Shown here in pieces: positions 1-64,000 of a stretch of 64,000 bases of DNA. Numbering within the stretch: position 1 is the stretch's first letter; the number at the start of each line of letters is the position of its first letter. Source of the stretch: Croceivirga radicis. GTDB lineage: Bacteria; Bacteroidota; Bacteroidia; Flavobacteriales; Flavobacteriaceae. The position numbers and the translations under genes were made by a program. The notes under the pieces are model-generated. The model searched no databases, was not told the DNA's origin, and worked only from the letters and a program-made list of their open reading frames with translations. The stretch lies in assembly GCF_002072105.2 (NCBI RefSeq), contig NZ_MTBC01000002.1, positions 248,001 to 312,000 on the forward strand. Direction: 5' to 3'.

Positions 1-3000
1 AATGAATTATTTGGGACTGAAGTTTTTTTTCAAGTTTCTATTTCTAGTACAGCCTCTGAAAGTGTTGATTATAATTTGAGTGAAACAACTTCCGTAAATG
101 TGCCTTATATTTTAATTGGTGAGGATTCCGCGACAATTGATGTAGATGTAATTCAGGATTTTTTAATTGAAGGAAATGAAACCGTGGTACTGGAATTAAT
201 TCTGAATCCCGGTGATAATAGTGCTTATACCATTGCTTCTGGTCAAGAAAGTAGTACTGTTACCATTTTTGATGACGACGTTGCCGGTGTATTGGTAAAC
301 GGCATAGATGCAGCTGGTGGTCCGGTTACGGGTACAGCGGCAGAAGATGGGTCGCAAACGGCTTCTTTTACCTTTAGCCTAACTAGTGAGCCAACTGCAG
401 ATGTAGAAATTGCATTATCCGGTTATGGAACCCAATTAAATGGTCCTGCTAGTATAACCATTCCAGTTGCCGATTGGCAAACGGGAGTGGTATTGGATGT
501 AACAAGCGTGGATGATGCTATAGACGATGGGGATGTATCTGTAGCCATTGCAACAGGGGATGTTACTTCCACGGATACAGATTATAATCTACTTGCCGAT
601 GCCGATGTAGCTGATTTATCCGTGACTAGCATTGATAATGACACTGCCAATTTAATTGTTTCTGCAATTAGCGGGCCGGTTAGCGAGGACGAAACAACAA
701 CAGCAACATTTACCGTGGTATTGGGTGCAGAGCCGCAAGGAGACATAGATGTACTTGTGGTTTCTCAAGATAATGGTGAAATTGAAGTTGATAGCGATAG
801 GTTAACGTTTACCGCTAGCGACTGGGACACCCCACGAACCATTACAGTTACAGGAGTAGACGATACAGATGTAGATGGTGATGTAACTGTTAACATAAAT
901 GTAGCAATAGAAGAGCCAGCGGCCGATACGTCTTTTGACGGTTTAGGAACCAGAACGGTTGCTGTTGTAAACCAAGATGACGACCAATTTGAAGCGGAAA
1001 TTAGTAACGCTAGTAATGCGGTGGAGTCTCCGCTAACTAACGGGGGTTTTACAATTGAGTTAGACCAACAAAACTTAACTGGTGGTGACCTATCTGTAAA
1101 TTATAGTATTGGTGGTTCGGCAACAGCAGGTACAGATTATACGGCTTTAAGTGGTGTGGCTACTATTATAGATGGTGAAACTTCTGTTGTGGTAAACATA
1201 GCGCCAATAGATGATAATATTGTAGAGCTTACAGAAAACATTATAATTACCTTAACTGCAGGTACGGGTTACACTATAGGCTCCGATAATACGGTAACCA
1301 TAGGTGTAGAAAGTGAAGATACGGCCACAATCACTATTGAAGATGTTAGCGAAAATGAAGATGATGGCGCCATTACGGTTACTGCAACCTTAGACAATGC
1401 GGTAACTACGGGCTTTACGGTAAACGGTATTTTGGCAGATGGTACTGCAACTTCCGCAGATAATGATTATAGTACGGGAGGTTCTAGGCAAATGAATTTT
1501 AACGGTTCCGCTGGCGAAACAAAATCTTTTCAGATAACACCAATCGCTGATGCCAAAATAGAAGATAACGAAACCATTTTGGTTAGTCTATCTACGGCAA
1601 GTATGTTTGGTGGTCTCATAGATACTTCGGATACGGCTACAGTTACCTTGTTGAACGATGATGGTTGTGCGGCTGGCAACACCGCGCCAAATTTAAATAC
1701 AAGTGCTCCTACAGAATTTTGTGATGTTACCAGTACAGACCTTAATGTGTATGTAACCAATGCAGCGCCCACAGGAGCAACTCTAAAATGGAGCAAGAGT
1801 AACACTAACCTAACCGATGCCAGTACGCATATTGGCAACAATACTGCAGATGAAAGCACCACGTACTACGGGTTCTTTTATGACAGTTTAAACCAATGTG
1901 CAAGTCCGGCAATTAGTGTAACTATTGTGTTTAACCAAACACCAAGTACGGGTACCATAAATAATTTTCAAGTTTGTAATACTACTGCAGGTGGTAACAA
2001 CGCCTCCGCAGACTTAGACGAGAGAATAACAGGAGCTGATGCCGGTATCTGGGCATTGACCACAGACCCTTCTGGTGGGCAGGTAGCAATTGGTTCTGGT
2101 AACGTGGTTAATTTTGCGGGGGCGCCGTTGGGTGATTATATCTTTACCTATACCACCAATACGGCACAAGGTTCTTGTAGTGATGCCTCAGATACGCTTT
2201 TGATTAGGGTAACCGACTGTGCTTTTGATTGTGATGCAGGTAACGAGGCACCCACACGAGATAACTCGGTTGATGATAATTTTTGTGATGTTGTAGATGC
2301 GGACTTAAATGATTTTGTTACGGGCAATGCCCCAAATGGAACGGAATTGCGTTGGAGTCCTAACCCAGATCCTTTGGTAACCAGCGCACACCGTAGTAAT
2401 TTGGTTACTACACCTGGTACGTACTATGGTTTTTATTTTGATGTAGCCAATGACTGTGCCAGCCCAACTATAGCCATAACCTTGGTGCTGAACGAAACGC
2501 CGGAATTAACTGCGGCCAACGGGGATACCATATGTGATGGTGGTGTGGCAACCCTTACGGCAGATGCCACGGTAGGCGCTAGTGTTAGGTGGTATGCAAC
2601 TGCAACAGACAATACTATTTTGAGTACTTCTAAAACCTTTACGCCAGAGGTAACGGAAACCACAAGTTATTTTGTAGAGGCGTTTGCCAATGGCTGTGCC
2701 TCAGATAGACAAGAGGTTGTGGTTACGGTATTAGAAGGGCCAAGCACTGGTACCATAGTAGATACTTCGGCATGTACGGTTGCAGGTCCAGAAAACCCTA
2801 CAACATTAGATTTAGATGAGGTATTGGAAGGTGAGGATCCAGGTACATGGGAATTTGTTTCCGGAGAAGAAACCGTAAGTATTGGTGCAGAGAATATTGT
2901 GGATTTTGAGGGCCTTGCCCAAGGAAACTATACGTTTAGATTTACTACTACAGCTGCAGAAGCACCTTGTACCAACAATTCCATAGAAGTAACATTAACA

Positions 3001-4056
3001 GCAGTTAACTGTTTGTTAGATGCCGATAATGATGGTTTAAATGATGACCAAGAAGAAATTTTAGGTACAGACCCTAATAATCCAGATACGGATGGCGATG
3101 GTATTTTAGATGGCCAAGAAGTAAATGTAGACCAAACCGATCCTCTAGATGCATGTGATTCCGTAGGGGGTACACCACTACCAGAAGATGATTGCGATTC
3201 TGACGGACTTACCAATGGTGAAGAGGTGGATTTGGGTACAAATCCTTTTGTTGCAGACACGGATATGGATGGATTAACGGATGGTGAAGAAGTTTTGGTG
3301 GTAGATGACCCAACTACGGCTTTGGTTCCAGAAGTAGCTTCTAATCCGCTAGACCCTTGTGATCCTTTTATTGATAGTGAGGCATGTGGGGCAACCGCTT
3401 CTGATTTAGAGATTACCAAAACGGTAGATGTGGCCAAGCCACTAAGTGGAGACCAAATAATATTTACCATTACCGTTGCCAATTTAACCGAAGGTGGGGT
3501 AGCAAGAAATATTGTGGTGTTAGATGTTTTGAGTGATGCTGCTGCTTTTAATATAATCAGCGAGGAGGTGGCGGAAGGTACCACTTTTGATGCCCAATTG
3601 GGAATCTGGTCTATTCCACAGCTAGATGGTGAAGAAGCGGTAACGTTAAGGTTAACTGGTACGGTTGCTGCAGCAGGGAATACAGATTTTACCAATACGG
3701 CAACTATAGATCAGGTTGTACCACAAGATATAGACCCTAGTAACAATATAGCTTCGGTGGTAGTAGAAGTACAGACAACAGAATGTGTGGACCCTGGTAC
3801 CATATGCAATATTTTTTCCCCTAATGGAGATGGTATAAACGATAGGCTTACATTAGTTTCAGCAGGAGATTATCCTAATAATTACCTTCAGATTTATGAC
3901 CGTTACGGCAATGCTGTTTATGAAAAACGGAATTACCAAAGCGATTGGGATGGAACTGGGGAAAATGGCGCATTACCCAAAGGAACCTATTTCTATACCT
4001 TGGATTTAGGTGATGGGACGGATGTAATAAAAGGTTGGATTCAAATTATACGATAA
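1..4056 (+). CDS. T9SS type B cargo protein, giant multidomain surface protein (5' end missing)
   Basis: The reading frame is open from the first base, so the gene is cut by the window edge; a TTG at 76 is internal and not the start. About 1,351 residues are visible. In order they show: Calx-beta-like beta-sandwich modules with repeated acidic D-D-D/E turns (bases 1-1660); Cys-containing modules with FCDV and YYGF signatures at about 1700-1950 and 2260-2500; an Ig-like module (about 2500-2730); EF-hand-like thrombospondin type 3 repeats rich in D-x-D-x-D-G (about 3020-3400); a DUF11-type module (about 3405-3770); and a C-terminal gliding-motility/T9SS type B sorting domain starting NIFSPNGDGIND and ending KGWIQIIR. 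By family knowledge it is exported across the outer membrane by T9SS and acts at the cell surface, probably in adhesion. A PorP/SprF gene follows at once, as is usual for type B cargo. The exact ligand is unknown. Confidence 0.9.
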   Translation, partial: NELFGTEVFFQVSISSTASESVDYNLSETTSVNVPYILIGEDSATIDVDVIQDFLIEGNETVVLELILNPGDNSAYTIASGQESSTVTIFDDDVAGVLVNGIDAAGGPVTGTAAEDGSQTASFTFSLTSEPTADVEIALSGYGTQLNGPASITIPVADWQTGVVLDVTSVDDAIDDGDVSVAIATGDVTSTDTDYNLLADADVADLSVTSIDNDTANLIVSAISGPVSEDETTTATFTVVLGAEPQGDIDVLVVSQDNGEIEVDSDRLTFTASDWDTPRTITVTGVDDTDVDGDVTVNINVAIEEPAADTSFDGLGTRTVAVVNQDDDQFEAEISNASNAVESPLTNGGFTIELDQQNLTGGDLSVNYSIGGSATAGTDYTALSGVATIIDGETSVVVNIAPIDDNIVELTENIIITLTAGTGYTIGSDNTVTIGVESEDTATITIEDVSENEDDGAITVTATLDNAVTTGFTVNGILADGTATSADNDYSTGGSRQMNFNGSAGETKSFQITPIADAKIEDNETILVSLSTASMFGGLIDTSDTATVTLLNDDGCAAGNTAPNLNTSAPTEFCDVTSTDLNVYVTNAAPTGATLKWSKSNTNLTDASTHIGNNTADESTTYYGFFYDSLNQCASPAISVTIVFNQTPSTGTINNFQVCNTTAGGNNASADLDERITGADAGIWALTTDPSGGQVAIGSGNVVNFAGAPLGDYIFTYTTNTAQGSCSDASDTLLIRVTDCAFDCDAGNEAPTRDNSVDDNFCDVVDADLNDFVTGNAPNGTELRWSPNPDPLVTSAHRSNLVTTPGTYYGFYFDVANDCASPTIAITLVLNETPELTAANGDTICDGGVATLTADATVGASVRWYATATDNTILSTSKTFTPEVTETTSYFVEAFANGCASDRQEVVVTVLEGPSTGTIVDTSACTVAGPENPTTLDLDEVLEGEDPGTWEFVSGEETVSIGAENIVDFEGLAQGNYTFRFTTTAAEAPCTNNSIEVTLTAVNCLLDADNDGLNDDQEEILGTDPNNPDTDGDGILDGQEVNVDQTDPLDACDSVGGTPLPEDDCDSDGLTNGEEVDLGTNPFVADTDMDGLTDGEEVLVVDDPTTALVPEVASNPLDPCDPFIDSEACGATASDLEITKTVDVAKPLSGDQIIFTITVANLTEGGVARNIVVLDVLSDAAAFNIISEEVAEGTTFDAQLGIWSIPQLDGEEAVTLRLTGTVAAAGNTDFTNTATIDQVVPQDIDPSNNIASVVVEVQTTECVDPGTICNIFSPNGDGINDRLTLVSAGDYPNNYLQIYDRYGNAVYEKRNYQSDWDGTGENGALPKGTYFYTLDLGDGTDVIKGWIQIIR

Positions 4057-4070
4057 TACGAACACTATCC

Positions 4071-5045
4071 ATGAATAACCCTTATAAACTTTTAATGCTT
4101 TTTTGCTTTCTTAGTGCCAATTTATTGGTCTTTGGGCAAAAAGAACCACAATACACCCAGTATATGTACAACGTGGGCAGCTTTAATCCTGCGTACGTAG
4201 GTTCTGTGGCAAATACGGATTTATCCTTGTTGTACAGAGCACAGTGGATAGATATAGAAGGTGCACCTAGAACGCTTAGGTTTGGTATAAACCATCCTTT
4301 TAAAAATGAAAAAATGGGAATGGGTTTTAACGTGGTTAGCGATGAAATAGGGCCTTTGCAACAAACGTATATAGACCTAGCCTATTCGTATCAAGTAAAT
4401 TTGGATTCAGACACTTATTTGTCCTTTGGGGTAGATGCAGGTGGGTCTTTGTTAAATATAGATTATTCCAAGGGAACTTTTGAAAACCCAGGTGATCCTG
4501 GTGTAAACGGTCAAGATTCCAATAATTTTTATCCAACCGTTGGGGCAGGTTTGTTTCTTTATTCAGACGACTGGTACGTTGGGGCATCTATTCCTAATTT
4601 TCTGACCAACGGTATTTATAATGATGAGGTAGCAACGGTAGTAGAAGATAAAATACAGTATAATCTAATTGCGGGTTACGTCTTTAATCTATCGGATAAC
4701 ACCAAGTTTAAACCGGCTTTTTTACTTAACTATTTAAATGGTGCCCCGGTAAATGCGAACCTATCGGCTAATTTCTTGTTCGCAGACGCGGTAACTGTTG
4801 GTGCGTCTTATAGGTTTGGTAATGCGGTTAGTGGTTTGGCAGGCTTTCAAATTTCTAACAGCATCTTTTTTGGGTATTCCTATGATTACAATACCAACGG
4901 ATTGGGAGAATACAATAGCGGTTCCCATGAGGCCATCTTAAAATTCTATTTTGGTAGAGGTGGTAATGGAGCCAATGGCGGTAGGGCCAAAAAAGAGAAC
5001 TTAAAAGGAAAACCCAAACAAATAGATTCTCCTAGATTTTTCTAA
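4071..5045 (+). CDS. PorP/SprF family type IX secretion membrane protein
   Basis: A 324-residue outer-membrane beta-barrel protein of the PorP/SprF family. It has a signal peptide (hydrophobic stretch LLMLFCFLSANLLVFG) followed by the family hallmark QYTQYMYNVGSFNPAYVGS. The body is rich in Gly and aromatic strands, and the last 25 residues are a basic Gly/Lys tail. I chose ATG 4071 because it begins a proper signal peptide; an in-frame upstream ATG at 4035 lies inside the preceding gene and adds a polar stretch. SprF-type proteins are needed for surface delivery or attachment of T9SS type B proteins. The immediate upstream cargo gene and downstream OmpA-like gene form a co-oriented operon with gaps of about 14 bases. 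Confidence 0.92.
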   Translation: MNNPYKLLMLFCFLSANLLVFGQKEPQYTQYMYNVGSFNPAYVGSVANTDLSLLYRAQWIDIEGAPRTLRFGINHPFKNEKMGMGFNVVSDEIGPLQQTYIDLAYSYQVNLDSDTYLSFGVDAGGSLLNIDYSKGTFENPGDPGVNGQDSNNFYPTVGAGLFLYSDDWYVGASIPNFLTNGIYNDEVATVVEDKIQYNLIAGYVFNLSDNTKFKPAFLLNYLNGAPVNANLSANFLFADAVTVGASYRFGNAVSGLAGFQISNSIFFGYSYDYNTNGLGEYNSGSHEAILKFYFGRGGNGANGGRAKKENLKGKPKQIDSPRFF

Positions 5046-5059
5046 AGTGTAGTATAACG

Positions 5060-6991
5060 ATGAAAAAAAGTATATTCTTTATTCTGCTAATAGTAGTGAG
5101 CTTTGCGCAAGCACAAAATCGTAAATCCAAAGGAGATGACTATTTCTTTTCTTATGCTTACGATAAGGCCATTGCGGCCTATGAGAAAGATATGGGCAAG
5201 GGTTTTGCCTTGGCAACGGAGCAAAAATTGAATTTGGCAGATGCTTATTTTATGACCAAATCTTACAAGAAAGCAAACGAGTTGTATTTGCAATTGTTTG
5301 TTAACAATGTAAAATTGGGAGATAAACGCATAAATCGTCTCTTTAGAAGCCTAGAGCAAACGGGAGATGTACAACGTGTTAAGGAATTAATGCAGCATGA
5401 TAGTATCAACCTTTCGCCACAACTAATAGAAAATATGGAGTTTAATAATGACCTGTTGTTTGATGATGTTGCGCAGGTTAATTTAGATTTCAACGTATTT
5501 GACATTGGGGGCAATACAGCTAAAGAAGATTTTTCGCCCACCTTTTATAAAGACAATCTTTTATTTACTTCGGCTCGCAAGCCATTAGGTAAAAAGATGG
5601 ATGCGGCTTCTGCTGGTTATCTAGATATTTTTGAAGGCGAAATAAAGGAGGATGGTACGCTTTCTAATATTTCAGGTTTTAAAGCCATTAAGAATTCTAA
5701 GTACCATGAGGCTACACCTTACTTTTCCGAAAAGCTAAATGCAGTGTTTTATGTACTCTCCAACACTTTTGAAGGCGAGTTGGAGTTTGATGAGAAGGGT
5801 AAAAATGCCTTGTCTATTGGTATGCAAAGAATAGATGGCGACTTTAGATACCTTTGGCGGGATTTAAGTACTTCTTTCTATTATCCCTATTATGATGAAA
5901 GAACTGGAAGATTATACTTTGCTGCGGATTTTGGAGATGGTTATGGTGGTACGGATTTGTATTATGTAACTACCAATAATGGCCAAGTTATGAGTGCTCC
6001 TGTGAATTTAGGCCCTCGTGTAAATACCTTTGGTAACGAAATTGCACCTTACCTATTTGAAGGTACTTTATATTTTGCCTCAGATATATTCTACGGTTTG
6101 GGCGGTATGGATATTTACAAAACGGAAGTAACGGACAACGATACCTATAGCATACCCGTAAATCTTGGAACTCAAATAAATTCAGAGAAAGACGATTTTG
6201 GATTTATCATAAAGAATTATGGTGAAGGCTTACTTGGTTATTTTTCTTCTAATAGAGAAGGTGGTAAGGGTAGTGATGATATTTACGGTTTTCTTGTAGA
6301 TGAAAAACCAGGTTTAAAAACATTTGTACTAAATGGTCAAATTAAGAATAGCAACTCAGGATCTGGAGTGGCAGAGGCCTCAATTGCGTTATTAAGTTTA
6401 GACGGAGAGGTGTTAAAGGCAACTAAGGCAGATGCGGACGGTAACTATAGAATAGAAGTGCCATGGCAAGAAGGGATAACGGTTGAGGTTTTTAAAGATA
6501 GATACTCTACCTATTTGCAAAAGTATTCTCAAGAAGAAATGGAGGGGTTGCAAACAGCTGCTTTTAACCCTACAATTGCCTTGTATGACGATTTAGTAAC
6601 CGAAAAGGAAGGGCAAAAGGTAATTAAACTTCGTAAATTCTTTTTCCAAAGGGGAAGTAGTAAAATTACGCCAGAAATTGCTGTAGAATTGGATAAGGCT
6701 ATTGAAGCTGTTAAATTTTTCCCTAACATGCAATTGCGTATAGAAACCCATACAGATAGTAGGGGTGGAAGCGCAACCAATTTTAGAATAACACAAGCCC
6801 GTTCAGATGCTATTAAAAAGTACCTAATTGCTAATGGTATGCCAGCAAGTAATATATTATATTCTGTAGGTTATGGGGAAGATAAGATTCTAAACAATTG
6901 TACCAACGGAAAATTTTGTTTAGAAATGCTACACCAGCAGAACCAACGCTCACTACTGGTAATTCTTAATGATAATATCTTATTTGATTAG
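5060..6991 (+). CDS. OmpA family protein, PorE-like (TPR - PD40 propeller - CarboxypepD_reg - OmpA)
   Basis: A 643-residue periplasmic/outer-membrane-associated protein. After a signal peptide (IFFILLIVVSFAQAQ) come TPR-like helices (about residues 25-120). WD40/PD40-like propeller blades follow, with motifs such as YFAADFGDGYGGTDLYYV and LYFASDIFYGLGGMDIY (about 150-415). Next is a carboxypeptidase regulatory-like beta sandwich starting VLNGQIKNSNSGSG (about 425-500), then an OmpA peptidoglycan-binding domain with ETHTDSRGG (about 530-640). This domain order matches the T9SS protein PorE and its paralogues, which tie the outer-membrane machinery to peptidoglycan. The last OmpA motif reads NQRSLLVIL where NRR is usual. 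It is the third gene of the cargo-SprF-OmpA operon. Confidence 0.9.
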   Translation: MKKSIFFILLIVVSFAQAQNRKSKGDDYFFSYAYDKAIAAYEKDMGKGFALATEQKLNLADAYFMTKSYKKANELYLQLFVNNVKLGDKRINRLFRSLEQTGDVQRVKELMQHDSINLSPQLIENMEFNNDLLFDDVAQVNLDFNVFDIGGNTAKEDFSPTFYKDNLLFTSARKPLGKKMDAASAGYLDIFEGEIKEDGTLSNISGFKAIKNSKYHEATPYFSEKLNAVFYVLSNTFEGELEFDEKGKNALSIGMQRIDGDFRYLWRDLSTSFYYPYYDERTGRLYFAADFGDGYGGTDLYYVTTNNGQVMSAPVNLGPRVNTFGNEIAPYLFEGTLYFASDIFYGLGGMDIYKTEVTDNDTYSIPVNLGTQINSEKDDFGFIIKNYGEGLLGYFSSNREGGKGSDDIYGFLVDEKPGLKTFVLNGQIKNSNSGSGVAEASIALLSLDGEVLKATKADADGNYRIEVPWQEGITVEVFKDRYSTYLQKYSQEEMEGLQTAAFNPTIALYDDLVTEKEGQKVIKLRKFFFQRGSSKITPEIAVELDKAIEAVKFFPNMQLRIETHTDSRGGSATNFRITQARSDAIKKYLIANGMPASNILYSVGYGEDKILNNCTNGKFCLEMLHQQNQRSLLVILNDNILFD

Positions 6992-6997
6992 GACGGC

Positions 6998-7189
6998 TTA
7001 ATACGCCAAATTACATTCTGTACAACACTTAACTTGGCCGTAATAGGTTTCGCGATATTTGTGTAATGTTTTGTAGGGAATACCGGCAATGTACTTTTTA
7101 ATGTATGTTACTTTTGGGGAAAACATTCCCATTTTTTTAGAATAGCGTCTTTCGTTTTTAGTCTGTCTCTTAATGTAAATAACTCGCAT
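6998..7189 (-). CDS. Small basic protein with C-terminal CCxxC, function unknown
   Basis: A 63-residue, strongly basic reading frame with many Tyr and Lys, ending in QVKCCTECNLAY, which could bind a metal through its three Cys. It fills the gap between the OmpA gene and the Nramp-like gene without overlapping either, and it is co-oriented with the Nramp-like gene (gap about 80 bases). I do not recognise a family and see no clear ribosome-binding site. It may be a real small protein, but chance cannot be excluded from sequence alone. Confidence 0.45.
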   Translation of the reverse strand: MRVIYIKRQTKNERRYSKKMGMFSPKVTYIKKYIAGIPYKTLHKYRETYYGQVKCCTECNLAY

Positions 7190-7268
7190 AGTAAATTTTG
7201 AACCAACAAAGGTTTAAGAAAATACACGCAAAGTCAAGTTTATTCTGTTAATCCTAAGATAAGAAGTG

Positions 7269-8519
7269 TTAAAACACCATTAGATAGCAATAGTAAAGGG
7301 AAAATGCGCTTAAAAATACAATCCCTAGATAGCTCAATCCTTTTAACAGGTTATTTGGTCTGTATGCTTTGGGAAAGGTGGGTTGTGTTACTGTTTTTAG
7401 ATTCATCCAACCTAAAATAGGTGCAAATACAAAAGAAAAAAAGGTAGCCAAGGCTACTAGATTGCCCATATTGGCACTAAATTGGTAAATAACAAACCAA
7501 TTAAGTAAGGCTAGCCCTAATACCATAAAGGCAAAACTATATTTACTTGCAGTGCGATTTTGTGGTGTACTTGATTTTTCCAATAAATCTAGACTTACTC
7601 TTGCCAGAGCATCGTGCGCCGTCATACATGTACTAAACATGGTAGCTAATGCGGATATAGCTATAAGACCGTAGGCCCAATTGCCTAAATATTGTGTGAA
7701 TAGCGTTACAATTTGGTCAGCAAAAATAACTGCGCTACCACTTAAATCGGTGTTGGTTCCGTACAAGGTTAAGCAGCCTATAGCCAAGAAAAATAGGGCT
7801 AAAATGCTGGTAATTACATATCCTATATTAAATTCCCTTAAAGCTTCATTGATACTAATTTTAGAACCTTTTAATTTTAATTTTTCAACACTCCACATGC
7901 TTACCCATCCAGATGCTTCTACAGCGGTAGGCATCCATCCTACCAAACCAATAAGGAACAAAATGCCAATTTCATTAAATAGGGTTGGTGCCGTAAAGCC
8001 ATGGGTGGGCGCAACTTGCCCTTTGCCAAACGCCATTAAGGTAACTATCAATAAAGCAAAAAATAAAATGGAGACAACTAGTTTCAACGACTGTTCCAAT
8101 ACTTTGTAGCGTCCAATAATTAGGAGAAGGCTAATGGCAAAAAATAGAAGTAATGCAGCTAGATTTAAGCTTATATCAAGTTTTAAAAGATTAATCAACA
8201 AACCAGCGGTAACTACGTAAAGAGCTGCTAAAATGGTAAAACAACTTACTATTGTTATAATGCCATAACCATATAAAAACGGCTTTCCTAAGTCTAAATA
8301 ACCAGAAATAAGTGTTTTTTTGGTGACATTGGTGTACCTAACCCCAAATTCAAAAAATGGATATTTTAATAGATTGGCAAAGACTATGGGCAAAATCATG
8401 ATCCAACCGTATTGTGCGCCTGCTTTGGTTGATAATACCAAATGGGAGGTGCCTATGGCCATACTAGCAAAAAGTATACCTGGGCCTAATTGTTTAATTA
8501 GTCTTAGTAGCTGGTTCAT
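7269..8519 (-). CDS. Nramp-family (SLC11-like) transporter with a non-canonical metal site
   Basis: A 416-residue integral membrane protein of about 11 helices. TM1 reads GPGILFASMAIGTSH and lines up without gaps with the Nramp TM1 signature GPG...DPGN; TM6 holds WMPT (residues 195-198) where canonical Nramps have MPH. The D-P-G-N residues that bind Mn/Fe are replaced by G-T-S-H (residues 23-26), so membership of the superfamily is clear but the substrate is not. Distant Nramp groups with altered sites include transporters for other metals and proteins of unknown substrate. It is a single gene, convergent with the surface-protein operon and possibly followed by the 63-residue ORF. Start ATG at 8519. 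Confidence 0.85.
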   Translation of the reverse strand: MNQLLRLIKQLGPGILFASMAIGTSHLVLSTKAGAQYGWIMILPIVFANLLKYPFFEFGVRYTNVTKKTLISGYLDLGKPFLYGYGIITIVSCFTILAALYVVTAGLLINLLKLDISLNLAALLLFFAISLLLIIGRYKVLEQSLKLVVSILFFALLIVTLMAFGKGQVAPTHGFTAPTLFNEIGILFLIGLVGWMPTAVEASGWVSMWSVEKLKLKGSKISINEALREFNIGYVITSILALFFLAIGCLTLYGTNTDLSGSAVIFADQIVTLFTQYLGNWAYGLIAISALATMFSTCMTAHDALARVSLDLLEKSSTPQNRTASKYSFAFMVLGLALLNWFVIYQFSANMGNLVALATFFSFVFAPILGWMNLKTVTQPTFPKAYRPNNLLKGLSYLGIVFLSAFSLYYCYLMVF

Positions 8520-8604
8520 TCTAGTGTAAAATACAAACTAAAGTACTGTTTTTGACTAAGGTTTAGAAATACTATATTTATTTGTATCAAGGTAGTTGTA
8601 AAAG

Positions 8605-9618
8605 ATGAAAACACTTAAGAAAATTATGATTTGGGTATTGGCAATTATTGGTATGTTGGTATTGGGTTACGTTATGGGACCAAGGGTAAAAAGACCAAAC
8701 CTAAAGCTAAAATCACCTAAAGTGACCAGGGATTTACGTAAACTGGAAAAAACCATCAAAGTACGAGAAAAGCGGATTAAAAATATAAAACCAGATAACC
8801 AAGCCCGTATTGTTTGGGCAGATAGTGTGCCTAAGAAAACCGCTTACAGTTTGGTGTATTTGCACGGATGGTCTGCCAGCCAGGCAGAAGGGGCACCTTT
8901 ACATACAGAGACTGCAAAGCGTTACGGTATGAACTTGTTTTTGCCTAGGTTGGCAGGTCACGGATTAGAGGAAGAAGACCCAATGGTAAATTTAACCGCT
9001 GACCAACTTATTCTCTCTGCCAAAGAAGCAATTGCAATTGGCGAACAAATAGGGGAAAAGGTAATAGTAATGGGTACCTCAACAGGTGGTACGTTGGGGC
9101 TCTACCTTGCAAAAGAAAATAAAGCCATTCATAGCCTGTTGTTGTATTCGCCCAATGTAGAAATTTTTGATGCAAGCGCTAAATTATTGTCTATGCCTTG
9201 GGGCTTGCAGTTGGCCAAGATGGTAAAGGGTAGTGACTATCATGAATTCGATACCGAAATTGAGTTAAAGAACCAATATTGGACTACGAGATATAGGCTA
9301 GAAGCGCTTACCCATTTACAGGCATTGGTAGATGAAACTATGGTTCCAGAAACATTTGCTGCCGTTACCCAGCCTGTTTTTTTGGGATATTACTATAAAG
9401 ATGAGTTGCATCAAGACAGCGTTGTTTCCGTGCCGGCCATGTTAAACATGTTTGACCAATTAGGTACTGCTGAGAATGAAAAACAAAAATGGGCTTTCCC
9501 CAATGCTGCCAATCATGTTATGACATCTTATATTACATCTAAGGATTTAACAGCCGTTAAACAGAAAACATATCGTTTTATAGAATCTGTTTTAGCTATA
9601 GCCCCTAAAGAGGAATAG
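8605..9618 (+). CDS. Membrane-anchored alpha/beta hydrolase
   Basis: A 337-residue serine hydrolase with an N-terminal hydrophobic helix (residues 7-24) that probably anchors it in the inner membrane. A charged linker of about 45 residues follows, then the catalytic domain. The oxyanion-region motif YLHGWSAS (85-92), the nucleophile elbow GTSTGG with Ser159, and a late His in NAANHVMTSY are visible. The substrate cannot be told; carboxylesterase or lipase-like activity is the family expectation. It is divergent from the Nramp-like gene and stands alone before the DUF1080 gene. Confidence 0.85.
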   Translation: MKTLKKIMIWVLAIIGMLVLGYVMGPRVKRPNLKLKSPKVTRDLRKLEKTIKVREKRIKNIKPDNQARIVWADSVPKKTAYSLVYLHGWSASQAEGAPLHTETAKRYGMNLFLPRLAGHGLEEEDPMVNLTADQLILSAKEAIAIGEQIGEKVIVMGTSTGGTLGLYLAKENKAIHSLLLYSPNVEIFDASAKLLSMPWGLQLAKMVKGSDYHEFDTEIELKNQYWTTRYRLEALTHLQALVDETMVPETFAAVTQPVFLGYYYKDELHQDSVVSVPAMLNMFDQLGTAENEKQKWAFPNAANHVMTSYITSKDLTAVKQKTYRFIESVLAIAPKEE

Positions 9619-9697
9619 GTTAACAAAATCGATTGCATTAGGTGTTTTTTATTTGGTATCTTGAGTGTTCAAACAGATAAATTTAAACCGAAGACCA

Positions 9698-11077
9698 ATG
9701 AAAAACACTGCTCGTACCATGCTATATGGTGCTCTAGTAACCTGCCTTTTTTTTTCTTGTAAACAAGAAGAAAAGTCCGCCATTCCATGGCAACCACTAT
9801 TTAACGGTGAAAACCTAGAAGGGTTTGTTAAAAAGGGAGGCAATGCGGAATATACCGTGATGGATAATTCCATTGTGGGCACCACAAAGCACAACACCCC
9901 CAACACATTTTTAACAACAACCAAATTGTACGGAGATTTCATCTTGGAGCTCGAGGTAAAATTAGATTCCAGTATGAATTCTGGTATACAAATAAGAAGT
10001 AACAGTATCCCACAATATATGGATGGTAGGGTACATGGTTATCAAATAGAAATTGATCCATCTAACCGTGCTTGGAGTGGTGGAGTGTATGATGAAGCAA
10101 GAAGAGGTTGGCTTCATAATGTAGCAGACAACCCAAAAGCCCAAGAGGCATTTGACAGAAAAGGTTGGAACCATTACCGTATAGAGGCAATAGGCGATAC
10201 CCTAAAAACATGGGTCAATGGTGTGCCGGTAGCACATTTGCTAGATGATAAAACAGCTGAAGGATTTATAGCCTTGCAAGTACATAGTATAGATAAAGCC
10301 CAAAAAGCGGGTACGCAAGTGCAATGGAGAAATTTAAATATATTAACCGATAATCTATCCGAATACAGTAAGCCTTCGCCATTACCACTTAAGCAAACCA
10401 AAAATCAATTAACGGATGGAGAAAAGCAAGCGGGTTGGCAATTGCTTTGGGATGGTAAGACAACCAATGGTTGGAAAGGAGCAAAACTGGATAGTTTTCC
10501 CGATAAAGGATGGGAGATAACAGATGGTACCCTTAAAGTTTTGGAAACCGGAGGTGGTGAGTCTACCGCTGGCGGCGATATTATTACTACAGATACTTAT
10601 GCCAATTTTGAGTTTAAAGTAGACTTTAAAATTACGGAAGGCGCAAATAGCGGTATAAAATACTATGTGGACCCAGAGTTGAATAAGGGTGAAGGTTCCG
10701 CAATTGGATTGGAATTTCAAATTTTGGATGATGCTAGACACCCAGATGCCAAATTGGGTAATCATGAGGGTAGCCGAACAATGGGCTCTTTGTACGATTT
10801 AATCAAAGCAGACGAAAACAAGTTGGTTTACCCTATTGGTGAATGGAATACAGCTCATATTGTGGCTAGGGACAATAAAGTGACACACTACCTTAACCAT
10901 CAAAAAATAGTGGAGTATGAACGGGGTTCAGATGCTTATAAACAATTGGTGAACGAAAGTAAGTATGCCAAATGGCCAAGTTTTGGCATGGTAGAGGCGG
11001 GTCCGATCTTATTACAAGACCATGGGCATGAGGTTTATTTCAAAAACATAAAAATCTTACCTATTTCAACCAAATAA
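9698..11077 (+). CDS. Lipoprotein with two DUF1080 (3-keto-disaccharide hydrolase) domains
   Basis: A 459-residue lipoprotein: ATG 9698 gives a signal peptide with lipobox FFSC (Cys21), while the in-frame ATG at 9665 adds a polar leader and is unlikely. Two concanavalin-like DUF1080 domains follow, the first from PWQPLFNGENLEGF (about 32-215) and the second from GWQLLWDGKTTNGW (about 255-455); both carry the LF/LW-(N/D)G-x-x-x-x-G/W family start. The family is now named for hydrolysis of 3-keto-glycosides. The stop is 2 bases before an exported Gfo/Idh/MocA oxidoreductase gene, so the two are surely cotranscribed and probably oxidise and cleave the same sugar. The natural glycoside is not evident. 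Confidence 0.88.
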   Translation: MKNTARTMLYGALVTCLFFSCKQEEKSAIPWQPLFNGENLEGFVKKGGNAEYTVMDNSIVGTTKHNTPNTFLTTTKLYGDFILELEVKLDSSMNSGIQIRSNSIPQYMDGRVHGYQIEIDPSNRAWSGGVYDEARRGWLHNVADNPKAQEAFDRKGWNHYRIEAIGDTLKTWVNGVPVAHLLDDKTAEGFIALQVHSIDKAQKAGTQVQWRNLNILTDNLSEYSKPSPLPLKQTKNQLTDGEKQAGWQLLWDGKTTNGWKGAKLDSFPDKGWEITDGTLKVLETGGGESTAGGDIITTDTYANFEFKVDFKITEGANSGIKYYVDPELNKGEGSAIGLEFQILDDARHPDAKLGNHEGSRTMGSLYDLIKADENKLVYPIGEWNTAHIVARDNKVTHYLNHQKIVEYERGSDAYKQLVNESKYAKWPSFGMVEAGPILLQDHGHEVYFKNIKILPISTK

Positions 11078-11079
11078 TT

Positions 11080-12396
11080 ATGAGTACAAGAAGAAATTTT
11101 ATTAAAAAAAGCGGGGTAGGGGCTATAGGTTTAAGTGTAATGCCTCAGATTAACACAGCTAATTGGTTATCTCCAAACGAACAAATAAATTGTGCGGTTA
11201 TAGGGGTGCGTAGTAGGGCAAAGGCTCATGTAATAGCTATAAATGCAGACCCCAACGCAAAAATACTATACAATTGTGATGTAGATACAAAGATTTTAAA
11301 AGACCACTCCCAATGGTGCTTAGAAGAAATTGGTTATGTGCCAAAAGAAAGTACGGATTTTAGATTGGTTTTAGAAGATAAGGATGTAGATGCGGTCTTT
11401 ATTGCTACACCAGAACATTGGCACGCACCAATGGCCATAATGGCTTTACAGGCAGGTAAACATGTTTATGTAGAGAAACCCTGTAGCCATAACCCGTGGG
11501 AAAATGATTTGCTCATGCAGGCCCAGAAGAAATATGGTAAAAAAGTTCAGATGGGCAACCAACAACGTTCTGCACAGACATCAATTAGCGCAATTGGGGA
11601 TATTAAAAAAGGTATTATTGGTGAGGTATATAAAGGAGAAGCGTACTATTCTAACAACCGGGGTAGTATAGGAATTGGCCAAGAAGTACAAGTTCCCGAA
11701 CATCTTAATTGGGATTTATGGCAAGGGCCTGCTCCTAGAGAGAATTTTAGAGACAATGTTCATCCGTACAACTGGCATTGGTTCAAGACTTGGGGTACTG
11801 GAGAAATACATAACAATGGTACCCACGAAATAGATATCTGTAGATGGGCGTTGGGGGTAGATCTACCTACAACGGTTACATCTTTTGGTGGTAAATATAC
11901 GTTTCAAGACGATTGGCAATTTGTAGATAATCAACAAGTAACCTATACTTTTCCAAATAATAAATTTATAACATGGACGGGACATAGTAGAGGTATAATG
12001 AAACCAGAAAGACCTGGCCGTGGAGCTGTACTATATGGTAGTAAGGGTACAATAGAGTTGGATCGTAATTTTTACAAATTGTATGATTTAGGTGGTAATT
12101 TGATTAAACTAGAGAATGAGCCCAATCAAAGCGCTACAACAAATACCCAAGGAATAGGCGGTTTGGACGTAAACCATGTGGGGAACTTTTTTAAAGCGAT
12201 TAGAGAAGATGTATCGTTGCATTCAGATATTCAAGATGCCGCTGTTTCTACCCAATTATGCCATTTAGGAAATATGGCGCAAGAGGCTGGTGAAACTTTG
12301 AAAATTGATGCGGTCACCGGTAAAATCAGCAATAATAAAAAAGTAATGGAGCACTGGAAGCGCGATTATGAAAAGGGCTGGGAACCTAAACTATAA
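11080..12396 (+). CDS. Tat-exported Gfo/Idh/MocA family oxidoreductase
   Basis: A 438-residue NAD(P)-dependent sugar oxidoreductase. The N-terminus carries a twin-arginine signal (RRNFIKKSGVGAIG, Arg4-Arg5), so it is exported folded with its cofactor. The Rossmann fold follows (CAVIGVRSRAKAHVIAI), then the dinucleotide/catalytic motif VEKPCSHNPWE and a C-terminal dimer-type alpha/beta domain with HNNGTHEIDICRWALG. It starts 2 bases after the double-DUF1080 gene, and together they fit an oxidation (C3 keto formation) plus cleavage route for glycosides. A 14-bp inverted repeat follows at 12422. An alternative is inositol or glucose-fructose type chemistry; the exact substrate is unknown. Confidence 0.9.
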   Translation: MSTRRNFIKKSGVGAIGLSVMPQINTANWLSPNEQINCAVIGVRSRAKAHVIAINADPNAKILYNCDVDTKILKDHSQWCLEEIGYVPKESTDFRLVLEDKDVDAVFIATPEHWHAPMAIMALQAGKHVYVEKPCSHNPWENDLLMQAQKKYGKKVQMGNQQRSAQTSISAIGDIKKGIIGEVYKGEAYYSNNRGSIGIGQEVQVPEHLNWDLWQGPAPRENFRDNVHPYNWHWFKTWGTGEIHNNGTHEIDICRWALGVDLPTTVTSFGGKYTFQDDWQFVDNQQVTYTFPNNKFITWTGHSRGIMKPERPGRGAVLYGSKGTIELDRNFYKLYDLGGNLIKLENEPNQSATTNTQGIGGLDVNHVGNFFKAIREDVSLHSDIQDAAVSTQLCHLGNMAQEAGETLKIDAVTGKISNNKKVMEHWKRDYEKGWEPKL

Positions 12397-12421
12397 TACC
12401 ATTTAGCTAGCAAATACTAAA

Positions 12422-12460
12422 TTTCTTGGGTAAACTGTGATTATGGGTTTACCCAAGAAA
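12422..12460. terminator. Inverted repeat, putative bidirectional terminator
   Basis: A perfect 14-bp inverted repeat (12422-12435 with 12447-12460, 11-base loop) separates the convergent oxidoreductase and LysR genes. The right arm lies inside the last codons of the LysR gene. There is no strong T tract on either strand, so terminator function is likely but not certain. Confidence 0.55.
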
Positions 12461-13361
12461 AATGTTGCTGGTTAATGGTATCTTTCTGTTCATGAATGTA
12501 CGTAACAAAAGCCTTTGCTACTGGTGAAAGTTTTTTCTTTTTAAGATAAACTAAATTCCATTCTGTAGTAATAGGCAACCCTTTATAAGGTATAATGGCT
12601 ATCTGGCCCATTTCTACGGCGTTTTTTATACCTATCATTGGCATAATACTATATCCTAAACCGGCAATAACAGCTTGCTTTAAAGCTTCGTTAGAAGTAA
12701 GTTCAATTTTCTTCTTTACTGCAAGGTTTTGTTTTTTAATAAAACTTTCCATGGCATTTCTTGTAGCAGAGCCATATTCTCTAAATAGTAGTGGTTCGTT
12801 TTCCAAAACCTTTTTCTTAGGAGTTTTGCTTAAGGCCTGTCTAAGTGTGCCTCCAACCAAGTAAAGTTCGTTTTTTAAAAGGGGAATGCTTACCAAGTCT
12901 AAATGCTCAGGTAAAACAGATACCAATGCAAAGTCTACATTGTTTTGTTCTAAATCTTCTACCACCCTTAATTTGTTGGTTACATCCATCTTAAAATCTA
13001 TAGCAGGATGGTTGTTTACAAACCCAGATAAATAATAGGGCATCACATATTTTCCTGTAGAAACTACCGCAATAGACAAATTGCCGGCCAATCTGCCTTG
13101 GTGTATGTCTATTTTCTGGTTTATTTGGTCATATTTAACCAAAATATCTCTTGCTTCATTTGCAATTTCTTCTCCAAATGGAGTAACATAAAGTTTTCTG
13201 CCAATAACTTCTGTTAGTGGAATTGGAAACTGTTCTTGTAGTTTTTTTAGTTGAATTGAAACAGCCGGTTGGGTTAGGTGCAATGCTTCGGAAGCCTTTG
13301 TTATACTGCCTTGGTTAACTACTTCTACAAAAATTTGTAATTGATGAAAAGTAAAATGCAT
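12441..13361 (-). CDS. LysR-family transcriptional regulator
   Basis: A 306-residue LysR regulator. The N-terminal winged helix-turn-helix is clear (FHQLQIFVEVVNQGSITKAS ... LTQPAVSIQLKKLQ, residues 4-45), followed by a linker helix and a periplasmic-binding-like effector domain (about 90-295). It is divergent from a small operon ending in an SbtA-type bicarbonate transporter, the usual placement of a LysR regulator next to its target; the CbbR/CmpR group of LysR proteins controls inorganic-carbon genes. An AT-rich dyad lies in the 83-base gap. Its 3' end forms part of the hairpin at 12422-12460. The effector is unknown. Confidence 0.92.
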   Translation of the reverse strand: MHFTFHQLQIFVEVVNQGSITKASEALHLTQPAVSIQLKKLQEQFPIPLTEVIGRKLYVTPFGEEIANEARDILVKYDQINQKIDIHQGRLAGNLSIAVVSTGKYVMPYYLSGFVNNHPAIDFKMDVTNKLRVVEDLEQNNVDFALVSVLPEHLDLVSIPLLKNELYLVGGTLRQALSKTPKKKVLENEPLLFREYGSATRNAMESFIKKQNLAVKKKIELTSNEALKQAVIAGLGYSIMPMIGIKNAVEMGQIAIIPYKGLPITTEWNLVYLKKKKLSPVAKAFVTYIHEQKDTINQQHFSWVNP

Positions 13362-13367
13362 TAAATA

Positions 13368-13389
13368 TTATTAATGTTTATCATAATAA
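13368..13389. promoter_or_regulatory. Candidate LysR binding dyad
   Basis: TTATTA (13368-13373) and TAATAA (13384-13389) form a dyad with a 10-base spacer, starting 7 bases upstream of the LysR start codon and lying between it and the bicarbonate-transporter operon. It fits the loose T-N11-A dyad pattern of LysR sites, but the region is very AT-rich, so chance is a real alternative. Confidence 0.35.
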
Positions 13390-13444
13390 ATATAAATAAA
13401 AATTAATGAAATTCTACCTGCATATTTGCAAGCAAAAAGCAATA

Positions 13445-13663
13445 ATGCGAATTGTAAAAGTGCACAAACAAGAAAGGGGGTTATATCGTTTTCAGTACCA
13501 AAAGGCAGAAACCAATAAATGGTTATTCTGGATGGCCTTCATGGGATTACTGCTGCTAGTTATGGTGTTGGCAACTTTTATACAATCTCCCATGCAGCCT
13601 TTTCTAATTAAGGCTGGTTTAATACTCTTTCTATTAACAATCATAAAAACAAAAACTATTTAA
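13445..13663 (+). CDS. Small membrane protein of the sbtA operon
   Basis: A 72-residue protein with a basic N-terminal segment and two predicted membrane helices (about 31-49 and 53-68). ATG 13445 is preferred: an upstream in-frame ATG at 13406 precedes a TATTTG-like promoter element and adds a 13-residue leader. It is the first gene of a three-gene operon with a 94-residue soluble protein and an SbtA-type transporter (gaps of 11 and 17 bases). I do not recognise a family. By position it may be an accessory or regulatory subunit of the transporter; that is inference. Confidence 0.65.
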   Translation: MRIVKVHKQERGLYRFQYQKAETNKWLFWMAFMGLLLLVMVLATFIQSPMQPFLIKAGLILFLLTIIKTKTI

Positions 13664-13674
13664 TTCTTTAAACT

Positions 13675-13959
13675 ATGGTACAAACAAAAACAGAAATTAA
13701 ATTGGTAAACGGAACATTTACCGTTTCAGAGGCAACAGATTTATTGGTGTCTTTATTGGAGGAGAAAATCAATTTTCACAAACTACACCGTCTTTCTATG
13801 GGAGAGCGTTTTCCGGATTCCGATACGGATTATGATGACACGCGTATACATGAATTGATGCATGAGCGTACTCGGGTTAAAAATCTCTATAAGGAGATTC
13901 AAGATCCCTTGGCAAAACTTAAGATAGAAGGTACTTTAAGTATAACCATTGAAGATTAA
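13675..13959 (+). CDS. Small acidic soluble protein of the sbtA operon
   Basis: A 94-residue cytosolic protein without signal or membrane segment. The sequence alternates a short beta start (TEIKLVNGTFTVSEA), two charged helices (about 20-38 and 55-80, the second with ELMHERTRVKNLYKEI) and a beta end (LKIEGTLSITIED). It does not resemble the PII-like protein SbtB that usually accompanies SbtA: there is no T-loop-like region and the length is shorter. It sits 17 bases before the transporter gene, so a role in controlling or assembling the transporter is plausible. Family not recognised. Confidence 0.75.
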   Translation: MVQTKTEIKLVNGTFTVSEATDLLVSLLEEKINFHKLHRLSMGERFPDSDTDYDDTRIHELMHERTRVKNLYKEIQDPLAKLKIEGTLSITIED

Positions 13960-13976
13960 AAAAATACAGGCAATAA

Positions 13977-14939
13977 ATGGATTTGCACTTACTATTTGAT
14001 AATTTAACAAACCCAGCACTTTTATTTTTTGTTTTAGGTATTTTGGCTTCGCAAGTTAAAAGCGATTTAGAAATACCTCCTAACTCCTCTAAATTTATCT
14101 CGTTATACTTATTGTTGGCAATTGGTTTTAAAGGCGGTCAAGAGTTGGCGCATAGTGTGTATAATGTAGAAATAACCTATGCAATAATAGCGGGCGTTTT
14201 ACTGGCTTTATTGGTACCTGTTTATACGTATTTTGTATTAAGGTTAAAATTCTCCGTAGAGAATGCTGGTGCTATTGCAGCTGCATATGGTTCTGTAAGC
14301 GCGGTTACGTTTGTTACCGCCGTGAGTTTTTTAGAGTTGGAAGGGATAGCGTTTGGCGGGCATATGGTTGCTGTAATGGCGTTAATGGAGGCCCCATCAA
14401 TAATTATTGGGGTTTTATTGATGCGCCTTTATTCTAATGGGAAAAAATCTAAAAAAGAATTTTTAAATCTATTTACCCATGCCATAACCAACGGTAGTGT
14501 TTTATTGATTTTAGGTAGTTTGTGCATTGGTTATGTGGCAAGTGATGCTCAGGCAGAGGGCATTAAACCATTTACCACGGATATTTTTAAAGGCTTTTTA
14601 GCGGTATTCTTATTGGATATGGGTATTACTAGTGGTAAAAAAATTGGTGCTTTACTAAAAAAGGGTTGGTTTGCATTAGTCTTTTCTATTGTAATTCCTA
14701 TTATAAATGGCGTGCTTATAGCAAAATTGTCTGGTTTGTTCTTAACACAAGACGGAGACCGATTTTTATTGTCAATTTTAGCGGCGAGTGCTTCATATAT
14801 AGCAGTACCTGCCGCTATGCGAATTGCGGCTCCAAAGGCAAATCCAAGTTTGTACTTGCCTATGGCGTTGGCTATTACGTTTCCTTTTAATATTACCTTG
14901 GGAATGCCACTTTATATGTTCATGATAACTATGACATAG
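13977..14939 (+). CDS. sbtA: Sodium-dependent bicarbonate transporter family permease (SbtA-like, DUF897)
   Basis: A 320-residue inner-membrane protein of about 10 helices. It matches cyanobacterial SbtA in overall layout and in the conserved segments NPALLFFVLGILASQVKSDL, AIGFKGGQEL, YGSVSAVTFVTAV and, near the end, ILAASASYIAVPAAMRIA with ANPSLYLP. The central cytosolic loop of cyanobacterial SbtA is shortened here. The family cotransports Na+ and HCO3-. In a heterotroph it would supply bicarbonate for anaplerotic carboxylases or pH control. It is the last gene of the LysR-linked operon and is followed by a good intrinsic terminator at 15071. No SbtB gene is seen in the window. Confidence 0.85.
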   Translation: MDLHLLFDNLTNPALLFFVLGILASQVKSDLEIPPNSSKFISLYLLLAIGFKGGQELAHSVYNVEITYAIIAGVLLALLVPVYTYFVLRLKFSVENAGAIAAAYGSVSAVTFVTAVSFLELEGIAFGGHMVAVMALMEAPSIIIGVLLMRLYSNGKKSKKEFLNLFTHAITNGSVLLILGSLCIGYVASDAQAEGIKPFTTDIFKGFLAVFLLDMGITSGKKIGALLKKGWFALVFSIVIPIINGVLIAKLSGLFLTQDGDRFLLSILAASASYIAVPAAMRIAAPKANPSLYLPMALAITFPFNITLGMPLYMFMITMT

Positions 14940-15070
14940 CTAAATATAAAACAATGTAACAGCCCAATTTTGGTCGGAAATTTAACCGAACAAAGAAATT
15001 TTAAACGCTTTGGGTAAAACTTATTTTAATCTATAGGCTAGATATTTAATACGAATTCTAGTAGTATGTA

Positions 15071-15107
15071 AATCCCTTGATTACTGTTGTGTTTTCAAGG
15101 GATTTTT
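15071..15107 (+). terminator. Intrinsic terminator of the sbtA operon
   Basis: A perfect 10-bp stem, AATCCCTTGA (15071-15080) with TCAAGGGATT (15095-15104), has a 14-base loop and runs into a T tract. It lies 132 bases after the sbtA stop. Confidence 0.85.
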
Positions 15108-15172
15108 CATTGGTACAAAGGTTAACTGAATTATAATCACTTATTTAGTAGCAAATTAAAAGGTTATAAAAA

Positions 15173-16375
15173 ATGGGTGAAGTATCTGGCTTAAACTTAT
15201 TCCACAACGAGATTTCTTGTTACAAAAAGTTAGATTTTCAATTTGTAGGTAATTTAAAAGCCCGGCCGTTTAATGCCAAGGCATTTTATACTGTATTGGT
15301 GCCCGAATTGAAAAATTTAGATCCTTTGAATCTCAATTTAATTTCTGATACCGAACTAGAAATAAGCTTTCCACAAACTAAAAATGTTACTATAGAATTG
15401 GATAGTTATAACTTGGAATCAATTGAAGGTGCTGTTGTCATCCATGCAAAGGCATTGACGGGTGGTCTTTATAAAATTTTAGCATTGTTCTCGGTACTGG
15501 GGCATGAGGTTGTGATAGATTGGAAAGGGAAGCATCATTTTTATAATTCGGAAACAATTCGTAATTATAATTTTGGACATTATCACTACACGATTAATTG
15601 CAAGGCAGATTCCGTTTTTACTTATATAGAAAAGGTTGTAAATGAATTTAAATTTAGTAATGATTATTGGCAACTTAATTTGTTTTTAGATGATTTAGAA
15701 ATAGAAATAAACAACCATTCTAGTACTTTAAATAAAAAGTCCAATAGTAAAGTTGATCCTTTACTTTCAATAACCATTAAAGAATCGCAATTGCCCTTAA
15801 GTACTGCTCAAGATGCAACATTTAAGCAAGATCAAAGTTATTATTTCTTAAACGTACCCGTAAAGAAGGCAATTGGTATAATTGATAGCTTAACAAAGGA
15901 GTTGTCCAGTTTTGGAGTAACAAATTATTTGGTTGTTTTTGATCCTATAAATCATCCATATTATGATTTTAGCGCAACTATTGCTAATGTAGACTTAGAT
16001 AAAGTACTAGCGTATTTAAAACAATCCAGCGAGAGGGTAAACGGAAGACAAATTATTTTTGGAATAGAACAACTGGATAATAATGGATTTCTTGTTAAGC
16101 GTAGTTATATTGCCGAACCAATAGAAGATACTATTGTTATTACCCAAGGCGATATTACCCAAGGTCATATTTTTTTGGGAACCAGCTATCACGAAAGGTT
16201 ATATGAAACTTTATCAAGGGTAATAGCCAAAAATTTCTGTCCTTGTTACTTACAAACCGAAAATGATCCATTCTATATTTTGCATAAGAATGATGATGAC
16301 TTGGAACTGATTGAACGTTATCTCAAGACCTTTACGGGGTTTAGCTCTTGGTTTAGGGGATTTAAAAAGATATAA
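15173..16375 (+). CDS. Uncharacterised 400-residue soluble protein
   Basis: No signal peptide, membrane helix or recognised motif. The protein is mixed alpha/beta, rich in Asn, Asp and aromatic residues, and ends in a basic tail RGFKKI. The two halves share a similar rhythm of beta strands and amphipathic helices, but I cannot show an internal duplication by eye. The gene stands alone between the sbtA terminator and the tRNA pair, on the strand opposite to the tRNAs, with about 230 bases of upstream DNA of its own. Its base composition is slightly more AT-rich than its neighbours, and tRNA flanks are common insertion points, so a horizontally gained gene is possible. Function unknown. Confidence 0.8.
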   Translation: MGEVSGLNLFHNEISCYKKLDFQFVGNLKARPFNAKAFYTVLVPELKNLDPLNLNLISDTELEISFPQTKNVTIELDSYNLESIEGAVVIHAKALTGGLYKILALFSVLGHEVVIDWKGKHHFYNSETIRNYNFGHYHYTINCKADSVFTYIEKVVNEFKFSNDYWQLNLFLDDLEIEINNHSSTLNKKSNSKVDPLLSITIKESQLPLSTAQDATFKQDQSYYFLNVPVKKAIGIIDSLTKELSSFGVTNYLVVFDPINHPYYDFSATIANVDLDKVLAYLKQSSERVNGRQIIFGIEQLDNNGFLVKRSYIAEPIEDTIVITQGDITQGHIFLGTSYHERLYETLSRVIAKNFCPCYLQTENDPFYILHKNDDDLELIERYLKTFTGFSSWFRGFKKI

Positions 16376-16376
16376 C

Positions 16377-16415
16377 AATAAAAAACCCTTCAAAATCTTA
16401 AAGATTAAGAAGGGT
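16377..16415 (-). terminator. Intrinsic terminator after tRNA-Leu
   Basis: The stem ACCCTTC (16385-16391) pairs with GAAGGGT (16409-16415), with an inner AATCTT/AAGATT pairing. On the minus strand it runs into TTTTTT. It may also end the orphan gene at 16375 on the plus strand. Confidence 0.75.
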
Positions 16416-16420
16416 CTTTG

Positions 16421-16505
16421 TACTCGGAGCGGGACTTGAACCCGCACGACCGCAATGGTCATTGGATTTTAAGTCCAACGTGTCTACCAATTCCACCATC
16501 CGAGC
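16421..16505 (-). tRNA. tRNA-Leu (anticodon TAA)
   Basis: An 85-base class II tRNA. The acceptor stem GCTCGGA pairs with TCCGAGT (one G-U) and is followed by discriminator A. The anticodon stem TTGGA/TCCAA encloses CTTAAAA with anticodon TAA; there is a long variable arm, and the T arm GCGGGTTCAAGTCCCGC. CCA is not encoded. It reads UUA (and UUG by wobble) leucine codons, which are heavily used in this AT-rich genome. Confidence 0.96.
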
Positions 16506-16507
16506 CT

Positions 16508-16552
16508 TTTGTAGGTTACCTAAAAATTTAGGTTGATAAAGTAACCTACAAA
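16508..16552. repeat. 12-bp inverted repeat between two tRNA genes
   Basis: TTTGTAGGTTAC (16508-16519) and GTAACCTACAAA (16541-16552) are perfect inverted copies, with a smaller nested palindrome CCTAAAAATTTAGG in the loop. The element starts 2 bases upstream of the tRNA-Leu 5' end and lies between it and the terminator after tRNA-Gly, where a promoter or processing signal for tRNA-Leu would be expected. Confidence 0.7.
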
Positions 16553-16570
16553 GCTGTTTGAACTTCAAAC

Positions 16571-16595
16571 AAAAAACGCTGCCACTCGAGCAGCG
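16571..16595 (-). terminator. Intrinsic terminator after tRNA-Gly
   Basis: On the minus strand the stem CGCTGC/GCAGCG (16577-16582 with 16590-16595, 7-base loop) is followed by TTTTTT. It lies just 5 bases past the tRNA-Gly 3' end and suggests that tRNA-Leu is transcribed separately. Confidence 0.8.
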
Positions 16596-16599
16596 CAAG

Positions 16600-16672
16600 A
16601 GCGAAAAACGGGATTCGAACCCGCGACCTCCACCTTGGCAAGGTGATGCTCTACCAACTGAGCTATTTTCGC
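16600..16672 (-). tRNA. tRNA-Gly (anticodon GCC)
   Basis: A 73-base tRNA: acceptor stem GCGAAAA/TTTTCGC, D arm AGCTCAGTTGGTAGAGC, anticodon loop TTGCCAA with anticodon GCC, T arm CGGGTTCGAATCCCG, and discriminator T (U73) as usual for bacterial tRNA-Gly. CCA is not encoded. It lies 75 bases after the mutS stop on the same strand. Confidence 0.96.
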
Positions 16673-16747
16673 ATGTTTAAGAACGTCATCGATTTTCCCG
16701 ATGCGGATGCAAATTTAATACAATTCTTTAAAATGCAAAGCAATTTT

Positions 16748-19372
16748 TTAAGAAGTTGCTTTTTTCTTTTTGCTGAGCAAGCGTTTTATTTCATTAAGTT
16801 TCATCAAAGCTTCCACTGGGGTAAGCGTATCTATGTCTAAATGAAGTATTTCCTCTTTTATTTCTTCTAAAAGTGGATCATCTAAATTAAAAAAGCTTAA
16901 CTGCATTTCGTCTTGCGCTTCATCAATTTTTGCGGAATTTTCTTCCGTTGCATGTGATTTTTCTAGCTTTTTAAGAATTTTATTGGCTTTTAAAATTACT
17001 TGTTGTGGCATACCGGCCATCTTTGCAACATGTATTCCAAAACTATGTTCTGATCCGCCTGGCACCAATTTTCTAAGAAATAGTACATTGTCTTTTAGCT
17101 CCTTTACAGAAACATTATAGTTTTTAATTCTGTTGAAGCGGTTGGTCATATCATTTAATTCATGATAATGGGTGGCAAATAGCGTTTTTGCCTTAGAAGG
17201 GTGCTCGTGTAAATATTCCGTTATGGCCCACGCAATTGAGATGCCGTCATAGGTGCTGGTTCCACGCCCTATTTCGTCTAATAGAATTAAACTGTTTTCA
17301 GAAAGATTGTTTAAGATAGAGGCGGTTTCGTTCATTTCAACCATAAAGGTAGATTCGCCCATAGAGATGTTGTCACTAGCGCCAACTCTTGTAAAAATTT
17401 TGTCTACCAAGCCAATCTCTGCTTCTTCGGCAGGTACAAAGCTCCCCATTTGCGCAAGCAAGACAATTAAGGCGGTTTGTCTTAAAATGGCAGACTTACC
17501 GCTCATATTTGGACCGGTAATCATAATTATTTGCTGCTCTTCCCTGTTCAAGTGTACATCATTGGTTATATAACTTTCTCCCAATGGTAGTTGTTTTTCT
17601 ATCACCGGGTGCCTACCTTCTTTAATAGTAAGTGTACTAGTATTGGTAATCTTGGGCTTGTTGTACTTGTTTTCTGTGGCTAGCTGTGCAAATCCACCAA
17701 GGCAATCTAATTGCGCAATTAGATGTGCGTTGGCCTGTACAGGGCTTATATATTCTTGCATCCAAACCAATAATTGTGAAAAGAGTTGTTGTTCTAAACT
17801 TAAGATGCGCTCTTCTGCACCCAAAATTTTGGCTTCGTATTCTTTTAACTCCTCTGTAATGTAGCGTTCTGCATTTACCAAAGTTTGTTTGCGTACCCAT
17901 GCGGCGGGCACTTTGCTTTTATGGGAATTGCGCACCTCTATGTAGTATCCAAACACATTATTAGAGGCTATCTTTAAAGAAGTAATACCAGTAGCTTCGC
18001 TTTCTCGTTGCAGCATTTGGTCTAGATAGTCTTTACTAGAAAAAGCTAATGCGCGTAATTCATCAAGTTCTTGAGAATAGCCTTTGGCTATGGTTTCGCC
18101 TTTAGAAATTTGTACAGGAGCCTCTTCACTTAAAGTACTACCTATTTTTTCAAACAAAGCTGGCAGTGGGTCAATTTGTTGGCCAAAATTTAAAAGGGCC
18201 GGGTCTGCACTTGCGGCGCATAGTTTTTTTATGGGAACTAAGGCGGCCAATGAGTTTTTTAATTGAACTACTTCTTTTGGATTTATTTTTCCAGTTGCTA
18301 CTTTGGAAATAAGACGTTCCAAATCGCCCATTTCTTTTATGTGTGCCCTTAACTGGGTTAGCACCGTATTGTTCTTTGTTAAATAATCTACCACCTCTAA
18401 ACGGCTATTGATCTTATCCTTGTTTTTTAGGGGTAGGGCCAGCCAACGTTTTAAATTTCTTCCGCCCATTGGAGAAATGGTTTTATCTATAACCTCCAGT
18501 AGGGTAACAGCGTTTTGGTTGTGGCTTCCGTATAACTCTAAATTACGAATGGTAAAACGGTCCATCCAAACATATTCTTCTTCTGCAATGCGTTGCAACT
18601 TACTTATATGTTGCAGTTGTTTATGTTGTGTTTCGGACAAATAGTGCAAAATGGCACCAGAGGCAATTGTACCACATTGTAGGTGGTCTACACCAAAGCC
18701 TTGCAAAGAATTGGTTTTAAAATGACCGTTTAATTTTTCTTGTGTATAATCTACTTGGAAAACCCAATCTTCTAATAAAAAGGTGTGTAGGTTATTGCCA
18801 AAATTTTCGCCAAACTCCTTTCTACATTTTTTTGATATAAGTATTTCATTGGGGCCAAAATTCTGTAATAATTTATCTATTTGTGCGGTAGAACCTTCAG
18901 TAGTTAAAAATTCGCCTGTAGAAATGTCTAGAAAGGCTATACCTAGTTTCTTTCTACCAAAATGTACAGCTGCCAAAAAATTGTTGCTTTTGGCGTTTAA
19001 GATGTCATCGTTTAGCGCAACTCCGGGTGTTACCAATTCCGTAACTCCGCGTTTAACTATGGTCTTGGTTTGCTTTGGGTCTTCTAATTGGTCACAAATA
19101 GCAACGCGTTCACCGGCCTTTACCAATTTAGGTAGATATGTGTTTAACGAGTGGTGCGGAAAACCGGCCAATTCTGTTTGGTCTCCCCCATTGTTTCTAT
19201 GGGTTAAGACAATACCTAATATTTGAGCTGCTTTTATGGCATCTTCCCCAAAGGTTTCATAAAAATCTCCTACACGAAAAAGCAACAAGGCATCTGGATG
19301 CTTGGTCTTGATAGCATTGTATTGCTGCATCAACGGAGTTACTTTTTTTGTCTTCTTACCGGCCACGCTCAC
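16748..19372 (-). CDS. mutS: DNA mismatch repair protein MutS
   Basis: An 874-residue MutS, the ATPase that recognises base mismatches and small loops and recruits MutL. The N-terminal mismatch-recognition motif is GDFYETFG (F37-Y38-E39). Connector, lever and clamp regions follow, then the ATPase with Walker A GPNMSGKS (about residue 619; Ser replaces the second Gly found in E. coli, as is common in Bacteroidota), Walker [17 protein letters not shown] and the signature FATHYHEL. The C-terminus is a short helical tail. The start is a GTG at 19372: no ATG is available before residue 15, and the preceding residues MSVAGKK fit the family. It is divergent from a SpoU methyltransferase gene and followed by the two tRNA genes. 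Confidence 0.97.
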
Positions 19373-19461
19373 TTCTATTTTAATTAGGTCTTTCGAAAAT
19401 ATGAAGTTGCCAAGGTTTCTTGTAGTTTTGTTGATATTTACACCTTAAAAGTGAATAATTA

Positions 19462-19992
19462 ATGCGAAAGTTGGCTAATGACGAGTTAGACCGTTTGGAT
19501 GTGGCCGCATTTAAAGCGGCCGATAAACTTCCAGTGATTCTTATTCTTGATAATATTAGAAGTTTAAATAATATAGGTTCTGTTTTTAGAACCGCAGATG
19601 CCTTTTTAATACAAAAAATCTATTTGTGCGGTATAACCGCAAAGCCACCGCATAAGGATATTAATAAAACAGCCCTTGGTGCTACGGAAAGTGTAGCTTG
19701 GGAGTATGTAGAAGATACATTGGCATTGGTTAAGCGGCTACAGCAAGAAGGCGTTGTTGTAGCGGCCCTGGAACAGGCCGAGAATGCTACCTTTTTGAAT
19801 AAATTTAAGTTAGATGCCAATAAAGAATATGCATTTGTATTTGGTAACGAGGTTAAAGGCGTGCAACAAAGTGTGGTAAGCCAAGCAGACGTAGTGTTAG
19901 AAATTCCCCAATTTGGCACTAAACATTCCTTAAATATTTCGGTTAGTACTGGAGTTGTCGTGTGGGATGTCTGGAATAAACTAATGGGATAA
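19462..19992 (+). CDS. SpoU/TrmH-family RNA methyltransferase
   Basis: A 176-residue SPOUT methyltransferase that transfers a methyl group from S-adenosylmethionine to a 2'-O ribose in tRNA or rRNA. The three family motifs are visible: LDNIRSLNNIGSVFRTADAF (about 30-49), FVFGNEVKGV (about 130-139) and LEIPQFGTKHSLNISVSTGV (about 150-169). It is a minimal catalytic domain without the N-terminal RNA-binding extension of RlmB or TrmH, so the target nucleoside cannot be named. It is divergent from mutS, with 89 bases between start codons. Confidence 0.92.
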   Translation: MRKLANDELDRLDVAAFKAADKLPVILILDNIRSLNNIGSVFRTADAFLIQKIYLCGITAKPPHKDINKTALGATESVAWEYVEDTLALVKRLQQEGVVVAALEQAENATFLNKFKLDANKEYAFVFGNEVKGVQQSVVSQADVVLEIPQFGTKHSLNISVSTGVVVWDVWNKLMG

Positions 19993-19994
19993 CA

Positions 19995-20020
19995 ACAAAA
20001 AACCCCGGTAAAAACCGGGG
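19995..20020 (-). terminator. Intrinsic terminator of the folK-dNK gene
   Basis: CCCCGGT (20003-20009) pairs with ACCGGGG (20014-20020). On the minus strand it is followed by TTTTTTGTTG, the right polarity for the fusion gene that stops at 20115; it also lies just after the SpoU gene stop and may serve both. Confidence 0.85.
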
Positions 20021-20114
20021 ATAACATATAGTTTGAGTTAGTTAGTTTCTGACTTAACAGGGCGCTAATAAATGAAAACCTTTTGTTAAATCCAAATATT
20101 TTCTAAAAATTATC

Positions 20115-21260
20115 TTAAGAGTATTTAGATAGTATTTTAGTTTCAATGGCATCCAAGATAACTTCGTAATCTGCTCTATTTTCTACAAAATCAAGGTCTT
20201 GCATGTCTATGATAAGTGCGTTTTGCTCTGGATAACTCTTAAGGAAATCCATATAACTTTTATTAATGGTGTTAAGATAATCTGGTTTAATATCTTGCTC
20301 ATAAGACCGGCCACGTTTTTGAATTTGTTCTAAAAGCCTTTCTGTATTTTGATAAAGGTAAACGTACACATCTGGTTTTCTAACCTCTTTATACATTACA
20401 TTAAAAACCCTTCTATACAAGTCAAACTCGTCTTGTTGTAAGGTAACCTTTGCAAATATTAAGGACTTAAAAATATCATAATCACTCACCATAAATTGCT
20501 TAAACAAATCAAACTGGCTAGTATCGTCCATAAATTGCTGGTAACGGTCTGCTAAAAAAGACATTTCCAGCGCAAATGCATACCTATTTTGATCTTTGTA
20601 GAATTTGGGTAAAAATGGGTTGTCCGCAAAACGTTCCAACACCAATTTGGCATTAAAATCGTCCGCAATCATCTGGCTCAAAGTCGTTTTTCCAGCACCG
20701 ATATTTCCTTCAATGGAAATAAGTTGTAACCTAGAAAAAAAATGATTTCTGTCTTTATAGAGTTTTAGTTTCGTTTTTACCAGTGGATTCTTGTCTCTCA
20801 ACTCCATCAATAAATTACGGGTGTCTTTTTGTAACAGGGGATGGTAGAACTGTGGTGCTATATCTGCCAATGGCTTAAGTACAAAACTGCGTTCTTGTAG
20901 TCTTGGGTGTGGCAGGGTCAAATTCTGGTTATTTACAATTTCTTCTCCATAATACAAGATGTCTAAATCTATTGGTCTAGAAACGTAGCCTTGGCCTTCT
21001 ACACGCTCGCGACCCATTTCTTTTTCTAATTGTAACAATTGGGCAAGAACTTGATTAGGGCCAAACTTGGTGTTTAAGGAAAGGCAGGCATTATAAAAAA
21101 GGCCACCATCAAAACCTACAGCCTCGTTTTCATAAATAGCAGAAATATCCAAAACCGGACCCAAGCGTTTCCCCATTTCAAAAATGGCTTTTTGCAAATG
21201 AACATAGCGGTTTCCTGTATTGCTACCTATAGAGATGTAAACGGTTTTTTCTGTACTCAT
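20115..21260 (-). CDS. folK: Fusion of HPPK (FolK) and deoxynucleoside kinase
   Basis: A 381-residue two-domain enzyme. Residues about 5-165 are 6-hydroxymethyl-7,8-dihydropterin pyrophosphokinase, with YISIGSNTGNR, YNACLSLNTKF and the family signature RPIDLDILYYGEE; it activates the pterin for folate synthesis. Residues about 180-381 are a deoxynucleoside kinase with P-loop IEGNIGAGKTTL, the DRY-like segment FLADRYQQF and an Arg-rich lid (ERLLEQIQKRGRSYEQ); it salvages deoxynucleosides. I start at ATG 21260, which precedes the HPPK core directly; an in-frame ATG at 21359 would overlap sppA and add 33 unrelated residues. The fusion joins folate and dNTP supply and recurs in this bacterial group. 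The nucleoside preference is not evident. Confidence 0.93.
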   Translation of the reverse strand: MSTEKTVYISIGSNTGNRYVHLQKAIFEMGKRLGPVLDISAIYENEAVGFDGGLFYNACLSLNTKFGPNQVLAQLLQLEKEMGRERVEGQGYVSRPIDLDILYYGEEIVNNQNLTLPHPRLQERSFVLKPLADIAPQFYHPLLQKDTRNLLMELRDKNPLVKTKLKLYKDRNHFFSRLQLISIEGNIGAGKTTLSQMIADDFNAKLVLERFADNPFLPKFYKDQNRYAFALEMSFLADRYQQFMDDTSQFDLFKQFMVSDYDIFKSLIFAKVTLQQDEFDLYRRVFNVMYKEVRKPDVYVYLYQNTERLLEQIQKRGRSYEQDIKPDYLNTINKSYMDFLKSYPEQNALIIDMQDLDFVENRADYEVILDAIETKILSKYS

Positions 21261-21301
21261 AATACCAATCAACAAAGTAAATAAAAGATGGGCACATTGG
21301 T

Positions 21302-21309
21302 TATCTTTG
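21302..21309 (+). promoter_or_regulatory. Putative -7 promoter element for sppA
   Basis: TATCTTTG matches the Bacteroidota -7 consensus TAnnTTTG, 19 bases before the sppA start codon. No good -33 TTG is seen at normal spacing. Confidence 0.5.
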
Positions 21310-21328
21310 AGGCTTAAATAAATTCTAA

Positions 21329-23089
21329 ATGAAATTCTTAAGAAATCTATTGGCCGCAATTATAGGCTGTTTAATTGCATTTGGTATTCTCTTTGTCATG
21401 TTTATATTGTTTACCGCCTTGTTGGGTAGTGCCGGAGAAGAAGTAAATGTAAAGGATAATACTGTTCTGGAACTTAGCTTTGAAGAACCTATATACGATT
21501 ACCAAGGTGGAGATATGGAGGATCCTTTTTCCGCCCTTTTTGAACAAGGCCAAGGTTTGGATAAGATTTTACACGCCATAGCGGTAGCTAAGACAGACGA
21601 TAGAATTAAAGGAATTAGTATAAATTCTGGGTTTCTGTTGGCTGGTTTGGCTCAAACCCAGGAAATTAGAAGGGCTTTAAACGATTTTAAAACTTCGGGC
21701 AAGTTTATTTATAGTTATTCGGACTTTTATGCCCAACAAGATTATTACTTAAGTAGTGTTGCAGATAAAGTATATCTAAATCCACAAGGGATTTTAGATT
21801 TTAGAGGGTTGGCTTCAGAAGTATTGTATTTTAAGGATTTACAAGAAAAAACAGGACTTAAAATGGAAGTGGTACGCCACGGCAAATACAAAAGTGCTGT
21901 AGAGCCTTTTTTGGAAAATGAGATGAGCGATAACAACCGTACCCAACTTAAAGAACTATTGACTTCTATATGGAACGTGATGTTAGACGATGTAAGTGAA
22001 AGCAGGTCCTTAAGTGTGGCACAACTAAATATTATTGCGGATACCCTTGGTGGTAGAACCGCTTTAATGGCAAAGAATGTTGGTTTGTTAGACGATTTAC
22101 TTTATGTGGACGAATACGAAGAAAGAATTAAGGATGCCTTATCGGTTACGTCTTCTGAAGACATAAATTATGTTTCCTTGGATAAGTATATCAAATATGC
22201 AGACAAGAAAAATAAGCCTAAAGGCGATAGCGCTATAGCCGTTATTTATGCGCAAGGTGAAATTATTTATGGAGAAGGAGGTAAAAGCAGCATTGGGCAA
22301 GGCGTAATGCAAAAGGCATTAAGTAAGGCTCGTGAAGACGATAAGGTTAAAGCGGTGGTTTTGCGTGTAGATTCTCCAGGAGGTAGCTCATTGGTTTCCG
22401 ATATAATTTGGAGAGAGGTAGCATTGACCAAGGCTAAGAAACCGGTGGTGGTTTCATTTGGAAACGTGGCCGCTTCTGGTGGTTACTACATTGCGGCCGG
22501 TGCGGACAAAATCTTTGCTGAACCAACAACCATTACCGGATCAATAGGAGTTTTTGGAACCATACCAAACGCACACGAATTGGCCAATAATATTGGTATT
22601 AATGCAGAGCAAGTTGGTACCAATGCCAATTCCGTAGAGTATTCCGTATTTGAACCTATGACGGATACGTTTAGAATGCATGTAAAGGAAAGCATAGAAC
22701 AAACCTATGATACCTTTTTACAACGTGTGGCAGATGGCAGGGGAATGACCAAGGAAGCTGTTAATGAGATTGCACAAGGTAGAGTCTGGAGTGGCGTGGA
22801 TGCCAAAGCAAATGGTTTGGTAGATGAGTTGGGCGATATGCAAGACGCAATTATTGAAGCAGCCGAAATGGCAGGACTTGAGACCTATGGAATTAAAAAA
22901 TTTCCAAAATACAAATCGGAATTTGAGCGAATGATGGAAGATTTAAGTTCCGCTAAAATTAAATTGGGTGAAGCAATCTTAAAAGAGGAACTTGGTGAGG
23001 ATACTTATGGTAGGCTTAAAGACTTAAAATCGTTTACAGAGCAAAAAGGGATACAGGCCAGAATGCCGTACACCTTAAAAATTAAGTAG
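21329..23089 (+). CDS. sppA: Signal peptide peptidase SppA (long, 67K type)
   Basis: A 586-residue inner-membrane serine protease with one N-terminal helix (residues 7-34) and two tandem ClpP-like domains. The catalytic pair is visible: Lys188 in GKYKSA of the first half and Ser383 in NVAASGGYY of the second half, as in the E. coli two-domain enzyme. It degrades cleaved signal peptides and other membrane fragments. It is divergent from the folK-dNK fusion (68 bases apart) and followed after 6 bases by a queuosine-precursor transporter gene, so the two are probably cotranscribed. Confidence 0.95.
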   Translation: MKFLRNLLAAIIGCLIAFGILFVMFILFTALLGSAGEEVNVKDNTVLELSFEEPIYDYQGGDMEDPFSALFEQGQGLDKILHAIAVAKTDDRIKGISINSGFLLAGLAQTQEIRRALNDFKTSGKFIYSYSDFYAQQDYYLSSVADKVYLNPQGILDFRGLASEVLYFKDLQEKTGLKMEVVRHGKYKSAVEPFLENEMSDNNRTQLKELLTSIWNVMLDDVSESRSLSVAQLNIIADTLGGRTALMAKNVGLLDDLLYVDEYEERIKDALSVTSSEDINYVSLDKYIKYADKKNKPKGDSAIAVIYAQGEIIYGEGGKSSIGQGVMQKALSKAREDDKVKAVVLRVDSPGGSSLVSDIIWREVALTKAKKPVVVSFGNVAASGGYYIAAGADKIFAEPTTITGSIGVFGTIPNAHELANNIGINAEQVGTNANSVEYSVFEPMTDTFRMHVKESIEQTYDTFLQRVADGRGMTKEAVNEIAQGRVWSGVDAKANGLVDELGDMQDAIIEAAEMAGLETYGIKKFPKYKSEFERMMEDLSSAKIKLGEAILKEELGEDTYGRLKDLKSFTEQKGIQARMPYTLKIK

Positions 23090-23095
23090 ATTGCC

Positions 23096-23809
23096 ATGAA
23101 GCCTAAAGACCAAAAATTAGCTTTTAAGCTTTACCTGTATATGGGCGCTTTGTTCATAACCTCACTGGTTGTCTCTAATTTAATTTTTCAAAAATTTTTT
23201 TATTGGCAGCCGTTTGGAGATATAACGGTTTTTGGGGCCCCATTGTTTGAGATTTCTGTTGGTATTTTGCCCTATCCGGTTACGTTTTTAATTACCGACT
23301 TGATTTCGGAAATTTTTGGTCAAAAAAAGGCGAACCAAATAGTGACAGCAGGTATTTTCGCATCTTTTTTCTCCATGCTCATTATTTTGGTAGCCAACTA
23401 TGCACCAGCTATACCTGCTAGCCCAGTGGGCGATGAAACCTTTACCAATGTGTTTGGGTTATCTCCTTTAGGGGTTTTGGCCTCCATGCTAGCTTACCTG
23501 TTTGCGCAATATATAGATATTTCTATCTATCATTTTTGGAAACGCATAACAAAGGGTAGATACTTGTGGGTGCGTAATAACTTTAGCACGTTTGCGTCCC
23601 AATTTGTAGATACCTTTACCGTTGTAGGGTTGTTGTGCATATTTGGTGTTTTACCCTGGGATAAATTTTATGGCTTAATCATAAGCGGATTTCTTTTTAA
23701 GGTATTTATTGCCGTTTTGGACACCCCTTTGCTGTATTTCTTCGTATATGTTATACGTAAAAGATTTAACTTAAAAATAGGAGAGGAAATTACCTTGTCT
23801 AACGCCTAA
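23096..23809 (+). CDS. yhhQ: Queuosine precursor transporter (YhhQ/VUT family)
   Basis: A 237-residue membrane protein of about six helices. Family marks are VVSNLIFQK near the start, PYPVTFLITDLISEIFG and the later FVDTFTVVGLLCIFG. YhhQ-type proteins import queuine-pathway precursors such as preQ0/preQ1 for modification of tRNA wobble position 34. It begins 6 bases after the sppA stop. The substrate is assigned by family only. Confidence 0.9.
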   Translation: MKPKDQKLAFKLYLYMGALFITSLVVSNLIFQKFFYWQPFGDITVFGAPLFEISVGILPYPVTFLITDLISEIFGQKKANQIVTAGIFASFFSMLIILVANYAPAIPASPVGDETFTNVFGLSPLGVLASMLAYLFAQYIDISIYHFWKRITKGRYLWVRNNFSTFASQFVDTFTVVGLLCIFGVLPWDKFYGLIISGFLFKVFIAVLDTPLLYFFVYVIRKRFNLKIGEEITLSNA

Positions 23810-23840
23810 CTCCTTATTTTGTTTAAAAGATTGTTCAGCT

Positions 23841-26579
23841 ATGAAAAAAAAGCTTCTTAAAGTTATAGGTATATTATTTTTGGTGGTGCTGGCATTGGTT
23901 ATAGCATTACCTTTTTTTCTAGAGGGTAAAATTGCTACCATTATCAAAAATAAAGTGAATCAAAATATCAATGCTACATTAGATTTTGATGAAGCCAATT
24001 TAAGTCTGATCAAGAGTTTTCCTAATGCACATGTTGGGTTAAAGAATGTTAGTTTAACCAACAAAGAACCTTTTGTGGGCGACACACTTTTTAAAACTCA
24101 AGATTTAGCTTTGAGCATGAGTATTAAAGAGTTATTCAAGGGGGCAGAAGAGCCAATAGCCATAGATAAATTTACCTTGGAAGGTGCCAGCGTACATATA
24201 ATAGTGGATAGTTTAGGTAATGCTAATTACGATATTGCTAAAGAGTCTACTACTAACAATGCTTCAGAAACAACTGGTGACAGTGATTTTAGCTTTGATT
24301 TAAAAGGATACTCCATAAAAAATTCAAAGGTTATTTATGACGATTTTTCTACAGGCATGCATTTGGAAGTGTTAGAAATGAATCATGAAGGTACCGGCGA
24401 TTTATCTTTAGAAAAATCAGAATTAGACACACATACCGATGCTTTAGTATCTTTTGAATTGGATAAAACCAAATACCTGAACAAGAACAAGGTAGCATTG
24501 GATGCCCTGTTAGAAATAGATTTAGCTACCAATACGTATTCATTCTTGGAAAATAAAGCCTTGGTAAATCAGCTGCCATTGGTGTTTGATGGTTTTGTAA
24601 GAGTTAACCCAGATAATCAAGAGGTAGATATTACGTTTAAAACACCTTCTTCAGATTTTAAAAACTTTTTGGCGGTAATTCCAGAAACCTATTCTAAAAA
24701 CATAGAAAATGTAAGTACAACGGGTAATTTTGAGGTTAACGGTAGGTTCAATGGAATTGTAGACGAAACCCACATACCTAAATTCAATATAAACCTTAAA
24801 TCGGATAACGCTTCTTTTAAATATCCAGACTTACCTAAGTCGGTACAAAATGTATTTATAGATACCAAAATAAATAATGAGACCGGTATTACGGAAGACA
24901 CTTATGTAAATATAGATAGGCTTAGTTTTAGAATAGATCAAGACCAGTTCAATGTTAATGCCAAGATTAGCGATTTGTTGGGCAATACCCAAGTAAATGC
25001 ACATATGGACGGCAAAATGAATTTGGCGAACATTTCTAAGGCGTATCCTGTGCCGGCAGATTTAAATTTATCAGGTATATTAACAGCAGATGTTACAACA
25101 GCCTTTGACATGGCTTCTGTAGAAAATAAGGCGTACGCCAATACCAAGACTAACGGTAAAGCTAGCCTAACAGGTTTCAATTACAATTCGGAAGAAATGA
25201 AAAATCCTGTAGCCATTAGCGAGGCCGGATTAACCTTTAATCCTACAACGGTAAACGTGACCAGTTTTAAAGGTAAAACCGGTAAAACGGATTTTAATGC
25301 TACGGGAACCTTGACAAATCTTTTAGGTTTTCTTTTCAACAATGAAGATATAACTGGTAATTTTAAGTTGAATTCCAATATATTTTCGGTTAATGATTTT
25401 ATGGTAGACGAAGCGGTGGCTACCACGGAAGAGGTTGCCAGTAAAAATCCTGAAGTGGCCTCTGAAACCACGGAGAGGATAAAAATACCTTCGTTTTTAG
25501 ATTGTTCCATAGCTGCCAATGCCGAAACGGTGTTGTATGATAATCTTACTTTAAAAAATGTATCTGGCAACTTATTTATTAAAGATGAATCCGTTGTTTT
25601 AGAGAATTTGACCTCCTCTATATTTAATGGTAAACTAGGGCTTAATGGAAAAGTTTCTACCAAAGGTCCCATAACTACTTTTGACGTTGCCCTAGGAATG
25701 AATCAGATACAGATTGGAGAATCCTTTAAAACTTTGGATTTGTTTAAAGTATTGGCGCCGGTGGCCAACGCATTACAAGGAACATTAAATACGGATATTA
25801 AGCTGGCAGGTAACCTTAATGACGATATGACACCAATTTTAGGTTCGTTAACCGGCGATTTGTTAGCGCAATTATTGGCAACGGAAATCAATGAAGAAAG
25901 TGCTCCCTTGCTTACCGCATTGGACCGTAAATTGAACTTTATAGATTTGGGACAATTGAATTTAAAGGATTTAAAGACCAAATTGTCTTTTGAGGATGGC
26001 AAGGTTTCTGTAAAGCCTTTTGATATTAAGTATAAGGATATAAGTATTAACGTTGCGGGGAGTCATTCCTTTGATAAAAATCTAGAATATAAAGCGGTAC
26101 TTAACGTGCCTGCAAAATATTTGGGAGATGAGGTAACCAACTTAATATCGAGAATAGACGATGCTAGTCTTGATAATTTAACCATTCCTGTAACGGCCAA
26201 TATTGGTGGTGCTTATAATGCACCAAAAGTTGATACGGATTTAACCTCTGGAGTAAAACAGTTAACGGCTAAGTTGGTAGAGATTGAAAAGCAAAAGCTA
26301 GTAAACAAAGGAAAGGATAAAGCCAAGGATTTACTGGGTGGCCTACTCAACCAGAATAAGGATTCCATCCAAAAAGATACTGCCGCTACAAACGGAACTA
26401 CGGTTAAAAATGTATTGGGCGGTTTGTTAGGAGGTAAGAAAACATCCAAGGATTCTACAGGAATAAAGACAGATTCTACAACCACTAAAAATGAGGCCGT
26501 AAAAGATGCCGCCAAAGATATTTTAGGAGGGCTTTTGGGTAATAAAAAGAAAAAGAAGGATACGGTTAAACAAAACTAA
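23841..26579 (+). CDS. AsmA-family envelope protein
   Basis: A 912-residue protein with one N-terminal membrane anchor (residues 5-27) and a long periplasmic beta-rich body of the AsmA type. The body has the N-terminal AsmA signature (IATIIKNKVNQNINATLDFD) and the C-terminal AsmA_2-like stretch (GTLNTDIKLAGNLNDDMTPI ... LATEINEESAPLL). AsmA-like proteins form long grooves that carry lipids between inner and outer membranes. The last 90 residues contain three copies of a Leu-Gly-Gly-Leu-Leu motif, each followed by Lys/Asp/Ser-rich stretches. It stops one base before the convergent csaA stop. Confidence 0.88.
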   Translation: MKKKLLKVIGILFLVVLALVIALPFFLEGKIATIIKNKVNQNINATLDFDEANLSLIKSFPNAHVGLKNVSLTNKEPFVGDTLFKTQDLALSMSIKELFKGAEEPIAIDKFTLEGASVHIIVDSLGNANYDIAKESTTNNASETTGDSDFSFDLKGYSIKNSKVIYDDFSTGMHLEVLEMNHEGTGDLSLEKSELDTHTDALVSFELDKTKYLNKNKVALDALLEIDLATNTYSFLENKALVNQLPLVFDGFVRVNPDNQEVDITFKTPSSDFKNFLAVIPETYSKNIENVSTTGNFEVNGRFNGIVDETHIPKFNINLKSDNASFKYPDLPKSVQNVFIDTKINNETGITEDTYVNIDRLSFRIDQDQFNVNAKISDLLGNTQVNAHMDGKMNLANISKAYPVPADLNLSGILTADVTTAFDMASVENKAYANTKTNGKASLTGFNYNSEEMKNPVAISEAGLTFNPTTVNVTSFKGKTGKTDFNATGTLTNLLGFLFNNEDITGNFKLNSNIFSVNDFMVDEAVATTEEVASKNPEVASETTERIKIPSFLDCSIAANAETVLYDNLTLKNVSGNLFIKDESVVLENLTSSIFNGKLGLNGKVSTKGPITTFDVALGMNQIQIGESFKTLDLFKVLAPVANALQGTLNTDIKLAGNLNDDMTPILGSLTGDLLAQLLATEINEESAPLLTALDRKLNFIDLGQLNLKDLKTKLSFEDGKVSVKPFDIKYKDISINVAGSHSFDKNLEYKAVLNVPAKYLGDEVTNLISRIDDASLDNLTIPVTANIGGAYNAPKVDTDLTSGVKQLTAKLVEIEKQKLVNKGKDKAKDLLGGLLNQNKDSIQKDTAATNGTTVKNVLGGLLGGKKTSKDSTGIKTDSTTTKNEAVKDAAKDILGGLLGNKKKKKDTVKQN

Positions 26580-26580
26580 C

Positions 26581-26928
26581 CTATCCAATCCTGGTCCCGT
26601 TAGGAACCTTTCTTTCTGGTTGTAGTAACGTTACTTCTTTGTTGCTACCTACAGCTCCCATAACTAAACATTCGCTCATAATTGTAGCTATTTGTTTGGG
26701 AGGAAAATTAACCACGGCTATTACCTGTTTGCCAATTAACTCTTCTGGTCTATACAGCACGGTTATTTGTGCAGATGTTTTTCTGATCCCTAGTTCTGGA
26801 CCAAAATCTACTTGCATCTTGTATGCGGCGTTTCTGGCCTCTTTAAATATTTCTGCGCTCAAAATAGTGCCTACGCGCATTTCTACCTGCATAAATTGTT
26901 CCCAGCTTAAGTTGTTTTTGCTTTCCAT
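26581..26928 (-). CDS. csaA: tRNA-binding domain protein CsaA
   Basis: A 115-residue stand-alone OB-fold tRNA-binding domain, like the EMAP-II/MetRS C-terminal domain. Family residues include MRVGTILSAEIFKEARNAAY, GIRKTSAQIT and the end VPNGTRIG. CsaA is described as a chaperone-like, tRNA-binding dimer. Its start codon is 5 bases past the stop of the upstream DUF2797 gene, so they form an operon. Confidence 0.92.
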   Translation of the reverse strand: MESKNNLSWEQFMQVEMRVGTILSAEIFKEARNAAYKMQVDFGPELGIRKTSAQITVLYRPEELIGKQVIAVVNFPPKQIATIMSECLVMGAVGSNKEVTLLQPERKVPNGTRIG

Positions 26929-26932
26929 TTTA

Positions 26933-27727
26933 TTAGTTTATGTCTATTCCAACGTAATACCCTTCATTAGAGCGTACGTTAAAAACGGTTTCATCTTCAA
27001 AAAGTAAATATTGCCCTTTAATTCCCTTAAGAACACCTGTAAATGTTGGTGTTTTTTCTAGGTTTAGGCTCTTTACTTTTGAAGGGTATTGCAATACGGG
27101 AAAATCCAATTGGGTTTCCGTATTTGTTGCTATAAAATAATCTTGTGCTTCTGCGGGAATATGTGGTTTAAGTTTTTCTCGCCATGCTACCAAGTCTACA
27201 TCCTCCAAATTGTTCTTCAGCATCTTTTGCCAGCTGGTTTTATCGCTCACAAATTCTTTTAGTGCAACTTCTGTTATTCCGGCCAAGTAACGATTGGGTG
27301 TTTCCACTATTTCAATAGCCTCATGAGCACCCTGGTCTATCCAACGGGTAGGAACTTGAGATTTTCTGGTAACACCAACTTTTACATTGCTACTATTAGC
27401 CAAATACACAATATGGGGCTGCAGCTGCATTCTTTTTTCATAGTCCAAATCTCGTTCCTCTTGGTCTAAATGGGCTTTGCTCAATTCGGGTTTCATAATC
27501 CAATCTGCGGCCTGTGGTACCTCAAAAAAACAAGTTCTACAAAATCCTTGTCGGTAAATGGGTTTGTCCAAACCACAGTTAAGGCATTCATATTTTATAA
27601 AGGATATTTTTATTGTTTTATCCAATACCTGATTCATATGTATAAAATCTGAACCCAGCATAAGATAATACTGTATGGGCGACTTAAATTCGGTACGCAT
27701 TTTCTTTAAAACACCTTCGTAAATCAT
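26933..27727 (-). CDS. DUF2797 family protein
   Basis: A 264-residue cytosolic protein of the DUF2797 family. A four-Cys cluster of zinc-ribbon type is visible (CLNCGLDKPIYRQGFCRTC, about residues 35-53), followed by the conserved segment HIVYLANSSNVKVGVTRKSQ and the motif RWIDQGA, which resembles a GIY-YIG-like core. The biochemical role is not established. It is cotranscribed with csaA and divergent from the GH3 gene. Confidence 0.85.
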   Translation of the reverse strand: MIYEGVLKKMRTEFKSPIQYYLMLGSDFIHMNQVLDKTIKISFIKYECLNCGLDKPIYRQGFCRTCFFEVPQAADWIMKPELSKAHLDQEERDLDYEKRMQLQPHIVYLANSSNVKVGVTRKSQVPTRWIDQGAHEAIEIVETPNRYLAGITEVALKEFVSDKTSWQKMLKNNLEDVDLVAWREKLKPHIPAEAQDYFIATNTETQLDFPVLQYPSKVKSLNLEKTPTFTGVLKGIKGQYLLFEDETVFNVRSNEGYYVGIDIN

Positions 27728-27810
27728 GCAATAGTTTTATTTGAACAAATTTGAAATAAAAGTTATTTTAGCTATTGGCGCTAAAACTATTTAGCCCAAA
27801 AATACCGAAA

Positions 27811-29325
27811 ATGCCAATACCATTATTCAATTCCATTGCCTCGTGGTTGCTTAAAAAACGCTTCCATCAAATAGAACTTTTTTTAAAGTATCCTATAGAT
27901 GTACAAAAGGATGTATTAAGGCACTTGATAACCTATGCAAAACATACCCAATTGGGCAAGCAATATGATTTTGCTAGTATAAAAACCTATGAAGATTTTG
28001 TAGCAAGGGTGCCAATAGTACAGTATGAAGAGGTGGCACCTCTAATTGAACGTACCCGTAAGGGTGAGCAAAATTTATTTTGGCCTACCAATATAAAGTG
28101 GTTTGCAAAAAGTAGTGGTACCACCAATGCCAAAAGTAAATTTATACCAGTAAGCACAGAGGCATTGGAAGACTGCCACTATAAATCTGGAAAAGATTTA
28201 CTGTGTTTATATCTAAACAATAATGAGAATTCCCAGCTATTTACGGGCAAGAGTTTGCGTTTGGGAGGTAGCAAAGAACTGTACGAGGATAATGGTAGTT
28301 TTTTTGGTGATTTGTCTGCCATACTAATTGATAACATGCCACTATGGGCAGAATATAGCAGCACGCCCAGCAACAAGGTATCTTTAATGAGTGAGTGGGA
28401 ACATAAGATGGCCGCTATTATAGAAGAAAGCATAAAAGAGAACGTTACCAGTTTGGCCGGTGTGCCTTCATGGATGTTGGTGTTGCTAAACAATGTTTTA
28501 GAAAAAACGGGAAAAGACCATTTATTTCAAATATGGGAGAATCTGGAGGTTTATTTTCATGGAGGGGTATCTTTTGCGCCATACCGTGAGCAGTATAAGA
28601 AATTACTTCCCAGAAAACGTTTTAATTATTACGAAACCTACAATGCATCAGAAGGTTTTTTTGGAATTCAAGACCGCAATAATTCGGATGAGCTTTTATT
28701 AATGTTGGACTACGGTATTTTTTATGAGTTTATCCCTATGGATTTGGAAGCCGGTAGTACAGCAACGGCAGTTCCGCTTTGGGAGGTGAAAAAAGGAGTG
28801 AACTATGCTCTTGTTATTACAACCAATGCTGGTTTGTGGCGCTATAAAATAGGAGATACGGTTAGATTTACCTCTCTTGATCCTTATCGAATTAAGATAA
28901 CAGGTAGGACCAAACATCACATTAATGTTTTTGGGGAGGAGTTGATAATAGAAAATGCAGAGGAAGCACTTAAACAGGTTTGTTTAAAGACCGATTCGCA
29001 AATTAAGGACTATACCGTGGCCCCAATCTTTATGAAGGATAACGATAAAGGCGCGCATGAGTGGATAATTGAGTTTAGAAAAGCACCGGAAGATGTGGCT
29101 TATTTTGCGGAATTATTGGACAATGCCCTAAAAGCGCTTAATTCTGATTACGAAGCCAAGCGCTACAACAACATTACCCTAAATATACCACAGTTACATG
29201 TAGCTAGGCAAAATTTGTTCTATGATTGGTTAAAATCTAAAGATAAATTAGGGGGACAACATAAGATTCCAAGGTTATCTAACAGCAGAGAGTATTTAGA
29301 GGAATTATTGCAATTGAATGGATAG
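27811..29325 (+). CDS. GH3 auxin-responsive promoter family protein (acyl-adenylating)
   Basis: A 504-residue member of the GH3 family, the ANL-type enzymes that in plants join acyl acids to amino acids through an acyl-adenylate. The ATP-binding motif AKSSGTTNAKSKFIPVS is present (about 105-121), as is the later adenylate-binding region YYETYNASEGFFG and the hinge-like YKIGDTVRFTSLDPYRIKITGR. ATG 27811 is chosen; the upstream in-frame TTG 27775 adds 12 residues not needed by the fold. Bacterial GH3 proteins are widespread in Bacteroidota, but their substrates are unknown. It is divergent from DUF2797-csaA. Confidence 0.9.
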   Translation: MPIPLFNSIASWLLKKRFHQIELFLKYPIDVQKDVLRHLITYAKHTQLGKQYDFASIKTYEDFVARVPIVQYEEVAPLIERTRKGEQNLFWPTNIKWFAKSSGTTNAKSKFIPVSTEALEDCHYKSGKDLLCLYLNNNENSQLFTGKSLRLGGSKELYEDNGSFFGDLSAILIDNMPLWAEYSSTPSNKVSLMSEWEHKMAAIIEESIKENVTSLAGVPSWMLVLLNNVLEKTGKDHLFQIWENLEVYFHGGVSFAPYREQYKKLLPRKRFNYYETYNASEGFFGIQDRNNSDELLLMLDYGIFYEFIPMDLEAGSTATAVPLWEVKKGVNYALVITTNAGLWRYKIGDTVRFTSLDPYRIKITGRTKHHINVFGEELIIENAEEALKQVCLKTDSQIKDYTVAPIFMKDNDKGAHEWIIEFRKAPEDVAYFAELLDNALKALNSDYEAKRYNNITLNIPQLHVARQNLFYDWLKSKDKLGGQHKIPRLSNSREYLEELLQLNG

Positions 29326-29360
29326 TGCCATTTAAGCTTTTGGATTTAAATTACACGGTG

Positions 29361-29380
29361 TTACGCAAACGTTTTCGTAA
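29361..29380. promoter_or_regulatory. LacI-like palindromic operator candidate
   Basis: TTACGCAAACGTTTTCGTAA is a 20-bp dyad with nine of ten positions paired and a central AAACGTTT core typical of LacI-family operators. It lies 36 bases after the GH3 gene and 108 bases before the small hydrolase gene. No LacI gene is in the window. Confidence 0.45.
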
Positions 29381-29488
29381 TAATTGTGTTTTTTATCGAG
29401 ATTATCATGTACTTGCCCAATATTTTAGAAATATTCTCGTTTTCTACTCACTTTTAAGAAACTAAACTAAAATCTTAAAGCATTAACT

Positions 29489-30031
29489 ATGGCAGAAAAA
29501 CTGATTGTCCTATCAGATATGTGGGGCGTAAAGAAAGGACTTTGGATAACTTCCTATTTTGGTTATTTACAGCAATATTATGATATTGAGTTTTATGATA
29601 TTCAACAGTTGGCCAATTTAGAATTGCCGGTTAATACAGGAGAAAATATACACAAGGCATTTGTAGAAGGCGGATTGGAAACTGCTGCCGCGCATTTAAA
29701 AAGTAAGGTAAAAGAGGCTAAACACATCTTGGCATTTAGCGCTGGTGGCACCATAGCTTGGAAAGCAGCACTTTTGGGAATGCCATTAAAATCTTTAACC
29801 GCAATTTCTGCAACAAGATTGAGATTTGAAAAAGAACGTCCTTTGTGCAAAGCCGTGAATTTGGTTTATGGTGATTTGGATAAGTATAAACCTAAAGCAG
29901 ATTGGTTCAAGACCATGAAACTAGAACCTACTATAATCCAAAATTTTGGGCACGAACTCTATTCAGACGAAAAATATATAAGCGAAATTTGTATGGAGCT
30001 TTTAAATAAAGTGACCAAAAAGGCGGTATAA
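29489..30031 (+). CDS. Small alpha/beta-hydrolase-fold protein
   Basis: A 180-residue compact protein. The nucleophile elbow reads AFSAGG (Ser84), a possible acid residue lies in VYGDLDKY (129-131) and the His in NFGHELY (His155), giving a full Ser-Asp-His set in the right order. There is no signal peptide. It stands alone, preceded by a LacI-like dyad and followed by a strong bidirectional terminator. The substrate is unknown; small cytosolic esterases of this size are diverse. Confidence 0.78.
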   Translation: MAEKLIVLSDMWGVKKGLWITSYFGYLQQYYDIEFYDIQQLANLELPVNTGENIHKAFVEGGLETAAAHLKSKVKEAKHILAFSAGGTIAWKAALLGMPLKSLTAISATRLRFEKERPLCKAVNLVYGDLDKYKPKADWFKTMKLEPTIIQNFGHELYSDEKYISEICMELLNKVTKKAV

Positions 30032-30046
30032 TACGCCAAACATGCC

Positions 30047-30084
30047 AAACAAAAAACGGGACCATTTGGTCCCGTTTTTTGTTT
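30047..30084. terminator. Strong bidirectional terminator
   Basis: A perfect 18-bp stem (30047-30064 with 30067-30084) with core CGGGACCA/TGGTCCCG is flanked by A and T tracts, so it works on both strands. It separates the convergent hydrolase and clpX genes. Confidence 0.92.
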
Positions 30085-30097
30085 GTGGTATAAACCT

Positions 30098-31333
30098 TTA
30101 TGAAACTGCCTTTAGTTTCTTTATGGTTTCATAAGAAAGCTTTTCTTCAGCGTAGTCTTTGGTTACCTTAAACTCGTTTTCATCGCTACTAGGTAGGGTA
30201 AACATGGCATCGGTAAAAATTGCTTCGCATAAAGAGCGCAATCCTCTGGCCCCAAGTTTGTATTCAATTGCTTTCTCAACAATATAATCTAGCGCATGTT
30301 CTGTAATGGTGAATTGTATATCATCCATTGCAAAAAGCTTCTCGTATTGCTTTATTATAGCATTTTTTGGTTCGGTAAGAATAGCTCTTAACGTCTTTTT
30401 GTCTAACGGGTTCATGTGGGTAAGTACCGGTAATCTACCAATAATTTCCGGTATCAATCCAAATTCCTTAAGATCCTTTGGAATAATATATTGCAATATA
30501 TTCTCGCTATCTAAATTATCTTCAGCTTTAGAGGCACTATAGCCCACAGCTTGCATATTTAATCTTTTGGTGATAATGCGTTCAATACCATCAAAAGCAC
30601 CGCCAGCTATGAACAGAATATTTTCCGTATTAACTTCTATGAACTTTTGGTCTGGATGTTTTCTACCTCCTTTTGGAGGAACATTTACCGTAGTTCCTTC
30701 CAATAACTTTAGCAAGCCTTGCTGTACGCCTTCTCCAGAAACGTCTCTGGTAATGGAAGGATTATCGCTTTTACGGGCAATTTTATCTATTTCATCAATA
30801 AATACAATGCCACGTTCTGCCTTGTCCAAATTATAATCTGCCGCTTGTAGCAACCTGGTAAGGATGCTTTCCACATCTTCCCCAACATAACCGGCTTCTG
30901 TTAAAACAGTTGCGTCAACAATAGCTAAGGGTACGTTAAGCATTTTGGCAATTGTTTTCGCCATTAGGGTTTTGCCCGTACCCGTTTGCCCAACCATAAC
31001 GATATTACTTTTTTGTATTTCTATACCGTCTTCTGCATTTTTTGGTTGTAATAGCCTTTTGTAATGGTTATAAACGGCAACACTCATAACCTTTTTTGTC
31101 CTTTCTTGGCCAATTATAAATGTGTCCAAGAAGTCTTTGATCTCTAGCGGTTTTTTTAGAACCAGTTCTGAGGACAAATCATTGTTTTTTGCTTGCTTAG
31201 ATTCTTCTGAGACAATGCTGTAAGCTTGTTCTATACAGCGGTCACAAATGTGCGCGTCCAAACCAGCAATCAATAAATTGGTTTCTGATTTTTTTCTGCC
31301 ACAGAATGAACATTCTAAATTCTCCTTCGCCAT
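30098..31333 (-). CDS. clpX: ATP-dependent Clp protease ATP-binding subunit ClpX
   Basis: A 411-residue AAA+ unfoldase. The N-terminal zinc-binding domain uses Cys8, Cys11, Cys30 and Cys33. Walker A is GQTGTGKT (Lys121), Walker [12 protein letters not shown], followed by the pore and sensor motifs. It feeds unfolded, tagged proteins to ClpP. It follows clpP by 86 bases on the same strand, with no hairpin between, so the two are probably cotranscribed. Confidence 0.98.
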
Positions 31334-31419
31334 TATGCTTTTGTACTTGAATTCTATTTAACGGTAATATTGTAATTAAATTTTTACCGTTTCGATGAAC
31401 GACAGTTCGTACATCGAAT

Positions 31420-32100
31420 TTATGCTTTGTCTCTAGTTAAAATTTCGTCTATCATACCATATTCTTTGGCTTGATCCGCTTTCATCCAAAAATCACGGTC
31501 GCTATCTTCATAAACCTTATCAAAGGTTTGGCCAGAATGTTTAGCTATGATGTCGTATAACTCATCTTTAATTTTCAATACCTCTTTAGCTGCAATTTCA
31601 ATATCGCTTGCCTGCCCTTGGGCCCCAGATAAAGGTTGGTGGATCATAATTCTAGAATGGGGTAGGGCGCTACGTTTACCATTTTCTCCTGCGCACAAAA
31701 GAACGGCGCCCATAGAGGCGGCTATACCGGTACAAATTGTGGCAACATCTGGTTTAATAAACTGCATGGTGTCATAAATACCTAACCCAGCGTAAACACC
31801 ACCACCAGGAGAGTTAATATATATAGAGATGTCTTTATTGGCATCTGTACTTTCCAAAAACAATAATTGTGCTTGCACAATATTGGCTACTTGGTCATTA
31901 ATACCTGTTCCTAAAAAGATAATTCTATCCATCATTAAACGAGAGAAAACATCAAATACTGCAATATTTAGTTGTCTTTCTTCTATAATGTTAGGGGTAA
32001 GGTTTACTGGGAACATACTGCTTACGATTTTATCGTAATACATGCTGTTAACTCCATGATGCTTAGTAGCGTATTTTTCAAATTCTTTTCCGTAATCCAT
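31420..32100 (-). CDS. clpP: ATP-dependent Clp protease proteolytic subunit ClpP
   Basis: A 226-residue serine protease. The triad is Ser129 (GIAASMG), His154 (MIHQP) and Asp203 (DRDFWM). The N-terminal part, about 25 residues longer than in E. coli, is probably a propeptide region. It lies downstream of tig, but an intrinsic terminator at 32126-32160 sits between them, so clpP may have its own promoter or depend on read-through. Confidence 0.98.
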   Translation of the reverse strand: MDYGKEFEKYATKHHGVNSMYYDKIVSSMFPVNLTPNIIEERQLNIAVFDVFSRLMMDRIIFLGTGINDQVANIVQAQLLFLESTDANKDISIYINSPGGGVYAGLGIYDTMQFIKPDVATICTGIAASMGAVLLCAGENGKRSALPHSRIMIHQPLSGAQGQASDIEIAAKEVLKIKDELYDIIAKHSGQTFDKVYEDSDRDFWMKADQAKEYGMIDEILTRDKA

Positions 32101-32125
32101 AGGATTTTATCGCTTATTTTTAGAC

Positions 32126-32160
32126 AAAAAAAAGGTTCTGAAATAGAAAATTTCAGAACC
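32126..32160 (-). terminator. Intrinsic terminator between tig and clpP
   Basis: An 11-bp perfect stem, GGTTCTGAAAT (32134-32144) with its complement (32150-32160), runs into eight T on the minus strand. It lies 25 bases after the tig stop and 34 before the clpP start. Confidence 0.88.
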
Positions 32161-32184
32161 GTAAAGATACAATTATTTAAAACG

Positions 32185-33507
32185 CTATCCGTAAACCTCT
32201 TTTACAAAGTTCTCATAGCTTACCTCTTTAGCCTTAAGATTAGCTTTTTCTTTATAAAGATCTAACAATTTTTGGCTCATTAGCTGCTCAGAAAGACGCT
32301 TAACTTCATCTTGGTTGCCTAATACTCTAGCGGCAATACCTTCTAACTCTTCTTCCTTTGGATCTAATTGTCCGTATTGCGCCATTTGGGTTTTAATAAA
32401 TCCTTTGGCGAACTCTTTAAGCTCATCAAACTGCACCTGAAGGTCGTTATCTTTTATGATTTTTCCTTCAATTAGTTGATAACGTAAACCTTTTTCAGAC
32501 TTTTCGTATTCTTCCTCTGCTTCTGCTTCCGTTAGCTCTTTTTCACCACTAAATTGAATCCATTTTTTAAGAAAACCGGCAGGTAGTTCAAAAGTAGTTT
32601 CGTCTATAAGCTTTTCGGTAACATCGTTCAATAATTTCTGATCCGCTTGTTGCTCAAATTGCTTTTCGGAATCTTCTTTTATTTTGTCCTTCATTTCTTT
32701 TTCTGAAGTAACGTTATCTTTTCCAAAAAGTTTATCGAACAATTCTTGATTTAATTCTGCGGGTTCTCTTTCATTGATTTCTTCAATGGTGAATTCTAAA
32801 TTAATTTTTAAATCTTTAACCTCATCATTAGACAAACCTGTAGCAGAGGCCAACATGTAATCTTCTGCAAATAAGCCTTTGGTGTTCAAAGTAACGGTAT
32901 CACCTACCTTTTTACCTACTAAAGCGTCTTTTGCTTTTTTACTTTTAAGTTTGTCTACTTCTACGGTAGTGGTTTTAGTAATTTCCTTTTCGCTATAGGT
33001 AAAGGTTCCCGTAACCTCACTGTTTTTTTCTACTGTATCCTTAGAGATGATTTTACCGTATTGTTTTTGAATACGTTCTACCTGCTCATCTACCATTTTT
33101 TTGTCAGCAACTATTTTGTACTGGGTAATGGCTTTTTTTGTTTTCAATTTAACATCAAAATCCGGAGCTAGACCTAATTCAAACTCAAAGTCTAAAGTAT
33201 CACTATCCCAATCAAAATTATCTTGCTGTTTTGGTAGTGGATTACCAAGAACATCTAATTTTTCTTCGGTTAGGTATTTGTTAAGATTGTCTTGTAATAA
33301 CTTATTTACTTCGTCTACCAATACGGCCTTACCGTATTGTTTTTTTATCAGTCCCATTGGAACCTGTCCTTTTCTAAAGCCAGGAATATTGGCTTGTTTT
33401 CTGTAATTCTTGAGAATATCGTTTACCTTGTCTTCATAATCCGCTTTGGTAATCTCAACCTTTACAACTGCATTTAAATCGTCTATCTGCTCTTTGGAAA
33501 TATTCAT
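32185..33507 (-). CDS. tig: Trigger factor (ribosome-bound chaperone)
   Basis: A 440-residue trigger factor. The ribosome-docking signature is GFRKGQVPMGLIKKQYG (about 43-59). A reduced PPIase-like middle region (about 150-245) and a long helical C-terminal chaperone domain follow. It binds nascent chains at the ribosome exit. The tig-clpP-clpX order is a classic proteostasis cluster. A textbook TTG-N17-TACTTTTG promoter lies just upstream. Confidence 0.96.
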   Translation of the reverse strand: MNISKEQIDDLNAVVKVEITKADYEDKVNDILKNYRKQANIPGFRKGQVPMGLIKKQYGKAVLVDEVNKLLQDNLNKYLTEEKLDVLGNPLPKQQDNFDWDSDTLDFEFELGLAPDFDVKLKTKKAITQYKIVADKKMVDEQVERIQKQYGKIISKDTVEKNSEVTGTFTYSEKEITKTTTVEVDKLKSKKAKDALVGKKVGDTVTLNTKGLFAEDYMLASATGLSNDEVKDLKINLEFTIEEINEREPAELNQELFDKLFGKDNVTSEKEMKDKIKEDSEKQFEQQADQKLLNDVTEKLIDETTFELPAGFLKKWIQFSGEKELTEAEAEEEYEKSEKGLRYQLIEGKIIKDNDLQVQFDELKEFAKGFIKTQMAQYGQLDPKEEELEGIAARVLGNQDEVKRLSEQLMSQKLLDLYKEKANLKAKEVSYENFVKEVYG

Positions 33508-33535
33508 CTAAATATTCAATTTTATTGATGGCTGG

Positions 33536-33566
33536 CAAAAGTAGTACATTTTCTTTTGTTCAACAA
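33536..33566 (-). promoter_or_regulatory. tig promoter (Bacteroidota type)
   Basis: On the minus strand TACTTTTG (33543-33536) matches the -7 consensus TAnnTTTG, with TTG elements 17 and 20 bases upstream (33563-33561 and 33566-33564). The predicted start site lies about 20 bases before the tig start codon. Confidence 0.72.
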
Positions 33567-33599
33567 GTTTTTAAGCAATTGCAAATCAGTTAGTAAAGA

Positions 33600-33950
33600 T
33601 TAATTTTTAGTGTCTTCTTTTAGTAGTGAAAACAAGATAGATTGTAAAAAGGATAAGAGTAAGCTAAATAACAAAGCCCACCAAATACTACTTACACTAA
33701 ATCCGCTAATTACGCTGTCTGCTAGTAGGATTATAAGTGCATTAATGATTAATAGGAAAAGCCCTAAAGTAACAATGGTTATGGGTAGGGTTAAGATGAC
33801 CAAAATGGGTTTAACCAAAAAATTAAGCAGGCTTAGCACAATGGCTACAAGTATTGCGGTAAAATAACTGTCTACACCAACCCCAGGTAGAACATGTGCA
33901 AGTATAAATACAGCCACGGCACTAAGTAAGATTCTTAATATGAGTTTCAT
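33600..33950 (-). CDS. Phage_holin_4_2 / YvlD-like small membrane protein
   Basis: A 116-residue protein with four membrane helices. The pattern LNFLVKPILVILTLPITIVTLGLFLLIINALIILL (written here only as a position: residues 42-76) with the conserved N-x-x-x-x-P motif places it in the Phage_holin_4_2 family. Despite the name, such proteins are chromosomal and there is no phage context here. Role unknown; B. subtilis YvlD is linked to envelope stress. Confidence 0.85.
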   Translation of the reverse strand: MKLILRILLSAVAVFILAHVLPGVGVDSYFTAILVAIVLSLLNFLVKPILVILTLPITIVTLGLFLLIINALIILLADSVISGFSVSSIWWALLFSLLLSFLQSILFSLLKEDTKN

Positions 33951-33967
33951 AGTTTAAAATTTTGAGT

Positions 33968-33997
33968 AAAAAAAAGCATCGTTTTAAAACGATGCTT
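33968..33997 (-). terminator. Intrinsic terminator after the SGNH gene
   Basis: AAGCATCG pairs with CGATGCTT around a TTTTAAAA loop (33974-33997) and runs into eight T on the minus strand, 24 bases after the SGNH gene stop. Confidence 0.88.
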
Positions 33998-34020
33998 CTA
34001 ATTAACTGTTAAAGTTTGGA

Positions 34021-35604
34021 TTAGTTAATGTACAAACCAGTATAGTCTAGCGGATTTACGCTTGGCAATGTGGCATTGTATTTTGTTTCTATAGCGTCTA
34101 TAAATGCATTGGCCAATATTGCGTAACCTCTGGGCGATGGGTGAACACCGTCTAAAGAGAAACCGCCGCCCGTGCCAAAATCTGCGGTTACTTTACTGCC
34201 GTCTGCCAAGGTAATGCCATTCTCCCTAAGGTCTGTTAAGATTGCATTGGCATCAACAAATGCAATGTCAAACTGTGTGGCAAGACCTTGTATTAAGGTA
34301 TTTATACTTTCCATTGCAGTATTAGCTTCCATTTGTTCTGCTGGAGTTAAAACCCATTTGTCTTCTAAAGGGTATGTAATACCATTTACCGCTAATTGAC
34401 CGGCGGTAGCTGCAGGCAATCCTAAACCTTGTAGTGTTGCAAAAGCTTCTTCATTTAAAGTAGCTATAACATTGGAGCTTGGTAATACCAATAAATCATC
34501 TGCTGTGGTTTGTCTAGCCTGGCCATAAAGGAAACCTAAAACCTGGGCTGTACCGGCATCCGTGCCAACAGCTATTAGTGTTTGGGTTATTTGGGCAGAT
34601 AAGTCTACTAAACTTTCGTCTTTTATGATAACAGAACTAGCCGCTGTAGCAGAAAAAGTAAACTTACGTTCTGGAACCCCTAGCGCATCAAATACTTGGT
34701 TTAATCCTGCAAATTGAGCATTCAATGCAGGGATTTGCGGAGCAAAATCTGGATTGGCCGGACTTAAAGGTGCGTAAGGAACCGTTGTTAAATAGGGAAT
34801 AGTTGTTACATCTGGTAAATTTGCTATGACGCCTTTAGCACCATTGGCTGTCATGGTTTGCAAGATTGCTTGGATCGCACCTGCAACCACCATTGGATCG
34901 GAGATGTCATTGGAACCATAAGTAGATGGGTCTAAATTGCCCAATTGGTTTTCGCCATCACCACCAGCTGCTACATAGCCCAATACATCGTTATTGCCAA
35001 TCCATAATGTGAAAAAAGATGCATTTTGTGCCGCGGCATCTCCCAAAATGGTAGCGTCAGGAGCGGATGCAAAACGAGCAAAATAAGGGTTGGCTAACCC
35101 TAAAGCTACCCCTTGTACATTACCGTAACCAGGAGCTAAAACATGATAACTTTTAGCACCAGGTACACCCATATTGTTAAAAGGTCCTGAAAGTGTATTG
35201 GAAATTTCCGTAGAGCCTTGGCCTTCTACGTTAACAGGAGCCGGAGAGCCAGAAGTAAAAGATAGAATAAGTCTGTTTTGGCTAATTGCTTGTCCTCCAA
35301 GCGTCATGCCGCCCAAATTATCGTTCATAAAAGGAATGGAGAAATCCCCGCCACCAGCTTCTGCAAATGCACCGGCCAACATGTTAGGAAAAGAGGCTTC
35401 TTGCCCTGCAATAAAAAGGGCGTTATCAGAAAAACCTGCCGTCAAAGAGTTTCCTATAGAAACGTAATTAGAAAAGTCTGCAGATCCACTACTATAGTTT
35501 ACTGGATCTGGTTCCGGTGTTACCGTACCGTCTATAGTATCATCATCTTCACAAGAAATAAAGAGCAGCCCCATAATTGGTAAAAGGGCAAGGAACTTTT
35601 TCAT
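34021..35604 (-). CDS. SGNH/GDSL hydrolase lipoprotein
   Basis: A 527-residue lipoprotein with lipobox LFISC (Cys18) followed by acidic residues. SGNH blocks are visible: block I SIGNSLTAGF (Ser53), block III WIGNNDVLGY, and the C-terminal D-x-x-H (Asp485, His488 in DGVHPSPRGYA). It is probably an outer-membrane-anchored esterase or lipase. In many Bacteroidota such a gene stands beside a FadL-type fatty-acid porin, but no FadL gene is in the window. A full promoter and a 16-bp palindrome lie upstream; the palindrome also occurs before etfBA. Confidence 0.92.
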   Translation of the reverse strand: MKKFLALLPIMGLLFISCEDDDTIDGTVTPEPDPVNYSSGSADFSNYVSIGNSLTAGFSDNALFIAGQEASFPNMLAGAFAEAGGGDFSIPFMNDNLGGMTLGGQAISQNRLILSFTSGSPAPVNVEGQGSTEISNTLSGPFNNMGVPGAKSYHVLAPGYGNVQGVALGLANPYFARFASAPDATILGDAAAQNASFFTLWIGNNDVLGYVAAGGDGENQLGNLDPSTYGSNDISDPMVVAGAIQAILQTMTANGAKGVIANLPDVTTIPYLTTVPYAPLSPANPDFAPQIPALNAQFAGLNQVFDALGVPERKFTFSATAASSVIIKDESLVDLSAQITQTLIAVGTDAGTAQVLGFLYGQARQTTADDLLVLPSSNVIATLNEEAFATLQGLGLPAATAGQLAVNGITYPLEDKWVLTPAEQMEANTAMESINTLIQGLATQFDIAFVDANAILTDLRENGITLADGSKVTADFGTGGGFSLDGVHPSPRGYAILANAFIDAIETKYNATLPSVNPLDYTGLYIN

Positions 35605-35659
35605 ACACCTAAATATTTGAGTTAGTTTAAGTTGAAATTATTGTTAATATCAGTTAAAC

Positions 35660-35690
35660 CAAATCTAGATTATATTTATGATTCATGCAA
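35660..35690 (-). promoter_or_regulatory. Promoter of the SGNH lipoprotein gene
   Basis: On the minus strand TAGATTTG (35667-35660) is a perfect -7 element and TTG (35690-35688) lies 20 bases upstream, the standard spacing. The predicted 5' untranslated region is about 49 bases. Confidence 0.72.
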
Positions 35691-35706
35691 TTTTTAAGGA
35701 TAAAAA

Positions 35707-35722
35707 ATTATGCATGCATAAT
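35707..35722. promoter_or_regulatory. 16-bp palindrome, copy 1 of a shared operator candidate
   Basis: ATTATGCATGCATAAT is a perfect palindrome 17 bases upstream of the -33 element of the SGNH gene promoter. The identical 16 bases form the core of a longer palindrome upstream of etfB (59523-59550). No third copy of the TATGCATGCATA core was seen in the window. Confidence 0.6.
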
Positions 35723-35737
35723 AAAAACTGTTATTTT

Positions 35738-36508
35738 TTACTGATTTAGGAATTCTAGTGATTTTGAAAAGAACATTTTTGGATTCTCGGCATGGAGCCA
35801 GTGCCCAGCGTTATCTATAGTTTCTATTTTGGCATTAGGGAAGTGTTTCTTTATTTCAGAATAATCATTGGGTAAAATGTATTCGGATTTACTTCCTCTC
35901 AAAAATAAAGTAGCCCCATTATAACTATCCGTAGTTTGTATATTTTCCCCAATTTCTTCCATTCGGTCCTTGAGAACGTCTAGATTGAACCTAAATCCTA
36001 GTGTGCCTTTATTTACCCAATACAGATTTTTAAGTAGAAATTGCCTAATGCCCCAATCTTTTAAATGTTCTGATAAATGTTCGTCTGCTTCAGTTCTACT
36101 ACTTATTGAATTAAAGTCTAACCGTTGTAGGGCATTAAGTATGGCTTGATGGTGAGGTGGATAAAACTTTGGCCCAATGTCTGCAACCATTAATTTTTCT
36201 ACTTTTTCCGGATAACTTACGGCAAATTGCATCACGGTCTTGCCACCCATAGAATGACCTAATAAATTAGCACTAGAAATACCTTTATGGTCCATATAAT
36301 TTTTAAGGTCTTCTGCCAACACATCGTAATTAAAAAGGTCTGAATGAAAACTTTTACCGTGATTTCTTTGGTCAATTAAATGTACTTCAAAACCATTTTC
36401 AGCATATTTGGCGCCTAGCGTTTTCCAATTGTCGCTCATTCCCAAAAAACCGTGTAATATTAGTAAGGGTGAGCCTTCGCCCAATATTTTTGAATGTAAT
36501 ACTTCCAT
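35738..36508 (-). CDS. Alpha/beta-fold esterase, YbfF-like
   Basis: A 256-residue cytosolic hydrolase. Motifs are LILHGFLGMSDNW, IDQRNHGKS, the nucleophile elbow GHSMGG (Ser86) and the late His236 in NAGHWLHAENP; this set is typical of the YbfF acyl-CoA/ester hydrolase group. Its start codon overlaps the pdxJ stop by one base (TAATG), so translation is coupled. The metabolic link to vitamin B6 synthesis is not obvious. Confidence 0.9.
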   Translation of the reverse strand: MEVLHSKILGEGSPLLILHGFLGMSDNWKTLGAKYAENGFEVHLIDQRNHGKSFHSDLFNYDVLAEDLKNYMDHKGISSANLLGHSMGGKTVMQFAVSYPEKVEKLMVADIGPKFYPPHHQAILNALQRLDFNSISSRTEADEHLSEHLKDWGIRQFLLKNLYWVNKGTLGFRFNLDVLKDRMEEIGENIQTTDSYNGATLFLRGSKSEYILPNDYSEIKKHFPNAKIETIDNAGHWLHAENPKMFFSKSLEFLNQ

Positions 36509-37221
36509 TATTTTAGACGGTGTAAATACAAGTTTATCACGTTTTCTAATCCTAAGTATATAGATTCACAGATTAAGGCATGCCCTATGGATACCTCTAA
36601 TAAATCAGGAATGTTTTCTTTGAAAAATTTAATGTTTTCCAAATTTAAATCGTGCCCAGCGTTTAGTCCCAAGCCTACTTCTTGTGCTTTTGTTGCTGCT
36701 ACCACAAAGGGGTCTATTCCCTTGAGGTTTCCGGCCGCATAAGCTTCTGCATAAGCTTCTGTATATAACTCTATACGGTCTGTGCCAGTTGCAACGGCCC
36801 CTTCTACCATCTTCACATCTGGATCTACAAAGATGGAGGTTCTAATATTGTGTTCTTTAAAAGTTGTAATTACATCTTTTAAGAATGCTTGGTTTTTAAT
36901 AGTGTCCCAACCCGCATTGGAAGTTATGGCGTCTACTGCATCTGGTACAAGGGTTACCTGAGCTGGTTTTACTTCTAAAACCAAGTCTACAAATTTTGGA
37001 ATTGGGTTGCCTTCTATGTTAAATTCCGTAGTAATAATGGGTTTAAGGTCTCTAGCATCTTGGTATTTAATATGGCGTTCGTCTGGTCTGGGGTGTACGG
37101 TTATGCCCTGCCCGCCAAAGCGTTCTATGTCTAATGTAGATTGAGTTAAATTGGGTACGTTGCCTCCTCTGCTATTTCTTAGGGTGGCCAACTTATTTAT
37201 GTTTACGCTTAATTTTGTCAT
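36508..37221 (-). CDS. pdxJ: Pyridoxine 5'-phosphate synthase PdxJ
   Basis: A 237-residue TIM-barrel enzyme that condenses 1-deoxyxylulose 5-phosphate with 3-amino-2-oxopropyl phosphate to give pyridoxine 5'-phosphate. The N-terminal VNINKLATLRNSRGG, HPRPDERHI and the end part GLNAGHDLNLENI are conserved. ATG 37221 begins the usual MTKLSVNIN; an upstream in-frame ATG (37260) lies beyond a -7 promoter element and is rejected. It overlaps the ybfF-like gene by one base. Confidence 0.96.
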   Translation of the reverse strand: MTKLSVNINKLATLRNSRGGNVPNLTQSTLDIERFGGQGITVHPRPDERHIKYQDARDLKPIITTEFNIEGNPIPKFVDLVLEVKPAQVTLVPDAVDAITSNAGWDTIKNQAFLKDVITTFKEHNIRTSIFVDPDVKMVEGAVATGTDRIELYTEAYAEAYAAGNLKGIDPFVVAATKAQEVGLGLNAGHDLNLENIKFFKENIPDLLEVSIGHALICESIYLGLENVINLYLHRLK

Positions 37222-37240
37222 AGTATAACTTAAATAAGTC

Positions 37241-37248
37241 CAAAAATA
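37241..37248 (-). promoter_or_regulatory. Putative -7 element for pdxJ
   Basis: On the minus strand TATTTTTG (37248-37241) matches TAnnTTTG, 19 bases before the chosen pdxJ start. It supports the shorter start. No well-spaced -33 TTG is seen. Confidence 0.5.
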
Positions 37249-37265
37249 CAAAACAGGCACGCCTT

Positions 37266-37291
37266 TTGCTCACTATTAATGTGTAGTTTTG
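37266..37291 (+). promoter_or_regulatory. Putative promoter for the CBS-nadK genes
   Basis: TAGTTTTG (37284-37291) is a perfect -7 element and TTG (37266-37268) lies 15 bases upstream, slightly short of the usual 17-23. The predicted leader is only about 10 bases. Confidence 0.55.
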
Positions 37292-37308
37292 TTAGTAAGT
37301 AAAAGGTT

Positions 37309-37965
37309 ATGCATATTCAAGATAAATTAATAGACACCTTACCGGTTTTTCATATTAAGGACACTTTGGACGATGTAATTACATTTTTTGAAGAAACTAT
37401 GTTCTCTCACGTGGCTGTGGTAGATAAAGGCGAGTATTTGGGTCTGCTATCGGAAAACGATCAAGATTGTTTTGAGAAGGGTAAAAGTATTGAGGAATTT
37501 AGGTATCAACTAGAGACTTTTTCGGTTACTACAGAAACACTTTGGCTAGATGTTCTAGAGGCTTTTGCGCGTAACGATGCCAATCTAGTTCCCGTATTGG
37601 ATGCATCCCAACGTTTTTTGGGCTATTATAATCTAAATGATATTGTAACCCTTTTTATTGGTACGCCTTTTTTTACCGAACCTGGAGGTATTTTGGTTGT
37701 ATCAAAAGGAGTAAGGGATTATTCCATGAGCGAAATAGCCCAAATTGTAGAGACCAACAACGGTAAATTGTTGGGAGCATTGATTACGGATAATGAGAAC
37801 GATTTGGTGCAGGTTACCCTTAAAATAGCAAATGCCAACTTAAACGAGGTAATACAAACCTTTAGGCGTTATAGCTACAATATTCTTTTTGGAAACAATG
37901 ACGACCAATTTTTGGAAGACTTAAAACAGCGTTCAGATTATTTAAATAAATACCTTAACGTTTAA
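37309..37965 (+). CDS. CBS domain protein
   Basis: A 218-residue cytosolic protein: two CBS motifs (about 5-60 and 68-125) followed by an ACT-like beta-alpha-beta domain (about 132-215). CBS pairs bind adenosyl nucleotides. Its stop codon is 1 base from the nadK start, a very tight coupling, so sensing of nucleotide status for NAD phosphorylation is a reasonable guess. Exact ligand unknown. Confidence 0.88.
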   Translation: MHIQDKLIDTLPVFHIKDTLDDVITFFEETMFSHVAVVDKGEYLGLLSENDQDCFEKGKSIEEFRYQLETFSVTTETLWLDVLEAFARNDANLVPVLDASQRFLGYYNLNDIVTLFIGTPFFTEPGGILVVSKGVRDYSMSEIAQIVETNNGKLLGALITDNENDLVQVTLKIANANLNEVIQTFRRYSYNILFGNNDDQFLEDLKQRSDYLNKYLNV

Positions 37966-37966
37966 T

Positions 37967-38848
37967 ATGAAGGTAGCCATTTACGGTAAGGTAATATTAG
38001 AAGAAGATATACCTTTTGTAATTCAACTAATAACCGAACTTCAAAAAATTAAGGCCAAATTCGCGGTAGAAAAAAAGTTTGCTAAAAAAATTGCAACCGC
38101 TTTATCCGTATACGAGTATAGCACCTTTGATAAAACTTCTGGTCTAGATAAGGATTTTGATATGTTCGTGAGTTTTGGTGGAGACGGAACCATGCTCCGG
38201 GCCGTAACCTATATCAAAGATTTGGGTATTCCTATAGTAGGGGTCAATACCGGTAGACTTGGTTTTTTATCTACTTTTAAAAAGGAAGATGTATCCAAAG
38301 TAGTGACGGAGTTTTTAAAGGGGCATTACAGTATAGAGGAAAGGAGTCTGGTGGCGTTATCAAATGAAACGGAAATAGGTCACTTTGGGGATTTAAATTT
38401 TGCTTTTAATGAAATTACCGTAAGCAGAAAAGATACCACCTCTATGATTACGGTAGAAACCTTTTTAGACAACGAATACCTGACATCTTACTGGGCAGAT
38501 GGCTTAATTTTATCTACCCCTACAGGCTCAACGGGATATTCTTTAAGTTGTGGTGGGCCCGTAATTGCACCCTCGGCCAAGGCTTTGGTGCTTACTCCAA
38601 TAGCACCACATAACTTGAATGCACGCCCTTTTGTTATCGCTGATAATACCGAAATAAGAATAAAGGTTTCCGGTAGGGAAGAAAACCATTTACTTTCTTT
38701 AGATTCTAGAATTGCTACCATACCAAATGGAACGGAAATAATTATTAAAAAGGCAGACTTCACTATTAATATGATTGAATACAAAGCAGAGAGTTTTCTT
38801 AAAACTTTGAGAAACAAACTACTTTGGGGAGAAGACAAGCGTAATTAG
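37967..38848 (+). CDS. nadK: NAD kinase
   Basis: A 293-residue ATP-NAD kinase that makes NADP. The motifs GGDGT (71-75), NTGRLGFLS and the dinucleotide-binding STPTGSTGYSLSCGGP are present. It directly follows the CBS gene (1-base gap) and precedes the DUF6089-uppS-bamA group, an arrangement common in Flavobacteriaceae. Confidence 0.97.
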   Translation: MKVAIYGKVILEEDIPFVIQLITELQKIKAKFAVEKKFAKKIATALSVYEYSTFDKTSGLDKDFDMFVSFGGDGTMLRAVTYIKDLGIPIVGVNTGRLGFLSTFKKEDVSKVVTEFLKGHYSIEERSLVALSNETEIGHFGDLNFAFNEITVSRKDTTSMITVETFLDNEYLTSYWADGLILSTPTGSTGYSLSCGGPVIAPSAKALVLTPIAPHNLNARPFVIADNTEIRIKVSGREENHLLSLDSRIATIPNGTEIIIKKADFTINMIEYKAESFLKTLRNKLLWGEDKRN

Positions 38849-38925
38849 AACAATAAATAGGCGCTAAAACTGTTTTACTTGAGGAACAGTTTATGGCAAT
38901 GAAAACTATGGCAATTTTGGATTGT

Positions 38926-38933
38926 TATATTTG
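38926..38933 (+). promoter_or_regulatory. Putative -7 element for the DUF6089-uppS-bamA genes
   Basis: TATATTTG is a perfect TAnnTTTG element 51 bases before the DUF6089 start codon. A -33 TTG at standard spacing is not seen. Confidence 0.45.
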
Positions 38934-38984
38934 CATGCCTTTTTTAAATCGCTGAAGAATCAGTGTAAAATTAGGAATAGGTAG

Positions 38985-39671
38985 ATGAGAAAAATATTCT
39001 TTGTTATTATACTTTGTTTTGGTATCTGGGGCCAAGCACAGACCTATGAGGCAGGTTTGTTTGCTGGTGGGGCCAATACCATTACAGATGTTGGGAGCAC
39101 TAATTATATAGTTCCAACAGGAGTGGCTTTTGGTGGGTTGTTTAAATGGAATAAAGCCAAACGTTTTGCTTACAGGGGTAGTGTGTATCATGGCAAGGTA
39201 GTAATGGATGATTCCAAGAGTAATATGGCTTCCAGGGAACAGCGTGGTTATAGGGTAGAGAATAAGATTACAGAGTACTCCGCAGGACTGGAGTTTAATT
39301 TTGTGGAATACAACTTACATAAGCTAGGACCTGCATTTACACCCTACTTGTATACTGGACTTACATACTTTAGGTATGATTTTAACTACATTGATGCACA
39401 ACAAGTTCAGGATATTAACCAAAAAGATGGTAGTTTCGCAATTCCAATGACAATTGGGGCAAAGTATCGGCTTAATCAGTTTTTAATATTAGGTGTGGAA
39501 ATTGGTGCACGCTATACTTTTACCGATAATTTGGACGCCAGTAATCCTGAAGGTTCCAATTTTGATGAGTTTAAGTTTGGAAATATTCTGAGTGACGACT
39601 GGTACGTATTTTCAGGATTTACGTTAACCTATACTTTTGGTAGAAAACCCTGCCAAGATTGTTTTGAATAA
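38985..39671 (+). CDS. DUF6089 outer-membrane protein (PorG-like)
   Basis: A 228-residue protein with signal peptide (IFFVIILCFGIWGQAQ) and a Gly/aromatic strand pattern of an eight-stranded outer-membrane barrel: YEAGLFAGGANTITDVGS near the start and YVFSGFTLTYTFGRK near the end. DUF6089 includes the T9SS protein PorG, so a secretion role is possible. The C-terminus has two Cys (KPCQDCFE). It ends 1 base before the chosen uppS start. The placement before uppS and bamA is conserved in this family of bacteria and ties it to envelope assembly. Confidence 0.85.
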   Translation: MRKIFFVIILCFGIWGQAQTYEAGLFAGGANTITDVGSTNYIVPTGVAFGGLFKWNKAKRFAYRGSVYHGKVVMDDSKSNMASREQRGYRVENKITEYSAGLEFNFVEYNLHKLGPAFTPYLYTGLTYFRYDFNYIDAQQVQDINQKDGSFAIPMTIGAKYRLNQFLILGVEIGARYTFTDNLDASNPEGSNFDEFKFGNILSDDWYVFSGFTLTYTFGRKPCQDCFE

Positions 39672-39672
39672 A

Positions 39673-40413
39673 ATGAACAACCTAGACCAAGTAGATAAAC
39701 ACAGATTACCAAAACACATTGCTGTAATTATGGATGGCAATGGAAGATGGGCAAAACAAAGAGGCAAATTACGTGTGTTTGGTCATGAAAATGGAGTAAC
39801 TGCTGTTAGAAGAACCGTAGAAAGCTGTGCTAAGCTCAATATAGAATGTCTAACGCTTTATGCTTTTTCTACGGAAAATTGGAAAAGGCCAAAGTTAGAA
39901 GTCCAAACTTTAATGAAGATTTTAATAGGGTCTCTTAGGAAAGAATTAAGGACTTTTGAGGATAATAACATAAGACTCAATGCAATAGGCAATCTGGAAG
40001 CTTTGCCGCAAAAAGCAGCTAAAGAACTTCAAGATGTTATAAGTAAAACAGCCAAGAATACAGGGCTTGTGCTAACATTAGCCCTTAGCTATGGCTCTAG
40101 AGAAGAAATAAAAAACGCGGTAAAGTGCGTCGCATCCAAAGTTAAAAATAATATAATTTCAGTAGAGGATATTGACGAGAACCTTATTAATACACATCTT
40201 TACACGCATAACCTGCCAGATGTAGACCTTGTTATCCGTACTAGCGGAGAACACAGAATCAGTAATTTTTTACTTTGGCAGATAGCATACGCCGAATTAT
40301 ATTTTATTGACGTATTTTGGCCCGATTTTAATGAAGAGCATCTGGTAGATGCAATAATAAATTACCAGAATAGAGAACGAAGATTTGGAAAAACTAGCGA
40401 ACAACTTAACTAA
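39673..40413 (+). CDS. uppS: Isoprenyl transferase (undecaprenyl diphosphate synthase)
   Basis: A 246-residue cis-prenyltransferase that makes the C55 lipid carrier for peptidoglycan and surface glycans. The motif HIAVIMDGNGRWAKQRG holds the catalytic Asp21, and the C-terminal VIRTSGEHRISNFLLWQ binds the homoallylic substrate. ATG 39673 is chosen, just after the DUF6089 stop; the in-frame GTG/ATG further up lies inside that gene. It overlaps the start of bamA by 29 bases. Confidence 0.96.
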   Translation: MNNLDQVDKHRLPKHIAVIMDGNGRWAKQRGKLRVFGHENGVTAVRRTVESCAKLNIECLTLYAFSTENWKRPKLEVQTLMKILIGSLRKELRTFEDNNIRLNAIGNLEALPQKAAKELQDVISKTAKNTGLVLTLALSYGSREEIKNAVKCVASKVKNNIISVEDIDENLINTHLYTHNLPDVDLVIRTSGEHRISNFLLWQIAYAELYFIDVFWPDFNEEHLVDAIINYQNRERRFGKTSEQLN

Positions 40414-43015
40414 CCGCCTAAAAAATACTTCTTTAGGCCTATTTTTAATTCCTGTCCTTTTATTTGCACAAGTAGCAATAGCCCAACCAACCTCCTTGGA
40501 GTCTAGCAAAGAATATATCTTAGGTGGTATAGAAGTAACTGGGCTACAAAGCTATAACGAACAAACCGTTAAGACCTATACTGGTCTTAGGGTAGGGCAA
40601 CCAATTAGAGTGCCAGGAGAAGAGCTAAGTGGTATCATAAAAAAGCTGTGGAACCTAGATTTGTTTAGTGATATTGCTTTTTACCATTATATAGAAGGAG
40701 ATAAGGTATTTCTGCAACTACAGATAACAGAACGTCCTACCTTATCGGATATTACCGTGTACGGTGTAAAACAGAAGAAGGTTCAAGGTATTCTGGATGA
40801 TACTGACTTGAAAAAAGGTAAAAAGCTTACTAAGAGTTTAATTGCGAATTCAAAAGGGTACCTGGAAAATAAGTATAGAAAACAAGGATATTTAAATACA
40901 CAAGTATCCATTGCCACAGCTCCTGACACGGTTGGTACCAACTCTGAAAAGATGGTGATAAACGTTAAGAAAGGAGAAAAGGTAAAAATTGACGAAATTG
41001 AGTTTGTTGGTAATGAAAAGTTATCGGACAAGCGTTTAAAGAAGTCTTTAAAGAAAACCAAGCAAAAAAAGTTTTATCGCTTCTGGAAAAAGTCTAAATA
41101 TATTGAGGATGATTATCAAGAAGATCTAGATAATTTAATAGATACCTATGCAGAACGAGGCTATAGGGATGCCCGTGTGGTTTCTGATACTTTTGTTCAG
41201 GTAAATGAAAATAACATAAAGCTGAAGATAGAGGTAGAAGAAGGAGATAAATACTATTTTGGCGACATTAATTTTGTTGGTAATACGGTTTATACGGATA
41301 GGGAGTTGGCTCAGGTTTTAGGCGTTAAAAAAGGAGATACCTATAATGGTGTATTACTTAAAAAACGTATCGCAGATAATAGTAAACCAGATGCTATAGA
41401 CTTAACAAACCTGTATCAGAATAATGGTTATTTGTTTTCACAAATAAACCCAGTAGAAATTTCTGCGGTAAATGATACTATTGATTTTGAGATACGTATT
41501 ATTGAGGGTAAAGAAACTTTCTTGGATCACGTAACGGTAAACGGTAACGATAAGACCAATGACCATGTTGTTTTTAGGGAGTTGCGTACAAGACCTGGTC
41601 AAAAGTATAGCAAGGAAAACATTGTAAGAAGTGTTAGAGAACTTGGTCAATTAGGATTTTTTGATGCAGAACAGATTGTTCCAGATATCCAAAATCCAAA
41701 CCCAGATGCGGGTACCGTTGATATTAACTATAATCTAGTAGAAGCAGGTTCTAGCCAAATAGAACTACAAGGCGGTTTTGGTGGCGGTGGTTTTATTGGA
41801 ACCTTAGGTTTGTCTTTTAATAATTTTTCCATTCAAAATTTATTTAACAAAGAGGCCTACAAACCTGTTCCTATGGGAGATGGGCAAACCTTTGCTTTAA
41901 GATTGCAGGGTAGTAGAACCTTTAGAGTATATAGTCTTGATTTTTCAGAACCATGGTTAAATGGTAAAAAACCCGTTCGTTTTAATCTTAGTTTTTCTAG
42001 AACGCAGCAGTTCTTGGCCAATTTCTCTAACACCGGTAGAATTGAGGTGAACAAAGATCGTAGTTTCTCCATAACTGGTGTGTCTACTGGTTTGGCTAAA
42101 CGTGTGCAATGGCCAGATGACTTTTTTACGGTTAGCCATTCCCTAGGTTATCAGTATTATGATTTTAACGAATACAACTTGGGCTTGTTTAATTTTGGTA
42201 ACGGTAGTGCCAACTCTATAACCTATACATTTGGGTTGTCTAGAAGTTCTCAAGGTCCAAACCGTATTTTTCCTATGAGTGGTTCTAATTTTGAATTAAC
42301 CGCCAAGTTTACACCACCATATTCTTTATTTAGCAATAAGGATTATGGGGCAATTACCGATAGGGTAGAAGAACTAACGGATACAGCTAGAGAGCGTACA
42401 TTAACCACGCAAGAAGTTAATGAATTGGAAAATTTGGAAGAAGAACGCTTTAAGTGGTTAGAATTTTATAAGGTTAAATTTAAAGGAGATTGGTACACCA
42501 ACTTAGTTGGTAAATTGGTTTTACGTACCAATGCGGAATTTGGGTTCTTAGGTAACTACAATAACAATATAGGAGATGTACCTTTTGAACGTTTCTTCGT
42601 AGGAGGAGACGGCCTTGGTAACTTTACCTTAGATGGAAGGGATGTTATACAGTTAAGGGGTTATGACAATAGTTCATTGGCTTTTACCTCATTCAATCCA
42701 TCTACTAGAAGTACGGATAGGGAAGGTGGTACCATCTACAATAAATTCTCTTTAGAACTTAGGTATCCATTAACCTTAAAACCTTCAGCATCTATCTACG
42801 TACAATCTTTTTTAGAGGCTGGTAATGCATTCAACAATTTTCAGGAGTTTAATCCGTTTCAGTTAAAGAGATCAGCTGGGGTGGGGTTACGAATTTTTAT
42901 GCCTGCATTTGGTTTGTTAGGAATAGATTTTGGTTATGGTTTTGATGACGATAACATTAATCCTGGCGTAAAAAGCGGTTGGCAAACCCACTTCATTATT
43001 GGTCAACAATTTTAA
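40385..43015 (+). CDS. bamA: Outer membrane protein assembly factor BamA
   Basis: An 876-residue Omp85 protein, the core of the machine that inserts outer-membrane barrels. A signal peptide (LGLFLIPVLLFAQVAIAQ) is followed by five POTRA domains (about 45-460) and a 16-strand barrel (about 470-876) ending in HFIIGQQF. The start is TTG 40385, inside uppS; no ATG exists in frame before residue 190, so a non-ATG start with translational coupling is needed. It is followed by two periplasmic Skp-type chaperones that serve the same pathway. Confidence 0.96.
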   Translation: MEKLANNLTNRLKNTSLGLFLIPVLLFAQVAIAQPTSLESSKEYILGGIEVTGLQSYNEQTVKTYTGLRVGQPIRVPGEELSGIIKKLWNLDLFSDIAFYHYIEGDKVFLQLQITERPTLSDITVYGVKQKKVQGILDDTDLKKGKKLTKSLIANSKGYLENKYRKQGYLNTQVSIATAPDTVGTNSEKMVINVKKGEKVKIDEIEFVGNEKLSDKRLKKSLKKTKQKKFYRFWKKSKYIEDDYQEDLDNLIDTYAERGYRDARVVSDTFVQVNENNIKLKIEVEEGDKYYFGDINFVGNTVYTDRELAQVLGVKKGDTYNGVLLKKRIADNSKPDAIDLTNLYQNNGYLFSQINPVEISAVNDTIDFEIRIIEGKETFLDHVTVNGNDKTNDHVVFRELRTRPGQKYSKENIVRSVRELGQLGFFDAEQIVPDIQNPNPDAGTVDINYNLVEAGSSQIELQGGFGGGGFIGTLGLSFNNFSIQNLFNKEAYKPVPMGDGQTFALRLQGSRTFRVYSLDFSEPWLNGKKPVRFNLSFSRTQQFLANFSNTGRIEVNKDRSFSITGVSTGLAKRVQWPDDFFTVSHSLGYQYYDFNEYNLGLFNFGNGSANSITYTFGLSRSSQGPNRIFPMSGSNFELTAKFTPPYSLFSNKDYGAITDRVEELTDTARERTLTTQEVNELENLEEERFKWLEFYKVKFKGDWYTNLVGKLVLRTNAEFGFLGNYNNNIGDVPFERFFVGGDGLGNFTLDGRDVIQLRGYDNSSLAFTSFNPSTRSTDREGGTIYNKFSLELRYPLTLKPSASIYVQSFLEAGNAFNNFQEFNPFQLKRSAGVGLRIFMPAFGLLGIDFGYGFDDDNINPGVKSGWQTHFIIGQQF

Positions 43016-43075
43016 TAGATTAGAAATTATTGTCTAAAACCAAATTGTTTAACATGCTCATTTTAAACTAAATAG

Positions 43076-43083
43076 TATTTTTG
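43076..43083 (+). promoter_or_regulatory. Putative -7 element for the ompH pair
   Basis: TATTTTTG is a perfect TAnnTTTG element 37 bases before ATG 43120. It covers an alternative TTG start at 43081, which supports the ATG. Confidence 0.5.
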
Positions 43084-43119
43084 GCACGATATTTTCTATG
43101 TAAAATTCGGATTCAACAA

Positions 43120-43971
43120 ATGAAGACAAAAACGTTCTTAGTATTAGGATGCCTAATCATGGCCATGTCTGCTACGGCACAACGTGTAGTAGGCGTTAGA
43201 ATTGGTTATGTAGATATGGAATACATTTTAGAAAATGTAGAAGAGTACCGTGAAGCAACAGAACAATTAAACGCTAAAGCAGATAAGTGGAAGCAAGAGA
43301 TTGAGTTGAAGTTGGCAGAGGTAGATCAAATGAAAAAAGATTTGGCTGCGGAGAAGGTGTTGCTTACAGATGAGTTAATTGCAGAAAGGGAAGAAGAAAT
43401 TCAAATTTTACAGACAGAAGCATTGGCTTATCAACAAGACCGTTTTGGTCCTCAGGGCGATTTGATTTTGCAGAAGCGTTTGTTAATACAGCCTATACAA
43501 GACCAAGTGTTCACAGAGGTGCAAAAAATAGGTCAGAATAAAAGATATGATTTTATTTTTGATAAATCTGCAGATGTTGTAATGTTGTATTCCGAAAAAA
43601 GGCACGATATCAGCGATATGGTCCTTAGGGAGATAGCAAGGACTAGAAAAGTAAGTGCTAGTAACAAGGCACAGAACGATAAGAATAGGCTGCGTAAGTT
43701 TCAAGAAGAGCAAGCAGAAGAAGATGAGGAAATAAGTGATGCGCTAAGGGAAAGGCAAGAAAAAGCCCAGGCTTTAAAAGAAAATAATGCAAAAGCCGCA
43801 GAACAAAAACGTGCAGATCAGCTAAAGCTACGTGAAGAGCGTAAAAAGGCCTATGAAGAACGTAGAAAGAAATTGTTAGAAGAAAGAGAAGCCAAAAGAA
43901 AGGCTAAAGAAGAGGAAAGAAAAAAATTAGAAGAAGAAAAGAAAAAAGAAAAGGATTCAACTAGTAATTAA
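43120..43971 (+). CDS. OmpH/Skp family periplasmic chaperone, long form
   Basis: A 283-residue protein: signal peptide (TFLVLGCLIMAMSATAQ), the Skp core (IGYVDMEYILENV ... DFIFDKSADVVMLYS, to about residue 165) and then a C-terminal extension of over 100 residues that is almost all Glu, Lys, Arg and Ala, a long charged coiled coil. Skp holds unfolded outer-membrane proteins for BamA. The extension is longer than in classic Skp (about 160 residues). It lies between bamA and a second, short skp gene. Confidence 0.9.
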   Translation: MKTKTFLVLGCLIMAMSATAQRVVGVRIGYVDMEYILENVEEYREATEQLNAKADKWKQEIELKLAEVDQMKKDLAAEKVLLTDELIAEREEEIQILQTEALAYQQDRFGPQGDLILQKRLLIQPIQDQVFTEVQKIGQNKRYDFIFDKSADVVMLYSEKRHDISDMVLREIARTRKVSASNKAQNDKNRLRKFQEEQAEEDEEISDALRERQEKAQALKENNAKAAEQKRADQLKLREERKKAYEERRKKLLEEREAKRKAKEEERKKLEEEKKKEKDSTSN

Positions 43972-44016
43972 AACTGAACACTAGAATTTATACTCAAATT
44001 AAAGCTATTTAAAATT

Positions 44017-44526
44017 ATGAAAAATGTAAAAAAGATTGTTGTGGCGTTGGTGTTGATGGTAGCGACAACAGGTTTTGTAAATGCACAAAGTAAAGTTGCC
44101 CATATTGACGTAAACAAACTTTTGTCAGAAATGCCAGAAATGAAGGCGGCACAATCGGAGTTAAAAAAGCTTCAAGAAACATATAAGGCACAGTTGGAAG
44201 GTTCTATGACCGAACTTAGAAATAAGTATACGCAATACTCTAACGAAGCAGCTTCTAAATCTAAAGAAGAGAATGACAAGAGAGCGGTAGAGTTACAAGG
44301 TTTTGAAAAGAACATTCAGGAGGCAGAGGCTGCAGCAATGCAAGAAATGCAACAAAAGCAAGCAGAATTATTTGCTCCAATTTCAGAAAAAGCTAAAAAG
44401 GCCATAGAAAAAGTAGCTGCGGCGCAAGGATTCGATTACGTAATTGATGCCTCTCAAGGTGGTGGCTTAATCGTGGCAAAAGGTAAAGATTTATTGCCTT
44501 CAGTAAAACAAGAATTAGGCTTCTAA
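44017..44526 (+). CDS. OmpH/Skp family periplasmic chaperone
   Basis: A 169-residue Skp of normal length: signal peptide (VVALVLMVATTGFVNAQ), VAHIDVNKLLSEMPEMKAAQ, two coiled-coil tentacle helices (about 45-125) and the closing YVIDASQGGGLIVAKGKDL. It is a paralogue of the gene 45 bases upstream. A good terminator follows. Confidence 0.93.
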   Translation: MKNVKKIVVALVLMVATTGFVNAQSKVAHIDVNKLLSEMPEMKAAQSELKKLQETYKAQLEGSMTELRNKYTQYSNEAASKSKEENDKRAVELQGFEKNIQEAEAAAMQEMQQKQAELFAPISEKAKKAIEKVAAAQGFDYVIDASQGGGLIVAKGKDLLPSVKQELGF

Positions 44527-44551
44527 CAGACGTTAGTTTAAAAATAGATAG

Positions 44552-44600
44552 AAACCATTGGCGTTTGGAAATTACCAAATACCAATGGTTTTTTATTTTT
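44552..44600 (+). terminator. Intrinsic terminator after the skp pair
   Basis: AAACCATTGG (44552-44561) pairs with CCAATGGTTT (44582-44591), with an inner TTTGG/CCAAA pairing, followed by TTTTATTTTT. Confidence 0.88.
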
Positions 44601-44605
44601 AGTGT

Positions 44606-45385
44606 ATGAAACAACCTATAGGTATATTTGATTCTGGTATTGGCGGTACATCTATCTGGAAAGAAGTTATGCATCTGTTGCCTTATGAGTCTACGCTGTT
44701 TTTGGCAGATAGTGCCAATGCACCTTATGGTGAAAAAATTAAAGAAGAAATTCTATCCCTAAGTATTAAAAATACCGAATACCTATTAAAGAAAGGTGCT
44801 AAATTGATTGTAGTAGCTTGTAACACGGCCACCACAAATGCTATTGCAACCTTGCGGGAAACGTATGCTGTACCATTTATAGGTATAGAGCCGGCTATTA
44901 AACCGGCGGCTCTTAAAACCCAAACTGGAGTGGTTGGGGTGTTGGCTACAAAGGGTACCCTATCCAGTAGCTTATTTCATAACACTACAAAAATGCACGC
45001 TTCTGGAATAAGGGTAATTGAGCAGGTAGGTACGGGATTGGTAGATTTGATAGAAGAAGGTAAACTAGAATCTAAAGAAATGAGAGATTTATTGGCCACT
45101 TACATATACCCTATGATAGCTAAAGGAATGGATTGTTTGGTTTTGGGTTGTACGCATTACCCTTACTTAATTCCTATTCTTAAAGATATGATACCATCAG
45201 ATATTACCATTTTAGATTCAGGTTTAGCGGTTGCCAAACAAACTAAAACTGTTTTGGAAAAAAATAATCTTTTAGCGCCTAAAACAGCTTTGGTAGATCA
45301 TTGTCTTTACAGTAACAAAGACGCTGTTCTTTTAAAGCAATTTGTACCACTAAAAAGTGCTAAAGTTGCGTATTTAGACTTTTAA
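44606..45385 (+). CDS. murI: Glutamate racemase
   Basis: A 259-residue cofactor-free racemase that makes D-glutamate for peptidoglycan. The two catalytic Cys are Cys72 (VVACNTATTN) and Cys182 (LGCTHYPYL), and the N-terminal FDSGIGG is conserved. Its stop codon touches the stop codon of convergent folA with no base between. Confidence 0.97.
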   Translation: MKQPIGIFDSGIGGTSIWKEVMHLLPYESTLFLADSANAPYGEKIKEEILSLSIKNTEYLLKKGAKLIVVACNTATTNAIATLRETYAVPFIGIEPAIKPAALKTQTGVVGVLATKGTLSSSLFHNTTKMHASGIRVIEQVGTGLVDLIEEGKLESKEMRDLLATYIYPMIAKGMDCLVLGCTHYPYLIPILKDMIPSDITILDSGLAVAKQTKTVLEKNNLLAPKTALVDHCLYSNKDAVLLKQFVPLKSAKVAYLDF

Positions 45386-45877
45386 TTATTTTCTGGTGTA
45401 AGTTCTATAGGTAAATGCATATTCATGCCTATCATCTTTATCATGAAATACTTCTTGCTCCAATTGCCAAACATCCTTGTCTAATTCTGGAAAAAAGGCA
45501 TCGGCTTCTATTTCTGCATGTACCCGTGTTAATTCAATTTTAGTGGCAAAAGGTATGGCTAGCGCATAAATTTCGCCCCCACCTATAATAAAAGCATCTT
45601 CGGTAGGTGCAATTAAACTAAGTGCCTCTTCTATAGAATGGACAATAGTGCACGGAAACTTAGGCTTATAGTTTTTATCTCGTGTTATGGCTATGTGCTC
45701 TCTATTGGGTAAAGGGCTAGGAAAGCTTTCTAGCGTTTTTCTGCCCATGATTATTTTGTGTCCTGTGGTTAATGCTTTAAAGCGTTTAAAATCATCTGGT
45801 AAGTGCCAAGGCAAATCATTGTCTTTTCCCAAGGCATTGTTCTCTGCGGCAGCTGCTATTAAAATTAGTTGGTTCAT
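45386..45877 (-). CDS. folA: Dihydrofolate reductase
   Basis: A 163-residue NADPH-dependent enzyme. Typical motifs: LIAAAAENNALGKDNDLPWH near the start, DDFKRFKALTTGHKIIMGRKT, and FIIGGGEIYALA. It regenerates tetrahydrofolate used up by thymidylate synthase (gene at 54318). Its start codon overlaps the stop of the 2TM gene by ATGA, so the two are translationally coupled. Confidence 0.97.
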   Translation of the reverse strand: MNQLILIAAAAENNALGKDNDLPWHLPDDFKRFKALTTGHKIIMGRKTLESFPSPLPNREHIAITRDKNYKPKFPCTIVHSIEEALSLIAPTEDAFIIGGGEIYALAIPFATKIELTRVHAEIEADAFFPELDKDVWQLEQEVFHDKDDRHEYAFTYRTYTRK

Positions 45878-46260
45878 TCTTTTTTTTTATTGATTTGGGA
45901 TAAGGGAAAGTCGGTTTCAATTTCCTTTTGAATTTCGGCAATACGTTTTTTTTGCTTGGCCACTAACTTCTCGCGTTGTTTTCGTTCCCACTCCGTGCCC
46001 ATGAACTTTTGGGTTACAAAAACATTTACCAAATGGATTACAAATAAAAACGCCCATACTGTTATGGCCCAAATAAACCAGTTATAGTTTTCTCCGTATT
46101 TTAAAATTTTATTGATTAGGACCAGAAAGACACTTCCAATTAAAAAAATAACAAAATGTGTAAATAGGTTTTTCTTTTGCCTAACTCTTTTTTGAGCGTG
46201 TTCCAGCAGTTCGTGCTGTTCCAGTTCTATATCGTTTTTTGGCTTCTTTTTAGAAAACAT
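45874..46260 (-). CDS. 2TM domain membrane protein
   Basis: A 128-residue protein with two membrane helices (about 31-52 and 61-83) flanked by highly charged cytosolic ends. The ends hold motifs of the 2TM family (HAQKRVRQKKNLFTHFVIFL and KFMGTEWERKQ). Function unknown. It is cotranscribed with folA through an ATGA overlap and divergent from an aminotransferase gene. Confidence 0.88.
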   Translation of the reverse strand: MFSKKKPKNDIELEQHELLEHAQKRVRQKKNLFTHFVIFLIGSVFLVLINKILKYGENYNWFIWAITVWAFLFVIHLVNVFVTQKFMGTEWERKQREKLVAKQKKRIAEIQKEIETDFPLSQINKKKE

Positions 46261-46306
46261 CTTTGGTTATCTTTATAAACAAATATAACTGAAATACACC
46301 GCAATA

Positions 46307-47401
46307 ATGCTAGATATAAAGCAAATTAGAAAGGAGTTTCCCGCGCTTAGGAACCAGATATATGTTAATTGTGCGGCAGCTGGCCCATTTTATGAGGAGC
46401 TGCTAGAATGGAGGCAAGAACGCGATTTGGATTTGTTCTTAAAGGCTAGTGACGATTTTGTTGCCGGTAGAAAAGTTATTGGTAATACAAGACTAGAATT
46501 GTCAGCGTTTTTTAATTGCAAGCTTCACCAAGTATCTCTAGTACCTAGTTTTAGTTATGGTATGGGTATGGTTGTTCCCGGATTAAAGGAGGGGCAAAAC
46601 ATTCTGCTTATTAAAGAAGATTACCCAAGTCTACTTTGGCCATTTGAAAAAGCCAACCATCAACTCCATTTTATTGAATTGGCCACTAATCTAGAAGAAA
46701 GAATAAAAACAGCAATAAAGGAAGAGGGTATTACGGTTGTTGCTGTAAGCCTGGTGCAATGGTTAAACGGTTTTATGCTAAAACCATCGTTTTTTGTAGA
46801 ACTAAAAGAATTGTATCCAGAGGTGTTGTTACTGGTAGACGGTACACAATACTGTGGAGCTTATCCTCTAGATTTTGAGGCCAGTAAAATAGATGTGCTA
46901 TTGGCTAGTGGTTACAAATGGATGCTGGGTGGATATGGTAACGGATTTATTCTTTTTTCTAACCAAGCAGAAAAATGGTTAAAGACAACCAATTTTGGTT
47001 TTGGCTCTGTAGAAGGAGATTTTGATAAGAAAGGCGAAGTGTCTTTCAATAAATTTTTTGAGCCAGGTCATTTAGATTCGCTGGCTTTTGGTACATTGGG
47101 TTTTTCTACTAGATGGTTAAATAGTTTGGGTAAGGATAACATAGCCAACCAAAATAAGGTGCTTTCTAGTTATGCTTTTGAACAGTTTAGCACCTTAGGT
47201 TTACTAGAGGCTCAAGTATTAAATAGGTCCGAGCATAGTACTATATTCAGCATTTCTGGAGATGAAACGCTATTTAAGGAGTTACTATCAAAAGGTGTAG
47301 TTTGTTCTATGCGTGGAGGAAGAATAAGATTTAGTTTTCACTTTTTCAATACTTTAGAAGATATTACGGAAATAATAAACTTGTTAAAGAAGGTTATGTA
47401 A
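46307..47401 (+). CDS. Class V aminotransferase family PLP enzyme
   Basis: A 364-residue fold-type I PLP enzyme of the cysteine desulfurase/kynureninase-like superfamily. The region before the cofactor Lys is LLVDGTQYCGAYPLDF, and the Lys itself lies in LASGYKWMLGGYGNGF. No active-site Cys loop of a true cysteine desulfurase can be seen, so the substrate is open. The gene stands alone, divergent from 2TM-folA. Confidence 0.85.
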   Translation: MLDIKQIRKEFPALRNQIYVNCAAAGPFYEELLEWRQERDLDLFLKASDDFVAGRKVIGNTRLELSAFFNCKLHQVSLVPSFSYGMGMVVPGLKEGQNILLIKEDYPSLLWPFEKANHQLHFIELATNLEERIKTAIKEEGITVVAVSLVQWLNGFMLKPSFFVELKELYPEVLLLVDGTQYCGAYPLDFEASKIDVLLASGYKWMLGGYGNGFILFSNQAEKWLKTTNFGFGSVEGDFDKKGEVSFNKFFEPGHLDSLAFGTLGFSTRWLNSLGKDNIANQNKVLSSYAFEQFSTLGLLEAQVLNRSEHSTIFSISGDETLFKELLSKGVVCSMRGGRIRFSFHFFNTLEDITEIINLLKKVM

Positions 47402-47554
47402 TTCTGTTTATGACAAAAAAATCTTACTTTTTCATAGAAAGTCAACGTTAGATTAAGGCGAATTTATTAAAATGATAAATCGATGCTAACCTGTTGACAA
47501 TTAATACTTTTATGATTTGTTTTGTAATTGAATTTTTAATGAAAATTAGTTGTC

Positions 47555-47851
47555 ATGGCAATCAAAAAACAGTACTTAAAAAGTAAGCCAATTTGTAAGG
47601 TAACCTTTACGGTACCAGCAAAAGAAGCAGAGAATGTAGCGGTAGTTGGCGATTTTAATAATTGGAACCCTAAAGGAAGTTCACTTAAAAAATTAAAGAA
47701 TGGAACCTTTAAAGGAACATTTGAATTACCTAAGGAGAATACCTATGAGTTTCGCTATCTTGTAGACAAAACGTACGTAAATGATGAGTCTGCAGATCGT
47801 TACCAATGGAACGATTATGCGGGTGCAGAAAACGCTGTAATAGAACTTTAG
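47555..47851 (+). CDS. Stand-alone glycogen-binding (CBM48/isoamylase early set) domain protein
   Basis: A 98-residue protein made of one beta-sandwich domain. The core motif VAVVGDFNNWNP, the later GTFKGTFELPKENTYEFRYL and the Trp residues match the AMPK-beta/CBM48 glycogen-binding fold. There is no catalytic domain and no signal peptide. It may act as a small cytosolic glycogen adaptor or partner of a kinase or branching enzyme elsewhere. It is monocistronic, with 153 bases upstream and a terminator downstream. Confidence 0.9.
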   Translation: MAIKKQYLKSKPICKVTFTVPAKEAENVAVVGDFNNWNPKGSSLKKLKNGTFKGTFELPKENTYEFRYLVDKTYVNDESADRYQWNDYAGAENAVIEL

Positions 47852-47857
47852 CTATAT

Positions 47858-47890
47858 AAGCCTCGTTTAAAAACGGGGCTTTCCTTTTTT
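47858..47890 (+). terminator. Intrinsic terminator after the CBM48 gene
   Basis: AAGCCTCGTTT (47858-47868) pairs with AAACGGGGCTT (47871-47881), one T-G pair, then TTCCTTTTTT. Confidence 0.82.
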
Positions 47891-48862
47891 CTATGCTATA
47901 GTGAATAAGTAGTTTTTAAAAGTACTATTTGCATCCTTAAATTGGTTCACCACACGTAAACCGGCATCTTCTGCCATTTGGTAGACCATAGCATCATCAT
48001 ATTTTTGTGAAATTTCGGTATGTATAGTCTCCCAAGCATCAAACTCAAAGCTTTGTTCTAAGATATCTATGGTAACTTCTTGCGCTATTTTGCTAACCAA
48101 ATAGCTTTTTGCAGTACCTGTTTCCGGGTTATAACTCTCCCAATGAATAAAGTTGTCCAAATTAAAATTGCCTCCTAATTCATTGTTAATTCGGGTTAAG
48201 ACATTCTTGTTAAATGCTGCCGTAATACCAGACGGGTCGCTATAGGCATTTAAGATTGTCCTAGGGTGTTTCTTTTGGTCCATCCCCATAAAGAATAAAT
48301 CGTCTTTATTTAGAATATGGGCAATATTCATCAAAAATTCTACCGCTAGTTTATGGTTAAGGTTGCCAATGTTAGAACCTAAAAACAAGATTACCTTTTT
48401 CTTTTCTTGTGTTTGTCCCATTTCTTTTAAACTATCAAAATAAGTGCCTTGTATAGGTCGTACAGATACGTTAGGCAGCTCATTGGTCAAGGAGGTACTT
48501 AGTTGTGCTAAAGCATTGGCACTAATATCTATTGGGCGGTATTCAAATTGATACTTTTGTTTTAAAAGTTCCTTTAAAAGTAGTTTGGTTTTAGTACCGT
48601 CACCGGCACCAAGTTCATACAAATTAAACGGAACATTTGGAGTAGAAAAGCTAGCGGTTATTTCTGATTTATGTTGCTCAAATATTGTGTATTCTGCTCG
48701 TGTTAAGTAATACTCTGGCAAAGCCATAATTTGCTGAAAAAGCTTATCTCCAATTTCATCATAAAAGTATTTGGAAGATAAATGTTTAGGAAATGCACTG
48801 AGCCCTTCTTTTACCTCTCTGGCAAAAACCATATTCGTTTTAGGTGTAGTTGTTTTTTCCAT
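47891..48862 (-). CDS. egtD: L-histidine N-alpha-methyltransferase EgtD
   Basis: A 323-residue SAM-dependent enzyme that trimethylates histidine to hercynine, the first step of ergothioneine synthesis. Motifs are FYDEIGDKLFQQIMALPEYY near the start, YELGAGDGTKTKLLL for SAM and LFLGSNIGNL. ATG 48862 is chosen; an in-frame upstream ATG at 48904 would overlap egtB by 34 bases. It follows egtB by 8 bases. Confidence 0.95.
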   Translation of the reverse strand: MEKTTTPKTNMVFAREVKEGLSAFPKHLSSKYFYDEIGDKLFQQIMALPEYYLTRAEYTIFEQHKSEITASFSTPNVPFNLYELGAGDGTKTKLLLKELLKQKYQFEYRPIDISANALAQLSTSLTNELPNVSVRPIQGTYFDSLKEMGQTQEKKKVILFLGSNIGNLNHKLAVEFLMNIAHILNKDDLFFMGMDQKKHPRTILNAYSDPSGITAAFNKNVLTRINNELGGNFNLDNFIHWESYNPETGTAKSYLVSKIAQEVTIDILEQSFEFDAWETIHTEISQKYDDAMVYQMAEDAGLRVVNQFKDANSTFKNYLFTIA

Positions 48863-48870
48863 TACGTGTT

Positions 48871-50031
48871 TTATTTTGCCAGTCTTAGGCCAGTATATTG
48901 CCACCTTAATTGTGGGTGAAAAAAATTTCTATAGGTGTGGCGTGTGTGGTTGTTTGGAGTGGCTATAGACCCACCCCTTAGTACTTTTTGGCTTACCATG
49001 AACTTGCCATTGTATTCGCCCAAAGCCCCGTCTGCTTTTTTATAGTTTGGATAGGGTAGATAAGCACTTTCTGTCCATTCCCACCGGCTACCCCATTGTA
49101 GTTTGTCATTCGCAACTTCCCATTCAAATTCTGTGGGCAGTCGTAAACCCTTCCATTGGGCAAAAGCAAAGGCTTCATAAAAGGAAATATGAGCTAAAGG
49201 CACATTTAATTGAATTGGTTGTAGACCTTGTAAGGTATAATACTGCCAATTGTCTGCTACCAAGTGCCAATAATTGGGAGCTTTAATATTGTTGCTGGTT
49301 ACCCAATCCCATCCTTCTGCATGCCATAAGTCAAAACGTTCATAACCACCATCGTTTATAAATTCTAAAAACTCACCATTGGTTACTAACGTGTTTCTAA
49401 TACTAAAATCATGAAGGTAGACTTTATGTCTACCCAATTCGTTGTCATAACAAAAAGCATCGCCCTTATGACCTATTTCATAAACTCCCTCATCAATGGA
49501 AATCCATTCCGTTTGTGTTGCATCAGGGGGATATTCAATAATCTTATCATCATAACTTGGCAATAGAGGATTGTTACCAAGAATGTACTTAATATCTGTT
49601 AGCAATAATTCTTGGTGTTGTTTTTCATGATGAATACCAATTTCTAAAAGTACTGCTACATCTTCAGTAATGGGGGCATCAAATAGGGTTGATATGGCTT
49701 GGGTAACTTGTTCTCTATAGCTGTAAATTTGAGCAACGGTGGGTCTACTTAAATTGCCACGGTCTGCACGTACCACTCGTTTGCCAACGGTTTCATAGTA
49801 GCTATTAAAGACAAAAGAAAAATCCTCATGATAGGTTTTGTAATTCTTTACATAGGGTTTAAGGATAAACTCTTCAAAAAACCAAGTAGTATGGCCCAAA
49901 TGCCATTTTGGTGGACTCACATCTGCTATGGGTTGTACCACATAATCTTCTGTAGCTAGGGGTGCACAAAGTTTTTCGGATTGTTTTCTTGTTGCTAAGA
50001 AAAATTCCAGCATGGGGTGCATTGTGGGCAT
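48871..50031 (-). CDS. egtB: Ergothioneine biosynthesis sulfoxide synthase EgtB
   Basis: A 386-residue non-heme iron enzyme joining hercynine to a thiol donor. An N-terminal DinB-like domain supplies iron ligands (His47 in HLGH; His135-x3-His139 in HHEKQHQE), followed by an FGE-sulfatase-like domain (about 165-386) with LRLPTEFEWE and VLRGGSIATP. No egtA, egtC or egtE is adjacent. A two-gene egtBD set is the arrangement of bacteria that use cysteine or gamma-glutamylcysteine directly and a lyase encoded elsewhere. Start ATG 50031; ATG 50022 is an alternative. Confidence 0.93.
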   Translation of the reverse strand: MPTMHPMLEFFLATRKQSEKLCAPLATEDYVVQPIADVSPPKWHLGHTTWFFEEFILKPYVKNYKTYHEDFSFVFNSYYETVGKRVVRADRGNLSRPTVAQIYSYREQVTQAISTLFDAPITEDVAVLLEIGIHHEKQHQELLLTDIKYILGNNPLLPSYDDKIIEYPPDATQTEWISIDEGVYEIGHKGDAFCYDNELGRHKVYLHDFSIRNTLVTNGEFLEFINDGGYERFDLWHAEGWDWVTSNNIKAPNYWHLVADNWQYYTLQGLQPIQLNVPLAHISFYEAFAFAQWKGLRLPTEFEWEVANDKLQWGSRWEWTESAYLPYPNYKKADGALGEYNGKFMVSQKVLRGGSIATPNNHTRHTYRNFFHPQLRWQYTGLRLAK

Positions 50032-50073
50032 GGATAGCGTTTTTTCTAAATATACGCATTAAATAGGGGGCTA

Positions 50074-51573
50074 CTACGCATTGGATATGTTATAAATTGG
50101 TAAAGAAAAGCTAAAAATGGTTCCCTCATTGGGTTTGCTTAATACCTTGATGCTGGCATTATGCAGTTCTACAATTTTTCTTACAATGGCTAAACCTAGG
50201 CCGGCCCCTTCTTTTTCATGACTTTGTTTGGTTTGTCTGTAGCGTTCAAAAATTAAAGCCTGATTTTCTTCTGTGATACCAGGGCCGTCATCCTTTATTA
50301 AAATAGCAACTTCTTTATTGTTGTTGACTAATTGAAGTGTAACCGTGCCGTTTTCTGGCGTAAATTTTAGGGCATTGTCTATTAAATTTTGGATGGCACG
50401 TTCTACCAAAGATATATCTGCAAATACCAGCGGCACGTTTTCTGGAATGTCCAGTGAAAATTGAATGTTCTTTTTCTGCGCCAATACTTCATAGTTGTTG
50501 CAAATGTCATGCGCCAATTCGCTTAATAAAAATGGTTCTTTTTTTGGGGTTATTTGCTTGGCTTCTAACTTGGAATACTCAAACAATTGGGCTATCATTT
50601 TAGATAATCGCTCACCACTAGAACTTATAATATCCATGTAGCGTTCTTTATCGCTTTCAGATAATTGTCCTTCTTTCATTTTCAAAGTTTCTATATAACC
50701 TTGTATTACGGATAAGGGCGTACGCAGGTCATGGCTAATATTGGCAATAAGTTCCCTACGCATGTTTTCTAAAGATTTTATGTGTTCCATATCTTTTAAT
50801 ATGGTATCTGCCATCTCATTATAGGTATTGGCAAGTCCAGTTAAATCGGTTTTGTGCTTGGCAGCAATTCGGTACTCCAAATCTCCTTGCTGAAAACGCT
50901 TGGCGGCATAACTAATTTCCCGTAAGTTTTTGGTTAGATACCAAATACTAAGAATGCCTAAAAGTCCGGCAAAAAACAAGGTAAGGACAGAGATGCCCAA
51001 ACCCATTTTTTGTGCATATCCGCCAAACAATAACGCTTTGGTATTACTGTAATCTTGCCCAGCTAAAATAATGTAGATATAGCCTTCTTTTCCACCTTTA
51101 GAAAATTTGGCTGCAGAAAATATTTGTTCTTCTCCAGGACTTCTAGGATTGTCTCCTAAGATATAGCCATTTCCATTTTGAGCAATAAAAGATTCAATTG
51201 GAGCTAAGGCAACTTGTTCTTGTTGTTTTTTGGGGTCACTATGGTCTAGAACAACAGAATACTGTACTTTTCCTTCCATATCTAACAGATAAACTTCTAT
51301 AGCACGATTTATTCCCATCATATCGTGCATAATATCGCCAAACAAGGCTTTGTTTACATTGCCCAAACTATCTATGGGGCTTTCAGAAACAAATTTTTCG
51401 TCTATTAAATCTTGGGCTAAATTAGCGTGCAATCGCTGTGTGGTTTCGGATAAATAGTGATTGGAAAAATAAAATGTGGCCGCCGTAAAACCAATACCGG
51501 CCAAAAGGAGTACCGCTAAGAACGAAATTATTAGTTTGGTAATAAGCCGGTTAGAGTAGAGATTTTCTTTCAT
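50074..51573 (-). CDS. Sensor histidine kinase (HAMP, HisKA)
   Basis: A 499-residue membrane kinase: TM1 (about 11-34), an extracytoplasmic sensor domain (35-188), TM2 (190-213), a HAMP domain (about 214-266), a HisKA domain with ANISHDLRTPLSVIQG (His281) and an ATPase with NLIDNALKF, DDGPGI and GAGLGLAIV. Its start overlaps the response regulator stop by ATGA. The divergent repeat lipoprotein is a likely target or partner. The signal is unknown. Confidence 0.95.
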   Translation of the reverse strand: MKENLYSNRLITKLIISFLAVLLLAGIGFTAATFYFSNHYLSETTQRLHANLAQDLIDEKFVSESPIDSLGNVNKALFGDIMHDMMGINRAIEVYLLDMEGKVQYSVVLDHSDPKKQQEQVALAPIESFIAQNGNGYILGDNPRSPGEEQIFSAAKFSKGGKEGYIYIILAGQDYSNTKALLFGGYAQKMGLGISVLTLFFAGLLGILSIWYLTKNLREISYAAKRFQQGDLEYRIAAKHKTDLTGLANTYNEMADTILKDMEHIKSLENMRRELIANISHDLRTPLSVIQGYIETLKMKEGQLSESDKERYMDIISSSGERLSKMIAQLFEYSKLEAKQITPKKEPFLLSELAHDICNNYEVLAQKKNIQFSLDIPENVPLVFADISLVERAIQNLIDNALKFTPENGTVTLQLVNNNKEVAILIKDDGPGITEENQALIFERYRQTKQSHEKEGAGLGLAIVRKIVELHNASIKVLSKPNEGTIFSFSLPIYNISNA

Positions 51574-52274
51574 ACTTCTTCATTGAATTTATAGCCAACA
51601 CCCCAAGAGGTTAAAATATATCTTGGATTGCCCATGTCTGGCTCTATTTTAGAGCGCAATCTGTTAATGTGTGAGTTTACCGTATGCTCATAACCCTGAA
51701 AATCATAACCCCAAATAAGGTTAAGTAGCTTGGTACGGTCATAACTTTTACCGGGATTGCTAGACAGTAACACCAGTAAGTCAAACTCTTTAGGGCTTAA
51801 GTCTATTTTTTTGTCTTTTAGGGTAACCTTCCTGTATTCTAAGTCTACTGCTAATTCTCCAAAGGTCATTTTTTTGGTTTCCTTAGTTATAGGTGCTTCG
51901 GGAGCACTCATATTACCGCGTCTAAAAATGGCTTTTACACGTGCCAAGAATTCTCGTATGCTAAAGGGTTTAGTTAGGTAGTCATCTGCGCCCATTTCTA
52001 AACCTAGTACCTTGTCTATTTCTTCAGATTTTGCCGTAAGCATTAAAATAGGACTATTTAGTTGTGCGGCACGTAGTCTTCTGCAAATTTCTATTCCGTC
52101 TAGTTCTGGTAACATTACATCTAGAACAATAAGGTCTGGCTTAAGAGATAAAGCTTTCTCCAAACCTTCTATCCCTTTTGTAGCGGTTTCCACTTGGCAG
52201 TCCAAGTCTTTTAAATGGAGTTCTAATAAATGGATAATTTCCGGGTCGTCCTCTATAATCAATACCTGCTTCAT
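51570..52274 (-). CDS. OmpR-family response regulator
   Basis: A 234-residue regulator with a receiver domain (phospho-acceptor Asp52 in LIVLDVMLPELDG, Lys in MLTAKSEE/LTKPF) and a winged-helix DNA-binding domain (about 135-230; LSPKEFDLLVLLSSNPGKS, HINRLRSKIE). ATG 52274 gives the standard MKQVLIIEDD start; an in-frame ATG at 52292 adds six residues. It is cotranscribed with the kinase. TTGTGA-like repeats just upstream are candidate binding sites. Confidence 0.95.
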   Translation of the reverse strand: MKQVLIIEDDPEIIHLLELHLKDLDCQVETATKGIEGLEKALSLKPDLIVLDVMLPELDGIEICRRLRAAQLNSPILMLTAKSEEIDKVLGLEMGADDYLTKPFSIREFLARVKAIFRRGNMSAPEAPITKETKKMTFGELAVDLEYRKVTLKDKKIDLSPKEFDLLVLLSSNPGKSYDRTKLLNLIWGYDFQGYEHTVNSHINRLRSKIEPDMGNPRYILTSWGVGYKFNEEV

Positions 52275-52297
52275 ACGGGCTAAATAAGACATAATAT

Positions 52298-52344
52298 TTC
52301 ACAAAAAGTTCACAAGTCCACAAGGCATTGTGATGGTTTGTGAT
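52298..52344. promoter_or_regulatory. Cluster of TTGTGA-type repeats, candidate response-regulator sites
   Basis: TTCACAA occurs at 52298 and 52309 (11 bases apart), the related TCCACAA at 52317, and TTGTGAT (the opposite orientation) at 52328 and 52338 (10 bases apart). OmpR-type regulators bind direct repeats one helical turn apart. The cluster lies between the regulator gene and the repeat lipoprotein gene. Confidence 0.5.
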
Positions 52345-52495
52345 AAAATAGTCGCACTTTTCTTAAAAGGCTAACAATTTGATATTAAAATAGGAATTAA
52401 AGTATTGAAAATCAACATGTAATAAATCTTTAAATTTCTGTGAAGAGTTTGCAATCTGTGGTGGGTTCCTTTGTCAAAACTTAAAAATTATAACA

Positions 52496-54238
52496 ATGAA
52501 CCACTTTAAATCATTATGGCTAGTATCAATATTGGCCTTAGTCGTAGTCTCGTGTTCAGATGACGATGATAGTACTATGACACCAGAAACTTTAGAAGCT
52601 GGCACACTAGCTGGCGGTCCTTTTAACTTTACGGTAGATGGGGTGCCAGATATGGTAAGCGGAATAACCTTAGACAATTTTACAGGACAAGGAGATGTAC
52701 AGTCTTTTGTGATTACAGACGACGCTAAGAACATTTTGGGCTTACCGCCAACTTTTGAAGCCTTAGAAGGGGTGGATTTTGATGGGGCAGGAGAAGGTGT
52801 ATGCTATATTTACCATATTACCTACCAAACGGGTTTAACAGGTTTGGAAACCGAACAGAATTTAGACGATTTAGATGGCACGTTTGATTTATCCAACTTT
52901 ATTGTTGTAAATCGTAGCGGCCTAAACGCCGGAATGTTATCTGGCGGACCGTACGAATTTGTTGTAGATGGTTTACCAGATATGGTTTCAGAAATTGCAT
53001 TGGATGCAGCAAATGTAACCGGCGATAACCAAACGTATGTAATTACAGATGATGCTAAAAATATCTTGGGTTTACCACCAACCTTAGAAGCAGTGATGGG
53101 GGTAGATTTTGATGGGGCTGGTGTTGGCTCTTGTTACATTTATCATTTAACGTACTCCGCAGAATTAGGCGGATTGGAACAAGGTGGTAACCTAGATAGT
53201 CTTACCGGGCAATTTGCCCTGTCTAACTTTGTTGTAGTAGATAGAGTTGGTCTAAATGCTGGTGCATTAAGTGGAGGCCCTTATAATTTTGTGGTAGATG
53301 GAATGCCAGACATGGTGTCTGCTATTGCTTTGGACGAGACGGACTTAAATGGTGAAAATCAAACCTATGTAATCACAGACGATGCTAAAAATATTCTAGG
53401 ATTGCCACCGACTTTAGAAGCAGTAATGGGTGTAGATTTTGATGGAGCTGGCGTAGGTTCTTGTTACATTTATCATTTAACGTATTCCGCAGAATTAGGC
53501 GGATTGGAGCAAGGTGGTAACCTAGATAATCTTACTGGGCAATTTGCCGTGTCTAACTTTGTAACAGTAAACAGAAACGCATTAAACGCAGGTATCCTTT
53601 CTGGCGGACCTTTTATGTTTTCTGTAGATGGGACTGCCGATATGGTTAGTGGCATTACTTTGGACGAAACTCAGCTAACAGGTAGCAATCAAGGTTATGT
53701 AATTACAGATGCAGACCTTAATATTTTAGGTTTGCCGCCAACATTAGAAGCCGTAGAAGGGGTGGATTTTGATGGCGCAGGCATAGGACTGTGTTTAATA
53801 TGGCACATAACCTATGAAGATGGTATTGTGGGATTGGAAGCTGGAGCAAATGCAGCCGATTTGGATGGTTTTTTTGCGTTATCTAATAGCGTAAGTGTAT
53901 ATAGAAATCCAAATGCTGGAGTTATTTCTGGTGGTCCTTTTACCTTTCAAGTAGATGGTAACCCAGATATGGTAAGCGGTATTAGCTTGGATAGTAGTGC
54001 TGCCACAGGAAGTAACAGTACTTGGGTAATTACAGACGACCAAGGTAATATCTTAGGCTTGCCACCAACATTGGCAGCGGTAGAAAGTGTAGACTTTGAT
54101 GGTGCGGGTACAGGCGTTTGTCTAATCTGGTATATGCGTTATGAAGACGGGCTAACAGGCTTGGAAATGGGTAATAATGTAGACGATTTGGAAGGTTTGT
54201 ACGGACTTTCTAACAGTATAACCGTAACACGAAACTAA
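52496..54238 (+). CDS. Lipoprotein of five tandem 110-residue repeats
   Basis: A 580-residue lipoprotein: signal peptide with lipobox VVSC (Cys20) and an SDDDD tail, the surface-export type signal of Bacteroidota lipoproteins, then five repeats with an exact 110-residue period (31-140, 141-250, 251-360, 361-470, 471-580). Each repeat holds GGP(F/Y)xFxVDGxPDMVS, the segment VITDDxxNILGLPPTLEAV and VDFDGAG. Two Cys-bearing positions occur (GxC(Y/L)I(Y/W)). I recall similar repeats in large flavobacterial surface proteins but know no function. It is divergent from the two-component system, with shared upstream DNA holding TTGTGA repeats. Confidence 0.92.
   Translation: MNHFKSLWLVSILALVVVSCSDDDDSTMTPETLEAGTLAGGPFNFTVDGVPDMVSGITLDNFTGQGDVQSFVITDDAKNILGLPPTFEALEGVDFDGAGEGVCYIYHITYQTGLTGLETEQNLDDLDGTFDLSNFIVVNRSGLNAGMLSGGPYEFVVDGLPDMVSEIALDAANVTGDNQTYVITDDAKNILGLPPTLEAVMGVDFDGAGVGSCYIYHLTYSAELGGLEQGGNLDSLTGQFALSNFVVVDRVGLNAGALSGGPYNFVVDGMPDMVSAIALDETDLNGENQTYVITDDAKNILGLPPTLEAVMGVDFDGAGVGSCYIYHLTYSAELGGLEQGGNLDNLTGQFAVSNFVTVNRNALNAGILSGGPFMFSVDGTADMVSGITLDETQLTGSNQGYVITDADLNILGLPPTLEAVEGVDFDGAGIGLCLIWHITYEDGIVGLEAGANAADLDGFFALSNSVSVYRNPNAGVISGGPFTFQVDGNPDMVSGISLDSSAATGSNSTWVITDDQGNILGLPPTLAAVESVDFDGAGTGVCLIWYMRYEDGLTGLEMGNNVDDLEGLYGLSNSITVTRN
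52586..54235 (+). repeat. Five tandem 330-bp coding repeats
   Basis: Repeat units begin at 52586, 52916, 53246, 53576 and 53906. Units 2 and 3 are nearly identical over about 53129-53231 and 53459-53561, differing at only a few positions, which points to recent duplication or gene conversion. Confidence 0.9.
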
Positions 54239-54285
54239 TTGCTATGGAAAAGAATGGTCTTTTCTAAGTGTTTTGTTTATTTAAA

Positions 54286-54311
54286 AAGCCCAAACCATTC
54301 GGTTTGGGCTT
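54286..54311. terminator. Terminator between the repeat lipoprotein and thyA
   Basis: AAGCCCAAACC (54286-54296) pairs with GGTTTGGGCTT (54301-54311). It is followed by T residues on the minus strand, so it mainly ends thyA, and it can also end the lipoprotein gene. Confidence 0.87.
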
Positions 54312-54317
54312 ATGTAT

Positions 54318-55142
54318 TTATACGGCCACGGCACCTTTAATATGTGGGTGTGGGTCGTAATTTTTTAGGGTAAAATCTTCAAACGTAAAGTCAAATATGT
54401 CTTTAACATCAGGATTTAATTCCATTGTGGGTAGAGGTCTAGGTTCTCTACTTAATTGTAGTTCTACTTGTTCCATGTGATTGTTATAAATATGTGCGTC
54501 TCCAAAGGTGTGGATAAATTCCCCAGCTTCGTAACCACAAACTTGAGCCATCATCATTGTGAACAAGGCATAAGATGCAATATTGAAAGGTACTCCAAGA
54601 AAGATGTCTGCACTACGTTGGTATAATTGGCAACTCAACTTTCCATTGGCTACATAAAATTGAAAAAAGGCATGGCAAGGCGGTAAAGCTGCTTTACCAT
54701 TGGCTACATTTTCTGAAAAAGATACAGAAGTATCTGGCATAACACTGGGATTCCAAGCAGAAACCAACATTCTACGGCTATTGGGGTTGTTCTTTAAGGT
54801 ATCAATTACCTCTTTGATTTGGTCAATCTCTTCACTATTCCAGTTGCGCCATTGGTGCCCATAAACAGGACCAAGGTTGCCATTTTCATCTGCCCATTCA
54901 TTCCAAATACGTACGCCGTTTTCTTGTAAATAGGCAATGTTTGTGTCGCCTTTTAAAAACCAAAGTAGCTCGTGTATAATTGATTTTAAGTGCAATTTTT
55001 TTGTGGTCACCATAGGGAAACCCTCTTGTAAATCAAATCGCATTTGGTAACCAAAAACACTTAAGGTTCCGGTGCCCGTTCTATCTCCTTTTTGATTGCC
55101 CTCTGCAAGGACATGTTTTAATAAATCGTGGTATTGTTTCAT
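54318..55142 (-). CDS. thyA: Thymidylate synthase
   Basis: A 274-residue ThyA that methylates dUMP with methylenetetrahydrofolate, giving dTMP and dihydrofolate. The catalytic Cys156 lies in [12 protein letters not shown], and [10 protein letters not shown] and [14 protein letters not shown] are conserved. A short insertion before the active site ([12 protein letters not shown]) separates it from the E. coli enzyme. folA, which recycles the dihydrofolate, lies 8.4 kb away on the same strand. Confidence 0.97.
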
Positions 55143-55550
55143 AAAAAGCGCTCTACTGTCTCATGTATAGATAAGACATTAAACTAAAAATAAAAGTAGC
55201 GGATAATTCAACCTAAATTTATTTTTGTTCTAAAGTATTATACACTTTTTATTAACTAGAAATTTAATTACGAAAGCTAAGGGAGGAGGGTAGAATTAGT
55301 TGTTTTTGGATGATAGGTGAAAAGGGAGTTTTTAAAAATCCTGATGTCATTTTTTAAGATGGATTGACCATTGATTTTTATTCAAACTTCTTGTGTAAAA
55401 ACAGATTTTAAAGACATAGCGTAGCTATTCCTCTCAAAACAACGGTTACAATCTAGAATAGCTACATTATTTCGAGTGAAAAGCCCCCCAAAAATAGAAT
55501 CTAAAGTCTTTCTAATTGGCTGTGGTGTGTAGAAAAACCAAGTACTTATT
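55143..55550. other. Non-coding stretch between nupC-like gene and thyA
   Basis: About 400 bases without a credible reading frame. The only structure seen is a perfect 10-bp inverted repeat, GTAGCTATTC (55421-55430) with GAATAGCTAC (55456-55465), 25-base loop, and a purine-rich stretch near 55279. The part next to thyA should hold its promoter; a TACTTTTA element lies about 48 bases before the thyA start. Confidence 0.6.
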
Positions 55551-57002
55551 TTAACCTAAGATCATACCAGCAATGGTAGCGGAAAGTAAGGAGGCTAAGG
55601 AGCCGCCTAAAACCGCTTTCATACCAAATTCGGATAAGGTTTTTCGTTGTCCCGGTGCTAAAGAACCAATACCTCCAATTTGGATGCCAATAGAAGCAAA
55701 GTTGGCGAATCCGCATAACATATACGTAGCCATTATTACCGATTTGTTATAGGTGAAATGTGCGCTATTGGCCACATTTTTTAGCTCTGCCAATTGAATG
55801 TACCCTATGAATTCGCTAGCTGCCAGTTTTATACCCAACAATTGCCCCATTAACATAACATCTTCATTGTTTACGCCAATTAGCCACATTAAAGGTGCAA
55901 AAACAGTTCCTAGTATAGCTTCTAATGAAAAAGAATCATAAGGAGTGTTTGCAGATATCCAAGTGTTGAAGGTGGTATATTCCCCTACACCCCCTAGTAT
56001 GCCATTAATCATAGCTATAAAAGCGACAAATACCAATAACATTGCACCAACATTTACGGCAAGTTTTAATCCTTCTGTGGTACCATTTGCAATAGCATCT
56101 AAAAAATTGGCTCCAATGCGGTCTTGAGAAACCTGCACATCTGTGTTGATTGTTTCGGTCTGTGGATATAGAATTTTTGAAATTACAATTGCACCGGGAG
56201 CGGCCATTACGGAGGCTGCAAGTAAGTGTTTTGCAAATATGAGGCGTAATTCTGGGTCGTCTCCACCCAAAAATCCAATATACGCGGCCAAAACCGCACC
56301 AGCAACAGTGGCCATACCACCCACCATAACCAATAAAATTTCAGACCTATTCATTTTTTCTAAATAGGCTTTTATAAGTAAGGGAGCCTCGGTTTGTCCT
56401 AGAAAAATATTACCGGCAATAGACAGGCTTTCTGCACCAGAAATACCTAAAGATTTTGTTAGGAGCCATGCTAGCCCTTTTACTACTTTTTGTATTATAC
56501 CAAGATAAAAAAGGACAGAGGTTAGAGCGGAGAAAAATATGATGGTTGGTAATACCTGAAAAGCGAATATGTAGCCAAATGTATCCATATCCACTACAAG
56601 CCCCTCAAATAAAAACTGACTACCTGCTCGTGTAAAATCTAGAATACTTACAAATACGGAACCAATGGTTTCAAAAATTACTTGAACAAATTTAACTTTT
56701 AATACGCCTATGGCAATTAATAGTTGTATGCCAAGACCAATAGCTGTGGTTTTCCAATTTATTGCTCTTCTGTTGGCACTAAATAAGAACGCAATTAGTA
56801 CTAAGGCAGCCATACCCAAAATGCCTCTAAGCAATGTTTTAAGGGTAAAACCTTGATTGGGAACCAAATCTGCCGAGGTGGTGTTAAGACCAACGTTAGG
56901 TAAATTATTAGCCAAGCTGTCTATAACCACGGGTTCCTGTGCTGTTAACGGCAAGACAAACAAGCCTAATAATAACAGACACCAAATCTTGGTTGGTTTC
57001 AT
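55551..57002 (-). CDS. Concentrative nucleoside transporter, NupC/CNT family
   Basis: A 483-residue inner-membrane transporter. The CNT core is clear: FGYIFAFQVLPTIIFFSALT, ISGAESLSIAGNIFLGQTEA, MATVAGAVLAAYIGFLG and CGFANFASIGIQIGGIGSLA. Before the core lies a signal-peptide-like helix ending in TAQ and a soluble stretch of about 30 residues, a feature often seen in Bacteroidota CNT proteins. It imports nucleosides with Na+ or H+. It follows the bifunctional-nuclease gene by 10 bases. Salvage through the deoxynucleoside kinase at 20115 would be a natural partner. Confidence 0.93.
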   Translation of the reverse strand: MKPTKIWCLLLLGLFVLPLTAQEPVVIDSLANNLPNVGLNTTSADLVPNQGFTLKTLLRGILGMAALVLIAFLFSANRRAINWKTTAIGLGIQLLIAIGVLKVKFVQVIFETIGSVFVSILDFTRAGSQFLFEGLVVDMDTFGYIFAFQVLPTIIFFSALTSVLFYLGIIQKVVKGLAWLLTKSLGISGAESLSIAGNIFLGQTEAPLLIKAYLEKMNRSEILLVMVGGMATVAGAVLAAYIGFLGGDDPELRLIFAKHLLAASVMAAPGAIVISKILYPQTETINTDVQVSQDRIGANFLDAIANGTTEGLKLAVNVGAMLLVFVAFIAMINGILGGVGEYTTFNTWISANTPYDSFSLEAILGTVFAPLMWLIGVNNEDVMLMGQLLGIKLAASEFIGYIQLAELKNVANSAHFTYNKSVIMATYMLCGFANFASIGIQIGGIGSLAPGQRKTLSEFGMKAVLGGSLASLLSATIAGMILG

Positions 57003-57012
57003 AAAGTAAAGA

Positions 57013-57642
57013 TTATTTTCTTTTGGATATTTCGTCTCGCAGTTTAGCCGCTTTTTCGTAATCTTCTTTGGCTACGGCCTTATCCAGTTCTTTGTGAAGT
57101 TCTTCTAAAGACATTTCTCTGTAAGCACCAGTTGGGTTCGAATCAATTTCTACGGTTTCGCCTTCTTGAAGAATTTCATCTACTAAAATGCTTTCATCGC
57201 TGTCTTCTTCTTCCTTTTCTTGTGTGGAAAATTTCAAAAAGATTCCTGCTTTATCCAAGATAGTCTTATAGGTAAAAATAGGGGCGTTAAACCTAAGGGC
57301 CAATGCAATGGCGTCACTGGTTCTTGCATCTATAATTTCTTCTTGTCCTTCTTTTTCGCTAATTATGCTTGAATAGAAAACCCCATCTACCAATTTGTGA
57401 ATTATAACTTGCTTTACTTGTATGCTAAAGCGATCACAAAAGTTTTTAAACAAATCATGTGTTAATGGTCTGGGTGGTTTTATTTCCTTTTCCAAGGCAA
57501 TAGCAATAGATTGTGCTTCAAAAGCGCCTATTACAATGGGGAGTTTTCGGTCTCCGTCTACTTCATTTAAAATTAGGGCATAGGCGCCATTTTGGGTTTG
57601 GCTATAAGATATCCCCTTAATCTTTAATCGTACTAAACTCAT
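57013..57642 (-). CDS. Bifunctional nuclease family protein (DUF151 + UVR motif)
   Basis: A 209-residue cytosolic protein. The DUF151 domain fills residues 1-135 (KLPIVIGAFEAQSIAIALE, IIDARTSDAIALALRFNAPI). An acidic linker follows, then a UvrB/UvrC-like helical hairpin at the end (LDKAVAKEDYEKAAKLRDEI). The family name comes from a plant member with DNase and RNase activity; the bacterial role is not settled. It is the first gene of an operon with the nucleoside transporter. Confidence 0.93.
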   Translation of the reverse strand: MSLVRLKIKGISYSQTQNGAYALILNEVDGDRKLPIVIGAFEAQSIAIALEKEIKPPRPLTHDLFKNFCDRFSIQVKQVIIHKLVDGVFYSSIISEKEGQEEIIDARTSDAIALALRFNAPIFTYKTILDKAGIFLKFSTQEKEEEDSDESILVDEILQEGETVEIDSNPTGAYREMSLEELHKELDKAVAKEDYEKAAKLRDEISKRK

Positions 57643-57733
57643 ATAAACTTTTGCCTAAAATAAAAGTGGCTGTTCAAAAATATGGCCTAAACCGAATCTG
57701 AACAGCCGCTTCCAAAAGGCAAATTAACAAAAT

Positions 57734-58702
57734 TTAAGCGTTTTGAGCTTTAAATTCTTTTAATTTTTCTATGAGTTCCGGTACTACTTCAAAAGCATCT
57801 CCTACAATGCCGTAATCGGCAGCTTTAAAGAAGGGTGCCTCTGGGTCGTTGTTAATAACAACTTTGGTTTTTGAGGCGCTTACGCCTGCTAAATGTTGTA
57901 TGGCACCAGAAATACCAATAGCTATATAAAGGTTGCTGGCTACTGGTTTACCGGTTTGTCCTACGTGTTCGCTATGCGGTCTCCAACCTAAATCGGATAC
58001 CGGCTTGGAGCAAGCTGTTGCTGCACCAAGTACTTGGGCAAGCTCTTCTACCATTCCCCAATTTTCTGGACCTTTAAGTCCTCTTCCTCCAGAAACAACT
58101 ACATCTGCGTCTGCAATTGTAGCCTTACCAACAACTTTATCTACTTCTACAGACTTTACGCCTAAATCAGCATCGCTAATAGTTGGAGAAAAAGATTCCA
58201 CAGCGGCAGTTGTTTGGTTCTCTATAACCCCATAGGCATTATTAGATACCCCAACAATCTTAACTTCCGTTGTTATTTCGGTGTGGGCAAAACCTTTATT
58301 GCTAAAGGCGGTACGCTTTACTACAAACGGGCTAGCACTGTCTGGTGCGCTAACCACGTTAGGGGTATAACCTGCACTTAGCTTTCCAGATAACAATCCG
58401 CCTAAAAATTTGGCGTCTGCACTGGAGCTGATGATTACAACTTTTGCCGCTTCTGCTTCCAATGCTTGTTGTATGGCACTAGCATAGGCATTGGCGTTAA
58501 AAGTGCTTAATTGATCGTTGCTAATATTCAATACTTTGCTAACTCCGTAAGTACCCAATTCTGATGCATCTTCTACGTTAAAACATACGGCGGTAACCGT
58601 TGTTCCCATTTTTGAGGCTACATCATAGGCGTAAGAAGCTACTTCAAAAGCATTCTTTTTTAATTTTCCTTTATCTGATTCTGTATATACTAAAACTGAC
58701 AT
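57734..58702 (-). CDS. etfA: Electron transfer flavoprotein alpha subunit
   Basis: A 322-residue ETF alpha subunit. The C-terminal FAD domain shows [34 protein letters not shown] and [15 protein letters not shown]. With the beta subunit it accepts electrons from acyl-CoA dehydrogenases in fatty-acid and amino-acid oxidation and passes them to the quinone pool. It follows etfB by 27 bases. Confidence 0.97.
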
Positions 58703-58729
58703 GTGTACTTTTTAAATTGATGAAATGGA

Positions 58730-59476
58730 TTAAATTACTTTGGCTTCGTTATGAAGTAAAGAAACCAATTCTGCCACGTTGCCCGCATCTACTAACTTAA
58801 CAGGGCCTTTAGCGGCTGGTTTTTCAAAAGTTTGATCCTTGGTTAGTGGGTTGCTATCAGATGCAGGAACCACGTTTAAGGCTTTTTTACGGGCCATCAT
58901 AATACCACGCATGTTTGGTATTTTTAAATCACTTTCCTCAACCAAACCTTTTTGGCCACCTATAATTAGAGGTAAAGAAGTACTAACTTTTTCTTTTCCG
59001 CCATCTATTTCTCTCACGGCGGTGGCAGTAGAACCTTCAACTTCTAAACTAATACATGTGTTTACAAAGTTCATGCCTAGCATGGCTGCCAAAATACCAG
59101 GCACCATACCACCGTTATAATCAATGGATTCCCGGCCAGCTATAACTAGGTCATACGCACCTTTTTTAATTACCTCTGCCAACTGTGTGGCAACAAAGTA
59201 ACCATCTGTTGGTACGGCATCTATTCTAATGCCTTCATCCGCACCAATGGCCAAAGCCTTCCGCATTGTAGGTTCAACGCTGGCATCACCTACGGTTGCA
59301 ATATGTACGGTGGCACCTTGCTTTTCTTTAAACCACATGGCACGGGTTAAACCAAACTCGTCATTTGGGTTAATCACAAATTGAACCCCATTTGTGTCAA
59401 ACTTGGTATCGCCGTCCGTAAAGTTTATTTTAGATGTAGTATCAGGAACATTACTTATACAAACTAATATTTTCAT
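58730..59476 (-). CDS. etfB: Electron transfer flavoprotein beta subunit
   Basis: A 248-residue ETF beta subunit: MKILVCISNVPDT start, NPNDEFGLTRAM, DLVIAGRESIDYNGG and the recognition-loop-like segment SDLKIPNMRGIMMARKK. It binds AMP and docks to dehydrogenases. It is the first gene of the etfBA operon. A 28-bp palindrome lies 47 bases upstream and overlaps the expected -33 region. Confidence 0.97.
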   Translation of the reverse strand: MKILVCISNVPDTTSKINFTDGDTKFDTNGVQFVINPNDEFGLTRAMWFKEKQGATVHIATVGDASVEPTMRKALAIGADEGIRIDAVPTDGYFVATQLAEVIKKGAYDLVIAGRESIDYNGGMVPGILAAMLGMNFVNTCISLEVEGSTATAVREIDGGKEKVSTSLPLIIGGQKGLVEESDLKIPNMRGIMMARKKALNVVPASDSNPLTKDQTFEKPAAKGPVKLVDAGNVAELVSLLHNEAKVI

Positions 59477-59522
59477 AGTATTAGGTTAATTTATTACGTT
59501 CGTAAAGATAGCTAATTTTCCT

Positions 59523-59550
59523 AAATTTATTATGCATGCATAATAAATTT
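59523..59550. promoter_or_regulatory. 28-bp perfect palindrome upstream of etfBA, copy 2 of the shared operator candidate
   Basis: A perfect 28-bp palindrome centred at 59536/59537, with core ATTATGCATGCATAAT identical to 35707-35722. On the minus strand a -7-like TATCTTTA (59510-59503) lies 12 bases downstream, so a bound protein would cover the -33 region of etfBA. The pdhB gene lies on the other side. Confidence 0.7.
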
Positions 59551-59597
59551 TTATGTTTTTTTACTTTTTTTGACTTAAGGGTTCCTGTTTAATTTGC

Positions 59598-59605
59598 TAT
59601 TTTTG
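59598..59605 (+). promoter_or_regulatory. Putative -7 element for pdhB
   Basis: TATTTTTG is a perfect TAnnTTTG element 32 bases before the pdhB start. The nearest upstream TTG (59570-59572) is 25 bases away, slightly more than usual. Confidence 0.55.
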
Positions 59606-59637
59606 CTTGCATTTTTAATAAACCACTCCATTTATAT

Positions 59638-60618
59638 ATGAAGACACTACAATTTAGGGAAGCTATCGCGGAAGCCATGTCCGAAGAAATGAGACGTGAC
59701 GACACCATTTATTTAATGGGAGAAGAGGTGGCCGAGTACAATGGTGCTTACAAAGCTTCTAAAGGAATGTTGGATGAATTTGGTCCAGAACGTGTTTTGG
59801 ATACGCCAATTTCCGAACTTGGTTTTGCGGGTATCGGTGTTGGTTCAGCAATGAACGGTAACAGACCTATAATTGAGTTTATGACCTTCAACTTCTCTTT
59901 GGTAGGTATAGATCAAATTATTAATAACGCTGCCAAAATTAGACAAATGTCTGGCGGACAGTTTAATTGTCCAATTGTTTTTAGGGGGCCAACAGCTTCG
60001 GCTGGTCAGTTGGCCGCTACGCATTCCCAGGCGTTTGAAAGTTGGTACGCCAACTGTCCGGGGCTAAAGGTAGTGGTGCCTTCTAACCCTGCAGATGCTA
60101 AAGGCTTATTAAAAGCTGCGATAAGAGATGATGATCCCGTAATTTTTATGGAGTCTGAACAGATGTATGGCGATAAAGGAGAGGTGCCAGAAGGTGAATT
60201 TACTATTCCATTAGGAGTTGCCGATATTAAAAGAGAAGGTACAGACGTTACTATTGTTTCTTTTGGTAAAATCATTAAGGAGGCCTACAAAGCTGCAGAT
60301 GAATTAGAGAAAGAGGGTATTTCTTGTGAGATCATAGATCTTAGAACGGTACGCCCAATGGATATAGACGCTATTATAAAATCTGTTAAGAAAACCAATA
60401 GAATGGTAATCTTAGAGGAAGCATGGCCTTTTGGAAATGTGGCAACAGAGATTATTTATCACGTACAAGATAAAGCATTTGATTACTTAGATGCTCCTAT
60501 TGTAAAATTGAACACTGCAGATACACCTGCACCCTATTCCCCAGTTTTGTTGGCAGAATGGTTGCCAAACAAAGACGATGTTATCAAGGCTGTTAATAAA
60601 GTGTTATATAAAGACTAA
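59638..60618 (+). CDS. pdhB: Pyruvate dehydrogenase E1 component, beta subunit
   Basis: A 326-residue transketolase-like beta subunit: REAIAEAMSEEMRRD, the thiamine-diphosphate contact MGEEVAEYNGAYKASKG, FMTFNFSLVGIDQI, PTASAGQLAATHSQ and EEAWPFGNVATEI. It forms E1 with a separate alpha subunit and feeds acetyl-CoA into the cycle. The alpha and E2 genes are not next to it, as is usual in Flavobacteriaceae. A branched-chain 2-oxoacid E1 beta is the alternative; length and sequence favour pyruvate. Confidence 0.93.
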   Translation: MKTLQFREAIAEAMSEEMRRDDTIYLMGEEVAEYNGAYKASKGMLDEFGPERVLDTPISELGFAGIGVGSAMNGNRPIIEFMTFNFSLVGIDQIINNAAKIRQMSGGQFNCPIVFRGPTASAGQLAATHSQAFESWYANCPGLKVVVPSNPADAKGLLKAAIRDDDPVIFMESEQMYGDKGEVPEGEFTIPLGVADIKREGTDVTIVSFGKIIKEAYKAADELEKEGISCEIIDLRTVRPMDIDAIIKSVKKTNRMVILEEAWPFGNVATEIIYHVQDKAFDYLDAPIVKLNTADTPAPYSPVLLAEWLPNKDDVIKAVNKVLYKD

Positions 60619-60640
60619 AACCGTTTAAGTACGGTATATT

Positions 60641-60678
60641 AGCCCCTTCAATTTAGATTGATGGGGCTTTTCTTTTTT
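60641..60678 (+). terminator. Intrinsic terminator after pdhB
   Basis: AGCCCC (60641-60646) pairs with GGGGCT (60663-60668), extended by TCAAT/ATTGA, followed by TTTCTTTTTT. Confidence 0.88.
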
Positions 60679-60763
60679 AAGGAATGGTTTTTGAACCTTG
60701 CGATTAAAAACTAGTAAACCAATTGTGGATTTGGGATTTGCAATTCCAAAAAATGTATACTAC

Positions 60764-63259
60764 ATGCAGAAATTCCTTTTATATCTTTTCTTCTTATTTG
60801 CTGTTTCTGGTCTGGCACAAACTAAAATTAGTGGTATTGTGGTGGATCAAGATGGAGTAGGGGTGCCCTTTGCAAACATTTTATTTAAAGCGGCGTCTGA
60901 AGGTACTATTACTAACGATGATGGGCGGTTTTACTTGGAGTCAGATAATACCTATTCCGCTATATTGGTCTCCTATATTGGTTATGAAACCAAAGAAATT
61001 GCTTTGGATAAACGGGTCACGTACGATATGGAAATTGTTTTGCAAGAATCCGCAGAACAGTTAGATGAGGTTGTGGTATATACGGGTAAACAATCTAAAA
61101 AAAACAATCCAGCAATAGAAATACTCAAGAAAATTTGGGCTAAAAAAAGGCAAAACGGGGTGTATAAATACAAAAGCTATCAATACGATAAATATGAAAA
61201 GATAGAGTTTGATTTGAATACCATAGACTCTGCTTTAATTAAGAGTAAGGCGTTTAAAGGATTGGAGTTTATGTTCGAGGATTTAGATACCTCTAGAATT
61301 ACTGGAAAGACCTACCTGCCCATGTTTTTAAACGAAGTTTTTTCCAAGGTTTACGGGAACAATCAAATTAAAGCAGAAAAAGAAGATGTTCTGGGTAATA
61401 AAAGTTCTGGTTTTGCTGGAAACCAAGCTATAACAGCCTTTATAGAAGACCTTTATTCAGACTACGATATTTATAATAATTACCTTAAGTTCTACGACAA
61501 AAGTTTTACCAGCCCACTATCTAAAACAGGTGTTGATACCTACAATTATGTATTGGCAGATAGTAGTTACATAGATAATAAATGGTGTTATAACATAATC
61601 TACTACCCAAGACGTAAGAATGAATTAACCTTTAAGGGAGATTTTTGGGTAGCGGATACCAGTTTTGCCGTGAAAAAAATTAATCTAGCCGTAACCAAAA
61701 GTGCCAATATAAATTGGGTGAAAGATATTTATATAGAGCAAGACTTTGAGGTGGTCAGTGATTCGGTGTTTCTTTTAAAGCGGGATTACATGTTAACCGA
61801 CTTCGCTTTTAGTAAAAAAGAGGAGTCCAAGGGCGTTTATGGTAAACGTACTACGGTATATGATAATTACAGCTTTAATTTAGAAAGACCTGTAGATTTT
61901 TATAAGGCAAAAGCGGATCCTTATGATCCAAGGGTTTTTGAACGCGATAGCCTTTTCTGGAAAAATGCACGTTTAGAGCAATTAAACGATGATGAGGAAG
62001 GCATTTTTAAGTTATTAGATACCCTTAAAACAGTACCTAAATTCAAAACCTATTATAACATTGCCAGTGTATTGGGTTCTGGTTACATAGAAATTGATAA
62101 ATGGAATGTGGATATAGGTGATTTGTACAGCACTTTTGGTATAAACGATGCAGAAGGTATTAGAGTTAGGGGCGGTGCACGTACATATTTTGGTCAAAAT
62201 GATCCTTGGCGGTTAGAAGCTTATACCGCATATGGGTTTGATGACAAAAAATTTAAGTACGGAATCTCTGGTAAAGTATTGTTAGATCGTAAAAATAGAA
62301 TTATCCTTTCTGGAGGCAATAGAAGGGATATAGAACAATTGGGTTTAAGCTTAACCAGTACAACAGATGTGCTAGGTAGGAGTATTGCATCTTCTTCCTT
62401 GGTCTCCGTAGGCAATAATGATAGGTTAACCAACATCAACCTTTCGGTTTTAAATTTAGAGGCAGAGCCGGTAAAGAATTTAAGATTTAGGGTAGGAGCG
62501 TCTTTTAGAACACTAAGTTCTGCACTTCCCAATAGCTTTAGTTTGGATTATCTAGACGACAGTTCGCATACTGGAATTTCATCTGAAATTAAACAGTTCG
62601 ATATCAACACCACATTAATTTATACACCAGGTAGACGGGTTATTGGTTACGGGGTAGAGCGTTATGATGTTGATGATGATATTAGTACGTTAGTATTGAA
62701 TTATACCAAAGGCGCCAAGGGTTTTCTAGAAAGCGATTTTGATTATGAGCGCCTTCAGTTTTCCTATACCCAACCATGGCAATTGGGAGGTTTTGGACGA
62801 CTGTTAAGTACCGTAGAGCTTGGAAAGACCTTTGGCGAGGTACCTTTAGGATTACTTAGCGTGGTTCCCGGTAACCAAACCATATTCTCTTTGTATAATA
62901 CTTTTCCAAACTTAGATTTCTATGAGTTTGTTACAGATACGTATGCAACGCTACATTTAGAACACAATTTCAATGGCCGTTTGTTCTCAAGGGTTCCTTG
63001 GTTACGAGATTTAAACCTTAGGGAAATAGTTGGCATAAGGGCTGCATGGGGCAGTATTTCAGAGGAAAATGTTAGGTTGAGTTCTCCCACGAACATTCCG
63101 TTATTGGCCCCAGAAAACAAACCGTACTATGAGTATTCTTTTGGCGTGGGTAACATTTTTAAAATCTTGAGAATCGATTTTAATTTTAGAGGAAATTATT
63201 TAGATGCCCCAAATGCACGTCCATTTGGCGTAACAGGTACGTTTGGGTTCAATTTTTAA
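60764..63259 (+). CDS. DUF5686 outer-membrane protein with CarboxypepD_reg-like domain
   Basis: An 831-residue outer-membrane protein. A signal peptide (FLLYLFFLFAVSGLAQ) is followed by a carboxypeptidase regulatory-like beta sandwich (TKISGIVVDQDGVGVPFANI, about 18-95), a link region with QLDEVVVYTG that resembles a TonB-receptor start, and then the DUF5686 barrel to the end. The C-terminus FGVTGTFGFNF is a typical barrel end. ATG 60764 gives the signal peptide directly; the in-frame TTG at 60698 adds 22 residues and overlaps the terminator flank. Substrate unknown. Confidence 0.9.
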   Translation: MQKFLLYLFFLFAVSGLAQTKISGIVVDQDGVGVPFANILFKAASEGTITNDDGRFYLESDNTYSAILVSYIGYETKEIALDKRVTYDMEIVLQESAEQLDEVVVYTGKQSKKNNPAIEILKKIWAKKRQNGVYKYKSYQYDKYEKIEFDLNTIDSALIKSKAFKGLEFMFEDLDTSRITGKTYLPMFLNEVFSKVYGNNQIKAEKEDVLGNKSSGFAGNQAITAFIEDLYSDYDIYNNYLKFYDKSFTSPLSKTGVDTYNYVLADSSYIDNKWCYNIIYYPRRKNELTFKGDFWVADTSFAVKKINLAVTKSANINWVKDIYIEQDFEVVSDSVFLLKRDYMLTDFAFSKKEESKGVYGKRTTVYDNYSFNLERPVDFYKAKADPYDPRVFERDSLFWKNARLEQLNDDEEGIFKLLDTLKTVPKFKTYYNIASVLGSGYIEIDKWNVDIGDLYSTFGINDAEGIRVRGGARTYFGQNDPWRLEAYTAYGFDDKKFKYGISGKVLLDRKNRIILSGGNRRDIEQLGLSLTSTTDVLGRSIASSSLVSVGNNDRLTNINLSVLNLEAEPVKNLRFRVGASFRTLSSALPNSFSLDYLDDSSHTGISSEIKQFDINTTLIYTPGRRVIGYGVERYDVDDDISTLVLNYTKGAKGFLESDFDYERLQFSYTQPWQLGGFGRLLSTVELGKTFGEVPLGLLSVVPGNQTIFSLYNTFPNLDFYEFVTDTYATLHLEHNFNGRLFSRVPWLRDLNLREIVGIRAAWGSISEENVRLSSPTNIPLLAPENKPYYEYSFGVGNIFKILRIDFNFRGNYLDAPNARPFGVTGTFGFNF

Positions 63260-63303
63260 GCAATAATTGAACTACAATTAACATAGAAATCCATTGTTTA
63301 CGT

Positions 63304-63311
63304 TACTTTTG
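63304..63311 (+). promoter_or_regulatory. Putative -7 element for ppa
   Basis: TACTTTTG is a perfect TAnnTTTG element 18 bases before the ppa start codon. No well-spaced -33 TTG is seen. Confidence 0.5.
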
Positions 63312-63329
63312 CAACCTAAAATTTAAAAT

Positions 63330-63878
63330 ATGGCTAAGCAAGCAGGAGAAAATAAAGGAAAAAACACAGTCACATTTGATGTTCTTATCGAAATCCCAAA
63401 AGGTAGTAGAAACAAATATGAGTATGATTTTGCCTTGAATAAAATCCGTTTTGATAGAACATTATTTTCTTCCATGATGTATCCTGGGGATTACGGTTTT
63501 GTACCAGAAACCCTGGCTTTAGATAAAGATCCGTTAGATGTATTGGTATTAGGTACGGAACCTACCTTTCCAATGGTAGTTATGGAAGTACGTCCTATAG
63601 GCGTGTTTCATATGACAGATGAAAAAGGACCGGATGAAAAAATTATCTGTGTACCGGTGAACGACCCTGTATGGAATAGAAAAAAGGACATCAGTGAAAT
63701 AAACCCGCACAGAATGAAGGAAATAGAGCATTTCTTTGCGGTTTATAAAGATTTAGAAGAGAAAAAAGTAGATACTGGTGGTTGGGGAGATGCCCAAGAA
63801 GCAATTAAGATTTACCAAGAATGTGTAGAGCGTTATGAGAATAGCGAACATAAAGCCAATAGAACATTTATGATATAA
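63330..63878 (+). CDS. ppa: Inorganic pyrophosphatase (family I)
   Basis: A 182-residue soluble enzyme that hydrolyses pyrophosphate and so drives biosynthesis. Family I features are IEIPKGSRNKYEYD, YPGDYGFVPETLALDKDPLDVLVLG (metal-binding Asp run; about residues 51-74) and a Lys in the C-terminal HFFAVYKDLE. A terminator follows at once. Confidence 0.96.
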   Translation: MAKQAGENKGKNTVTFDVLIEIPKGSRNKYEYDFALNKIRFDRTLFSSMMYPGDYGFVPETLALDKDPLDVLVLGTEPTFPMVVMEVRPIGVFHMTDEKGPDEKIICVPVNDPVWNRKKDISEINPHRMKEIEHFFAVYKDLEEKKVDTGGWGDAQEAIKIYQECVERYENSEHKANRTFMI

Positions 63879-63899
63879 GTTCTTACACACTAAAACAAA

Positions 63900-63937
63900 A
63901 AAGCCATCTTTTCTTTAAAAAGATGGCTTTTTTTATT
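63900..63937. terminator. Terminator after ppa
   Basis: AAAGCCATCTTTT (63900-63912) pairs with AAAAGATGGCTTT (63918-63930), followed by TTTTATT. The A-rich left flank could let it work on both strands. Nothing else is seen up to the window end. Confidence 0.9.
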
Positions 63938-64000
63938 CCTATACAATTGCTTACATTTAGAAGATGTTTAAAAAATTAACAGAATAATAATTAACTGACT

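Follow-up and report, generated by a model that had tools for sequence, protein, structure and literature searches.

How CO2 and bicarbonate are sensed and supplied in non-autotrophic bacteria is poorly understood. A locus of Croceivirga radicis poses the question in a concrete form: a gene for an SbtA-family bicarbonate permease stands behind two small genes, p72 and p94, neither of which encodes SbtB. Which partner does the small soluble protein p94 serve? The first-pass annotation had proposed that it occupies the position of an SbtA control subunit. We consider it probable that the locus represents a Bacteroidota regulon for inorganic carbon (CO2/bicarbonate) that is under LysR control and has exchangeable pumps, and in which p94 would be a cytosolic regulator working mainly with LysR.

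In the window, the 64,000-nucleotide stretch of DNA that was analyzed, the regulator gene (12441..13361, minus strand) encodes 306 residues matching Pfam HTH_1 (62.5 bits) and LysR_substrate (125.7 bits). A conserved cis block (13362..13429, plus strand) separates it from three plus-strand genes encoding p72 (13445..13663, 72 residues), p94 (13675..13959, 94 residues, of an unnamed family) and the permease (13977..14939, 320 residues), with gaps of 11 bp between p72 and p94 and 17 bp between p94 and the permease gene. All four genes were found as described earlier, with LysR divergent from a p72-p94-permease operon. The cis block contains a dyad TTAT-N11-ATAA (13368-13386), a 16-base core AAATATAAATAAAAAT (13388-13403) and a TTTG box (13425-13428). 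Because this conserved box falls between the two candidate starts of p72, we favor the start at 13445 over the upstream ATG at 13406. The two Pfam domains, the divergent gene and the dyad in the common intergenic region place the regulator in the LysR-type class. Its top NCBIfam match, NF040786, scored 191.9 bits and stayed below the cut-off of 250; CbbR was second-best, but its 179.9 bits are far under the equivalog cut-off of 450. No model named CcmR or NdhR occurred among the best 25 of 57 NCBIfam matches.

The permease matches Sbt_1 (PF05982) over its full length, with 370.6 bits (cut-off 27) and profile positions 1-307 of 308 covered, which bears out its assignment as SbtA-type. It also matches the solved Synechocystis SbtA by sequence (PDB 7cye, E 2.8e-22). 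The unaligned middle stretch comprises ca. 35 residues compared to ca. 76 in Slr1512, so that the Croceivirga permease is some 40 residues shorter there than cyanobacterial SbtA. It is the only Sbt_1 protein of its genome and is presumed to be a Na+/bicarbonate symporter, with which the gene context is in keeping. The first-pass annotation had also noted that SbtB is missing. We found no sbtB that could serve this permease anywhere in the genome, although a very divergent SbtB could escape such a search. The sole P-II gene lies on another contig and is GlnK-like by position since an Ammonium_transp gene directly follows it, and no CutA1 was detected in the genome at E≤1e-3. The 72-residue protein has the two predicted hydrophobic helices expected of a membrane protein, and all its Pfam matches are below cut-off. 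Many SbtA loci have a comparable small two-helix reading frame upstream of p94; in DAB loci such frames lie between p94 and DabB.

No Pfam or NCBIfam family matched p94 (in Pfam none at E≤1). An AlphaFold model (pLDDT 85.9, pTM 0.68) predicts a beta-alpha-alpha-beta fold, with strands at residues 5-16 and 81-91 and helices at 17-45 and 52-74. Like members of the PII superfamily (GlnK, SbtB, CutA1), p94 is a small cytosolic protein encoded next to a transporter gene, but it does not match PF00543 and its predicted fold is not ferredoxin-like. This rules out p94 as an SbtB or PII protein, in agreement with the earlier remark that it does not resemble SbtB. A fold search against the PDB gave no match at E≤0.001; the best one, a Synechococcus protein of unknown function (4dci, E 0.05, rmsd 15), was attributed to chance, as was the sole match of a p94 profile to PDB sequences, a fragment of the LCD1 checkpoint protein (E 0.11). 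In a wider set of p94 sequences K31, I32 and H35 were more than 90% conserved and N33 less than 75%, the apparent invariance of KINFHKLHRLS stemming in part from the use of KINFHKLH as a search string.

Searches for p94 covered one family and one phylum, plus one exact short-peptide scan. It was matched in 91 of 397 genomes of the same family and in 31 of 395 genomes across the phylum. The 397 family genomes gave 106 places, 64 next to SbtA, 28 next to DabB-DabA, a CO2 pump unrelated to SbtA, and 14 next to neither. Among these 14 are three weak partial matches that we rejected as p94 and left out of the locus counts: L117 is a full DUF2200 match, and L116 and L118, which resemble it in size and matched region only, were dropped with it. 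The 92 places with a pump lie within 5 kb of SbtA or DabA, on the same strand in every case (92/92), and 54 of the 64 SbtA-linked ones lie within 130 bp. Gene order is not fixed, p94 standing before SbtA or after it. By genome (n = 397), p94 and a pump occurred together in 82, a pump without p94 in 10, p94 without a pump in 9 and neither in 296, after sub-cut-off matches to Sbt_1 (G150, G247) and DabA (G301) had been dropped. With the first profile p94 was not seen near SbtA in 11 of 67 SbtA genomes, one of which (G166) was positive with a broader profile.

The role proposed for p94 at SbtA has to be widened in view of these neighbors. It adjoins DabB-DabA as tightly as SbtA, in 26 of the 31 DabA genomes of the family, and a LysR gene was seen in most of these family DAB loci with p94. 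C. radicis itself has no PF10070 match and hence no DAB complex by this measure; relatives have DabA. Elsewhere in the phylum p94 also neighbors isocitrate dehydrogenase (IDH), SulP and DUF6671-Sua5, and with its neighbors it extends to other families and classes. IDH was present in 13 and Sua5 in 5 of 25 loci from the phylum search (either strand of the fetched piece), and IDH in 6 of 93 family loci. Nine loci (one in the family, eight from the phylum) combine p94 and IDH without SbtA, DabA or SulP in the fetched piece. In seven genomes, one of them 82% complete (G048), LysR and p94 persist with no SbtA or DabA match. Those neighbors of pump-less p94 loci that were scanned (export genes, PNPase, peptidases) show no evident tie to carbon. 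What holds of the earlier proposal is that p94 is a conserved family tied to bicarbonate or CO2 supply; a control role specific to SbtA is not supported.

The LysR regulator and the DNA element are steadier partners of p94 than any pump. Among the 93 p94 loci of the family, a relative of the regulator was found in 85, divergently oriented in 82, and was not seen in the remaining 8 by the ORF/BLAST test. With no more than one mismatch allowed, 90 of the 118 distinct intergenic regions at LysR contained the core, compared to 18 of 2360 dinucleotide shuffles, and in 87 of the 118 it lay 25 nt from the LysR start. This threshold was taken because AT-rich shuffles often satisfy a looser one: at up to four mismatches 116 of 121 regions (including three duplicates) had the core, 74 of them exactly, but so did 1474 of the 2360 shuffles, which makes the looser match weak evidence. 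One intergenic region (L102) has the core with one mismatch, and in C. radicis the match is unique in the genome at up to three mismatches. The core was not found in three distant DAB loci, where LysR is only 38% identical.

A scan of the 397 family genomes gave 122 element sites in 92 genomes; a backwards pattern gave 1 match. Of these sites 92 are upstream of p94, SbtA or DabA, and 90 of the 92 site-bearing genomes have at least one of these genes, partly by construction since the pattern was built from such loci. Ten of 92 pump genomes had no site at up to two mismatches. Sixteen of the 30 sites elsewhere directly precede IDH genes (identified by BLAST, in L303 also by Pfam), and these genes took no part in building the pattern. 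This type of IDH is absent from C. radicis, the best matches being 31% and 30%. For NADP-dependent IDH, 2-oxoglutarate is a product and NADP+ a substrate; both compounds recur below as co-repressors of the cyanobacterial LysR protein CcmR, which speaks for the LysR-centered reading.

The divergence of p94 follows that of LysR more than that of the pump. The partial correlation was 0.49 with LysR and 0.33 with the pump over 70 SbtA loci, and 0.70 with LysR and 0.05 with DabB over 22 DAB loci; shared species history remains in these values, and SbtA evolves slowly. On a quick LysR tree, the LysR-p94 loci without an adjoining pump are dispersed, their 10 rows taking 10 changes of which at least 8 are forced. 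LysR, SbtA and the element also occur without p94 in one group of loci (L119-L121, L125 and L127), where the core has one to three mismatches at an unchanged offset; p94 is therefore not always required by LysR.

These data bear on a possible but less probable explanation, in which p94 is a post-translational pump modulator, analogous to SbtB but with an unrelated fold, and would dock on SbtA, DabB-DabA or SulP and gate uptake. The close spacing to the pump gene on either side speaks for it, as do the correlation with SbtA that is left after LysR is accounted for and the grouping of p94 sequences by pump type (7 changes for the Dab label compared to 29.1 when shuffled), DAB-linked p94 having a distinct signature. 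However, the pumps are mutually unrelated proteins, the residual correlation with DabB is 0.05, and p94 is kept both at the nine IDH loci and in the seven LysR-p94 genomes described above. We regard a partnership of p94 with LysR as likelier than a role as a pump subunit. It is improbable that p94 assists enzymes of carbon metabolism (IDH, the Sua5 pathway) as an accessory factor or chaperone and merely shares the regulon: the IDH and Sua5 genes of the phylum loci would fit, but most family p94 loci have no such enzyme gene next to p94 and C. radicis has no IDH of that type. An ordinary operon with trivial small-gene roles, linked by common descent in one family, is very unlikely, for although all matches come from family- or phylum-confined searches or from a scan that returned one family's relatives, the same LysR-p94 pair stands before different pumps, p94 lies on either side of SbtA, the element is retained at detached IDH genes, and p94 and its neighbors reach other families and classes.

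In the LysR-centered reading that we prefer, the regulator would bind the element in the stretch that separates its gene from the operon, and would thereby control both. The operon would supply bicarbonate via the pump of the lineage, SbtA here and DabB-DabA or SulP elsewhere, and in some relatives the element would bring in IDH, a producer of CO2 and 2-oxoglutarate. Co-produced with the pump, p94 would act chiefly with LysR, in feedback or in co-sensing of carbon status, and any action on the pump would be secondary; p72 may be an anchor or pump accessory. A bolder version, which we put forward tentatively, is that p94 belongs to a new class of cytosolic sensors of carbon status, PII-like in their working and unrelated in fold, and would be the common control protein of a Bacteroidota CO2/bicarbonate regulon, linking LysR, three unrelated pumps and IDH. 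Kept across unrelated pumps, the regulator, the DNA element and the small protein make up a defined and testable regulon, which predicts that IDH belongs to it in many relatives and names two protein families for study. The cassette suggests an undescribed way of handling CO2.

Among the closest published systems is cyanobacterial SbtA-SbtB with NdhR/CcmR, which likewise links an SbtA-family permease to a LysR protein. CcmR represses its own gene and inorganic-carbon transporter genes, with 2-oxoglutarate and NADP+ as co-repressors (PMC3401165). The present locus differs in having the unrelated p94 where SbtB was not found, in the IDH genes that share the element in relatives, and in its host, which is taken to be a heterotroph judging from relatives. 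DAB/MpsAB systems (DabA PF10070 + DabB) fill the SbtA slot next to p94 in the family, whereas C. radicis has none and the available text of the DAB/MpsAB literature does not mention a p94-like protein. The Halothiobacillus DAB1 operon includes a small hypothetical membrane protein, hneap_0908 (PMC13144422), whose description is reminiscent of p72. A literal-term search found no open-access paper on DAB pumps with LysR or in Bacteroidetes, and the open-access text at hand held no mention of a p94-like protein or of the element, an unnamed protein not being searchable by name.

The occurrence of SbtA beyond the cyanobacteria is no novelty in itself, since SbtA-like proteins in heterotrophs were noted earlier (PMC10117731). 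The same applies to the suggestion of the first-pass annotation that bicarbonate is taken up for anaplerotic CO2 fixation, which has support in published work but is for that reason not new: flavobacteria fix bicarbonate by anaplerotic enzymes, and sbtA is biased to proteorhodopsin-bearing ones (PMC3587595, PMC5932025, PMC4148732). Rhodopsin-bearing marine flavobacteria are thought to do so in the light (PMC3587595, PMC5932025), and a rhodopsin gene is present in the genome from which the window was taken.

The four genes lie where the first-pass annotation placed them, with the LysR gene (12441-13361, minus strand) divergent from an operon encoding the 72-residue two-helix membrane protein p72, the 94-residue soluble protein p94 and the SbtA-family permease. 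Pfam analysis of the window proteins identified LysR and the permease unambiguously; p72 gave no family match above the cut-off, and neither a p94 family in Pfam or NCBIfam nor a convincing sequence relative in the PDB was found. The predicted fold of p94 is beta-alpha-alpha-beta, and residues L10, G13, F15, A20, K31, I32, H35, R57 and L61 are kept in more than 90% of the cases across 145 sequences. Downstream of sbtA a 400-residue protein without Pfam match is encoded (15173-16375, plus strand). According to a genome search the permease gene is the sole Sbt_1 gene of the strain. No SbtB was found; the single P-II gene of the genome is located on a separate contig, immediately before an ammonium transporter gene, and is thus GlnK-like by position. 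CutA1 was not found in this genome. In a few relatives CutA1-like small proteins of the PII superfamily, a possible SbtB stand-in, occur near SbtA (L134:4428-4751, L136:7416-7730 and L138:6438-6755; one scored above the Pfam cut-off, one below, and the third, without a match, was grouped by eye).

Relatives of p94 were initially searched with exact short peptides in one scan of the genome_contigs collection. This gave 16 sequences from Flavobacterium, Aquimarina, Nonlabens, Psychroserpens or other Flavobacteriaceae, 15 of which had SbtA on the same DNA piece (the match in L009 being partial). A profile built from the 16 sequences (A1) detected p94 at 106 places in 91 of 397 same-family genomes; Sbt_1 was above cut-off in 67 and DabA, of the DabB-DabA (DAB) pump, was present in 31. 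Of the 106 places, 64 were within 5 kb of SbtA and 28 within that distance of DabA, the strand always being shared; 14 were near neither, three of these being weak DUF2200-type matches. With this profile p94 adjoined the pump in 56 of the 67 SbtA genomes and 26 of the 31 DabA genomes; a broader profile added one more genome (G166) with p94 beside SbtA (L122). Both p94 and a pump were found in 82 genomes, only a pump in 10, only p94 in 9 and neither in 296, so their presence is strongly associated across genomes, related genomes not being independent.

Small two-helix ORFs like p72 recur near p94, before it in SbtA loci and after it in DAB loci; in two loci that have a pair of p94 genes, a small ORF sits between the two. 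Among 60 small ORFs that share the strand of p94 and lie no more than 250 bp from it, 51 have at least one hydrophobic helix, a count in which some genes appear twice where loci overlap. None of the 51 cases had the gene order SbtA-p94, and p72 is therefore not universal. A longer p94 paralogue of about 109-131 residues with a basic N-terminal extension occurs in L130-L137 (e.g. L130:5536-5922 and L137:5409-5804), adjoining SbtA or behind LysR, and most of these loci also contain the short p94.

The broader profile (A2, from 45 p94 sequences) was run on 395 genomes drawn over the phylum and detected p94 in 31, other families and classes included. From 23 of these we took 25 loci, the other 8 genomes being already in the family set. 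Neighbours on either strand, with identities from Pfam runs on example loci, were isocitrate dehydrogenase (IDH; 13), SbtA (11), DabA (5), Sua5 (5) and SulP (1). Since Sua5 uses bicarbonate as substrate, the p94 neighbours have a common CO2/bicarbonate theme. A DUF6671-Sua5 tandem adjoins p94 in L184, L187 and L198-L200, followed by SbtA in L184, L199 and L200; DUF6671 may belong to the same theme.

LysR and a DNA element preceding its gene are the steadier partners of p94. Of the 93 p94 loci from the family, 85 contain LysR, and in 82 it is divergently oriented. The stretches preceding 121 LysR genes, whose products share at least 45% identity with the window LysR, contain a block of a TTAT-N7-ATAA dyad, a 16-base core AAATATAAATAAAAAT and a TTTG box; 118 of these regions are distinct. 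Most of the regulators share only about 50-60% identity with the one of the window. The dyad was present in 65 of the 121 regions versus a shuffled mean of 7, the window copy being TTAT-N11-ATAA. The core was exact in 72 of the 118 distinct regions and in 2 of 2360 dinucleotide shuffles; with at most one mismatch these numbers were 90 and 18, and 87 regions had it at a distance of precisely 25 nt to the start of LysR. The TTTG box matches the -7 element known from Bacteroidota, and the dyad fits a LysR site. With up to three mismatches, a threshold also reached by 554 of 2360 shuffles, the block was found in 82 of the 85 LysR-bearing loci of the family, whether these carry SbtA, DAB, IDH or no pump. 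It was absent from three distant DAB loci, where LysR is 38% identical to that of the window, and from L178, L189, L192 and L250. In the distant DAB loci L176, L179 and L186 a common AT-rich stretch, AAAAATATTAATT, replaces the core in the LysR-p94 intergenic region and may represent a divergent version of the element. In L008, L010 and L012 the LysR match is limited to the first 45-76 residues, with SbtA and p94 alongside, which suggests broken regulators.

When the 397 family genomes were searched for the block (up to two mismatches), 122 sites were detected in 92 of them, versus one for the pattern backwards. Of these sites, 92 precede a p94, SbtA or DabA gene in the same orientation, and 82 of the 92 pump genomes had a site (10 had none). 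An IDH gene directly follows 16 of the other 30 sites, one being a second site in L310 placed by coordinates. This IDH type is absent from the C. radicis genome, where the element occurs only once when as many as three mismatches are allowed. Sites around position 3501 in L284, L285, L286, L290, L298 and L300 are located past the 3' end of a gene for a protein of ca. 740-830 residues and point back, with no obvious target there; the gene encodes an M1 peptidase in the four loci scanned (the first four). In L288, L301 and L305 the site, also near position 3501, precedes a lipoprotein gene, Band_7/SPFH in the scanned L288 and beginning alike in the others, and all three genomes have SbtA without p94 beside it. 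Three DabB genes without adjoining p94 also have a site (G132, G182 and G321).

For p94 itself we tentatively favor a role as partner of LysR, to which we give slightly less than an even chance. Its distances track those of LysR more than those of the pump, and in a quick tree of LysR the pump-less LysR-p94 pairs (10 rows) require at least eight changes along branches with support. One row (L007) is shortened by a contig end and two genomes (L108, L114) have a pump elsewhere; in the genomes of the remaining seven no SbtA or DabA was found. The persistence of LysR-p94 in these seven, like the weaker agreement with pump distances, argues against p94 as a pump modulator, which we consider rather unlikely even though two findings speak for a link to the pump: p94 sequences cluster by pump type, and one group (L119-L121, L125 and L127) has LysR-SbtA and the element without p94. 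That p94 acts as an enzyme factor is very improbable. Beyond the role of p94, the best explanation taken as a whole is a LysR-controlled inorganic-carbon regulon, which we consider somewhat more likely than not.

SbtA and DAB are already known, as are the control of carbon uptake by LysR proteins and the anaplerotic use of bicarbonate. In the open-access literature searched, neither p94 nor p72 nor the element was found to be described, although this does not establish that they are absent from print. Individual papers give 2-oxoglutarate and NADP+ as co-repressors of the LysR protein CcmR (PMC3401165), a requirement for mpsAB in heterotroph growth at atmospheric CO2 (PMC6689103) and a bias of flavobacterial sbtA to rhodopsin-bearing members (PMC5932025). 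The C. radicis genome has a microbial rhodopsin (Bac_rhodopsin, 133.6 bits; G000:C19:136140-136784, locus L315).
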